Below, in pieces: positions 1-64,000 of a DNA stretch of 64,000 nt. The translations under genes were made by a program, and so were the position numbers. The notes under the pieces were generated by a model. It worked only from the letters and a program-made list of their open reading frames with translations. It was not told the DNA's origin and ran no database searches. The stretch is taken from the NCBI GenBank assembly GCA_035235625.1, contig CP141145.1:41148668-41212667 (forward strand), in the 5' to 3' direction. This stretch comes from Saururus chinensis (Eukaryota; Streptophyta; Magnoliopsida; Piperales; Saururaceae). Each line of letters opens with the position of its first letter. Within the stretch, counting starts at the first letter, position 1.

Positions 1-70
1 AATCCTGAAACAAATTATTATCAATCATAAAATGAAGGAAATCTATTATTTAAAAAGAAATAAAGTATAC

Positions 71-2115
71 CAAAAGGCTTTGTGCTTTCTGAATAAACAT
101 AGAGATCTCCGAGTGGTCAAAATTTTCAACACCAGGAACCACATAAGTTACTTGCTGAGGCTTTATAGATGACGTGACTCCATTCTGTTGAAAATGTAAA
201 GATAGAGATAAATAGCATGTGTAAGAAATAAACTGCATTAATTACCAAAAAGAAATAAACTACATCGCCTACATGTCTAGTAAGAGTCATCAAACTAAGC
301 CCATATGGCTGATACAAAATTAATATCCAGTATGTACCCATATATACCAAACTCATGTTTCTATTTTATTAGTCAATTAAAGTAGTTGGACGATGACGAT
401 TAGAAACAAAAAATAAAAGACATCATTTTTGTATGACTGTTGTGGCCAGCTCGTCTACTTAAAAAGGCATTTAAATATCACAAATTGGAGGTGTGGTTCA
501 ATTTAACAGCTCATTTCTAGAAGTATGACAGTATGATAATAAACTATGGAATCTGTTTGAAGCCACTTTGGAAGGGCTAAGTCATGTTAAAACTCTATTA
601 TACTTTCTTAGCTTCTCTGTCATGAATTTTTGACCTAAAACCATAGAAGGCCCCTATTCATAACAAGTTCGATCAACTTTCTCCTCCCAAAGATTATTTC
701 TACCACTGTAATCCTCCGCTAGAAGAAATACTTATTATTTCTTTAACAGTCTTAAGAATTTTTAAATCGTGTTACTTTGAAAAATCTATGTTAATGAATG
801 ACCCGTGCATGCCAACTACCAGACCCCTCTCCCACATGGTTCCACCCCTGTTGGAAGTTATCACCATATTTGTTTGTCGAATAAAAACAAGTTGGAGCAC
901 ATGATATTTATTCAACAAGCTGTACTTCTTGTTTCTATGAACCTGATCATGCACCATCCAGTTCTTCTTTCCGTCAGGTTTCTGAGCAACACCCAGTAAA
1001 ATCTTTTCAGTATCCTTTCGAAATTCCAGAAGCAAACCTTGCTGCAGGACCCATTTTTCAAGTTTATCTTCAACCATCTCCCTGGTAGTCATTAGTATTA
1101 GCCTGTTGAGGAAGCGGAAAGAACATCAACATCAAATAGAATATCCTCTACAGATGTTTCCATCCAAAACATTTAATTGATGTGATAAAACACAATGAAA
1201 TAATAAAATACAAAAGTACGTTCAATTTAACCAAAAAAAAATTGCCCCGGCTTCCTGTCCAAAGAGAGTTGGTCCCACAGTCGCCTCATGTACTTCTCAC
1301 CACTATCTACCCCTTGTACCGGCTGTCCCAGAAACATGCATTCCATATCATCGTTTGATACCGAAACAAAATGCAAGAAAAGGTCAGCAAGGTTTCACAC
1401 CAAAATGACCTAGCACACTCTAATGGGGGAAAAATAAGATCAGTTAGGTTTCCCTTAACTTGAATTTGTCATCATACTTCCCATGTATACACCCACAATA
1501 GAAACTGTTGCACAGTTTCATAAGAGACATGCGTCAAATATCCCAATGCCAAATAGTATTGTGTTATATATGCACAGCCACAAGTAAAGCCTTATGACAA
1601 TTCTGATGTGCTTACGAGCATGTGAACTATCCTAACGGAATTGTGATACTGCCAGGAGCAGTAGTTCGGGAATACTTTCAAAGAACGCTGAAACAATCCA
1701 TTCAGGCCTCACCATGAGATAATATTCATAGACTGATCATGCTTGCTGAAGAAAATACGTCGGGCATGTAGAACATATGATGACAATACAAATGTGGAAA
1801 AACACATTACAGTTAAGAAATAATTGCAAGCAACAAGTAACAACAAGACAAGCAATTGAAAGTGGTAAAACTAACTAACTTGTTAGTCGCACGAACACGC
1901 TTGGCCGCCGCGCGTATGGCTTCGAGCTCCTTCATTACCGTATCCACGAGGCCATGAGCAAAGCGGCCCCGGATGATAGTCGCATGGTGTTTGGGCAGGG
2001 GGCCGTCGAATTGGCACCACAATTTAGGGCCTTTCCAGAGGAGAGAAGGCCGCGTGCGGCAGAGACGGCAGCTAAAGGCGGCGATAGGAGGAGAAAACGC
2101 GAGGCGGACGACCAT
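71..2115 (-). CDS. RNR1: Organellar exoribonuclease II/R, RNR1-like (partial, 5' part)
   Basis: Three exons of a gene that continues past the left edge: 1880-2115 (ATG at 2115), 943-1102 and 71-184. The joins are in frame (236+160+114 nt = 170 residues), each with GT donor and AG acceptor. Residues 1-60 look like an organelle transit peptide (basic, few acids). The next part matches the N-terminal region of plant RNR1, with 'GLLLEFRKDTEKILLGV', 'DGKKNWMVHDQ' and 'SIKPQQVTYVVPGVENFDH'. In Arabidopsis this RNB-family 3'-5' exonuclease matures chloroplast and mitochondrial rRNA and mRNA ends. The catalytic RNB domain lies outside the window and cannot be checked. I recognise the family from these motifs; the symbol is by similarity to Arabidopsis RNR1. 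No frame problem is visible. Confidence 0.88.
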
Positions 2116-2527
2116 TTTGTTGTCGAATTACAGATAGCTATTGGCGGAGAATTAGCGGCATCAGCAGGAGGAGAAGTGGAGAGATTCGATTCGGAGGAGA
2201 AATGAGAGAAGATTCAGTCTGTCGAAGATGGGGCGGTAGCCGCCATGTGAATCCGAGCACCGCCTGTCTCTGTCTGGAGCTTCCATTGCTCCGCTCGTTG
2301 GCGATAACACTATAGATTATGTAGAGTGAAGGTCCGCGAAGATGGACCTGCAACTCCCCAATGCTGCATGGTAACGAGCGCATGGCCTGCGAACTCGAAC
2401 TGGGCCTGAGCGATTAGTCCATAATGACAGTGGATGTCAGGACCCCATTAAAGGCCTAGCCCAATTGCTGTGAACGGGGATATTTTTTTGGGCCCTAGAC
2501 ATTTAGAAGACCGACGGATGTATCGAA
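2116..2527. other. Upstream region of the RNR1-like gene
   Basis: GC-richer stretch just 5' of the minus-strand RNR1-like start. It should hold that gene's 5'UTR and promoter. I see no clear TATA box and no other gene. It ends where the PPR-derived duplication begins. Confidence 0.4.
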
Positions 2528-3742
2528 GTTCAGGTTCGTTCAGGTTATTGAATTCAGCGTTTTCCGCAAGAATTTTCATTTTTCAGTTTGTACATTTTTT
2601 TACCTGTTTGACCCTACCTTCGCTGTGTCTTCTGTATAACTCTCAATGGATAGCTCTTTTAACTTATTTTCCCGCGGCTCTACACAAGAAGAGTCATCCA
2701 CCTCCCCGGCGGAGGAAATGGTAGTGGTACTTCTGCACTCTACCCCTCTTAGCCTCATCTTTTATGGTCATATTCTTTCATACCTCTCCCCTTCTCTCGC
2801 TAATATTATTCTTTATTATAAAATCATCCAATCTTCTCCTCCTCTGCATTCGACAAAAGATGATTCGGCTCCAACACCAATTGCCTTGTCTCATTCAACT
2901 TTTCTTACTCCAACAACGACAATAGTGAGAAGCTAAGTAAAAAGCTTATTGACCCATCAATGCTCCCCATGACAAACAATACCTTAAGTAAGAGGTGTAT
3001 CTTATAAAAATGATGGGTGCTAGATGAGGCCCAATGCAGAAATGTATACGGTAGTGTTTGAGGCGTACATGAAAGGGGAGACAACAGAGGAAGGGAATGA
3101 GCTATTAGAGGAGATAAAGGGCATGAGTTTTAGGGGAAAAAAATTATTTTAGTCTCATGTGTATAAAAGTTTTGACATATGTGTTAAGTTTTTTTTAACC
3201 ATTTCCAAATCATTTTAATGGTAAAAAGTTTTAATGCTTTTGGTCAAAGTTATTTTTTTTAAAAAAAAGTTAGATCACAAGATATAAACTTTTGAGACCA
3301 AACCTTACTATGTATACTTTTTTATTTTGATGCTATTATCAAAATGTTTGAATAATAGGGTTAAAATGTTTTGATTATTCTACTAAAAGGTTTTCTTTTA
3401 AAGAAATTAATCACAATATTTAATTATATGAGACACAACCTCTTCGTCTAAACTTTTTTTATTTTGATGCTTCTGTCAAAATGACCTGATAAACAATAGT
3501 GCCAAAACGTTTTGATAATGATGTTTAATTTTAACAGCTGTGTCAAAACATTTTAACAACTTCAAATATTTTGACAATGGTGTTTGAGTTGTAAATGAAG
3601 AGAGACATGCCGAGAAGGGGAATGAGCTACTAGAGAAGATGAAGGACATGTGCTTTGTGCTGGATGAGAAAGTTGAGAGAGAGCAACTCGATGTGTGGCC
3701 TTGTGTTTCAAGGCATTATGGGATTGCTTTTCGACAAGTGAT
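2528..3742 (+). pseudogene. Broken PPR-gene copy, left arm
   Basis: Decayed copy of a P-class PPR gene in plus orientation. From 2640 it encodes a degenerate organelle-type leader, then 'DDSAPTPIALSHS'. At 3024-3130 a PPR helix pair is readable, beginning 'MRPNAEMYTVVFEAYMKGE'. At 3590-3742 a C-terminal piece is readable ('EKGNELLEKMKDMCF' to 'GLLFDK' and a stop). The pieces lie in different frames and are split by about 430 bp of AT-rich repeats, so no protein is made. The same leader, repeat and linker sequences recur inverted at 4640-5640, so this is one arm of an inverted duplication. The parent PPR gene is not in the window. Confidence 0.6.
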
Positions 3743-5000
3743 TAAATTGAATTGATGTTCTATTTATAGTGGGAAAGCTCATGGTTGATGGTTTTGTTTG
3801 TTGTAGTTAGCTTTAATTTTGAGTTATAATTTCTTGTTAACATAGAAATGTTTACTTGTAATTGCATTGTTCTCTGTTATAGAAGTGTAATGCTAGTCTT
3901 TGTAAACTATGAAACTATAATAATTATATCTTGGACATACACATAAAAAACACAAGTTGCCCTTTAATGTAAAGGAATTAGACTCTTGACATCAATTTAA
4001 AACCAAGTGCTCTATCAACTATCTGCAACATGTTAACCTCAATGCTGCGTAAAATTTGTAGAAAGGCCCAACCTCCATTGTATCTCTAGCATGTGTGGCA
4101 TGCATGACCACTACTATCATCTTTGGTTGTTTCATGTGTTGTTTTCTCACGTTTAAGTTTGCACAAGATCTAACAAAATTAAATGATTTTCACCAACTAA
4201 CCAAAATGTATTAAAATGTTTAACATTATTATTAAAACGATTTAATACTTTTGTCAAAATGTTTTAACACTGTTATTAAAACGTTTTGATGCAGTTGTTA
4301 AGAGTACTTAACACCGTGTTATTTCTTGGGCCGCTTTGACATAATCTTTAAAATCTAAAAGTTTAAACAAAAAGGTTTTGTCTAAGAGAATTAAATCTTG
4401 TGATCAATTTATTTGAAAGAAGTTTAGGCAACAATGTTAAACGTTTTGACAATAGTGTTATAACGATTTAGCATTGTTGTCAAAATGTTTTAATACTAAA
4501 ATTTTTAAAACGATTTAACATTATTGTCAAAACTTTGAAAGATGTTGTTAAAACAATTTAACATTGTTGCCAAACGTTTTAACATAGTTATTAAAAATAT
4601 TTTGACACAATTGTTAAAACTACTTAACATCATATTGTTTATTGGGTCATTTTGACCGAAGCATCAAAGTAAAAAATTTTAAACACAGTCTTGGGCACAA
4701 AACTCATTATCTCTAAAAGATACTTTTTAGCATCCCCTGATTTCACATCCCGGGATAAGCCCTTAATCAGTGCAACGTAGGTGTAGGCATTGGGTTTCAC
4801 CTCCTTTGCCTTCTCCCCCTTCACATATGTCTCAAATCCTGTTGTCAAAATATTTTAACATTTTTTGTTAAAATATTTTTGTTAAAACATTTTGACACAA
4901 GTGTCAAAACTTTTTAACTCTATTGTTTAAACAATTTAAAAAAGTTTAATTTTTCAATACATATATCAAAACTTTTATACGCTGAGACTAAAACAAAAAT
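3160..5000. repeat. Degenerate AT-rich repeats built on AAAACGTTTT
   Basis: Two blocks (about 3160-3590 and 4190-5000) consist of variants of 'gttaaaacgttttgacaa' and 'attgttgtcaaaatgtttt'. The core is self-complementary, so units occur in both senses. The blocks lie inside the PPR inverted repeat and split its coding pieces. Units are too diverged to give one fixed period by eye. Between the blocks (3750-4190) I see no gene apart from a tRNA-like relic, listed among the rejected items. Confidence 0.55.
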
Positions 5001-5640
5001 GTTCCCACACCTACCCTTCATCTCTTCTCACAACTCCTTCCCCTCCGTCGCCTTTTATTACTTTCAAATACGCCTCAAACACCGATGTGTATGTCCCCAC
5101 ATTGGATAGCATCTATCTGCCTATTATCTCCAAAAGATATGCCTCTTGCTAAAAGGATCGTTTTCCATGGGGGGCTTTGATGGGTTGATGGGCCTTTTGC
5201 TGTCATTGTCATTAGAGCCAGAGAACTTAATGGAGGCGGGGCGATTGGTGTTGGAGCCAAATCGGCTCCTGCTGAGTGTCGAGGAGAGGAAGAGCAGGAT
5301 TTCATAATAAAGAATAGTAGGGGCTAAAGAATGGCCAAGGTTTTGCGGAGAATATGATTGTAGAAGAGGAGGCGGAACGGGGTCGAGTACATAATCGCCA
5401 CCACCATTGCATCGTCTGGGAGGTGAATGTCTTTTCTTCTATAGAGAGGGCTTGATAACAAGGTAAATAAGTGTTCCTTAGGAGTTGCACATAAGATGTC
5501 ACGAGGGTAAATGATCAGATGGAGGGAGATATGAGGGCAAAAGAGTTTGAAAATGCACAAAGTTGAGAAATGAGAATTCTTGCAAAAAGCGTCAAAGAAT
5601 TGAAATTCTTTACACAATGAACTGAATTTTAGTAAAACCT
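4640..5640 (-). pseudogene. Broken PPR-gene copy, right (inverted) arm
   Basis: Minus-strand counterpart of the left copy. Reading from 5640 down it has the same leader ('LLFYNHILRKTLAIL'), then 'GADLAPTPIAPPPLSS', then around 5100-5030 the PPR piece 'TYTSVFEAYLKVIKG'. At 4745-4848 there is another PPR piece, 'VKPNAYTYVALIKGL'. Frames are broken and AT-rich palindromic repeats interrupt it. It is better preserved than the left arm in the leader region. Its C-terminal part is not recognisable. Likely origin: duplication of a mitochondrial or plastid PPR gene in tail-to-tail orientation. Confidence 0.58.
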
Positions 5641-5681
5641 TATTGGAAGTAGCCCACCTAATTATCGAGCGAAATCAAAGG

Positions 5682-7423
5682 TAGGGATGCCACTCGGGTC
5701 GGTTTTGGGTTTTAAAATTGATATTGAATAAATATTTTGGCTAGGTTTAGGTTTTAAGTAGGGCATTAACGAGCCAAGTCGAGTATTGGGCTTGCTTGAC
5801 TTGAACTTGTATTGTTCAAGCTCGGCTCAAAGCTAAAACAAGCTCAAACATTTTAGCTTGAGCGCAACTCGAATTAGAAATCTATAGCTCGGTTTGAGTT
5901 TGAGTTTAGATTGCAATAAGTAAATCATTAGCCTAGGCTAGAACTCGGCTCAAACTAAAAAATAGTAAAATATATCTACATCTCACACATAGGAAGATGC
6001 TTTCAGTATTGAATATTAATAAATACACTTTAACAAGTATTGTGATTGCACCTTGAACAACTAACTATAGTCACTATGAAAGAATAAAACTATGACAAAT
6101 GAATTTTCATTATAGATGCTCCGTAAAGGCAGCGTTACCATTTTCTTCTCTTTATGTGTATATAATAACTAAAAAAGATGCAAAAAATAAAAACTCACTT
6201 ATAAAACATTACCATCTACTTCTTTGTATCTTCTTTTATTTATATGCTTATAAATTACTTATAAAAAAAATATTCTTGAGCATTAGTATGCCTCTAAAAA
6301 ATTTCAAGTACATGTAAAAGAGAAATAATGTGTAAACAAAGGTTGGTCCCCCAGTGTTATGTATAAGCTTTTGAAATAATATTCTAATTATTCTTTTGTA
6401 AATTGAGGTTGGTCCCCCTAGTGTCAATGCTTCTTTTAGAAAAGTTCTTGAATATATTAGTGTGATATCATGTTGACTATTTGTCTTATATTAGTAGTTC
6501 TATTTGACTTTTTAATAGAATTAATTATAATTCATATTTAAAAACCAAATATAGCTATTAATTTGAAATGGAAGGAGTATATTAGTGTTTATGTCTCCAA
6601 AATTTTTATTTTTACAAAACATTTATTATACATAAAAATTATACATCATGAGGATATATATCATAGAAAAATTTTATATGAGTTTGGGCTCACACACGTT
6701 AACATAAGCCCAGGCACCATGGGCCATTGGATCGAGATTCGAGGGTTCAAGGGGACAAAAACTAATCTACCTCCGTGTTATATGTACTGTCAGATTGAAA
6801 TCTAATAGCGCGCGAGGTAGGGCTTATATAAATAGGTCTCATATATCATATATGATACATAATATTGGTACATATATATGATTATATATCTTATTATATA
6901 TATATTATAAATATATATTTAAATTAATAATTATATTTATATAAAATATGCATATATATGTATTATTTATTTATATTATTTATCTATAATTTTAAAATTA
7001 TATTTGGGTTCGAGTTGGAGCTCGAGCTGAGTAGATTCGAGTTCAAGTTTTATTTAAGCCATTGAACACGGACATGCTTGAACTCGGTTTAAGCCGAGCC
7101 AGATTCAAGTTATCCAAGTTCAAGCCGAGCCATCTTGACTCATTAACAACCCTTAATTTTAAGTGATCCAACTCGACTAGGACTATAATTATTAATTTAT
7201 TAATTTTTAATATTTTCTTTGTACTTTGATAATAATATTTTAAAAAAATTGATGGTTAAGATATAAAATCAAATAATGATCTAAAAATTTGTATATATTT
7301 TATAATTAAGTAGATTTTTTAAGAAAATAAAAATATTTTTTTTATGCTAAATCGATCGGGTTAGGTTTAAGTTACCACTTCGAACTGGTTCAGGTTTGAC
7401 AAAATCCGATGGCATCATTACCC
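5682..7423. mobile_element. Outer non-autonomous hAT-type element (interrupted)
   Basis: Starts 'TAGGGATGCCACTCGGGTCGG' and ends '...CCGATGGCATCATTACCC', so the ends are imperfect inverted repeats of the hAT MITE style (TAGGGnTG...). Flanks 'aaatcaaagg' and 'aaatgaagg' resemble an 8-bp target duplication but match imperfectly. Both end segments are rich in 'ggttttgggttt' and its complement, as in many plant hAT derivatives. No coding region. A second hAT-type element is inserted at 5759. Classification rests on terminal sequence only. Confidence 0.45.
5759..7155. mobile_element. Inner non-autonomous hAT-type element
   Basis: Starts 'TAGGGCATTAACGAGCCAAG' and ends with the inverted form ('...GACTCATTAACAACCCTTA'), with further 'gagctcgag/gccgagcc' sequence typical of plant hAT MITEs. 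It is flanked by 'gttttaag' (5751-5758) and 'attttaag' (7156-7163), an 8-bp target duplication with 7 matches, as hAT requires. It interrupts the outer element, so it is younger. It holds no gene. Inside are a direct repeat around 'ggttggtccccc' (about 6341 and 6408), the 3' end of a Stowaway-like MITE near 6565, and a very AT-rich tract (6840-7000). Confidence 0.6.
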
Positions 7424-7960
7424 AAATGAAGGGGCATTTTGGAAGCGGTTCTAATCGGCTTCGCCAATCAGGCCTACCGACCTTCAAGAATTTTGAGAAT
7501 TGAGACCCAGTTTTCAAACATTCTTCGGGTGGGGCTGGTTAGCGTCTACGAATGAAGGGCTAATTTGCTATCCAAACAGCCACTTACAAGAAATGCTTAT
7601 GACGTAATTTTTGCGCAAGTCACATTTTTTTCCTTCTTTTTCCTTTTTTTAATGAGGACCCCGGGGAGTCGTCATGATCTTCCAAAGGTAAAGACAAAAA
7701 TTATCTGTTTAACAAAATAAAAGAAGACAAAATTCTCTCGAATGCTCATCGATTTTAACAGGAAAGCTCCTTTATTTGTTACTGTCAGAGAAGTCATAAC
7801 CACGAAAAAAATATGTCGGAAAGTACAATGGTGTATAACAGATGAAGATCTGACAACAAGCATCTCGTCTGTACAGCAATGAGGAATCAAGCTACTTGAA
7901 AAAATGAGGAAGAGTTGCACACAGAGACGACTTATGCTGAGAACGTGCAATGTATTTGGA
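7424..7960. other. Spacer and 3' side of the rhomboid gene
   Basis: Unique-looking sequence between the hAT nest and the rhomboid stop codon. The part near 7680-7960 is probably the 3'UTR of the minus-strand rhomboid gene. No gene or repeat is evident. Confidence 0.35.
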
Positions 7961-10205
7961 TCAACCGCACAGCTGGGCACACAACTCCCTGATCTTATTT
8001 TCCGATGGGTTTGCCAAATCATAAGTTCTGTATCTCCCTGTGTCTACGCATGTCAAGTTCAGGCTGTTTCCGATCGGGCTTGACTGCAAACCACAAGTCA
8101 TACATTTCAAATCTCTGTCTATGTTTTGATCTCATGCAAAAGGGTAACTGGTAAAAAAACAATAAAACGAGGAGACAGATAAAATTGAAATGGATAGGAA
8201 CATCATTTTGATGATGGACATTAAAATTGCCAACTACAGAGATCTCTAAAATATGCTTTCAAGAATATTTAAGCTATTAACAGAGGTAACTGCAGCAAGG
8301 TAGAGTCTCATGAAGGGAAAAACATTAGAATCAATAATGAAACCGATAATCTTACCATGCAATTGACTGCCTTTGTCTTGCAACTCCATCTGGAGGTGGG
8401 AACACAACTCAAATAATGGCACCAGGAGCAGTGGTCGTTGCCATTAACTCCCCGCATGACCATAATAAAGCCCACAGTAAACCTACAGCGTTAAAAAGTC
8501 TCTGAATGAGTGGAATAACTGTACAATTAGCATTTCACTTTTGATATTTAACACGATGGAAAAATGAAGTAAAAGACCGTCTATCTATCTCTTCCTCTTC
8601 TATCACTAAAATGTGGAATAAACAAGATGAGGGTCCTCTGTAGTCTGTACAAGTGCTATTCCTTGTCCTTGTTCCATAATTAACAACTAATCCACCATTT
8701 AACAAGTAAATCTTACATATGCCGGGAAAAAACACTTACCCAACAACCAAAAGGATAAATGCGATTATCCACAATATGTACTGATACATTTTGTGCTTTG
8801 GCTTAGGTCGACCGGGACTATATCCTGGACGAACATACTTCCGGCTGATCCATCCAAACTGTGGACGGATGAGAAACACAAACCCCAGAAGAAACCCTGA
8901 AACGAATCCTCCAATATGAGCAAAATTGTCCACATGGGGTAGAATTCCCACCGCTAAATTGATTGCAATGATCACGATGAGAGTAAAAAGGGCTGCAAAC
9001 TGGAAAACAGAAAAAAGCCATATATTTATACAGAGCATTCAGCATTTCGAATTGGAAAAAATTAAACGAAAATAAAGTCGACTTCAATTACCTTATTAGC
9101 ATAAATTGTCCAATTAGTTATGAGTTCTGAAAGCATTCCGCCTAACAATCCAAAAAGAGCACCAGAAGCGCCAACAGAGATACTTGCTTGAATAAAAAGA
9201 GCTGACAACAAACTCCCGCCAACGCCAGAGATAATATACAGGAGGCCAATTCGCACTGAGAAACACCCAGTAGATAAAAGATATCAAGGATATAATCTCT
9301 CCCGTTCGAAATACTTCAATAAGATCAGAAATGATGGCACATATAACACGCAAATATTTAGGCATCGCATGCCACGTACCAAAACCAAATTCTTGCTCAA
9401 GTCGAATCCCAATAAGGAGAAGACTCAACATATTGGCGAGTATATGGAAAACCCCAGCATGAAGCCAGATGCAAGTGAAAACTCGCCATACCTGGTGCTT
9501 GTCAACCACGCTGTTCACGTCCAGAGCTCCCATTTTCTGAAGACTGAAGTACACTAACTTCTGATCAATAATCGGTGTAAAGAGGCTACATTAACTGTAG
9601 CATGACATCTTATTTCTCTCATCATCTCTTCACACCATACACTCTAAAAGTTCAATTATCAACTTCAAACACTACAAGTCCCTTGTTAATTGTTCAGTGT
9701 TTCAAACAAGATTGGATTTTCTCGCAATCTTTTTCCTTTGGGTGCGTCCGTGTGCAGTTGCAATACGATACCAATTGTTATTGGAAGCAAAAAAATAACA
9801 GGTAGAAAGCATTTCGTGCATAATTATTCTCCATCCCGACACTTTAGGCTAATTCTAATTCTAGCAACATGAATTGCCAGACAAGAGGACTTACGTGTTG
9901 GAAGAAGGACCGAGGAGAGGATTCTCTTTGAAGGGCTGAAAGGAGAACCTGCCGAGGGACCTGACCACGCAGGAGGGGGAGTTCTTGGGGCAGTCATTGA
10001 CGAACATGGTGATGACGAACACAGCGACATTGGCGACGACGAAGGTAGGAACCAGCCAGGGGACCCACTTCTGGAACGGCCGGAATCCTTCGGAGGGCCG
10101 CGACCCCGCCGAGGCCGTATCCACCGACAACGGATGGACGGCTTTGTCGCTCCCTCGCCGATGCTGGAGGTTGTTCTCAACGTCGGTAGCTGCCTCCCTC
10201 CCCAT
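7961..10205 (-). CDS. Rhomboid-like intramembrane serine protease (plant RBL type)
   Basis: Six exons: 9895-10205, 9380-9543, 9092-9255, 8740-8999, 8356-8482, 7961-8083. All junctions are GT-AG and in frame, giving 382 residues. The ATG at 10205 opens '[12 protein letters not shown]'; an upstream in-frame TTG is not a plausible start. There is a cytosolic N-terminus, then seven hydrophobic segments. The rhomboid signature is complete: 'WLHAGVFH' (H132, H137), the nucleophile in 'VGASGALFG' (Ser189) and the catalytic His in 'NFAHIGGF' (His241). The C-terminus has the plant-specific Cys-rich tail ('[18 protein letters not shown]' and 'ELCAQLCG'). Plant RBL1/RBL2-type proteins are Golgi proteases that cleave membrane substrates. 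An active enzyme is likely; the exact paralogue is not decided. Confidence 0.92.
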
Positions 10206-12868
10206 CGAGCTCAGCGAAAAAAACAAAAAATCTCACCCAAGAGAACCGAAACAAGAAGCTACAAAGCTTTATTAGACGCAGCAGCAGGAGTCAAACGAAT
10301 CAGACGATTGAAAACAAAATTTAGAGGATTTGGAAAGACCGAGCAATGAACAAAGAGATTAATAAAAGACTATGCAAAGAAAGTTTCAAAGCAGAATGAA
10401 GAGACAAGAGGAGGGGGAACCAGCGAAGAAGGAAATGGGGAGGAGGAGGGAACCGAGCCTGATGTTATTGGGTGGATGCTGAATAGAGTAGTGGGGGGAG
10501 TTGGTTGAGCTGATAATTGAAACTTTTGACATCTAACTCTGGAGCATGGACTATGGAAGAGGGAGGGACGGAGTCAAAACTCAAACAGAAGAAAGAAACC
10601 TTTTTTTTTTTTTGGGTGCAAACAGATCGAAGAAGAAAAGCTTGAATGAGATGAGTGGGAGCCGAATCGGGTTTGGTTTTTCCTTTGTTTGGAAGCGACC
10701 CGCTCGCCGACTAATCGTGGTCCCTTTCCTTCCCCCCCTCTGCCTTCCTTGCCGCGTATTCTTCCCCAGGTTGCTTTTCGTTCAAATTAGAGCAAATTAA
10801 GCTTTATTAAGTGCAAATAAATTAAAAAAAAGGAAAAAATTAATCTGTGCAGGTCGAATGGAGATGAGTGTGCATTTAGCGTGATCAGTTTTTAATGATC
10901 CGAGGAGCTAGTCATAGAAATCCGGTCAAGAAAACAATTTTCAATAAAGATCTGATTATGTGCGTCTGATCTCAGGGTGGGTGGGTGGATCCAAACCTGC
11001 TCTTCTAATTAGGTAACAGGTGTTTGACAATCGAAATCGATATAGAGTGACTACAATATATCCGACTTAAAAAAAAACTAATTAATAAATTAATTACGTT
11101 CAAATTAACTAAATTTTCAATAGTTATTTATCGCTTGGTGTTCATGGTGTGGCGGCTGCGTCTTGGGTGTCACTCGATTGCTTCTGAAGATATTTGCTGT
11201 TTATAATGGTAGACGTAATAAGTTGTTGAGTGAGAAGTCGGAAATCGATACAACTTAGAAGAGGAAGGGTTGTGGCGGAAGATTTCACACGCTTTTAAAG
11301 GATTTATATTTTGGGAGCTCTCCGCCACATTGTTTTGTTTGATGTGGTCGTTTTTGGATTTCTCTTCAAGTAGTTGGTGTCAATGACTTATTCACAGAGA
11401 GGAGATGTCGATCTTGGGAGTTGAAACCTCACATTTAAGTAACTAAAGATGTCGACCTTTACCTAACTATTGGAGGCTATTGTCAACTCCACTTTGCTCG
11501 CCCTAAGAAGCAAAAAAGACGAGAACATATATCTATAAAAGAAACACGTTCTTCTCTGCCCTTGGGTGTGTCTTCACGATCATCTGAGTTCTGATTAAGT
11601 AATCCTTCAGTTGCTTCTATGTCAAATATGAAAGGGTCGGCAGCATTTGGGCTTCTTCTGCCGAACTGCTGAAGGTAGCTGCATATCGTTAATCCAGTCA
11701 AGAGCTGGCTGATTTGGCTAGTGACGGGCGGCCGCATGTGTTTCCAACCGGTCACTCTGTGAAGTGCGAGCAGATGCAGTCCTTGTAATCCTATCTCTAT
11801 ATCGTCACTTAGGTGGGGTATATAAGTAAACCTTGAAGAGTCAGGTTTTGAATTTTAAATTCAACCTTAATGGGTTAGGTCTAGGTTTTAGGCAATCCAA
11901 CTTATAATTTTTTTATATTTTTATAAAATCCAACCCCATCTAAAGTTTAAAATTTTAAACTTAACTTAAATAATTATACGAGTTGATTTGAATTTTACTA
12001 TTTTTTATTTGGCATCGGTTTTGGGTTTACCAAAACTTAACCCAAACCCGACCCATCCTTTCGGCTGCACGAGTTGGCCCTTTAATTCGTCTGTCTTTGA
12101 CTTCCTTCGCAGGGATTGAATGTGTCATCCAGATAGAAATATCATCTGATGTTCGGAAGGTGGGAGTCCAGTCACGTTAGACAAACAACAAAATGTGGGT
12201 CTATGTGACCACCTGAATACAGAGCAATGTTACTCGTTATACACACGGAAACGGGAAAAGTGAGAACGAAATTCTATCACCCATGTGATTAGGGTGAGCC
12301 CACGCGGTCATTGGTGGGGCCCAGGGAAAATCACATGGGTCTGGATTTGATTTTCTTTGAAGACTGTAAACGGGATGAGGTTTCAAAGAAATGGCATTCG
12401 TTGGCCCAAGACTGATGCTGGATGAACTGTCCGGGCTTGGGCTCAAACAAACATATGATATAAATTCCATGGGCCAATCATCATACCGAGTTTAATGTAC
12501 TGCTCAGATTTCTTCATCTTCCAACATGTACTGTTTTGCAGAACGTGCTTGAAAGCTACTCAGTCATGGAAGCAGTTTCACTGTTCTTTACTTACAAAGT
12601 GTCAAGTATAAAATATTCTAGAGTCGTTAATATTTGAAATCAATGTTGTATACGCTAACACACGTTAGTATCGGGGAGTACACCATCGATTTTTTGGACG
12701 AACGGTTCCCATATGTTCCTTGCAATGGATACTTTATGAGTTGCATATCTACTCAATCAATGAATCAAACTACTTAAGAGGATGTGGATTAACATACTTA
12801 AGAGTGGCCGGTTCATTTTGGACACTATATGGTAAAATAAACAAATAAAATTTCTATCTAACAAACAT
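10206..12868. other. Rhomboid promoter and unannotated spacer
   Basis: The part next to 10205 should be the rhomboid 5'UTR and promoter, with a poly-T tract near 10602. A hAT-like decayed stretch rich in 'gggttaggtctaggtttta' and its complement lies at about 11820-12060. Open frames such as 11483-11755 (minus) and 12237-12470 (minus) have no recognisable domain and are probably chance. A 'cgctaacacacgttag' motif near 12654 resembles the MITE family seen at 22.2 kb. Confidence 0.35.
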
Positions 12869-15164
12869 GGGGCCTGTTTGGATTAGTGCAAACCGAGAGA
12901 AAAAGAAAGAGAAAAAGAAAAAGAATAAAAAAGTGAATTCATATAAAAGATAAACTAGGAGATTTTTAAAAAAAATTACTATTTGGTTGCACCAATGTTG
13001 CTATGAAAAATTAAAACTTGAATCCACAAATGGTGGTAATGGTTGTAGAAGTGGTGTAGGTAGTAGTGGCGGTAGTGGTGATGATAGAAGTAGCAGCAGG
13101 GGTGGCAATAGTTATAAAATCTATGATCTTAAACCGGTTTTCATTTTACTTTAATTATCGGTTATCGTGAGGTTAACACATTTTCTGATTTATTTGGTAG
13201 TTTCGTAAATAAAAGGTGTTTATGATGATTTCAATCAAAATCAACTTTAAGATTGGCGGATTTAAGTGATTTTGAAACAAATGTGAATTTTTGGGATTTT
13301 TTAGATTTTTTACTATTTTTTCAAAAATTAGGGTTTTAGTGGGACCCCCCGTGGGCCCCACCGTCGAAATTTTAGTTTTTATGCCAAATGAACCCAAATA
13401 TCAACTTAAGGTTATACAAAAAAATTTAGAATTTTCTTATACTTAATTAGTGCTCAGATTTGTAACATACCTATTTTTAGCCTACTTTTCTTATTTACAC
13501 CCCATAACTTACCCATACACACCCCAACCCTTACTATAAAAGGCCAAACCTGAGTCATTCCCATTTTGGGAATAGGCTGAGGAGGAGAAGTCAAGCCTAA
13601 TCCCCAATTAAGCATGAATTAGAAGGTATTTAAGGTAAGTCTATTCTAATTAAGCACTAAATCTTTGCTTTCTTCTTAATCCTCTCTAGATTTACCATTT
13701 CTCTTTTGTTTCAATATATTTTTAAACACCAAAATTACTAATTTGTATTTTTACTACAAACCCTAGCTCTCAAAATCCGATTTTTTATGTTCAATAAGCC
13801 CTAGATCTAAGTTTTTAATTAAGGTTTTCTTTGTTCAATCGGTTTTAATGGAGTTTATTCAAACTCTATGTCTTTGTAAGGTTTTCAAGATGGGTGACCA
13901 TCAAACCTAAGCCTAATCAAGGGATAAGGTAATGGACTTTCGAAATTTCAGTTTTCCTATGGTTAAACACTTGATTTTGTGGTTTCTTTTGAATGGAATT
14001 ACTTGATTTAGTACTTTAATGACATGATTAGTAAATGGTAATTTTTAATCCCGATTTCATAGGGTTTTATCTTGTTATGATGTGTATTAGCATTCTAGAA
14101 GGTATTGTGAAGTTTTAATGTCATTTGAGTTGTTAGATGGAGATTTTGAGTATTATCAATGGAGTTTCGGTTAGAAAATTTGAAATGAAGAAGATGACCA
14201 AAATTATTTTGTTGGTGTTAAAACGGCCCTGAGGGCATTCGAACGACAACACTACAATTTTGACATTTTTCCTGTATAGCCGATCAAACGTCCCTGCAGG
14301 GCGTTCGAACGGCTACACTGCAGAAATTGACAATTTTATGTATGATGCTTATTTTGACATATCTACTTCAAAGTATCATTTTTATGTTTATGTAGAGTAT
14401 TTTGATCAATAATAAGCTACTTGAAGAACATTTTATTGATGTTAGAAGTTGTGGTATATATATTTAAAGTTATATGGAATGGTTTGTGGTTGGTTATATG
14501 ATGTTGGAATTACCATCTTAAAGTTATGAATAGTTGATTCTCTATGGTTAAGCATATTTTTAGTAGGACTACAACATACTAATGGACTGATTTGTCATGA
14601 TAGAATGTGGTTAGTTGAGGTATGAATGTTAGTGAATGTCATGACTTATGGATGAAGTGAATAATCTTATATGTGTTTAGTCTTTGTGGTTGAGCTTTAA
14701 ATTGAGTTATGATTTTAATGATTCTTCTCCTATAATTTTCGATGGAATTCATGATTAGATGTTAATGCTTATGTGTAGTGTGATGGTGATTGAATTACAA
14801 GCATGTTGAAATGCATTGTGTGAAGTGCTTCTACTAGGTACACACACATGGGGTTTAATGATGATGATGAGGTTTGCTATTATGATTATGAATGATGCAT
14901 TCGGGGCTGATGAGAGCACTTATCATGAATTAGGATTCATGTATGTTTTGCCCACGTATGTACCATGTTGCATTCATCATGAAAAATAAATTTTCAATTG
15001 AGGCTTTATCGAGATTAGTCAAATTTGATCAATTGGATGCAATGTGGTGAAATTGTGTGCCGGATTAATCAGTCATGGATTAATCAAAACTTGATTGGTC
15101 CGAAAGGATATGTTTTGATTTGATGGTTTGTTCAAGCACACCGGCTTACCAGTTATCATTGCTT

Positions 15165-15345
15165 GGGACTTTAGTCTTGACAAGCAGGGTTGTCCGGGAT
15201 TTTAGACTTGATGGGCAAGAGTTGCTCGAAGGCGTTGGCCTTGAGGAGCAGGAGTTGCTTGAGACTTTGGTCTTGACAAGCAGGAGTTGCTCGAAGGCGT
15301 TAGCCTTGAGGAGCATGTCTATTTGATAAGTGTTTGCTCGAAGGC
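15165..15345. repeat. Minisatellite with 'gttgctcgaaggc' units
   Basis: About six degenerate copies of a unit of roughly 30 bp built on 'gttgctcgaaggcgttggc' and 'cttgaggagcaggag'. It lies inside LTR-type block A. The corresponding places in the other two blocks have no comparable array. Confidence 0.6.
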
Positions 15346-15441
15346 TTTGACTTTGAGGAGCAGGTCTATTCTCTATGTGTATGGACTTACATGTTGGACT
15401 AGTGTGTGTGCGACACTTATACATACATGATGAATGAGAAT

Positions 15442-15835
15442 GATGTGATGCATGATTGAATATGTATGTTAGAGATACATTTCATGCAAGTTGATATAAT
15501 GTGATGCATGATGAAATATGTATGTTAGAGATACATCTCATGCAGGTTGATATGATGGATGCATAATTGAATATGTATGTTAGAGATACATCTCATGTAG
15601 ATTGATATGATGTGAAGCATGATTGAATATGTATGTTAGAGATACATCTCATGCAGGTTGATATGATGGATGCATAATTGAATATGTATGTTAGAGATAC
15701 ATCTCATGCATGATTGATATGGTTGTTGAAGCATGATTGATATAAAGGGTATCGATACATTCATGCAGGTTATTATGATGTGATGTATGATGGAATATGT
15801 ATGTTAGAGATACATTCATGCAGGTTGTTATGATG
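15442..15835. repeat. Tandem array, about 56-bp unit
   Basis: About seven copies of a unit centred on 'tatgtatgttagagatacat' followed by 'catgcaggttgatatgatg'. Spacing is about 56 bp for the first copies and shorter or longer later. It lies inside LTR-type block A. Block A' has a different array (69-70 bp unit) at a comparable place (47133-47450). Confidence 0.7.
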
Positions 15836-18684
15836 GGAATGATACTATGTAGATCATGCGCTATGATGCAGGTTTAGGTGATGTGTATGTGTGATCAGAA
15901 AATGATGCACCTTGCCAATCTTTGATCTGAATGAATATATTGTTATGCTATCGTATTTACCGATGATGATAGTTACATTAAAACCATAGCTAAGTTTGTT
16001 AAACTCACCCCTCTTTCTTGTATTTTGCTTTGGGGTTGCGTGGTGCGACATGCAGAGGGACAGGATCTCCTCCTTGAGGAAAGGTTGGAGATGACTTGGA
16101 TGTCACCATGGAGATTCTTATGTGGTTTATTTTCCTTGGTTATGCTTTATGTTTAGAACCTTTGTGTAAGGTTCTTTGTTGGATTTTTATACTACTTTAT
16201 ACAGTTATGATGCTTAAGACTTATTTTGAGCCAGTGTGGGCTATATTTGACTAAGTATGTAGGTTTGAGATTAGTTGTTTACTTCGTGTTAAACAACTCT
16301 CTTTTTGTTCTTCTTACTTACTCTTGCTCAAAGGATTGTGCGTACTCCGTATTTCTGTTAAGTTGCCCGTGGTTATGGTTAAGTCTTCCGCTAAACCATT
16401 TTCTCAATTTTCCCTTCGTCGCCCCCGTGCGCTTGACCGGCCCTTGGACCGGGTTCGGCTTGGGTCGAGCATCGCTGGGGCATGACAATAGTGGCTACAA
16501 TGGTGGTGGTTGAGGCAGCAATAGTGGAGGTGGCAATGGTGGCAGCAGTGGCAACGGCGCAACGGAGGTGTTGATGGCAGCGACATCAACAAAGGTGCCG
16601 GTGGCAATGGTGGCTATATTGGTGGCGACAATGGTTGAGGTAGTGATGGCAGTGTCTTGAGGGGAAGGGAGGTGGCAGCAGTAGTGGCAATGGCGGTGGT
16701 AGCGATGGTAGTAGTGACTAAGTTGACACTATGAATATTAAAGGCACAAGTGTTTGATATGCATATTTTCTCTCAAAATCTATAGGTTAAGAGGTAATTT
16801 TTTTTTGGTAAGATCTATAATTTATTTCAATTTTATTTGCATAAATTTGTTTGTTTGACTTGATTTTCTTAGAGTAGTGAGTTTGGTTATTTATAAATTT
16901 ATAAATTTATATTTTAGTTTAGTTTAGAGTATTAGTATAAAGCTTGATTCACTCAATTTCTACCTATTTAAAGGCATTTTCTTTCTATTTTTCCTTTGTC
17001 GAAGGAGCAAGCCCCACTGTGGGACCAACATCTACATGGGATAGCGTGCTACCCATTTCAGTACTAATATTCTTTTGATTTGTCTAAGTGGGCTTAAGTG
17101 TAATAAAATTTGTTTTCGAGTCAATGGTGCACTTGAGCGGTCATTTAAGGCCTTTTAACTTATTTTTCAACTTAACAATTTAATTTTTAACCCATAAGCC
17201 TTAGTATAAAAAGAAAAACCTTAGTCATTTGCTAATAAGGAAGGGTTGAGAATACGAGGGAGACTAAGCTCTACCCCTGTTTTTCAAATGATAAATCATT
17301 CTTAAGATAAGGTTTTCCCCTTAATCACCCTTTAATCTTTTAATTTTTTTCTTAATTGTCTCAATCTTTACTTTTCCTATTTATATTATTAGTTTCATTC
17401 CATCAAAATCATGTTTTAAATTTTAATTTGGAACCTTAATTTGGTATTTTTGTTTTTAACTTAACTAGGTTTTGAATTGTTTATTTCGTTGATTTGATTC
17501 TATTAGTTAATTTTGACTACGACTAACTAAAAGCCCTAATTTTTGGATAAGATTTCTCTAGGTTGAAGTTCATTTAAGGGATTCACAAGCTTGATACAAA
17601 TAAGGGTTTTTCTTCTAAGCGATTTTCTTAATTGAAATACCATTATTGTGGGTTTATTTGAGCTTTTTATTCATCTTAGATTGTAATGGTGATTTATTAA
17701 AAATATATAATTTATTATTATTTTTGTATATTTAAGCATGAAAAATATTAGATCTATCATATTTTAGGTTTAGGTAATGATTATATGAAGTTTTAGGAAT
17801 TTTTATTAAATTTTGGAAGAATTTCGATTCGGTTTTGTGAGGTAGAAGAAGACTCCTTTGGCAATTCTGTTTTGACCATTTGATTGCCTTGTGGGCCGAT
17901 CAAACAACCAACCTTTCGAATGGGATGACAAGATGTTCGAACGACCACTCTTCCAATGGGCTGTCAGGCCGTTCAAACGACCAAATACTGTTTTGGATTT
18001 AAGATTATACTTCATATACTTTTACTTTGACTTTTACTCTCAATTTTTTTTTGGAATAGATTATCATGCCTAGACTATATTCCTAATTTTTCAAATTTTT
18101 CTGTAATAATGTGTATTATTATATTCTTTGGAATAACAACTCTTTGTTTCTGTGTGTAAAAGTATGTTTAGGGATGAAAACATATAATTTTTTGTTCTTT
18201 CTTTTTGTGATGGATTGATATATGTGTTATGAGTATATCGTAAAAATTTTAAATTGTTTAGAGTATGATAAGTCAATGACATAGTTATAAATTTAAAGGT
18301 CGATGATTCTAGCAAAAATGCACGGTCTCATAAATTAAATAACAAAAATAATTTCTATTTTTATTTTTATATAATATTTATTTATATTGTAATTACAACT
18401 ATAATGTAGGTCTCCATAAAGTTTATGTTAATTAGAGTTTATTTGCTATTTTTCTAAAAATGTACAAATTACATATTATGATTATGTTAAAATATCTACT
18501 TAAGCTAGTATGGAATAAATGCATATATACATAAATTTAAGTAGGATTTTGATGATTTCTTCATATTGCCTTCATGATTCTAATAGATTATGATCATAAT
18601 GAATTATGAATACTTGCACATATTACATTAATTATATATAAACTATGTTCCACATGTTCTAGCTCAAATATGAACGCAACCATG

Positions 18685-18686
<2 letters not shown>

Positions 18687-18730
<44 letters not shown>
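18687..18730. repeat. (TA)n microsatellite, left of the GGPPS-bearing element
   Basis: About 20 TA units directly abutting the left terminal inverted repeat at 18731. With the longer tract on the other side this suggests insertion into a TA microsatellite. Confidence 0.9.

Positions 18731-20540
<1,810 letters not shown>

Positions 20541-20629
<89 letters not shown>
20541..20629. repeat. (TA)n microsatellite, right of the GGPPS-bearing element
   Basis: About 44 uninterrupted TA units next to the right terminal inverted repeat. Longer and purer than the left tract, so the two have changed in length separately since insertion. Confidence 0.92.
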
Positions 20630-20630
<1 letters not shown>

Positions 20631-22139
20631 TCATGCTTATATGATTTTATTTGTCACAAATGAATCATATTTTATACATATTAGGATTGATTAGAGTATG
20701 TTTACTTATGTTTGCATTCATTAAATATTACTTACGTATATATCATGTCGCATCCATCATGAGAATGACTTGTAAACGAATATTACTCTTGTTTAACCGT
20801 GATTAATCGATTAGATATCATACCTTTTCGGATTAGCCACATTGGAGGTTTATCAAATCGGTTTTATGTCCAAAATGATATAGTTTTACGTCCATTGGAT
20901 GAGGTTTTATGTTTATTTAAGGACGGTTTTCCTCCCTGGTTGAGAAGAATGAAATTCTATAATGAGTTAAATTAATGAGTCTTTCTGGACATGATAATCT
21001 AGGTTAGTTTGTCCATTTGCACTATCTTACCAAGGGTATTTTCCCTATTTGGGATCTACCTAAAATACTTTAGTTTTTTTTCTAGGAATTTATACTTCAT
21101 TGTTAGGATTTTCAGAGTGAATAGGTCTCTTTATACTTTAGTTAGGATAAGCAGGGTTATTTTCTTTATTAAGAGATATCCACCAGATTGTATATACATG
21201 TGTATGAATTATAATACTCATTGGCACAGTTTGTGTATGTACAATGATGCTCATGTTACACATGATGAATATGAAATGATTACACTTGAACATGTAGGAT
21301 AAAATGTGATTTGATACACTTGATTATGTAAGATGAATGTGAATGTGGATATTTGTTTTATGTAGGATGTGAATGAAATATGAAATTTAAATGATTGTAC
21401 AAGGTGTACATGTATGCTATGAATTATTAATGAACATATGATGCATAAGTGGTGTGAATGTCTATATCAAATGTGATTTATCTTATGATGCATGTTTAAA
21501 TTGACATTTATAGGAAGAATACATATGGTGTTATCACGAGCTTATATTTTGTTTCAAAATATTTACTGAGTTAAGCTCACCCTTCTTTTATTTGTGGTTT
21601 TATTTTAGAGTTGTACATTATGTCATTTAGATTCTCTGGATGGTCTTTATGTTAAGCTTAAAGATGATCATGCATAATGAGAGAGGGCTAGATGTTTGGG
21701 TTGGTTTAGATTTGTCATTTGATATGATGATCTTAAATTTGACTTTATTTCATATTTTGGATAGCTTATGATGACTTTAGACATGGTGCAGTCTTAGGGC
21801 TTGAGACTATATTTATTATAAATTTTGTAGGTGTCATGTTGGACTAAGATGGTTAATTAATCCTCTTTACTTTTCATTATTTGCTTCTGTACAAAGGATG
21901 AGAAATCAGGACTGGTTAGTCTTCTGCTTCATTGCGTAGTGTCTCACCACTCTAGATAAGGTTTGGGTCAAGGGGGTAGGACGGGGTGTGACATTTTGGG
22001 GTAATTTTCCACCCATTTTCTCGAGTTCCTACTCTAGTTTCTCTTTCACCGTTCACCAAACAGTGGAAATTAGGGGATTTCTCAAAGATTTTTTTCTTTT
22101 CCTCCACTTTTTACTAATCCAAGCAGACCCTTAGGGTCC

Positions 22140-22810
22140 AAGACAAAGAAAAATATCTACCATAGATAGATGGAAGCATTATTTATGTTCCCTACTGACA
22201 ATGCACAAAGTGTAAGGAACACATATGAGTCATTCATCTATGAGATCGATAGTGCACATACTAGTGTACATTATCGTCAGTAGCTAATGTGCACTAGTAT
22301 ATATGCTGTCAATCTCAAACATTAAAGGTTCTCATGTGTGAAGCATTTTTAATGCTCCATTATGACCATAAGCCCAACATAAAGATTGCAAATGAGCCCT
22401 TCATCCATGAGATTGATAGTGCACATGTTAGCATATATTAGCGCCAATACTACTAACGTTAGCATGTGTGCCATCGATATCAAATATAAAAGGTACTTAT
22501 ATATTCCTTATGTGGGGCTCATTGTCAGAGTAAAACATAAAAAATGTTCCTTCTTATGTGTTCTTTATAGGAAGAGTTTTTCATGATCTCATCTGACAAT
22601 GAGCCCAAAATAAACAATGCCTAAGAATTATAAGTATTTGAGATAATTTACATATATGCTTCAGCATATTAGTATCAAAACCACTAAAAGCTAACGTACG
22701 TGATTGTGTGTGCCATGGATCTCACTAATGAAAGGTTTTTATATGTCCTTTATAATGGGCTAATTGTAAAAAAAAATAAATTAAAAGTGCTTTGTTATGT
22801 GACCCTAGGC
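22140..22810. repeat. Three diverged tandem copies of a hairpin MITE-like unit
   Basis: Each unit (about 200-240 bp) has 'atgagat(c/t)gatagtgcacat', a palindromic middle such as 'gttagcatatatta' with 'taacgttagcatgtgtgcc', then 'aaaggt' and 'tgggctcattgt'. Copies lie at about 22140-22370, 22385-22560 and 22570-22810. Single related copies are at 27790-27990 and 51070-51260. No coding potential. Superfamily unknown. Confidence 0.55.
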
Positions 22811-24657
22811 TCACCAACACCGAGGAGTATTAAAATTACTTCCTAGCTAGAGCTACTTCGCTACTTCATCACCAAAGGGCAAACTTCTTAATTTCCGCGA
22901 CCATTAAAAAAACATAGTATTGATGGTGCCCACCCATTCCTAGCACGGACGCTATCAATTCGAGGATGATATGCGATATTCACTGCCAACAGATACGTCT
23001 CGATTTGGAAAGAAAATGAACCGTTCACCAAGTCAACACCAATATCATTTTGGCAAGGGGTAACAAATAACATAGGGAAACTTTACAAATGCTCTTTTAA
23101 GTTTTGAGTCCCGTGTGTTGGGGTATTCTTTGCCATTTGGATTTTGATATATTACTCACGGGACAAGCTCTCTAAAGCCGTTGGAATGTGAGACAATGAC
23201 CTACAATGCCCGGGCTCAAATTAATTTTTTTCTTAAGTTTTTAAGTATTTATCAAATGCCCATTTTTATTTTTAATATTTACAATTACCCCCATACATAG
23301 TGATGGCTGGATCAACATAGGCATCAATAGGGAAAAGGAATTTTTACCTTTAAAGGATAATATTCTATTCACTGTATATTAATAATTATATTTAAAAAAA
23401 TAATAATTTTAATTGAATGGTAAAACCTATATTTAAAAGAAAGAAAAATAAATTTATAATATTTTTTTAAGAAATAATTATTTAAATAAAATAAAATAGA
23501 GTAATTAATATAAAATAAATATTTTTGTCAAATGAAACTATTTAATGTAGGATGAAGAGAGTTCTAAAATTTCACTGAATAAAAGTAACGTTACAGTTGA
23601 GTGTCTCAATGTTAATTGTAAATCTTAAAAATAGAGGAAGTTAAAAACTTAAACATAGATGCATTTATAAATTTCCTACAACATAGACCCAAAACTAGCA
23701 TGATAACCGTCATATAGCGGTTATAACCAGGTCATCCACATCGAGTTCAGGTCAGCAGTAGGATCATTTATGCATTGCTTACTTGTTTATTTTACATTAT
23801 TATTGTTATTATTGCTAAGGTTGCCAGTCTGTATGCCCACGCGAACAAATGGCATTGAAGATTGGGGTCACGCTTATTACTTGCAACAGACCAATTAAGA
23901 GCTTGTTTAATTGAGAATTTAGGCAGAAGATGACTGATTTCCGGCGCCGGTTCTGGCCCGAACGTAGCCGGTGGTAGCGGTGACGGTAACCAAAAAGCCA
24001 TGCGGCTCGCATACTCGAAGTTCAACTGAGATACGTACAACAAAGCCATCGTTTTTCTTTTTCTGGTAAAGTAATTGATCAGCATCTCTCTTACGCTAGC
24101 GCTAGCAAGGAAGAATTTTTTATACTCTCAGTTATTAATATTTATTTAAAATCAATGATGTACATTGAAATTAATATGTGCTAATAAGTATACCATCAAT
24201 GACATAAACATCTCATTATTAGAAAGAAAGAAAGAAAGAATTCTTCCGTGTGATGCCTCAACTGCATCCTGTAGGGACCTTGGCTGGAGGCTGACCGGCC
24301 AGGCGAGGCGTCCAATCCCTGGGTAAATTAATTTAATTTGCAACATCCTATATGGTTGACCAATGACATTCGATTAATTAATACCATTTGATTTAGTGGT
24401 AGATCCAATTAACTCTTGACGGGCGACGCATCGCTTGCGTCGATCGCACACAATTTGTTGGTATTTGACCACATGTTGGCTCCACAATTCCAAGAGCAAC
24501 GCTGTAAAACACACGCCAGTGGTTATGTCAATAACACGTTAAGATGGGAGAAGAGAGCCTCCCTACCCGACCCACACGCTGCCTAAATGGCCGCCGCTAC
24601 ATCAGAATTCAGAACTCGGAAGAGATATATTGTTCTACCAAGTACAATTGCGTCTCC
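22811..24657. other. Spacer before the GT47 gene
   Basis: AT-rich sequence without a recognisable gene. A GC-rich minus-strand frame at 23792-24085 has no family match that I can see. A short GAAA microsatellite is at 24221-24239. The part from about 24400 on is probably promoter of the GT47 gene. Confidence 0.3.
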
Positions 24658-24666
24658 TTTATATAG
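24658..24666 (+). promoter_or_regulatory. TATA box of the GT47 gene
   Basis: 'TTTATATAG' about 290 bp upstream of the chosen ATG, predicting a 5'UTR of roughly 260 nt. Position and sequence suit a TATA box; no transcript data are available. Confidence 0.4.
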
Positions 24667-24955
24667 AAAGAAACAACTAGAATCACATTATTTCTCACAA
24701 ACAAAGAAGGATATATTGGAGACTGCCCCATTTGCAAGATACGATGCCCCCCGCAGACTTTGACGCATTCAATGCCTCGCATGCGTTTTGAATCCCGTCG
24801 CTCGTCCCACTCCGATGATCCTCCGTCATCTTCTCATTCGCTTTGCGTCCAATTACATGCAATGCAACTCAAGAGAAGAAGAATCAAAGGACGACGTTTC
24901 ACGAGGAAGGTCATGATCGGAGATTTTGCATAGGACTAGGAGAGAAGTCGAGGCA

Positions 24956-26641
24956 ATGAGTCACCGGTTCTTCCCCGCGGGGGTGCAACCGCTGCAGCGC
25001 GTGGAGAAACACGGCGGCAAGCCCCGGACCCATTTCCGTTGCTTGGTCGCCTCTTCCATCTCCCTCTTCTGGTTGGCCTTCTTCCTCCTCTTCTATTTCC
25101 GCCCCTCCTCCTTCCTCACCGCCGCCACCAGCGACCTCCAGTCCGCGGTGCCCATGGGCTACCACAACTCCGTCTCCCGAGACGACTCTGGCTCGCCGAG
25201 ACCGGCTCGTCCACTTGCTGGCACGCGCAATCAGACGTCCGCTCCGGCTCCAATCGTCCGACCACATCCTTCGACTTCTTCGTCCCCCCGAGTCGACTCC
25301 GGCACCAAACGACCCATCAATCATCCATCGCCTGCACCGGGCCCGGATCCCTGCTTGGGCCGATACATCTATGTTCACCGCCTCCCCAGCCGGTTCAACG
25401 AGGACATGCTCAAGGAGTGCAACCAGTTTAGCTACTGGACGTACATGTGCTCCTTCAAGTTCAACGCTGGCATGGGCACTGCACTCGGCAGCAAGGGGAG
25501 GGTTTTCTCCAAGAAGGGATGGTTTTCCACGCACCAATTCGCGTTGGATGTCATCTTCTACAATAGAATGAAACAGTACAAGTGTCTGACGAGCAACTCG
25601 TCCATGGCTTCCGCCATCTACGTACCATTCTATGCTGGTGTGGACATTGCTCGGCACCTCTGGCGGTATAATATTTCGGTCAGAGACGCGACCTCGCTGG
25701 ACCTGGTGAAGTGGATGGCACAGAAGCCTGAGTGGAAGGTGATGGGTGGCCGAGACCATTTCATGGTCGGAGGGAGGATCGCCTGGGACTTCCTAAGGCA
25801 GACAAACGTAGAGTCGGACTGGGGCAACCAGCTGCTGATGTTGCCGGAGGTCAAGAATATGACCATGCTTGTAATTGAGTCGAGTTCATATAGTGCAAAC
25901 GACTTCTCCATACCCTACCCGACCTATTTCCACCCTTCCAAGGATGGTGAGGTCTTTGAATGGCAAAGCAGGATGAGGCGGCTCAGAAGGACATGGCTCT
26001 TCTCCTTCGCAGGCGCCCGCCGGCCAAACTCAACCACTTCCATCCGTGACCAGATTATGGCCCAGTGCTCGGCTTCTAAGAAAGCTATGCTATTAAGATG
26101 TGATTTTGGCAAGAGCTGTTACCAACCAGCTAATGTCATGAAGATGTTCCAGAGCTCGGTTTTCTGCTTGCAGCCTCGGGGAGACTCACCCACAAGACGC
26201 TCGGCCTTTGATGCCATGTTGGCAGGTTGTATTCCTGTGTTTTTTCATCCGGGTTCTGCATATACACAGTACCGTTGGCATTTTCAGAAGAATCATACGA
26301 GCTACTCGGTGTTCATATCAGAGAATGATGTGGGAGAAGGAAAGATTAGTATAGAGAAAGTTTTACTTGATATCCCTGCGGAGACTGTGAGAGCGATGAG
26401 GGAGGTGGTGATAGGCTTGATACCAAGGATAATATATGCAGACCCAAGGTCCAGACTAGAGAAAATCGAAGATGCATTCGACCTGGCTGTCAAAGAAGTG
26501 ATTGATAGGGTCGAGAGAGTGAGGAAGGAGATGAAAGAGGGCAGCACTCATGGCTCGAGTGTTGAAGAAAAAAACAGTTGGAAGCATCCCATGGTGGGCC
26601 TCGAGGGTATGCATGAATGGGACTCTTTCTTCTCCGGTTAA
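24956..26641 (+). CDS. Xyloglucan galactosyltransferase-like protein (GT47, MUR3/KATAMARI1 family)
   Basis: Single-exon gene of 561 residues from ATG 24956. The frame runs 30 bp further upstream, but only from a TTG. It is a type II Golgi membrane protein: short basic N-terminus, one membrane segment at about 29-48 ('SSISLFWLAFFLLFYF'), a Pro/Ser-rich stem to about 130, then the exostosin domain from 'DPCLGRYIYVHRLP' (133) to about 490. Landmarks of the MUR3 subgroup are present: 'WFSTHQFALDVIFYNRM', 'DHFMVGGRIAWDF', 'FCLQPRGDSPTRRSAFDAML' and 'GCIPVFF'. In this family enzymes transfer galactose (or related sugars) from UDP-sugar to xyloglucan side chains in the Golgi. The frame is intact. 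Which sugar and position it uses cannot be told from sequence alone. Confidence 0.92.
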   Translation: MSHRFFPAGVQPLQRVEKHGGKPRTHFRCLVASSISLFWLAFFLLFYFRPSSFLTAATSDLQSAVPMGYHNSVSRDDSGSPRPARPLAGTRNQTSAPAPIVRPHPSTSSSPRVDSGTKRPINHPSPAPGPDPCLGRYIYVHRLPSRFNEDMLKECNQFSYWTYMCSFKFNAGMGTALGSKGRVFSKKGWFSTHQFALDVIFYNRMKQYKCLTSNSSMASAIYVPFYAGVDIARHLWRYNISVRDATSLDLVKWMAQKPEWKVMGGRDHFMVGGRIAWDFLRQTNVESDWGNQLLMLPEVKNMTMLVIESSSYSANDFSIPYPTYFHPSKDGEVFEWQSRMRRLRRTWLFSFAGARRPNSTTSIRDQIMAQCSASKKAMLLRCDFGKSCYQPANVMKMFQSSVFCLQPRGDSPTRRSAFDAMLAGCIPVFFHPGSAYTQYRWHFQKNHTSYSVFISENDVGEGKISIEKVLLDIPAETVRAMREVVIGLIPRIIYADPRSRLEKIEDAFDLAVKEVIDRVERVRKEMKEGSTHGSSVEEKNSWKHPMVGLEGMHEWDSFFSG

Positions 26642-28585
26642 GGATATAGACAAGGAAACAGATTGAAACCTAGCAAGGATTAGTACTGCAGTAGTGATTC
26701 TTCAATGAAGACAGAAATTGCAGATGCTCATGTACAAATTTGAATCGTCTGACACGCTTGTCATGGGTACACATCCTCATCGTACCACCAATATTACATT
26801 TTTTGTGTTTATTTCATACTTTTTATACCAAAAGTAGGTAGACATCGCATGTTGTTTTTAAACTTGTACTTCGTGGGAACATTGCAGTTCAAAACATTTG
26901 ATTCCGAATCACTTTTTTTTTTCCTATGCATACATGAACCGAGCAAAATTTACTAATGAACTGATCTGAGTGTTCACGAAGTTAACAGCTTTTGCCCGGA
27001 ATGCATATGGATTAGCCACATCCACCGTAGTGAAAGTCCACTTCCTTTTTTCTTCCTCGGGCTAATTAATGGCAGCTTAGTTTTGTTTCTGTTCAGTCTG
27101 GTAGAGGCCTTTCGTGACACAAGGTATGAGACGAAGGCTTAATGGGTTACTTAAAGGTACAGGCTTTTATCTCGAGGAGTGGAGTTCTCCGGTCTGGCTG
27201 CTTCAAGTTCGACAAACAGGGGCTGTCTACCCTGACCGGCCTCCATACCGTGGTACATAGTGGTTTTATCATGCTACATTATTGCCTGATACTCCTTCCG
27301 TTTTAAATTAATAGCTTTATTGAAAAGATTATTTTATATTAATAACTTTATTTTGTTTAATTTAGGTGATTAAGTACTTAAAAAAATATATCATAAGTTT
27401 ATTTTCCCTTGTAGTTTTACTATTAAAAAAATATTATTTTTTTAAATAAAATTATTAATATACAGGAACCTAACAAAGTCTTAGTACGGTCCCCAGAAAC
27501 CATGTACCATGCTGGGATCCAAGGACTCTAGTCAATGCAACCGTGAGGAAACATTTTTTTGATAAATATAAGACCAAGCCACCAAGGTATGTATGTTACC
27601 GCCTTGTCAACTGGTCCAAGCGACAATACCAGGGAAAAAAAAGAGTGGTTTATTTTAACCCCAGCTAAATGCATAAGGGACCGAAACTCCTTAGCTTGTT
27701 AGTACAAATAACTCGCAGCAGCACGAGCATTCGATGACATGCTTAACCAAAATATAAAAAGGAAACCAACAAGAAGTGGGAAGCATTTTACATGCCCTTA
27801 AAATTTAATATGGACACCCACATGGTAGTGCAGGTTAGTGTCATTATTTTTGACACTAACATATGTTAGCGTATATACTGTCAAATGTTAGCGTGTATAC
27901 TGTCAATCTTATGGATCAAGGGCTCCTATATGCGCGGCTTACGCAAAGCTCATTATTAATGAAGAGTATGAAAAATGTTTCCTGAGAAGTGATGGTTACT
28001 AATGAACATGGAACCACGTAAATATTTTGTTAGATGAAATAATTAGAGCCATTAGTTTGGTGAAGTAATAGTTCTTCTATTCCTGTTTCATTGTGGCGAT
28101 ATCTTTTTTTTGCCAACATGCCGAGAGTTTATACCATGTGAAATTTAAATCTTACTTTGAAGATCATTTTTATGATAATAAAAATAAATCGACAATATTT
28201 GCACATAATCAACATCATTGTTGTTATTTCCTGCAACTCTCGACTCCCACCTCCATTTGAAAACCACCTGTGATTTATTTCAACACTACTTTAAGGTCTA
28301 TTAATATCAAAAGAAAATAAAGGTCTGCCGTGCAGCTTAATTTAGCGGGGCAGTAAGGAGAAAACCTTTGCAAATATTGCATGTTTCATTTTTTTTCTTC
28401 TAAATTTTAGTAACAGTTTTATCTGAATTTTTTGTTTCATGTGAATGAATTGCACTGCATTTAGCAGCAAGATACATTTTGGTCACAGAAGGGTGTGCAT
28501 CTGAAGACTTACCTCGTTATCTAACGCAGATGGCATGTGAACTGCAAAGAGACCTGCTCTACTGCTAAAAAATAATTAAATAGTA
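26642..28585. other. 3' flank of the GT47 gene and repeat-bearing spacer
   Basis: The first 200 bp are likely 3'UTR. A Stowaway-like fragment starts near 27291 ('actccttccgttttaaatta') without a clear right end. A copy of the 22.2-kb hairpin repeat lies at about 27790-27990 ('aacatatgttagcgtatatac'). I see no gene. Confidence 0.35.
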
Positions 28586-28851
28586 CTCTCTCTGTCCCAA
28601 ATAAGTGTCGTTTTTGGTTTTGACACTGCACTCAAAAATATTAAATTTTGTTAACATGAAAAGTTGACAACCTTCAAATCATTCAGCCCACATCTAGTGT
28701 TTTAACAGGACTTCTTTTTCTTTACAAAGTTTTAACAAAACATTAAAAGAACACAACATACACCCAATTAAGCATAAGTCAAACAATAGAAAGGTCCCAG
28801 TAGTGTAGGCATATGGTCATACGAACGTATTTTATTAAGACGGAAGCAAGA
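28586..28851. mobile_element. Stowaway-like MITE
   Basis: Left end 'CTCTCTCTGTCCCAAATAAG' after a TA. The right end 'TTAAGACGGAAGCAAG' is an imperfect inverted form. About 265 bp, AT-rich, non-coding. Right end uncertain because of divergence. Confidence 0.45.
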
Positions 28852-30110
28852 GACACCCACTTGTAAGCTATTTCCTTAGACGTTCTCAGTTTCTCGTCTC
28901 TACACCTAATATTAACAAAAATATTATTATATACAAAAGAGGTGTAAGTTCCAATTACTACTTATACCCGGCTAGTCCAGGAAAGAAACAGATTAATTAT
29001 TTTACCCTTTTCAGTCACAGTTCAAAATAAATTGGGAACTGCATGAATAGAAACAAAATACACATATAGTCATAACTAATATCCCAAAAGGTCAATCAGC
29101 AGCAAATTTTTTGCACATTAACGTATTAATTATTACACATACTTCAGTCAAAACCTTCGCTATAGATGTCCAGACATTAATACTAGTTAGGGCTCCATCT
29201 GGTAGAGAGGTTCAAGCCATTTTCTTGAAGTGCTCAGCAAGCAATGGTCTAAAAACTTCTGCTGAAGTTGCTTCCTGCACACATAGCAGCAAGCGAGAAA
29301 AAAATAGCATTAGTGATGGAAATTGTATTCATAGAATTTAGTTATAAATGTAGGTTCCACAATAAAGAATAACCAGTCACAAAATTGATAAAATACATAC
29401 TAATAATCAAGGCAAACAATTGGACAAACAGGGATTCAGGCAGTAAAACATCTGAAAAAGTTGAAGACTCATTTGAGAAGACTTAGGTTAGTGCACTTAA
29501 CAGCTAGTCATAGTAGAGCTTCAAAGTAGACAAAAGTTTGCAAACAAATTCTAGTAGCCATCCTACACAAATACACAATTTCAGCAATTACATAGACCAA
29601 TTGCGGGTTTGTTTCACAAAATAATAATGGAAGTCGTGGAATCTGGGATTATTAATCATTCAGTACGGGTTGCAAAATAGTAAATAGATTGTTCAGTGCT
29701 TCCTCGATTGAGGTAATTTGTAGTTGTTGATAAGGCACTTTGTTAAGATACTATCATTACACTCGGGTCCAGCACTGTCATACAAAACAGAGCAACATTT
29801 GCACTCAATTCAGAAGTGCAAAAAGTTTGAATGCACCCTTCCACCCTATGATGTTTATATGTTCCCACGTCTGATTCTTCTGTTTATCTCTCCCTTTTTC
29901 GGTAAGAATGTTTCTACTTATCAACTCTCCCACCTACATTTCAACTATTCTGGTGTAACTGGGAAGCAACTCACCCTCTCATGTCCAATTTGTTGCCGTG
30001 CTGAAGTTAATTAATACTAATTGCTAAAAAATCACTATTCAACAATCAGCACTTTGTAACCATCCAGAACATGAGAGAACTAGTTGCAAAATTCAACACC
30101 ACAGTGCTAC

Positions 30111-30393
30111 CAAGGTTCATAATCTTGGATCTTGGTCTCGTCTCAGTTGACCAAAGAGAAGATATCTTGGAGAGATCATGTGAAATATTATCGCCATATC
30201 AATCACTTCAATAAAGGTCTTTCACATATAAATAGTGGCTCTAACTTTGATGTTCCAATGTAATAATTCAAGGGGAATAATTGGTGACCAAGATCTCGCT
30301 GAGACCATGTAAAAAGGCAAAATAACCAAGTTACATAATCTCTTGCCTCAGTACCTCTACTGAGACCGAGATCTCACAATATTGCAAACCTTG
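30111..30393. mobile_element. MITE with CAAGGTT...AACCTTG ends
   Basis: Imperfect inverted repeats of about 35 bp ('CAAGGTTCATAATCTTGG' and inverted 'CAAGGTTTGCAATATTG', each followed by 'GGTCTC(G)TCTCAGT'-like sequence). Flanked by TAC on both sides. About 283 bp, non-coding, inside an intron-like part of the decayed gene. Superfamily not assigned. Confidence 0.55.
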
Positions 30394-30467
30394 TACCCAA
30401 CACAAATATCAAGGAACATGCTTGCTTTGAAAGAATCTCTATCATTACAGGCAATTTCTTCAGGTTG

Positions 30468-30756
30468 TTGATAGCAGGCTTGGATTACCTGTTGAGTTCT
30501 TCATCTTCACTTGCAGCCTCGAACTCCATAACAAAGTGTTTCTACACTAAAATCAATTTCAGCACCGTTTTCTCAATCTTATTTTTCTTCTGCCAATCTT
30601 ATAGAGTTCCTTGATAGCAGGCTTGGATTACCTGTTGAGTTCTTCATCTTCTTCAGTTGCAGCCTCGAACTCCATAACAAAGTGTTTCTACACTAAAATC
30701 AATTTCAGCAACGTTTTTTCAATCTTCTTTTTCTTCTGCCAATCTTATAGAGTTCC
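30468..30756. repeat. 143-bp tandem duplication spanning a small exon
   Basis: Two near-identical units start at 30468 and 30611 with 'ttgatagcaggcttggatta'. The second has an extra 3 bp in the acidic run. Each unit contains a complete exon-like piece with acceptor and donor. Identity is high, so the duplication is recent compared with the surrounding decay. Confidence 0.85.
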
Positions 30757-31277
30757 TTGATTTCAATGCCTCCCCCTCCTTCTGCCAGCAAAAATTTTAA
30801 AACATAAAGAAAAAAAAGCTTTTCTTGACTGCATATATTACTCCACAGTTACACCATCCACCTCTCTATCAATCTATCCATAAGAGGATTGAACAAGCAA
30901 AATATATTTTCATATTAAATACAGTGGATTCCAGAATTGGCTGGATACTTATCCTACAACGCAGACACAACATAATCGTTAATGATAAATTCAAACCTGG
31001 TGAGCATCCCCAGCAGAAACATTATCACTGCCAAGCTCATCAGTGGGACGGATACCACTATCATCAATCCAGGCATCATCATCAAAGGTTCAAGTGTCTT
31101 CCCTATCATCCTACTCAAAAGAACTAGGGATTAAAAATTATAAAAGTTGAATAAGAAAACTAATTCTGATGAGAAGCAAGTATTTACCTCTGAATCAACC
31201 CAGCTAGAGCATCCTACATTTCTCTAATCTTAAAGTCCCATCCATGATCCTTTGCCCTCACAGAGGAACCCAATATC

Positions 31278-31646
31278 TGTTATGGATCTTTATTAGGCAG
31301 TTTCTATGATAGGCAGTTTATGTTTCATTAGGCAATTTCCATTTATAAGCTGAGGACTTAATTTATGCTTTCAATTAGTACGTGTTTTATGCTTTCAATT
31401 AGTAGTAGTTTCCTTGAATAAACACAGGCCTAAGAATTGGGACAAGTATATGTAAGGGCGATGATTGCCCTCCTTTTGAGGATAAGAAGAAACATCGATT
31501 CCTAAGTCTCTTCCTTCTCCAGTGTTGTCTCTTCCCTCTGTCCCTTCTTTCGTCCCTGCTGAAGACAGTTGTTAGCATAGGCTTTTCCCACTCTATTCCT
31601 CTATTTTCACCATTGTCAATCTGTGTAAGCCTTAGGGTTTACAACA
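31278..31646. mobile_element. Solo LTR, Ty1/copia-like
   Basis: A 369-bp element starting 'TGTTATGGATCTTTATTAGG' and ending 'CTTAGGGTTTACAACA', flanked by perfect 5-bp target duplications ATATC (31273-31277 and 31647-31651). No internal region, so it is a solo LTR left by recombination between two LTRs. It interrupts an exon-like stretch of the decayed gene. The perfect target duplication suggests it is fairly young. Confidence 0.8.
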
Positions 31647-31760
31647 ATATCTTGGACAACAACTTCCCATACTTTTGACCAGCCTTTGTCCCCATATCCT
31701 CTTTCCACTACTTCCGTCATTTTTGTGTTTTCTCCTTTTGATGAGGACTTGGTGCCTAAA

Positions 31761-33309
31761 AATCCCGTCCTTGCAAAGTCCATAAAATTGCACTCTCATC
31801 TAGAAAATTAATTGCACTGTCCTCATTTCTCTTCTTGGCTAGACATCTCTTGGATTATCTTTCAATGATCCACATTTATCTGTAGCACAATTAAAGATTG
31901 GTGTGGGTTATCCCTTGCATCTCGAGTTATCCTCTTCTGGTCAACTCCCAATGGGACAGCACGTTAATAGCTATCCATCTTCATCTTGGTATTTGGTACT
32001 TGTAATTATCCAAACAGAACTCAAAATAGTACTTACTTTGGACCGGTAGAAAGATAATATCAATTTGATTGAGATAAAATAAAAAAACTTATAAATTCAA
32101 AGAAGAAGGAAACTTTAACATACACCTTTCACTATTTAGAAACAAAAGACACCAAAAAGTTAGGAAACATATATACCATTTTAATTATACACCTTGTGTT
32201 ACCAGTGCACTGCACAAAGTATAAAAGTTTCATTCACCTAAAGATGAATAATGCACAGAAGCAACATCAGTTTCCTTCTCTGAATGCTAGGGAACAAGAA
32301 GCCATATTCTCAATAACTCTAATTCTTTTCACTGAAAGAGATACAAGCTCGAGGACAACAACACAGAGTTCCATTTAATCAAAGGACCAACTAGTCAACT
32401 TATACAGAAGCTTGCAAATCCCTTCAAACCAGATCAATGAATAATAGAAAATAAAACCTACAATGAAATTGATCAAGATAAGCATTTAATAACTACAGAA
32501 ACCGGATTCTCATTGTTCCACTTGTTCCTCTTCATAAGAACAAGCAAACTCAATATTGGCAGTGAAAGAGAGAAAAAAAAATTTCCAGAACTAGCAAGGG
32601 TAATTCAAAAGCATTGTCACAAAGTTCAAATTCGGTTCTATTTGACGAGGGGTTAATTCAGTTGGGCTTGAAAAAATTAGGATAAGTTGGGGGAAATGTG
32701 GAAAATTTTGGTGGTGTAAAGGGCAATGATAAAAGATAAAACACTATGCACTACAACAACCGAACACTACCAAAACATTTAAAGATCATAACATGCACAT
32801 AGAATTTAAATGCAAAACGACTCAAATGGGAAAACAAAATAGAATCAGTCGATATACCATTGCAATAGCCTCAGCAATCTATATCTGAAGTCAACATCTT
32901 GAGACATTCGACTTTGGAAAATAATCCGTCAATAAGTGTCATCCAATGGTGTAGCCCCTATAAAAGCAACCATAAAGGCATAAAAATGATGCCTTATAAT
33001 GGCATTAACCAACTGGTAGAGTTGTATTTTTTTATTTACCATACAACAAGTATCCCACCAGACCTAGAAGTTCAATTTGACAAGCCAATTTTTGGACAAC
33101 AGCATAGAGAATAAAAATACAACCAAAATCATTAACTTAACAATGGACCAACAATATTTTTAATAGGAAAAAACACAAATAAGAGGCACAAAAAGTAAAG
33201 CTCCATGTTAAACTATATCAAAATTTGCAAGTCTCAAATATCCAAAATATCAAGTACATAATCAAACATTAATGGTCTCCACATAATCTCACTCTATGCC
33301 ACCAAACCG
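31761..33309. other. Spacer downstream of the hAT-derived gene
   Basis: AT-rich sequence with short exon-like scraps on the minus strand (for example near 32870) but no supportable gene. It probably includes the 3'UTR of the hAT-derived gene ending at 33310. Confidence 0.3.
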
Positions 33310-35360
33310 TTAATTTTTTTCTTTTCTATCAGTAATCAACTCATCTTGTTCAGGAAAAACATTGATGTGTTCTAAAAAAATTGGCTTCAAAAGATCTCCT
33401 TGAATTGCATTAATTTTCTTCAAATGAAGGTTCATCCTCACAAAAACAGGATCATTAAGTGTATTTTGCTCTAATATATTTCTCCTTTTTGAAAGAGCTG
33501 CTTCAAATGCGCTCCAACTTCTTACACAAGCGGATACACTACATGGTTGGCTTAACAACCTCGTTGCTACTCTTTGAAGTTCGGAAAACTTATCAACTAC
33601 AAGTGCGAACCGCCACCAATCACCTTCACATGATTTAAAAGGAATGAATCAGTAATTACGAAATAATGTATCATAAAAGTACATGTAAAATAATCCTTAC
33701 TCGGATGTTTGGAGTGAATAGTCATCTTTGCTAGTGATGCAAATAAATTGGACTTGAAACCAATATAATCCATCAATTGGTTGTTAAATGCTTCTCTTTC
33801 ATGATCAGTGCTAATCATCTTTTGAAGAGCTATTGATATCCCCTCATCGACATAGCTATCATGCTTTACAAACTTGTCATAGTACAAATGTTGATTGAGG
33901 AGAGCTGCTAAAGCATGGAGGGGATGATGCAACTGGTTCCATCTATTATCAATTATCTCCCAATAGGGTTCGTATTTGCATAGCACTCCATCATAGTATT
34001 TAGCTATTGTCTCTTTTGCTCTATCTACAGCTTCATATACATACCCTAAAGTTGCTCTTTCACTATCAACCATTTTCAGCACCCTCAAAAGAGGTTCAAT
34101 CACAGCAATCACTTCCTTCCCATCTTCCCAAAAATTGGTACCTTGTATGAGATTAGTTACATCTACTCCCTCTAGGCTTTTTGTTTGAGATAATGCTCTC
34201 CATTCATTTGATGCCACCATAAATTTTAAAGCTTCCTCTTGTTTTATTATTGACTGCAACGCAAAAAAATTGGTTGCAAATTGTGTAGGTGTTGATCTCT
34301 TTAACTCATTCCCTTTTGCATAAACCTTCATACAATTCAACACATGATTATCCTTGTAGATAAAGTTCTTTATATCTTTTGCTTTTTTTATTGTCTCCTT
34401 CACCTTTAGTATTTCTCTGTCAATGTCTTCTAGCATTAACTCCAAACACTCTGAAGCACAACATGTTTTCAATACGTGAGGCATCTCTTCTTCTAAGACA
34501 TGCCTAACAGTAGTGTAGTTTGTAGTATTGTCTGCTATGATTTGAACAACATTCTCCCTCCCAACATGCTCATCAATTCCACGAGTAATAAAATCAGCAA
34601 GCAATTTTGGATCATTTATTTTTCCCTCCACTGATTCTGAACATATGAAGATGGTACCTCTGATTGAAGATGCTAATAAATAAATGTGATTTCTACCTTT
34701 CAAATCTTTCCATCCATTCGACATAATTGTGCAGCCCATTTCGGCCCATGATTCTTTCACTTCCTTCACATAAGTATCCACTTCCTCTCTCCAAGAGTGC
34801 AACAACTTAGTCCTCATAGTTTCACTGCTAGGTGGAATGTAACCTGGACCATGGTTGGCTATAGAAGCCACTGCAGCTATAAACTCCGGTGCACTTGCAA
34901 CATCGAAATCAATATCATTTAAAACAAAAAACCTTGCAATTGCTAAATCAACAATTTCCTTATCTCTTTTCCTAAGGTGCTCATTTATAATAGTTTCTGA
35001 TCTTCCTACATGTTGTTGATCACCTTCTCGATTACTAGTACCAAATGGCATCATTGAGAGCATCACATTAGAGGTTGAACCCGCTGAGGAAGTAGAAGTT
35101 ACACCTGACATTCGCACTAATTTAAGAGCACTTTTCCTTCTCTTCTTTCCCACTTCTTCACATAACCCTTGGGCATATGCTTGTACTGAATCTGGAGCCA
35201 CTTGACACAACTTTATATCATGTCCTGCTAACCTTCCCAAATGAAACTTCATCCTGGTCACCGAACAAAAGAACTCTTCCTTACAATAGTTACATCTTAT
35301 TTTATTCCCAGGTCCAACCTTCTCCATATGCTCCCAAATTTTCTCCTTTTGTCTAGGCAT
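33310..35360 (-). CDS. hAT-transposase-derived BED/DUF659 protein, probably domesticated
   Basis: Two coding exons, 33701-35360 and 33310-33623, joined by a 77-bp GT-AG intron, give one open frame of 657 residues. Domains in order: BED-type zinc finger (about 8-52, 'CNYC' then 'RMKFHLGRLAGHDIKLC'); linker; DUF659/hAT catalytic core (about 160-330); insertion and RNase-H-like part; and hAT C-terminal dimerisation region after 'DWWRFALVVDKF' (555 on). Expected catalytic positions: the usual 'SDGW' Asp is Asn215 ('MSNGWKD'), the Asp of 'IIADNTTNY' (277) is kept, and the usual 'CERNWS' Glu is Val587 ('CVRSWS'). It is therefore unlikely to transpose but has stayed open, as in DAYSLEEPER-like host genes. 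A 5' non-coding exon may lie near 37078-37200. Confidence 0.8.
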
Positions 35361-37200
35361 TCTTAAATTTCAAGCCAGATACCCTATAAGAAAATTGACA
35401 AGAAAGAGCACAGTTCATAAGCAAGAAAAGCACACTTCACAGGAATACAATTACAGTAACACCTCTCTACAATATCGTATAACAATACTAACTCCTGAGT
35501 AGCTCAATATAATATTTTAACAAAGATATTCATCAAATTTAACTTAAAGATTAAGATAACATATCCACCAAACTCCAAAATGTTGTCATATTCCGGCTAC
35601 TCAGTAGTAAGCACCGAAAAAAAAAGACAACCATATTAAGCTGAATAGAACATTTCAGACAAAAAAGGACGAAGTGAGATATAGCACTAACCATAAATAG
35701 AGTTCGGGCCACAATCTAAGGCAGAAGAAACCTAGTCTGCAGTCCAGAGGAATCTCTTATCAATCAAGAAGCACTATATTAAAGTAGAACAGTTAATGAT
35801 CCAAAGAGGAATTGTCAACCAAAAATGTACTTAATATTTGCTAAGAACATGAGATAAAAATAAACATTTACAAAGAAGAACGTGTCTATCTGCACCCTGG
35901 AAAACTCCTCAGTACCCCAAAAATAATGAAATTTTAGGGGTTTTCCTATTTCTCCTGTACCCCATCTACCCCCACGAAATTTCCCATCTCATTACCCCAA
36001 GTAAACCTAGAACAGAACATGGTGCTCAATAAAGTATGAAGTTCTATATGGTGGCCGCCCAACATGAGGTAGTAAGGCCTCTACACATTGTATGAGATAA
36101 CTTCTGAAATGGCTCTCACAGTGGGCACCCTCGACAATGTACGAAATTAGATAGAACGGGTGCCCACTGCAAGGAAGTAAGGCCTCTATGTGAAGCACGA
36201 GGAGACTGCTAGAATAGAGCTCATGATAGGTGCCACCTGCTAGAATAGAGCTCATGATAGGTGCCACCTGCTAGAATAGAGCTCATGATAGGTGCCACCT
36301 GACAACGTATGAAGTTAAAGTGCCCACCGCGAGACACTCATAATGGGGTCGCCGCCGCCCCTCCCCCCCCCCCCGGGCGACAATGTATGAAATTATATAG
36401 GGGGTGCCCATCGCGAAGGAATAAGGACTTCGCAAGGGTAAACGGTGAGTAAGCAGGGGGGTTCGTAAAGTAAAAGTAAAATAAATTTTCAGTTCTGAGA
36501 AAATTTTATTGAACAGAAACGGGTAAAAGAGATACAGGGTGCTGAGGGGTTTTTTCGGGTGTATATAGCCGCGTTCTACAAATAACAGTACAGAATAAAA
36601 TATGCAACCAAATTTTCAAATTTTGTCAACTATGCAACAAGAGTGTAGGGTAATCTACCAAACAAACAAAGCGCCCACTGGCAGCGGCAACTACTTCTTT
36701 CATCCCTGAACAGTACTAAGTGTAAGCTGCAAAAATCCCAAGGTTAAGGTAGAAAGAATATATAAAAAATGAAGTGGAGTCTAAGCGGGGAAAAAATGGA
36801 GTACTGTAGAGACTGTCGTCACATGGAGAACCAATCACCAGTTACTGATCGACTGTCTTTTGAGGAGGATAATAATTGAGATACTAGGAAGCAACTGCAC
36901 CTTCAGACACTTTAGACCCAAAAAAAAAAACTCAACACTTTAAGACATTAGAGCTCTACTGCTAAGGCGTAGAATGTACTTAGAGGGGCTGGCGACTGGC
37001 GAGTATAAGGAAGCGACCAGAGGGAGAAGGAGGAGGACTGGATCACTGAAGAGACGGGAACGGCACTTACAACTCACCAGTGACCACCGACGGGCGATGA
37101 GAGACGCACCAGTGGCAGGGCGGAGGCCGGCGAGCTGGGTCTTCTAATCTGGCAGGTGGTGGCGAACGGCGGTGCGGGCAGGGTTCAAGGCCTCAAAAGA
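35361..37200 (-). other. Probable 5'UTR intron and leader of the hAT-derived gene
   Basis: An acceptor ('CTTATAG') just upstream of the ATG at 35384 and a donor ('CTGGTGAGT') at 37077 would define an intron of about 1.7 kb. A GC-rich leader at about 37078-37200 lies near the head of the divergent PGRL gene. No coding sequence is seen between. This is inferred from splice-site sequence and composition only. Confidence 0.35.
36010..36460. repeat. Degenerate repeats with a 31-bp triplicate
   Basis: At 36207-36299 the 31-bp unit 'tgctagaatagagctcatga...' occurs three times, almost identical. Around it, 'gacaatgta(c/t)gaaatta' followed by 'gggtgccca(c/t)(t/c)gc(g)a' recurs three times in looser form. 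A poly-C run lies near 36365. No coding potential. Confidence 0.75.
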
Positions 37201-37377
37201 GCGATTTTATTTTGTAAGAACGCCTATTTATCGGTTTCAGGCGGGCCCCGTAAGGATATTTACGTTTTAGTCTGCCTGGGGGCCACCAAATAATTTTTGC
37301 GGCCTGGGGAACGGGTTTTTGAGGCTATAATCGTCAGCTTAGCCTCGGTCGGGGGCAAATCCGTAATTGCAAATGCC

Positions 37378-37385
37378 TATAAAAA
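37378..37385 (+). promoter_or_regulatory. TATA box of the PGRL gene
   Basis: 'TATAAAAA' 41 bp upstream of the first ATG at 37419. A start site 25-35 bp downstream would leave a leader of only some 0-15 nt before that ATG, which favours use of the second in-frame ATG at 37467. Confidence 0.5.
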
Positions 37386-37418
37386 CCAGCACCAGAGAGC
37401 CCGGGAGATTGCGTCTCC

Positions 37419-39447
37419 ATGTCTGATGGTTATCGGCTTCCTGGCTACCCTCCGTCACGTTCTCTGATGGCCCGCACGTGCGGCGCCGTCTCCCTGCACG
37501 TGATCGGCACCACCTTCCAGCTCCGCCGGGCCGGCTGCCCAGTCCATCCCTCCCGGCCGCGAGGAGCTTCTCCCCTCTTCTTCTGCAAACTCCCCGCCAA
37601 GTTAGTCTGCGCGGCCGGCGGCAACCTGAATTCCGCCCGGTCGGAGCTGGCCCTGGCGGAGGGCCCCTCCTGCATCTTCGTCGGGCCGGTGGAGACCGCC
37701 AGCAAAGAAGTCCTCGAAGCCCTCTACCGCCAGGTAGTTTCTATGCTCCCTCCCAAGTAGTTCCTACTTTAGCTGTAGAAGATAAATGAATTTTGAAATT
37801 CTCTAAAGTTCTGTTCTTGTAGCTCTGTTAATTAATAGCAATACTTGTTTTCAATCCCGACTTACGTTTGCAGGCGCGGGATGCGTATTACAGTGGAAAG
37901 CCTTTGATTGTGGATGATATGTTCGACAAAGTTGAGGTACCTTCCACTTAATCACAGTGTAATATAGTCGGCTTATGTAGCTGTTTACCATTCATCTCCT
38001 CACTAATTCGTTTCTTGCAACAGTTGAGATTACGTTGCTATGGTTCAAAGTCTGTGATCAAGTATCCTCGTTGTAGTCTTAGGCGACAATCCACATATGC
38101 GGATGCTGAGGTAATTTTTTTCAAATAGCGTTTCCTTTTCTTCTTAGAAAGATTGCCATGCGATTGATGTGCATGTGCATGTACATGTACATGCGAGATT
38201 TGAACCAAATTTATATGCGTGTAAAATTGTACCTATGCATTTGGCTATGAGATTCATCTAATCTTGTTCTATGGAACTATGGAAGTTGAACTCTTCCACC
38301 TCGAATGCAAAAATGTTACTTCTGGCGTGATGCATCTGTTTATCATCGTTTATCAATTAACTTGTGCATGATACTCGATTTTACACCCTACATGAAGTTT
38401 AAATATGGCTTGGGTGTAGGGCAGGTAGACCCATCACAGGTTTTGGCTCTGGCAGGCGTATGGCTCTTCTTTCTGGCATTCGGTACATTGATTTTTGTAG
38501 CTCCATCCTTGTATGCTATCAGTCTTGTGCACCAGGATGTATCCAGAGCCTTACCTAGTAACGCAAGGGCTGCATTAGATTTTCTATCAGTGCTAAACGG
38601 GATCTTTTTCATGGGTTTGAGTTGCGTGATTGGTTACTCTATTGCTTCTGCTTCTGGTAAATATTTTTCCGAATCTCCTGGACTTTAATAGAAAGATTCT
38701 ACATTTGCATATTGGATTATGATAATAGGGGTTTATATTGTTTTGTTTGCGACGGTTGAATGTTTATCTTAGTAGTTTTATCTCTCACTTACAGTTCGAT
38801 CTCTTAAAGGCCTGTGGAGAAGCGACTTGGTGGCACTTAAAGGGCCATGCCCAAATTGTGGGGAGGAGGTACGGAGTGCTATTGTGCACTTTGGAAACCT
38901 CACTTCTTTTTTCTTTTTTTCTGGTCAATTGTCATTTTGATTAGTTTTGTAAATTACTCGTGTGAGTAATCCTTCTCTACCTGATATTATGGCAATATTT
39001 TCTAGGTTTTTGCATTCGTGCATGCTGACCAATCAAACAAATCTCCCCATAGAGCCGATTGCCATGTATGCGAGTGTTCATTGGAGTTCCGAACTAAGGT
39101 GGAGGTACGGTATAACTTTTTCCTGTTTATGCATAAGCTTAAGCTTCCTTTCATTGAAAATAAAGTACTATGGAGCCATTGTACTCCACTAAGTGACATC
39201 TTCCCGAATTTTAGTCCATCTCAAAACATTTTTAGAACCTATAGAAGTAATTTGGTCAGTTGAAAATACATTCTAGCTAAGTGGGTGTTGTGTGTCAATG
39301 TTGTATTATTCAGCATGAAATCTGATCGTTAGTTACAAATGCTGGTCTTTTGTGCAGCAAATGGTTATGAGACCCGGAAGACGATGGGTTTATGGCCGCA
39401 TTTACCTAGTGCCTGGTACTGCAAGGAGGCGATGGAAGGCAAGATAG
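37419..39447 (+). CDS. PGRL2: PGRL1/PGRL2-family thylakoid protein
   Basis: Seven exons: 37419-37733, 37874-37936, 38024-38110, 38425-38656, 38795-38868, 39006-39104, 39358-39447. All are GT-AG and in frame, giving 319 residues. An in-frame ATG at 37467 ('MARTCGAVSLHV') looks more like a transit-peptide start and may be the real one. After the plastid leader come 'ARDAYYSGKPLIVDDMFDKV' and 'GSKSVIKYPRCSLRRQSTYA', then two membrane segments (about 160-185 and 205-230), then a Cys-rich stromal-type end with 'CPNCGEE' and 'CHVCEC'. PGRL1 works with PGR5 in antimycin-sensitive cyclic electron flow around photosystem I; PGRL2 is reported to influence PGR5 stability. The motifs fit the PGRL2-like branch better than PGRL1. 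The symbol is by similarity. Confidence 0.87.
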
Positions 39448-40432
39448 CTCCTTCAATGAATCTTTAGGATAATGTGAGGTTGCATTCTTTGTAGTTTTAA
39501 CAGCAAAAACAGATAATATAATTACATGTGCATTAATTTGTAAACTTTCTTAATTCAATATGATTATATTGGTCTCAAAACTTACATGTCAATCTGCGGC
39601 AGACTCTAGTTTATGAAAAGAAAATGCAGTTTTCTTTAAATCCCAGCAAGGAGTGGATTTCAAAGGACGACGTAAATTTGTGTTGGTAAATACGCAATGT
39701 GTCTAAGCATTAAAAGGAACCATAGCATCCCTCAAATTTAATTTGTTGATCATAATGAGCACGTCATTTCAATAGTAAATTTTCTTCGAAAATGTTTATA
39801 ATTAAGACGCGTTTCATTTGACTTTGATACGTATCACATAAGGTAAAGTAGAAAACAGATGAAAGCCTAATCAATTTTTTTTGCTAACAATGAAAGTCTA
39901 ATCAGATATACTGCGTAATCTTCAAGGCCATGATGAATCCTGTCTACACACAAATTGCTTGGCTCCCCCTTCCCACCCATCCCCCCACCCAGAAAACAAT
40001 GAAAACAGATCCTACTAAATTTGTGAGTGGCTCTTACACATTTGAAAAAAGATACTGCTAGAACATTTCAAGCGTTCCCCTGCAGTTTAAGGATTAACGC
40101 CTTGAAGCAATTTCCACATCGTTCAAATTTAACAGGCATTGGATGATGATGATGGCAATCAAACAGGCAAAATACCCATAGAATCTATTTATTTGCCAAA
40201 TGACAAACAACAATACCATCAAACTGAATTTTCAGCATTAATTGGAGGTCATCCATGTGTCCCATGATACATAACATGTAGGTGCTAACTTAATACAGCA
40301 GCCTCTAAGAATAAATCCAAGTCATGCAAAGATAGATACATGGCCTTCCAATGGGAGAATAAAATCTCTGTTTCTCAAATAAGACAAAAGATGATAACAG
40401 GAATCCTGTTTCATTCATCACAAACGAGCCTC
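39448..40432. other. Convergent 3' region between the PGRL and RAB5IF-like genes
   Basis: Holds the 3'UTRs of two genes that end facing each other. No gene or repeat recognised. Confidence 0.4.
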
Positions 40433-43108
40433 TCAAAAGTGCACCAAGCTGTATAATAGGATCCAGAGAAGCTGCAAAAGCACAGAAAAGAAAAAAAGAC
40501 GTAAGCCCCTTTGTGACGGCCGCCACATGCCAGGCTCATCTATACGAATAACATTGGTCAATCTTCAAAGAACAAAACTGATTAGCAGTAACAGAAGCAA
40601 CATTAGCGGCAATAGAGAACACTAATAAGATAAATATTTAGAAAAGCATGACCAGTTGCACGACGGATGCAACACTTCAGATTTATTAACCCAGTTGGCC
40701 TTGGATTATAAAACTATCCACACCAATGAGAGGTCATATGTTTAGAGATCTTAGGACTATTGCATTAAGAAACAGCCTATGTAACTATATAACAAGCATC
40801 TAAAGAAGGATCAATACCAAAAAGAGGCTAAATGATGCAAAAAGTCCTTCTTGAAGAAGTGCTCCATGACCGCCAAAATCTTCTTCATCTATTTTCAGTA
40901 TCATTGCGTAATATGCATAAACAATGACTGAAGAAATCACAAGAAATCTGAAAGGAAAAACTACATTAGATTCTCGACCTAATTAAGGTGGAGAGGCATC
41001 GGCCACATACATTAAAATTCATGATAATTATCCAAAATATTAAATACAACAACAAACTTTTGTCTAATATATTACTAGCTTGAACAGTTGAACTGACTGA
41101 CAGGGTATGCATCAATTTCATATAGGAAGATCATAAGCACTAACGTTAAAATACAATAAAATGCCTATCTGCTTTCTAGAACATTAGACTATTTCAGTTT
41201 TTTATATTGACCCCTACAGTTCAATGAGATGAAGGGAAGCCCATATGTTGCAAAATGTGATCTGGGTTTTCCTCTAATAGACACAAAAATAATCTTTCAA
41301 TCAGCATTTTGAATGCTGGCAGTAGCAGCGAACTGTTTATCCCATTATGTAAAATTATCACATATTTTCCCAACTAAACCTTTTATGCTTGAATATGAGA
41401 ACTTAATCTCACAGGACATATATAACCTGAATTCTAATGTGCTTCTTGGTAAAATCTTTTAACAACAACAAGATAGAATTCTTCAAATGTTCATTGCATG
41501 ATCCAAATTAATTTGTCATCTTTTAACGAATGTAATGTCACAAAAGAAAAACAGTTTCGTTATAAAATAAAGGCATTAAAATATCTTCGTGATGAAAGAA
41601 GCCAAAAAGAATGGTGAGCAAATGGTTTTTAGGTTAAGCACTATACCTCCAACGCAAAACAGGACTGTTTGGTCAAAAAGAAGGATAAATTTCGATGAAA
41701 TAAAATGATACGTGTCAGAGTCAACTGTTAATAGAGGCATCAATCATACTGTTCGAGGAAATAATAATTATAGGTGGCCGATTCATCCAAGTAAAATCTT
41801 AAATCCGAATATTCAGAAACCATGTAAGAGAATACAACAGGTGTAAAAAATTGAATATTCGTATAAATTTCTCAATTAATTGAAATACTGAATAATTAAT
41901 TAATTTAATACATCAACAAAATCATTCTACTCTAAACTCAACAAATAAAAATAACTTTTGATTTCAATCAATAAGCTGAACTTCAGAAAGGAGCTAAAAC
42001 AATTTCAATAAGCTTCTGAAAACTAAAATTTCCAAGTTTACGTAGTAAATGGTATTGTATTTGTTACCATAGATGTGAAGATTGAAGGCTTGATCGATTA
42101 TTAGATGGAAAGCACAAATATTAGGTTTTATGCCTGAAGTACATATCCTGAGTTGCAAAACGTCTTTATCCTTAAAGATAGATTATTATATATAACAGCC
42201 AGAAGTTCTTTGTATTAAGCTGCTGAGCTTGAAGAAAACTAATCCTACCTTCTCATTTCTTGTCTCTAATTTAATATATTTCACGTTCTTGGAAAGTTTG
42301 CATACTTAGGTTACATAATTCGACAAATATAGGCAGACAATTTCACAGTTCACTGTTGTGCAGCTCAAGCAGTTTGCTTCACTGCATAGACACGTTCAAA
42401 ATTGCTCACTTTAGACATCACCTTCTCAGCTATGAATTAATTCTTCTCCAGGTCAAAAGTTAAAACGTGTATCAACTTAAAGGTGGCCTCCCTAAATATG
42501 TTTTCCATTGTTCAGATCGTTTAATGAGGGGTCTGTTTGAAGTCCCAGAAACGCAGTAAAATGACCCCCTAACGGATTTATCATTTAATAAATAACTAAA
42601 TAGGGAGAAAACAACTTAGTAATGCCATTCGTAATAAGAATAAAGAAAATCCACATGCGGTGGAAAAAACACACGGGCAGCTACTTATATAGAGGCATTA
42701 AATTAAAGCAATGACCAGAGCACAATAAATTCAACGCAAATAGCTCAATGATTGGAACTTACACCACAATCCATTTTGCTCCAACCAAAGGAATGGCGCC
42801 CCACAGCAATCCAAATACGACGGCCACAAACTGCCGAACCCAATGTAGAACATCGCACAATTCATCCTACGACGAATGAACATCGACCAAAATATAGTCA
42901 TTTCATGTCTTTCAATCGTCTCACGTCCCTCGCAGATAGAAAAACAAAAAACAAAAACAAAATACGGATGCACAATTTCTAAATTTGTTGTGTTGAACCG
43001 AGCCAATACCTTGTCCCAGGAAGCCTCCGGATCCAACAATTTCGCAAACTTGAATGGGGAAACGTGGCCGTTCTGCGAGTGCAATTTAGCGCTCTTCCCT
43101 TCTTTCAT
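40433..43108 (-). CDS. RAB5IF/OPTI-like small membrane protein (EMC6-related)
   Basis: Four exons: 43010-43108, 42763-42866, 40818-40947, 40433-40471. All are GT-AG and in frame, giving 123 residues. Start 'MKEGKSAKLHSQNG' at 43108; the frame upstream has no other ATG nearby. A conserved amphipathic lead ('FKFAKLLDPEASWDKDEL') precedes three membrane segments ('FVAVVFGLLWGAIPLVGAKW', 'FLVISSVIVYAYYAMIL' and 'LFASFSLFLLLWILLYSL'), with 'KIDEEDFGGHG' between the second and third. This fits the Rab5-interacting family (human RAB5IF, also called RCAF1 or OPTI). That protein is tied to respiratory supercomplex assembly and to the GEL part of the ER multipass translocon. The plant role is not known to me. 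Intron 2 is 1.8 kb. Confidence 0.87.
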
Positions 43109-44797
43109 GGCGGAAATCTCCGGCAAGTCACCGACGAATCCAAGTCCGCAACAGTTTGTAATCGATCAGACGATCAACAGACCTCACGCCGGCATCGAAA
43201 CCAATATTACAAAGAGAGCGTGGACCTAGGGTTTTCCGGAGGCGAGGTGGGAACGGTGAGGGCAGTTGAGAATTTCCTATAGAAGCTCATTATCAAGTGC
43301 TTACTGTAGATCTGAAGCGGGTTGGCAGAGATGGAAGACGGCTCCTCAACTAATCCGGACTTGCGGAGAGATTATTAAACTACCTTACGTCATAAGTATA
43401 TAATGCGCCTGTTGTACTCCGAACTCCTTTACGAGTCTTATATTACCGTATATAAGTAGAACTTCAAACTTAATTGTCTAATTTATTTTATAAATAATAT
43501 TTTTTATGTATTAAAAGTAATTTAATATTTTATAAGCAAACTCTCGGTTTTTATTTTTATTTTAATACTAATATAAATATAAATTATAGGTAATTTAAGA
43601 TATTTGTATATTTTTTTAATTTACTAAGTTCTAAATTAATTAAGACTATAAATTTTATATTTTTATGTGGCTATAAGGTTATACTAATTAGATAAATTAC
43701 TCTAACATTTTAGGTCTTTTAAATTTTAAATTAATTAAGAGTTTAAAAATAAAATATAAACATAATATAGTAAAAATCTCTACCCCTTTTTACTCTAATA
43801 ATAGTGTAGATACCCTTATTATTAAAACAATTATAATAGGCAACAGTTTTATCTTTAACCAGAAGAATTGACCCAAATACTCTTAGTTTGGGAGAACTTA
43901 TTGGTGGAATTGTTGTAGATGCCCCTGCATACATTCATTCACTTTTTAACAAATTCTAACCACTTCTACATGCATGTGTGAGTAAGTAATTTTTGGTGTT
44001 AATTTATGTGTCATAAAATAAATGGACATATTTATGGCTACGTGGTAGAACCATTATACAAGATACTTTTTTGTAATTTAGTGATATACACATTTTGTGT
44101 TGTGCACGTGGTTGTCATATACAGTCCAACTCGACCACTAGAGGGACCTTTCCTCATTTATTTTAATTAACATAACTAACAATTTTGATCATGTAATAAG
44201 GGCGACCCCTAATTGGCTCCACATACTATGTAATGACCCTTGTGCCTCCTTTTCCATTAATGAATAACTAATTTTTTTGTCTCCCTCTATGTGCGCCTCC
44301 CTCTCTTCGCTGCCTTCCTTTTGGCAAGTAGCACCTTCTGTCCGCTCTCAAGGCACAATATTATGTAACCTATTTTTTACTATTTACCAAAATAGACTTC
44401 AAAGCGTGCCAACTTCCAAAAGTGTGGCATAAAAGGACAAGGCTACCCTCTACATTAATAAACCTTCATTAACCTCTAATGGGATACACAACCAAAGGAA
44501 AAATCTTTAGCCCAATCTCCTCCTTTGTGTCACCTCTAACTCCTCGACTGTTCTGAACATCAAGATATACACAAATATATATACATTGACACTCGCATGC
44601 CTACAATTATCTAAATTCAACTAAGAAAACAGTTATAAATGTTGAGTGACCTAATAATGTTATCTTCACTATATATACAAATTCTCAAAATAACTTTAAT
44701 CCTACAAGGTAACTGCATCACATAGATGATGAGTATATAAGTTACCCAATAGGATGATTAAATAATAAAGCACACATAATTTATTATGCACATAGTA
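43109..44797. other. Promoter side of the RAB5IF-like gene and AT-rich spacer
   Basis: The part next to 43108 (GC-richer, to about 43380) is probably 5'UTR and promoter. The rest is very AT-rich. Open frames here (for example 43743-43934 minus) show no domain. Confidence 0.35.
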
Positions 44798-45700
44798 TGT
44801 GACACCCACGATTTTTGTATGGTATTATTATGCATTTAATTAATTATTAATTTACCTTCAAAATAAAGAAAAATATTATAAATTTCTTATTTTCTTCAAG
44901 TTCTTAATGATCTTTAATGTGATTTACCTTAGTATTTTTGTGTTGAATTCCATCTACAACATATTTGACGTGTCAATAAACTCTTTTAGTAATGATAATA
45001 TCAATAAGTAATAAATTTAAGAAAGTAGCAATAATGATAAATGTAAATTAATTTTTAACTACTAATAAACAAAGAGTTTATGTTGGTAGATATCGACATC
45101 TTTGTTAATGACCATAACTTTCCTATTTAAACTTTAATTTATTCGTTCTTAGTGGTGTTAAAAAAAATTGTCTACTTTATATTAATCAAAATTATTGCGT
45201 GAGTAGGTCACCGATAGCACTTTAAATCTAACTTCGGATAATTATACTTTTTTCATCCGAACTCCAATTCTCACATTCTTGGTAGTGTTTAAAGTTATTT
45301 TGTTTACTTTGTAATATCAAAGTTTTAGACTAAAATTTTGACTATATAGTAAGTTGAGAAAGCCTAATAGTTAAATTTATTATTTTTCATGTGGACTTAG
45401 AATATTCTCTCATGTTACATTTACCATAACTTTCTCATCTAAGCTTTAGTTTGCATGTTTTTAATAGCTCTTTGTGTTTATCTTTTAATACTAAAGTTTG
45501 AGCCTAAACTCTATACACATGAAATTATTTTGTTGAGAAGGTCTAAAGTTCAGTCTCACTGTTTTCTACATGGCTAAGTTTAAGAAATTTTAAAAATTTT
45601 CATGTATTGCAACATTGGAGGACCTCAGACCTAAACTTTGATGATAAGCTCCAATTGGTCACTCGACTAAAGAGGATTGCATTATCCACTAGTGTTTGAA
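44798..45700. mobile_element. LTR-type remnant (gypsy-like)
   Basis: Starts 'TGTGACACCCACGATT', the style of plant gypsy LTRs. It contains the 'ccataactttc...aactttaattt' phrases common in such LTRs, repeated loosely about three times between 45105 and 45450. No clear right end or target duplication, and no coding region. Old and decayed. Confidence 0.4.
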
Positions 45701-46535
45701 TTATAAAATAAGTAAAATTAAAAGAAGAATAGGATCCACAATTAAGATTGGCAAAAATTACAAATTTTATTTGTTATAGCCTACCCATTAAGAACAATAC
45801 ATTGTATAAAGTGGGCAAATCAAGTTTTTTAATAGGGAAAATATATTTCTAAATCTAAATACTCTTTATAAAATAGAGAGAATATTAATACAAGAGATAT
45901 ATTTTTCATTTGTATAAATTTTGTTAGAGAAACTTCACTTATGCTTAGGCATGAATTGCATATGGAACATTTCAATTACGCTGCTCAATACAAACTTATT
46001 ATATTCAAAATAAAGAATATAAAGTCTTAATTCAAGAAAAGAGGAATAATATATTATAGTTTAATTATAAAATTATTAAGGGTATGTTTGGATTAATAGA
46101 AAGTAAGTAAAAAGAAGTGAATTTTTTAAAAAATCTTCCAGTTTTTACTCGTTGGTGCATTAAGGAAAGAGAAATTAGAATGGAAAACGGAAACAAAATG
46201 GTATAAAATTGAGCCAAAAATTTTCTACCCCTCAACCTATAAATTTTAGGAGAATATCTGCATATCAAAGACGTATACCTTAATATTCTTAATGTTGTCC
46301 TTATCATCGCCACTGCTATCACCTCCACCACGACTATCATTGCCACCACCCCACTACTATTACCATAATTACCATTGTCATCGTCATTGCCTCCACCACC
46401 ACTATCGCCGCCGCTGCTACCACTGTTACCATATTTACTACCACCACCACTACCTCTTGTCTATTGTTGCTACCACCACCATGGCCTTTGCCACCGTAAC
46501 TATCACTGCACTGCTTCCTCCACCACTACTATAAT

Positions 46536-49500
46536 TGTCAGGCACCCGCCCAACCCGAGCCGAACCCAGTCCAAGGGAAGGTCGGTGCGCACAAGGGCGA
46601 CGAAAGGTTGAACTAACAAAAGAATTAACCCCTTAAATGGGTAATACAACACGGAGTATCACACCTAAATACTTTATACAAGAGGAAATAAGAAAATAAA
46701 AGGACAACATAACCATAATTAGTCCTCAAACTAGTACCCACGTCCATAAGTCTCTAAGCCCTCTCACGGCTTACAACATAATGTCAAAATGAGTCTAAGG
46801 CCAAAATGGCTAACAAGGTATATGATAAAGTCATCAAGACATAAAACTCTAAACAACAAGTTGCATAGATAAAGCAAAATACGTAGGGCCTCTAGGCACC
46901 CTCGCCTACTCGAGACTGCTCACCAATCATTCCTCGTAGAGGGAATCCTAGTCGTCTACATGTCGCACAATGTAGCCCTAAAACATAAAATATGAGAAAG
47001 TGGGGTGAGTAAAATACTCAACAAGATTTTATACTTCAAGACGATAAATCTGAAATCATCATAAGTATTTCATAAACAATCCATCACATAAAACATATAA
47101 TAACATCATCTCATTTTTTATCTTGCATTAGAGTGTCTCAATCATACTAATATAATCATACATAACAATTCTCATTCATAAGCATTCATCCTACATGAGA
47201 AGTGTCTCAATCATACTAACCATATTATGCATAATCATTCTCATTCATAAACATTAATCGTATATGTAAAGTGTCTCAATCACACTAACATAATCATGCA
47301 TAACCATTCTCATTCATAAGCATTCATCTTACATAAAAAGTGTCTCAAACACACTAACCATATCATGCATAATCATTCTCATTCATAAATATATCATTAT
47401 GCATGTAAAGTATCTCAATCATACTAACATAATCATGCATAATGAAAATAACCCTGCTTATTTAGCAGAAGCATAAGCAGTCCCTGCTCACTCCAGATAA
47501 TCCCCGATTGGAAAGTTCAAAGGAATTGTACAGTTTGGGTAAAATCCCTAATGGAGAAGATACCCCCTGGTAATCTGATGTACTTGGCTATATGAGCTTG
47601 GATTCTCACGGTCTATATGGTCTTAATAGTTTGGTTTCCTTATAACATTACCACTCTTCTCAACACAGGGAGAAAAACCTGTCTTGGAGGGACATAAAAC
47701 CTCGTCCTTTCGGACGTAAAACCAAAACGAAAAGCTATCAATCAATTAATCCGACAAGCAATATCACTAATTGCATCTAATCAATCAATCATGGCTAGTC
47801 TCGATTAATCTCATTCATAAAATCTTTTTTGTGATATATGCAACATGGTACATACGTGAACAACACTATGTGAATTATAACTCACGAGATTTGCTCCCAT
47901 TGCCATAAATGCATCATTCCCAATCCATATGTATCAACAATTACTACAATTAATCCCACAAGTGAGTGTACATTGTAATAGTGTTCGATTCTAAACATAA
48001 ATATATGCAATATGAACAAACCATTGTCAAACTACACACATATTCTCATAATTTAATTATGGCTCCTTACTGAAATCATGGGTAAAAACCAGTTACTACC
48101 TCAAAGAACACAAGTTCAAATTAATTACAACCTCATGCTAGACTTAGGTAAGCATACTCATCACTATACTTAAGCTAGATAGGGAAATACAATTCACTCA
48201 TAATTTAGTATGACATACAAGCTCATTCTCATGTTTTAAACTTGTTGGAATCCTTAGTAAGACGTGGAGAATCACTCACCATGAATTTGGGATAAGAATA
48301 ATAATATGCTAAAATCTAATAACGTGTAACTAATTTCATACTTGAACCACATCGTGACTTTCAATATAATATTTATGTCTCAACAGTAGCATTTCCAAGT
48401 AAAAATCACTCATCATAATCATAATAATGAAATTTAAGAAAAAGAACATGAATATGAATAAATATACTCAAAATGACAAGCTACTATTTGGTCGTTCGAT
48501 TGGACAAAAGGTCATTCGAACGCCTACACAGTAACTCTGGTTCGTCTTCAACCCTACGAACCCAAAACATAAGCTATACAAAATTGACATAAACATTCAA
48601 ATCCCACTTCCAAACATCACTATTTTAAAATGTAAGCTCATAAAATGATAGATCTAGTCATTAATCAACTAAAACACAAGAAAATCACTAGAAAGATCAA
48701 GTTTTACATAAACCACCATTAAAGCTCAACCTTTTGCAAAACCCGTGTAAATCATCCCAAACTTCAAATCCGAAACACATATTTATTTTGGAAGAATAAC
48801 CCTTACCTTCATTGAGATCTTGGTCCAAAATCAGAGCTTAAATCTCTTCAAATCCCTACCCACATTTAAGGTTTAGTTAATACTTTAATATATCCAATTA
48901 CTGAAGCTTAAACCACTTGAAAACTAATAAATCTAGGGCTTGCTTTATTCCAAAACAAAAATGTCTTATTAGAGGTTTGAAATATAGATTAAAATAAGAT
49001 ATTTTAGTAGTGGAAAATAAGATTTAACCTTGAAAAAGATGAGATTAAGAAAGATTAGGCAAAACCCTAAGAGATTAATAGAAAAATCAAGATTAATCTT
49101 ACCTTAATCAAATTTTACTCTTATGGAATGAGGATTAGGGGTTCTCAGCCTCTGAGATCCCAGTCATTCCTAAATGGGAATGAAGTTGTAGTTTTCTATT
49201 TATAGAAAGTTATGATGTATACCTAATAGAAAATTGAGGTACAAATAAAATTTTATACGAAAAATTAGAAATTTACTCATTTTAGGTCTAAAAAAAGTTT
49301 AAAAAGTTTGAAACACTTTAATAATGAAATAAGATGGATTTAGGTCTTGTGGGACTCATCACCCTAAATTACGAATGTGGGACCCACGTCCTACTTTTTC
49401 GAAAAAATTCTAGAAATTTCTTAAAAAATTGAATAAACTTACTTTAGCATAAAAACAAATAAAATGAAGAAAATATTGATTAAAATCATTGCTAACCATC

Positions 49501-49601
49501 TTAAATCCCAAAATATGTCAAATTGGCAAAATTAACACTAAAACCACATAATATTAACAAAATTAATTACAATAAACCAGATTAGGGTTAGAGATCTTAT
49601 A
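46536..49601. mobile_element. Solo-LTR-like non-coding block, copy A' (reverse orientation)
   Basis: Opens 'TGTCAGGCACCCGCCC' and ends near '...GAGATCTTATA'. It aligns in inverted orientation with block A (13113-16487): a GC-rich end, a tandem array (47133-47450), the 'gattaatc/ggattaat' region near 47740-47800, a TTCGAA motif at 48515, 'CTTAATCC'-type leader sequence near 49100, and a TATA-like 'CTATAAATAG' (minus) near 49200. No coding region. The flanking trinucleotide tract matches that of block A on both sides, so the insertion may pre-date the split of the two host elements. Fossil. Confidence 0.48.
47133..47450. repeat. Tandem array, about 69-bp unit
   Basis: Four to five copies of 'gtgtctcaatcatactaac...catgcataa...cattctcattcata', the first two starting at 47133 and 47202. 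Lies in block A' roughly where block A has its 56-bp array, but the unit differs. Confidence 0.7.
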
Positions 49602-49771
49602 TCTACCGTTGCCACTACTACTGCTGCTGCCACCACCAATGTAGTCGTCATCACCACCTTCACCATCACCATTGCCTCTACCACCATTGTCATCATCACT
49701 GTCACCACCACCACCACTACCACTGCCTCCACCATTGCTACTACGACCACTACCATTACCACCACCACAAC

Positions 49772-50177
49772 CAGAGGCAAACACATGAATTTTAATTAAG
49801 GGGGTCAAAAAATATATGTATATAAAATAAATTTTCTTTCAAATCAATTACTAAAATTTATAATAAAGATGTTGGAAAAATTAAAAACATAAGTGACTAT
49901 AACTACTATAACAAGAAGAGCATGAGCTTCTTAGTGTGCATTAAATGCTATTTTTATTTTTATTCTATTTTATAAGCATGTCCCCTAATTGTCCAACAAA
50001 GATCAAGGCCGTAGCCTTCTACAACTAAGCTTATTAATAAGAGTCAAGGCAAATTTTAATAGACTTTTGTTTTTTAGTGGGTCCCAAATGAGACTCAATG
50101 TATAGGTAAAACTATAATTATCTCACAAGCCATGGGGGTCAGCTGACCCCCTTGACATTAATGTGGATCTGCCCCTT
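49772..50177. mobile_element. hAT-type MITE with perfect 8-bp target duplication
   Basis: About 406 bp, with ends 'CAGAGGCAAACACATG' and inverted 'AAGGGGCAGATCCACATT', then 'AAGGGGGTCA' on both sides. Flanked by perfect ACCACAAC duplications (49764-49771 and 50178-50185), diagnostic of hAT. A palindrome 'gggggtcagctgaccccc' lies near the right end. Non-coding. A related end occurs at 60735-60825. Confidence 0.8.
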
Positions 50178-50383
50178 ACCACAACTGCCACTTTGCCACT
50201 ATTACCACCTACACTACCATGACTAACTCTATCATTGCTACCACTATTAGTAGATTCAAATTTTAATTTTTTATATCAGCATTAATACAACTAAACAGTA
50301 AAGTTTTTTATGAATCTCCTAATTTATCTTTTACTTGAATTTATTTATTATTTTTCCTGGTTTCCACCAATCCAAATAGACTT

Positions 50384-51882
50384 TAAGAGTTTTAACATAA
50401 AAATTTAACATGACAAGTATTTAATGGCTAATAACTTATAAAAAAAATAATTCTATGGGGGGAATAATATAACATATTTTAGTTTGGGAAGACGTTTTTA
50501 TTATTGTTTTTTTTTCTATCACTATTGTTACATTTAATATCTATATTGAATACTAAATTTCTAAGGGCAATTGGAGTGGGATCACATGGAGAAGATATGG
50601 GAAGCCTATAACACTGTAAACAAAGCAAACAAAAACTAATCCTGAATCCTGATGAATGCCAATCTTTCAGTAACAAAAATCATCATTTCAGACGTCATTA
50701 AAACTTGGGACTGACCCAACGTGCCTGGTGCCGGCAGCACGTGTAATGGAACCCTGTCTGAGTGTCGACTACTTCACATTGCCCTCCAGCGAAATCCAGC
50801 ACGCCGGCCTTGCAAGTGGCACCAAACCGCCTTCCATGTGCTTTCATTCTCCTCCTTTTTCTCTACCCCGAAATCCCAAATCTACCCTCATTTTTTTGGC
50901 ACATCACGAGATGTTCCAGGAAAGTTCGATGAAAGTCCCAGTGTTAAAACAGAACCGAAAAAAGATTCACAAAAATGAAATCAAACTTCAGACAGGAACA
51001 GGCGATAGAAGACTTAGTTGACTGGGAGAAGCTTCCACACAGGAGAGGAAGGAAGCATTTCTTCCCCCATGATAATGAGCTTAATATAAAAAATATATAA
51101 AAACATGGATAGAGTATATATCAATGTATATTAATGTTAATATTGATATTAACATGTATTAGTATGTATGCTACTAATTTTAAATATTAAGAATTTTTAT
51201 AAATTTTTTATGTTAAGTTCATTGTCGAAATATACAAAATTCTTCCCACATAAAAAAATAATGATAAAATTCCAAATTACTATTAAGCAAGTGAAAAGAA
51301 TGTTTAGATGCGAATAGGATGATCTAAAGTTCTAAACCAACTTAATTTATGATCAAGTTGAGTGAGCTCCATGCTAATTTGAAACTCTACGAGTAAACTT
51401 TTACTACTATTTTGTTTTATTAAAATATTAAATAAATATATAAGATTTACCTTTTTTAATAATTTAAGTTTTAGGAAATACAATTATCTTATATAGTATT
51501 TAAGATACTTTTTAAAGAAATTTATACCCTAATTATATTTTATGTGCCATACTTAATAAATACTTGCACGTAAACATGAAGGAGGTATCAGACTATGAGG
51601 CAGGTATATAAGATATTTTGTCCTAATATCTTACATATAAAGTGATCAATAAGAGGACGGACATGAATGCCATTTTGACAAAAGACAGGGTGTAAAAATG
51701 TACAGTACATGGTGTACTCTCCTCTCCGTGTCCCGCAAAATATCGTGTCACAGGACGACCCTTCGTTGGGCTCAATCAAATGGCTTCAAATACCTGAAAC
51801 CGCCAAAGCCTCGTCATTCTCGCTCCCCTCCTTTCCCCTTTTTTAATTCTAATAATAATAATTTATTATTATTATTCTCAAT
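50384..51882. other. Spacer upstream of the ORP gene
   Basis: AT-rich. A diverged copy of the 22.2-kb hairpin repeat lies at about 51070-51260 ('taatattgatattaacatg'). Open frames at 50721-51021 (plus) have no recognisable domain. The last few hundred bases are probably ORP promoter, including an AAT/TAA-rich stretch at 51849-51872. Confidence 0.35.
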
Positions 51883-51890
51883 TATATAAG
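51883..51890 (+). promoter_or_regulatory. TATA box of the ORP gene
   Basis: 'TATATAAG' 165 bp before the ATG at 52055. It predicts a transcription start near 51915 and a leader of about 140 nt. Confidence 0.5.
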
Positions 51891-52054
51891 ATTCCAGCCT
51901 TGCTGCTTGTTGGGATCCCCAAGAGCTTTGGCAATAGAATTAGCTCACTCCGAGTTTGCTGGTCTGGATTTGGCGATCCACGGATCGAAGGGGATCTCAT
52001 CTCGTGTCTCTGATTCTGGGTTTTCTGGAGGGGGGCGAGGCGGATTAAGGTGCT

Positions 52055-55000
52055 ATGGCGGCCAAGGATCAGAAGCAAGGGGGCGGCTTTTTCGCCTCCC
52101 TGACCTCGAGGTTGTCCGATTTCGGTAGCGCGATGCATAAATCCGTCAATGGGTATGGCCCTCTTTTGTATTCGTTTTAATCGTCTGTTGTCTGCGTATT
52201 GGAAATGAATGGTAGATGATGGATGTGGGTGCTAGATGATGTTCCTAACACTGTTCTCAATCGTCCTTAATTACCTTAATTTAATGTGCTTCATAAGTTG
52301 GGATGAACGAGTCTTAAGTTTTTTTTTTGTTTTGATCGGTTAAATGGAAAAAAAGGGGGTTTTAGAGTGAATTTGAGATAAGATTTTTGGTAAGCCACTC
52401 AGCTTTGATAATTGTCCCATCTAGACTCGCCAGTGAAATTAAGGGGCGTGCTCTGTTATATGGTAATTGATACCTTTGGTCTGCTTTTTTAATAGTACTC
52501 CGCACCTGCCGTAAATTTTCTAATGTTAAGCAGTCCAGCTTCTACTTTTCAGAAGGCAGAGGAAGTGCTATTAATACAATCATCATTTATGCCATGTCGC
52601 GGTTATTGGTGGTGAGCGTCATAAATTCAGTGCTATCAATTGACTCTTGCTAAAATCAGAATGATTAGAGAAAATTCATGTGAGAACAAGTGTCAAGATA
52701 CTACGCCAGATGCCTTTCCTGATACAATCTGTAAGGAATGAATTTTGCGAGAAGGATCATTATCATCATCCTCATTAGCATAGACCTTTGAAAGTTATGC
52801 AATATTGGCTTTTGAGATGATGGTTGCAAGATAAACATTGATATGGGTGATGGTTATATTCTAACAGAAAGCTGGCAACAATACAATTAGTCTGTTTTTA
52901 CGTGGAAGCATGACTATTGACAGAAAATGTGATTATTTACTTCTGGAGCTTTACTATAACATGGAAATAAGATTGCGCTTAATACAGCATGTATAATATA
53001 TATATTTTTATCTTTAGTACTCATTATTGCCTCATCCATGGTTTTATTGTGCTCTAGACTATTGAGGGAACATAAAATTGCAGTTGATGAACAATTTAAT
53101 GCTTTTTTGTTGCGGGAGATTTTGTAATTATGGTTCTTTTCGTAAATGTTAAACCTTTATCTGTTGGATTTTTGCTTGCAAATATCGTACGCAGCAGTTC
53201 ATTTTTAAATTCTCATCTGATACGTCTGTGAGTTTTATAGTATATCATTCAATTTTATGTTTTGTTTTTTTAAGCAGAGGAGTTATGTGATTTCTTGTTA
53301 CGATTAGATGTGCTAAAAGCTTAGTGACAGGAGTAAGGATGGCGTTTCTGCATGCTTCAATTAAAAATACATAAATTATTTTGTTATTTTGGTTTCAGAT
53401 AGTACACTTGCATTGCCTATTTTATTCAGAAGTTATTGGTGCATCATTTATTAGCAAAGCACAATGGATGCAGAAATCTTTTTATCATATTTGGTTTTGT
53501 TTATCTTTAAGCCAGACGCATTAGGCATATATTAATGGTGAATCTTCACGCTCTTTGATGAGTTTTGATCTGATCATTTTATGGCATAAAATTTTTATTC
53601 CCTTGGATTATTCTATTAGCCTAATTATCTAACATGATTTGGCACATATTTTTTTGGGTTTAGATGGACTTTGTATTCTAGTCTGTTTCTTTAGAGAGGC
53701 CTTTGTAGTACACTGGAGAGTAATATTTGCCCAAAAGGAGATGTGGTGAGAGGCCCCTAAGAGGAAAGAGGGCCGAGGATGATTTGGAACAACAGTGGGA
53801 CAGGGCTTGGAGATGTATGAGTTGGAAATGGAATTGATTTATAAGAAAACCAAGTGCCAGATGGTCGACCCCAGATAATTAGGATAAGGTGGACACGCTT
53901 TTTTGAAAATTATGTATAACGTTGTTGAGAACTCCTAGATTAAAATGCATTGTTGGTATCTTAGTTACATTCTGGCCTATAGTATCAAACTTTGATTATA
54001 TGCTTTATTTGCACAAATTAATTTGCAGCCTCTGGTTTTCTGCCATCAGGTTATTGGGATATGAAGGCCTAGAGGTAATTAATCCTGAAGGAAGCACAGA
54101 AGATGCAGAAGAAGAAGCCCAGAGGGGAAGATGGAAGCAGGAGGTTTGTCTTTTTTTTCTTTTTTTACAGTAGATGCAAATGAGTATTGCTATTGCCAGT
54201 AACTGTTGAGCAATTTCTTATGATTCCACAAGGCTCCTGTGAATATATAGGGAATTTATCTTTTATTTTTCTAGTTCATAAATTTTCTGCTGAGAGGTAA
54301 GTCTGTCATTTTTTCTATGTAGTCTCGTATTACTTCCTCTATTTTGTCAAAGTAAGTCCAGTTTATGCTTATCATCTCATCTTTAGCCTCTTTATTAAAT
54401 GCTGCCAAAGGTTGGACCTGCTGAAATTAGGCCCACATTTTCGTAAGCAGTTTAAAATTGTTCTTATTGGTGAATACAGCTTTGTCATTCAAATCCAAAT
54501 AAAGCTTCCATGAAAAAACATCTATACAATTCGTCAAACAGTGGTCAGAGAGTCCCTGTTTGCTTTTTATTTCAAGACAAAGCTGAGAAAGTTATTGGTT
54601 TACTGTGTTGAGGTCTGCTTTTGCTTAAAATGAAAACTTTGAGTGGAACATATAAATTGGAGTTTTTGAAGCGATTAATATTGTAAAAAGCATCTTTATA
54701 TGTTGAATATCTTTATTTGTGAATGGAAGCAAAACAGAAAATAAAGCAGTGGAATTACACGAGGACTTGTATTTTTTTGCATTTCATTTGCAAAATTTTG
54801 CATATAGCCCCATTTTGTAGTATCATTTTTAAATATGTATAATTTTTTTCTTTTTTTGTGTGTATTTTTATCATATTGCCATATGATGTCTGCCCATGTC
54901 AAACTTTCACATGTGCATTGTCAGGTTGTTTCAGTTCTAGCATTATGAGCGCATTTTCAGCCTTCTTGTTATTGTGGAACCTTTCCTAGTTAAAAAAATT

Positions 55001-58000
55001 ATTTTATTTCTGGTTAAGTTATTATCATTGAATCTTACTAGCATTGACTTCTTCTCTAGGATCGAGATGGCTATTGGAAGATGATGCACAAATACATTGG
55101 GTCAGATGTTACATCTATGGTGACACTTCCAGTTTTGATTTTTGAGCCAATGACAATGATTCAGAAAATGGCAGAGGTTCCCATGATTGCTACTGAATGT
55201 GAATTCTCTTATGTGTTTCACTGCAATGCCTTCGCTTTTTTTATACCAAATGATCTGAATTTATGGTGTTTGCTGCAGCTAATGGAGTATTCCCACTTGT
55301 TGGATCTGGCAGATGAGTGCCAAGATCCGTACATGAGGCTGGTCTATTCCTGTAAGTGTTCTCCTTAGCATCACATGGCTTCATGAAAATTTATCCATCT
55401 TGAGAGATTGTAACCTTTAATTGCAGCTTCATGGGCTATATCCGTGTACTTTGCTTATCAACGCACCTGGAAGCCCTTCAATCCTATACTCGGTGAAACA
55501 TATGAAATGGTTAACCATGGTGGGATTACATTCATTGCAGAGCAGGTGAGCTTCTTTCTTAGTGACATATACATTGGAAAATTCATTTTACCTCTCGCTC
55601 CTTAATTACTTGCTTAAGAGTTCTATTTAAGCTGTTGATGAACTCTTTACATAATTTTTAGTGAAAGGGAGAGGACAAAACCAAAAAAATATTAGCCAAC
55701 TATGTTTTTTAATTGACAATTAGCTAAATGCTACTTCTTTGTAGTACCAGTTTCATATGATGAGTTATTGCGAAAAAAAACCATATAATGAGTTTGATTT
55801 TTCATTTTAGGTAAGTCATCATCCTCCCATGAGTGCTGGGCACGGTGAAAACGAACATTTCACTTATGATGTGACATCAAAGTTAAAGACCAAATTTTTA
55901 GGAAATTCTGTTGATGTGTATCCTGTGGGAAGGTATCATTGCACGCAACTCATTTTTACAATTCTTCTTTTCCTCTTTATATCTTCAAAATTGGGTGTAC
56001 ATGTTTGTATGGTAGAAAGCGAGAGAACTATTTATTGTCAGGATTTCAAAACTTAGTCCTTTTGTTATTGAATGCAATAATTCCATTGCCATCAACGAGT
56101 AGATAACCAATGACATTATAAATTTTTTAGTATCTCTTCTTTTGCTCTAAGAACCTTGTTTTAAAAATGTTGTGTGTAATTATTAAAGCTTCAAGTTTTT
56201 GTGGAATTAATTGCAACCTTGCAATACAATTATCACTTGTAATGGTTTTTGTTTTTCATATTAAAAAATCATTTTACTTCTTGTGAAGGACTCGTGTGGT
56301 TCTCAAGAGTGATGGAGTGGTCTTAGATTTAGTGCCTCCTCCAACAAAAGTTAATAACCTTATATTTGGAAGAACCTGGGTTGACTCACCAGGCGAGATG
56401 ATCATGACAAACTTGACTACTGGAGACAAAGCTGTTCTATATTTTCAACCATGTGGTTGGTTTGGGTATGCCTATTATTCTTTTCTTTATTTGTTTATGC
56501 TGGTAGAACTATAGGATCTGAAGATGTATTTAACTTCTCTGGATTATTTACCTGGTATCCCTTTCAAGTCGCACTGCCACAAACTAGCTTTTCAAATCAT
56601 TTTTCATTTATATAACTTCATTGTCAATTTTTATTTTGATGGTTTTTCAGTATTGAATTTGGTTGTTAAACGATGCACCTGACCTCCCTATACATATAAT
56701 TAAACGGTTTTGTAAGTGAAGAGTGTCATATGCATATTGGGATAAAAAATTTTGTTATCAAAATTATATATATGAAGTACCGGTCGTGTTTAATCATTGA
56801 CTTGACTGGATGATCCCCAACTTGAATTGTTACTTCGCAAAAGCTTGGTTGAGTTGTATTAAGGGATTCAAATTAGTGATTATTATTTGACTAATATCAT
56901 GTTTGGAGTGATGATCTTCTATTACAGCTTTACATATCTGTATTGCATATTTTATTTTAAAACTTTCAATGGGATGCAGTGCTGGCCGATATGAAGTAGA
57001 TGGTTATGTATATAATGCTGAAGAGGAGCCGAAAATAATGATGACTGGGAAGTGGAATGAATCAATGAGTTACCAGCCATGTGACGCAGAAGGCGAACCA
57101 TTATCAGGCACTGAACTGAAAGAGGTCAATCATGATTTTTCTTTCCTTATTTTTGTACCTATAGCTTTAGTTTTTTTCCAGTCCTCATCTAAATGTTCTT
57201 TCTTGGAACTGTGATGCTTTATGTTCTGTAGTTTACCTATAATAAGAGAAATTGTTCAATTTATTTACGATTTTCAAGTAGTTATATAAAACACCAGCTT
57301 TGTGTTAGATGATAGCCTGATAACATGCAAATATATCATGATAATAGTGTATATTCAGTTCATCATGTTCTACTGAGGGCTGAGTCATAGAGAGCAATTG
57401 GCTTAATAACTTTGCTTTTTTTTATGGGTTTTTAGATTATTATTTAAACATAGCAAAGTCAAATGAGGATATAATATCCCTATCACAAACCTTAGATAGC
57501 TGGGTTAAGGCCTACATAATGCTGATAATGATTTCTTGTATACCTGTATAAATTATTTCATCAAAACATTTAGTTTCTATTTAGTAGGCAGTTAGGAATT
57601 GTTCTCACTGGCTTTATTATTCTGTTCTAGGTCTGGCGGGTTGCAGCCACACCACAAAATGACAAATTCCAGTATACTCATTTTGCTCACAAGATAAATA
57701 GCTTTGATACTGCGCCAAAAAAATTACTAGCATCAGATTCTCGTTTGCGGCCTGATAGGTTTGCTCTTGAAAAGGGTGATTTAGGAAAAGCAGGTGCTGA
57801 AAAGAGCAGGTATGTAATTCTTTCTGTCTCTGTAATTCACAAGTGATTTAGTTTGAATATTATTAATAAGATTGTATTTTAATGCTAGTGATAAGCAGTA
57901 CGAAGATGCATGTGATTTTCACTAGAACTGATGAACCCTAGGCGAGGTAATGTAATCATTTGTTTGTATGTAAGTAGGCAAGAAAAACTGAAATAGATGT

Positions 58001-58615
58001 AAAATCTCAAGTTGTAAAAAATGGTATCATTTGTTCAATTTTTTAGATAGAAACAAAATTAAGCTCGGAAAGTGAGTCATTCAAATTGAGCCAGATCGTA
58101 TTTCTATGAGTTGTATGTATCTGTAGGTTTATACGTCTTGATAAACTAGATAACTCCTCCATCCCTGTCATTTTGTCTCTCATATTGCCTGTTTGAGGTG
58201 TTGGGTGCCATCTTGTTTCGTTTGTTCTAAACCGAATGTTATAAATGATGTCTTCTGATATGTCTAAAATGATTGCGCCATGTAATATGTCACTAATAAA
58301 GTTAATCTGGCATGACTGTCTTCTCATGTTTATGGTGGTTATAGCTAATATGCGATACTATTTTGTAGTTTGGAAGAGAGACAGAGAGCTGAAAAGAGGA
58401 GCAGAGAAGCTAAGAGCCATCAGTTTGCCCCACGATGGTTTGATACTACGGATGAGGTTGTGCCAACGCCCTGGGGTGATTTAGAAGTTTATCAATATAA
58501 TGGGAAGTATACCGAACATCGAGCTGCCATTGATAGCTCGGATTGTGTTGAAGAGGTTGACCTCCAGTCCATTGAGTTTAACCCCTGGCAGTATGGCAAT
58601 TTGTCTGTGGAATGA
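52055..58615 (+). CDS. ORP3C: Oxysterol-binding-protein-related protein, ORP3 type
   Basis: Ten exons: 52055-52152, 54050-54143, 55060-55176, 55279-55351, 55427-55545, 55811-55932, 56289-56465, 56980-57124, 57631-57809, 58369-58615. All are GT-AG and in frame, giving 456 residues. It is a short ORP without a PH domain, as in plant ORP3/4. The N-terminal '[20 protein letters not shown]' is followed by the lipid-transfer domain: '[17 protein letters not shown]', '[13 protein letters not shown]', and the signature 'EQVSHHPP' (166-173) split by intron 5. The end carries '[21 protein letters not shown]', typical of ORPs. These proteins move sterols or phosphoinositides between membranes; Arabidopsis ORP3a sits at the ER. 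No damage seen. The symbol is by synteny and similarity. Introns hold no other gene. Confidence 0.92.
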
Positions 58616-59518
58616 AGTCGTTGTGCTCATCACTTTACCCAAATTGGTGCTTCTGCAGTTTGTAATTTCATTTGGTAGTAAACATAGGCGTGGTTTGTAG
58701 AAATTATTTGCGAGGAAATATTTAGACATTCTGATTTTAGTATATTTATCATATTTGTTTCTTTCATCTGTAAGCCCGAATGAACTTGTAAAATATAATC
58801 ATGTTCGTTTCCCCTGGCTGAAGCAATTTAGATTTTCACATTCGTGCATCGTGTGTTGTTTTTATATGCACATGGAGCTGCCGTGTGGACTTTCTTGGCT
58901 ATTAATCAGTTGCTATATGCGGTGAGAACCAAAATTCTTAGTTTTCGCCGTTATGTAATGTTCATGAACAGGGATGTTCATGCTTGAACTGCAAGGGCGC
59001 CGTGCTTGTGCATTAATTTACACGCTTAATGCATTTGATAAATAAAAAAGGTGAAAAGAGAAAGAACCAACTGATAAGGAAAAGGAAGGGAAATAGACCA
59101 AAAGAGCAAATTATTTTCCCAAGGGGAGATTTAGAAAGGGAGAAAGTTTGTCATAAGGAGAAAGCAGGCAATAGTAGAAGGAAGGAGCCATAGAGGATAC
59201 AGTAGAAGTGTAAATGAGCTTAGAGGACGAAGAGAAATGGAGGAGAGTGGGAGAGGATGGGGATGGTGGTAATGACAGATTTAATTTTTCCAATTGACTA
59301 ATGCAAGCATACAGCTAAAGCAATAATCATTATCACATGATCGTTAATTAAAAATAATGTTTTGAGACTCAAGTTTACAACTAACAAGGCGAAATCGCCA
59401 TAAGCAATGCAATGCGTCATGTGAATCAAACTCTGCTTTACCAAATAAAAATTGCGGAAATGGTTAATGATATGTTGTGACTTGCAGATGGGTAGGTGGG
59501 CCTCCCGAACTCTGTAAA

Positions 59519-59621
59519 CTCTCTCCGTCTTATATTAATAATTTTATTTATTTTTTAAAATAAGTTAAAATTAATTTATTTAAATAAATAAAATATAAAT
59601 ATTAATATGAGATAGAAGGAG
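59519..59621. mobile_element. Short Stowaway-like MITE
   Basis: Ends 'CTCTCTCCGTCTTATATTAA' and inverted 'TTAATATGAGATAGAAGGAG', followed by TA. 103 bp, AT-rich, foldable along its length. The TA on the left side has decayed. Confidence 0.65.
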
Positions 59622-60279
59622 TATTTCATAATCCCGCCTACCTTCCTAAGAAAAAACGGTTGATAGATGGAAATATTATTCGGTGAACGGCAATAAAGAC
59701 AAAAAGGTCTTTAATTGCTGCAGACAAGAAGTCTGTAATTGTTGCATATACCATCACTCCACATTTGCACAAGTCCTGCAATAAACCCTTTACAGGCGTC
59801 ATCACATGATTCTGACGAAGCCCAGTTTGGCTAATTAATTAACTGCAGTTTTCTGCTGCTTATACCTGATCGCAGTTCTGATGAACGCCTTTTTTGGCAT
59901 TATATCGACTCATTTAGATGTTTTAATGTCCATGTGCTCATTGGTTCACCGCTTCATGTGATGCCCAGCGGGGAGGAGACTCTTTGTTCCCGGCATGCTG
60001 GGGAAGGCTGCTACAGTTAAAGTACGGGTGTCCGTATCACGCAGTCTGCTCGATCGGATCTCGCGGCCCTCTCCACCGCAAAAATTACCTTCTACGCCAA
60101 AATGCTTATCATCTCGTTGCAATTTATGATGATGAAAAAATTGTGAAGACAGAAGAGAAAAAGGGACTTGCAAGACGCTCATAACTGGCTTTATCCTCGG
60201 AGCCGACTGTTTTTCTGTGGTTTAGGCCATTTCCACATCATCTCCCAGGTCAGCCTCTCTTTTCCAAAAGCTTGCCCAT

Positions 60280-60311
60280 CTCCTCTCCTCTCCTCTCCTC
60301 TCCTCTCCTCG
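60280..60311. repeat. (TCTCC)n microsatellite
   Basis: Six to seven perfect copies of a CT-rich pentamer. Confidence 0.9.
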
Positions 60312-60734
60312 GTCCCTCCGATCTCATGGTCTCATCAGAATTCCACCGTTTAAAATTTCTTGAATTTTGTTCCGGATAATTGCCTGAATTTGACCACCCA
60401 AAACAGCGGGTCCATTTACATTGTCTTTTTTCTATAAAAATATTACCTTGTCTTTACGTGTCGCTCTCTTCATTCTCACGTTGGCGGACGCACATCTCGA
60501 CACCAGATGCACCCGAGACTTCTGCATCGCAGTAGGCCCACGTTTCAACACAAACCGTCGCGATCGTATCCTCTCCGTACACGAGTTAAAGTAATTAATG
60601 CAAGGCACAACAAGTAAAAAAATGAAAATATAAGGTAATTAATGTAAGGCACTAGCAAGTAAAAATGTAAGAACGGGAATGGTTGCAAGTTCTATTAATG
60701 AAAGAAATTACCACCTCTAACTAGGAGAGATTAA

Positions 60735-60825
60735 TTTACATATAAATTAGAAAATAGGTCTTTAAAAATATAAAAAGTCAAGGGGGTCATCTGACCCCCT
60801 ACCCTATAGTGTAGATCCGCCCCTG
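60735..60825. mobile_element. Right end of a hAT-type MITE (partial copy)
   Basis: Ends '...TAGATCCGCCCCTG' with the palindrome 'gggggtcatctgaccccc' just inside, as in the complete copy at 49772-50177. The left end is missing or unrecognisable. Confidence 0.55.
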
Positions 60826-60832
60826 CTCATTG

Positions 60833-61117
60833 TCATGAACTATGTCTATCCAGATCCAGAGGTCCAAACTGAACCACCAGCTTGTTCAGTGGCTTGCCCC
60901 TAATGAGCATGAACCATAGTGGCCTGGGCAAATTGTTCAATGCTTCTACGCCATCACCAGGGCCCAGCATAAGAGAGTGATGAGCGGTCATCACCGCAAC
61001 TGACGGGGGGCTCCTGAAGACACCCTCGCCGTCGAGGACATAGATGAAGACATTCCAAGTGGGAGGGACAGGGTGGCAGAGGTGGACTTTCAAGTGGAGG
61101 GTGAAGTCCAAATACAA
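60833..61117 (-). pseudogene. Pirin gene fragment
   Basis: Encodes about 90 residues of the C-terminal cupin half of a plant pirin: 'LDFTLHLKVHLCHPVPPTWN', 'FIYVLDGEGVF', 'AHHSLMLGPGDGVEALNN', and 'GKPLNKLVVQFGPL', where functional pirins usually have 'G(Q/K)PLNEPVVQ(Y/H)GPFVMN'. It ends early in a stop and no other pirin exon is found near, so it is an isolated piece of one or two exons without introns. Pirins are nuclear iron-dependent cupins; in Arabidopsis PRN1 binds the G-protein alpha subunit. It lies seven bases from a hAT MITE end. It may be a captured fragment or what is left of a deleted gene. Confidence 0.7.
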
Positions 61118-61870
61118 GGTGGGAGTTCTTTTCCCTTATATTCTTTGGAGGCTAAAATTTATTCTCCTTGCCTGCTCTCCATGATTGTTTCCGTTCTCGA
61201 TCCTAAACTGTCTTTAGGATCAAACTTTATATCCACAATAGGCAATGTACCTGAGACAATAGAAGTTGCAATTGAACTGGAAGTGTCAACATTTCACTCA
61301 CTCATTGATCCAAAATTTTCATTCCCTTCAACAACTTCAGAAAGTTTCACCTTCGGAGAATATATGGCGCCTGCTACCTCTACCTCTACCTCTACCTCAT
61401 TTTCTTTTTTACATTCACCACAAAACAAAACAGTAAATATATACTATGTGTTTTTTACATCCACATAACAGAACAGTAAATATATACTTCGTGTTTTTTA
61501 CATCCACATAACAGAACAATAAATATATACTATGTGCTTTTAATAGTATTCTATATTAATTGCTTCATTTGTTTAATTTAATCTATTAGATATGTTTGAT
61601 AAGCTTCTCACATAGCTTCCGGTTGGAGAGACCACTGAGTCGGAGGTCGTCGTTCTCTTGGACTACTAGTGGATGTACTGTCCTTTTCAATGGTCCGAAC
61701 TTGCGATGAATGAGCCAAAGGGAAGCGCAGGTGACAAGAATCACAGCCCGACAATTCACAGGGCGAATTTGGACTCTTAGAGGAGCAGGAGGAGGAGAAG
61801 CAAAGGGGAGAGTCAGGACAGAAACTGAAGCTGGAGAAGGAGCATCTAGAGAAAAAAAGCGGAGACAAAG
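61118..61870. other. Spacer with a 43-bp tandem repeat and unknown open frames
   Basis: At about 61430-61550 the unit 'cagtaaatatatacttcgtg...' repeats nearly three times with a 43-bp period, after a CTACCT hexamer run (61375-61400). A minus-strand frame at 61586-61909 (107 residues, with 'LRLSGLSNRKLCEKLIKHI') looks protein-like at its end, but I cannot name a family. Confidence 0.35.
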
Positions 61871-63156
61871 TGTCACGACCCGATTTTTAAAAGCTTTTTT
61901 AAATAGCATGAATGGTAAGAAGCGATAAATTTTTTTATTATATAAAACAAATCATTCAATTAAATATCTAGGCCATGATAACTTGGGTTCACAAATACGG
62001 ATATCAAATTATATGATATTTACACGTCTCAAAATTTCAACAACAACTCATCCATCTAAGTATAAGTCCGTTACTCGTCTGAAAATAAATAACAAGTTGA
62101 CTCTCACGCTAAAGGTACACTTGTGTACCAGAGTTGTAAAAACGCTGAAACTTCTTATGCTTCCCTGTCTTGGTCTCACTTGTCGTTGTCTGGAGAATCT
62201 GCAACCAACCAAACAAATGCACCACAACAACAACAATGGACTCTCTTTGCTTTCATGAGAAGAGCTTCCAAAGGACAAAAGTTTTTTTTTGGATTGGGCC
62301 AACATCACCCGATGTTAGTTGCCTACGTACTCATTAGACAACATCTCCAATGTTTCCAACAAGATTGGATTTAGACATAGTTCTGCCTAGAAACTACATT
62401 ATCCTAAAAGGCATAACACTACACATGTAATGCTTAAGTATTTTTAACCTACATTTTATGCAAGTCTTTTAATCATTCCACTTGTCTAATTAACAAGTAA
62501 TATCAAATAATATTATTAATTATCTCACAACTCTTATTTAATAATTAATACTATCAATATGTAACTCAGATATGACTCGCCCCTTGAGAAATCTCTAAAC
62601 ATAGTACTCCAACCTTGGAGTAGACTGTTTAATAGCAACTTGACCCAAATCTCTAGGGCTCTCACTAGCCTGCCACGAATCTAGAGAAGAGGATCCCAAC
62701 TATGCTCATTGACACAAATTGACAAAAAGCACAAGCCTTCCATGACGCTCATACATTTTCACTTTTCATACATACTAAATAGTCCTGGGAAGACCTACGA
62801 GAGATCCACGGTAAAGACCTTTTGGTCAATACGCAAACCGTCGTAGAAATGAAGAAGCATATCACAATCTCTACCATCCCAACTTTGGGAGAAAATGTCT
62901 TATAAGACATTACTAATGTAACCATAGAAGTCTAAGGTATTTATGACCATTGACTCTCCCAAACATCTAAAACTTAGACTTGATTATCTCTATTCAATTA
63001 AGTATCCGCTCAACCATTTGGATCTTCTTCACCTTGTGAATCAGCCTAATAAATAGCTCATCCACTGAGTTATGACTCAAAGAATATCCCATAACCACCC
63101 TCGGTTCATTAACTAAGGTAAAATTCTATGTCAAGGCCCCGTTCACTCCATGAACA
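61871..63156. mobile_element. LTR-type unit 1 (gypsy-like ends)
   Basis: Begins 'TGTCACGACCCGA', related to the terminal segment of the 13-22 kb blocks, and ends '...CCATGAACA' exactly where unit 2 begins. 1286 bp, non-coding. Shares 'aataaataacaagttgactc' and the surrounding 350 bp with unit 2. Either a whole short LTR or one cut by the second copy. Fossil; only moderately diverged from unit 2. Confidence 0.5.
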
Positions 63157-64000
63157 TGTCATGACCCGAATTTTTAAAACCCTTGTTACAATAAAGGACA
63201 CGCGATAAATCACGATAATTTTTTTTTCTTTCTTAAACACAAAACAAATCATCCAATTAAATATCCAGGTCATGATAAATGGGGTTCACAAATACGAATA
63301 TAAAATCATATGATATTATTTAACGTCTGAAAATTCATAAAGACCTGCTCATCCATCTAAGTACAAGTCTGTCACCCATCTCAAAATAAATAACAAGTTG
63401 ACTCTCACGCTTAAGGTACACTTATGTATCGGAGTTGTAGAAACGCAGAATCTTCTTCTTGTGCTCACCTTTCTTGATCTCACTTGTTGTCGCTTGGAGA
63501 ATCTGCAACAAACCAAACAAAACAACAACAATAAAAACAATGGAATCTCTCCGCTTTCAGGAGAAGAGCTTCCAAAGGACAAAAGGTTTTGTTAATATTT
63601 TTCGGATCGGGCCAACATCACCCGATGTTAGTTGCCTACGTACTCATCAGATAATATCTCCAATATTTCTAACAAGATTAGATCCAGACATAGTTCTGCC
63701 TAATGCTACACTATACTAAGAAGCATAACATCACACATGCAATGCTTAAGTATTTTCAAGCAACCTACATTTTATGCAAGTCCTTAAATCGTTCCACTTG
63801 TTCTAATTAAACAAGCAATATCAATCAACGTTATTAATTATTTCTCGAACCATTGTTCGATAATTAATATCCATGTCTAATCCCAATGACAGACAGACTC
63901 ATCAGATGTCAACCTAAGTGACAAATGACAACGAAACATCCTGGAATCCACCAGGCCCCTGGAATCCACCAGGAAGTGTCATCTCCCAACCTAGCCCATA
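63157..64000. mobile_element. LTR-type unit 2, runs off the right edge
   Basis: Begins 'TGTCATGACCCGAATT' and follows unit 1 in the same orientation over its whole visible length, including 'cggatcgggccaacatcacc' and 'gttagttgcctacgtactca'. No coding region in the window. Confidence 0.5.

Follow-up and report, generated by a model that had tools for sequence, protein, structure and literature searches.

This work revealed a hAT-derived gene in Saururus chinensis that we read, with a probability of roughly 0.6, as a single coding copy, full-length, from an old hAT transposon of the DUF659 type, which the plant retained for its own use once the rest of the family was dead. An unbroken frame with a ruined active site, among relatives that were all broken where examined, suggests that the protein may have been retained for a different task, probably that of binding DNA; we are probably dealing with a catalytically dead, DNA-binding, exapted hAT gene, and apparently a young one. 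The gene lies in a stretch of 64,000 nucleotides (hereafter the window), C6:41148668-41212667 in a genome of 516 Mb and 11 contigs, and its features given below are all on the minus strand. It runs from an ATG at 35360 to a TAA at 33310, and its 657 codons, which an earlier reading made from the letters of the window (the sequence-only reading) had found to be open across one short intron, indeed contain no internal stop. Exon 1 (33701..35360) encodes residues 1-553 and the first base of codon 554 and carries a BED finger, a linker, the first part of an RNase H-like core and a helical insertion. Exon 2 (33310..33623) carries the hAT dimerisation region and the TAA stop. They are separated by a phase 1 GT-AG intron of 77 bp (33624..33700); it starts with GTAAGG and ends with TGTGAAG, and homologous sequence is found in eight of the 11 aligned relatives. 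Upstream of the ATG, a CTTATAG at 35384..35390, read by eye, probably marks the acceptor site of a 5′ UTR intron, and several relatives have, also by eye, similar sequence where it stands.

The gene adjoining the hAT-derived gene is presumably PGRL-like; Pfam assigned no family to two of its frames, and a second PGRL locus, sought in the S. chinensis genome as a test of synteny, was not found, the neighbour's exon having one match. For the GT47 gene nearby, the genome gave 13 further matches (the best, at 63%, on C5), none of them within 100 kb of any hAT place listed in the DNA search described below. The window also contains two partial polyprenyl synthetase (GGPS-like) frames on the minus strand (18853-19901), with similar pieces seen by eye nearby, which look like a duplicated, decaying gene.

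The domain content of the protein is that of a hAT transposase of the DUF659 type. Pfam matches were above cut-off for DUF659 (E 1.4e-41; residues 177-330; 34371..34832) and for Dimer_Tnp_hAT (E 9e-10; 33430..33621), and the zf-BED match (17.7 bits) was below the cut-off of 20.6. The BED zinc finger (residues 1-55; 35196..35360) has nevertheless kept its ligands C23, C26, H40 and C52, all in invariant columns of an alignment of 12 sequences. When the frame of exon 1 was modelled (mean pLDDT 70.6), Foldseek retrieved five chains of the Hermes transposase (E 2e-7 to 6e-7) and no match other than Hermes at E ≤0.001, the next one being at 0.04. Profiles were needed to align residues, since a single-sequence search of the PDB gave one match that was not significant (E 0.92).

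The key residues of Hermes, in its own numbering, are D180, D248, R318, W319 and E572 (PMC6027215). In the profile alignments to Hermes (PDB), codon 215 falls on the Asp of IDLWTD (D180), codon 277 on the Asp of TDR (D248) and codon 587 on the Glu of SAASERTFS (E572). Two of these three residues are replaced, in agreement with the sequence-only reading: codon 215 is AAT, Asn (34716..34718), codon 587 is GTA, Val (33523..33525), and codon 277 remains GAC, Asp (34530..34532), so that the D180/D248/E572 set of an active hAT transposase is incomplete here (N215, D277, V587). Two further changes go beyond that reading: codon 304 (GAG; 34449..34451), where CxxH has its His, encodes a Glu, which none of the seven relatives with a full codon there shares, and codon 360 (CAA; 34281..34283), placed by the profile alignment at R318, encodes a Gln that is also found in three of the seven relatives with data. 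Ancestral inference gave Glu at 587 (0.95), which makes E587V clearly specific to this gene, and Gln or His at 304, Glu being unique to the gene. It was less decided at 215 (Asp 0.55, Asn 0.45) and at 360 (Arg 0.69, Gln 0.29), so that the Asn and the Gln there may have arisen before the gene's own lineage. Asn215 alone is no proof of catalytic death, because some changes of D180 or D248 leave Hermes with partial activity (PMC2533014). However, E572A and E572C blocked all transposition steps in the same work (PMC2533014), and since changes at this position abolished every step in Hermes, we infer that the hAT-derived protein is no longer able to cut DNA.

A search of the genome for DUF659 gave at least 152 matches. 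In the protein search, the locus itself was followed by pieces of relatives, mostly 41-66% identical (one 39%), and further down by other DUF659 families, about 29-39% identical over long stretches. The DNA search gave at least 30 matches, grouped into at least 16 related places besides the locus itself; the matches listed of at least 200 bp are 65-74% identical and a few shorter pieces 75-82%. A near-identical copy, sought by this search in the whole genome, was not found among the matches listed. Eleven of the 16 places so grouped were examined, the other five being fragments of 130-272 bp. All 11 relatives are broken, with 2-18 in-frame stops and 2-16 frameshifting coding indels per copy, whereas the hAT-derived gene has none of either, a contrast between intact gene and broken relatives that is more than chance. 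Multiple near-identical copies with terminal inverted repeats (TIRs), which the sequence-only reading had named as evidence against a host gene, were thus not among the matches listed: those of at least 200 bp stop at 74% and every relative examined is broken. In the nine relatives other than C5b and C5c, we counted 77 in-frame stops and 142 coding indels, 92 of them frameshifting. The five coding indels that distinguish the gene from most relatives (3, 9, 9, 3 and 6 bp) all leave the reading frame in register. At least one relative also has three of them, and the two that are unshared are a 3-bp insertion at gene position 46 and a 9-bp deletion at 339. The relatives form a dead hAT/DUF659 transposon family.

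Several other features of these families deserve mention. At gene position 1009, six relatives (C4a, C9a, C1b, C5a, C1c and C1d) are interrupted by an additional intron of about 84-91 bp, several of these introns being GT...AG-like; it is absent from the hAT-derived gene, C3a and C1a, and the other three relatives have no sequence there. This is an intron gain or loss within the transposon family. Two broken related copies, C1:28572287 (L058) and C1:28601326 (L057), lie about 28 kb apart, are sisters in the tree (100%) and are probably a local duplication. Among other DUF659 genes, L004 and L045 (C1:14006800), L002 and L023 have long open frames with altered catalytic positions (SECWSD and CASYC in L004, TIN in L002, TYR in L023), and may likewise serve the host. 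The frames of L001 and L035 are open as well but keep both Asp residues and the CxxH His. A scan of viral contigs found four stretches that fit a pattern, none of which was confirmed as a relative.

The ends of the element were found only through comparison with relatives, and a blind scan around the gene for 8-bp duplications and inverted repeats gave nothing credible. The best copy among the relatives, C5a, measures 4,037 bp (4.04 kb), its two ends being CAGAGTAACAATTTTC and, in the opposite direction, CACAGTAACAAAGTTT; the duplication that flanks it agrees at 7 of 8 bp. C4a has 4,020 bp between matching ends. Beyond the stop codon of the hAT-derived gene, a 3′ terminal region (32612..32985, minus strand) is homologous by local alignment to the 3′ ends of the dead relatives: stretches within 32631-32985 gave local scores of 71.5-101.5 with the 3′ ends of four relatives, compared to shuffled maxima of 45.5-55 (60 shuffles each). 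Alignment to relatives places the 3′ TIR of the element at 32612..32627 (minus strand), where it reads CATTGTCACAAAGTTC on the plus strand from the element end, and its core TGTCACAAAGT is common to C1a, C3a and L061. The weight matrix of this repeat is weak evidence by itself, because the best scores in 20 shuffled sequences were 10.3-19.9, compared to 15.2 at the locus; the claim of a 3′ end rests on position, orientation and interior homology. The 3′ terminus of the dead family still standing at 32612 indicates that the gene, intron included, is a transposon copy still in place; it did not arise as a retrocopy. L061 itself (C8:19191600-19191747) is a separate copy of a transposon 3′ end with the core TGTCACAAAGT, possibly part of a non-autonomous element.

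At the other side, a candidate 5′ end with a TIR-like sequence, AAATTTTCAAATTTTGTCAACTATG (36610..36634, minus strand), was read by eye without statistical support; the 5′ terminal alignments to relatives did not score above shuffles, no matching target duplication accompanies it, and a 5′ end at 36634 was left as unsupported. No credible upstream partner was found for TTCAAAAG in the search for an 8-bp target-site duplication (TSD), the absence of which is expected if the 5′ end of the element has been lost. Also upstream of the gene, a repeat of about 700 bp (35874-36578) with 128 matches in the genome includes a 34-bp unit that occurs three times, every 31 bp (36206-36301); it possibly lies inside the old element.

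The evidence from dN/dS for purifying selection on the gene is moderate. In a nucleotide tree of 11 sequences, from which C5b (145 codons) was left out, the gene has a branch of its own of 0.119, next to the C3a/C1a pair, C4b (whose placement is unsupported, 49%) and the intron-bearing group. A codon model with three branch classes gave an omega of 0.56 on this branch, 0.41 on internal branches and 0.88 on dead tips, the last value being lowered by the setting of stops to missing. The own branch differs from omega = 1 (2dlnL 5.89, p = 0.015; 5.89-7.30 over four topology runs, two of them of the same arrangement) and less clearly from the omega of dead tips (2dlnL 3.33, p = 0.068). Removal of C4b reduced the first difference to 2dlnL 3.70 (p = 0.054), and removal of C4b, C5c and C1b to 3.16 (p = 0.075). 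Bootstrapping gave a 95% range of 0.42-0.98 for omega on the own branch (61 replicates), with 3% of the replicates at or above 1 and 7% at or above the dead tips. Furthermore, part of this branch may date from a mobile phase, because the tip of the broken relative C1a has an equally low omega (0.53). The sequence-only reading had counted a dN/dS near 1 against itself, and an omega of 0.56 (p = 0.015) leans towards it, although less firmly in the reduced sets (0.054 and 0.075). Its proposal that the open frame reflects selection for another role remains the best one, but as far as dN/dS is concerned the backing is moderate (0.56, with p from 0.015 to 0.075).

Constraint is unequal along the protein. 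With branch lengths held fixed, omega values for the own branch, internal branches and dead tips were respectively 0.07, 0.33 and 1.62 in the BED finger, 0.92, 0.63 and 0.96 in the linker, 0.68, 0.35 and 0.81 in the part with 215, 277 and CxxH, and 0.36, 0.43 and 0.73 in the helical insertion; for the C-terminal part they were 0.77, 0.44 and 0.87. Only two of the amino-acid changes inferred on the own branch are in the 55 codons of the finger compared to 127 in the other 602 codons (Fisher p = 0.0006), the counts in the finger being small (two amino-acid and two silent changes). The constraint on the C-terminal (dimerisation) part is not clear, its omega of 0.77 being not clearly below 1. A finger that is held and a catalytic half that has slackened form the pattern expected of a protein retained to bind DNA but not to cut it.

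Other explanations of the open frame have to be weighed against these data. That a neutrally decaying dead copy simply happens to have no stop yet would suit an overall omega test that reaches only p = 0.015 and weakens in reduced data sets. It is strongly disfavoured by simulation, since a neutral branch of 0.182 acquires on average 14.6 stops, the probability of no stop being 4e-7, that of no coding frameshift 4e-7 and that of neither 2e-13, and by the 2-8 stops seen in each of the five relatives whose tips measure 0.11-0.19. Because neither a stop nor a frameshift is present, any neutral part of the branch was short: the probability of escaping both falls from 0.16 at 0.01 neutral substitutions per site to 0.05 near 0.016 and 0.027 at 0.02, and the neutral stretch thus represents at most about 0.016 of the 0.18 substitutions per site. 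Within this limit falls the main rival of our reading, namely a transposon copy that was selected as a mobile element for most of the branch and became inactive only recently, its frame being open for lack of time. The probabilities at 0.01 and 0.016 allow for it, the 3′ terminal repeat is still readable, and the omega of 0.56 is not far from the 0.41 of the internal, mobile-phase branches. However, recently active elements usually leave close copies, and no listed match of at least 200 bp exceeds 74%; the 5′ end is unrecognisable, with the repeat of about 700 bp in the upstream region; and both H304 and E587 would have been lost in a short time. When the loss of these two residues is added, the joint neutral probability is 1e-4 at best; it is 5e-3 for E587 alone and 1.3e-5 for at least three of the four sites changed, figures to be taken as guides since the sites were chosen after the observation made in the sequence-only reading. 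We consider recent inactivation unlikely, but worth keeping in view.

The dead protein could also have been kept as a repressor or poison of its own transposon's relatives, i.e., as a transposon- or host-level silencer and not for host genes. A finger that is the most constrained part beside a loose catalytic half would suit such a role, and dispersed relics with related ends exist, but all 11 relatives examined are dead, which leaves little to repress, and we give this explanation a slim chance. If, as we prefer, the gene was retained as a host gene, its product would be a nuclear DNA-binding protein that the BED finger and the C-terminal dimerisation region might direct to specific sites. 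These putative targets could be old transposon ends or adopted host sites, where the protein may affect transcription or chromatin. The boldest form of this proposal, an exaptation caught early and in place, in which cutting has been lost, the DNA-binding finger is kept under strong constraint and the protein would now regulate host sites provided by the dispersed termini of the family it came from, now extinct, is for the moment a long shot. The case for a host function is entirely an evolutionary one.

Domesticated plant transposases are generally found without transposon ends, and their origin is therefore a matter of guesswork. In the present case one genome has the intact gene, a transposon end and the dead siblings, so that it can be read and tested in what sequence cutting was lost, binding was retained and the family died out, and the contrast between finger and core is a direct prediction on binding. 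A literature search recognised no paper as dealing with this gene, which is not a claim of absence from print.

Among plant genes that derive from hAT transposases, At1g79740, At3g17450 and At3g22220 of Arabidopsis encode proteins with DUF659, and the SLEEPERs carry a different core domain. The S. chinensis gene resembles DAYSLEEPER and the other SLEEPERs as a plant gene of hAT origin, but differs from them, as they are described, by its intron, its terminal repeat and its match to DUF659; for SLEEPER genes, an origin as retrocopies with loss of the repeats has been proposed (PMC3499209). MUSTANG, to which the sequence-only reading had likened it along with DAYSLEEPER, is likewise a domesticated plant transposase gene, but this likeness goes no further since MUSTANG derives from MULE, another superfamily (PMC2528002). 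According to the same source, domesticated transposase genes lack TIRs and TSDs "in general", and single-copy hAT-like genes occur in grapevine (PMC2528002). The S. chinensis gene agrees with domesticated genes in having an intact frame beside broken relatives (11 of the 11 examined) and departs from them in its ends, as a 3′ TIR remains, a 5′ TIR and a TSD not having been found. With Hermes, a hAT transposase of the housefly, it shares the fold and a residue-level profile match, at 14-15% identity in the fold match of the exon 1 model and with an Asp and the Glu of the active site replaced. The three Arabidopsis genes are exapted hAT-derived genes whose mutant lines have phenotypes, At1g79740 on one line only (PMC5715367). 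Like them, the present gene is a transposase-derived plant gene; unlike them, it belongs to a separate family (26-32% identity with 11 other aligned DUF659 frames of its own genome) whose 3′ end it has kept and whose 11 further members, as far as examined, are all dead.
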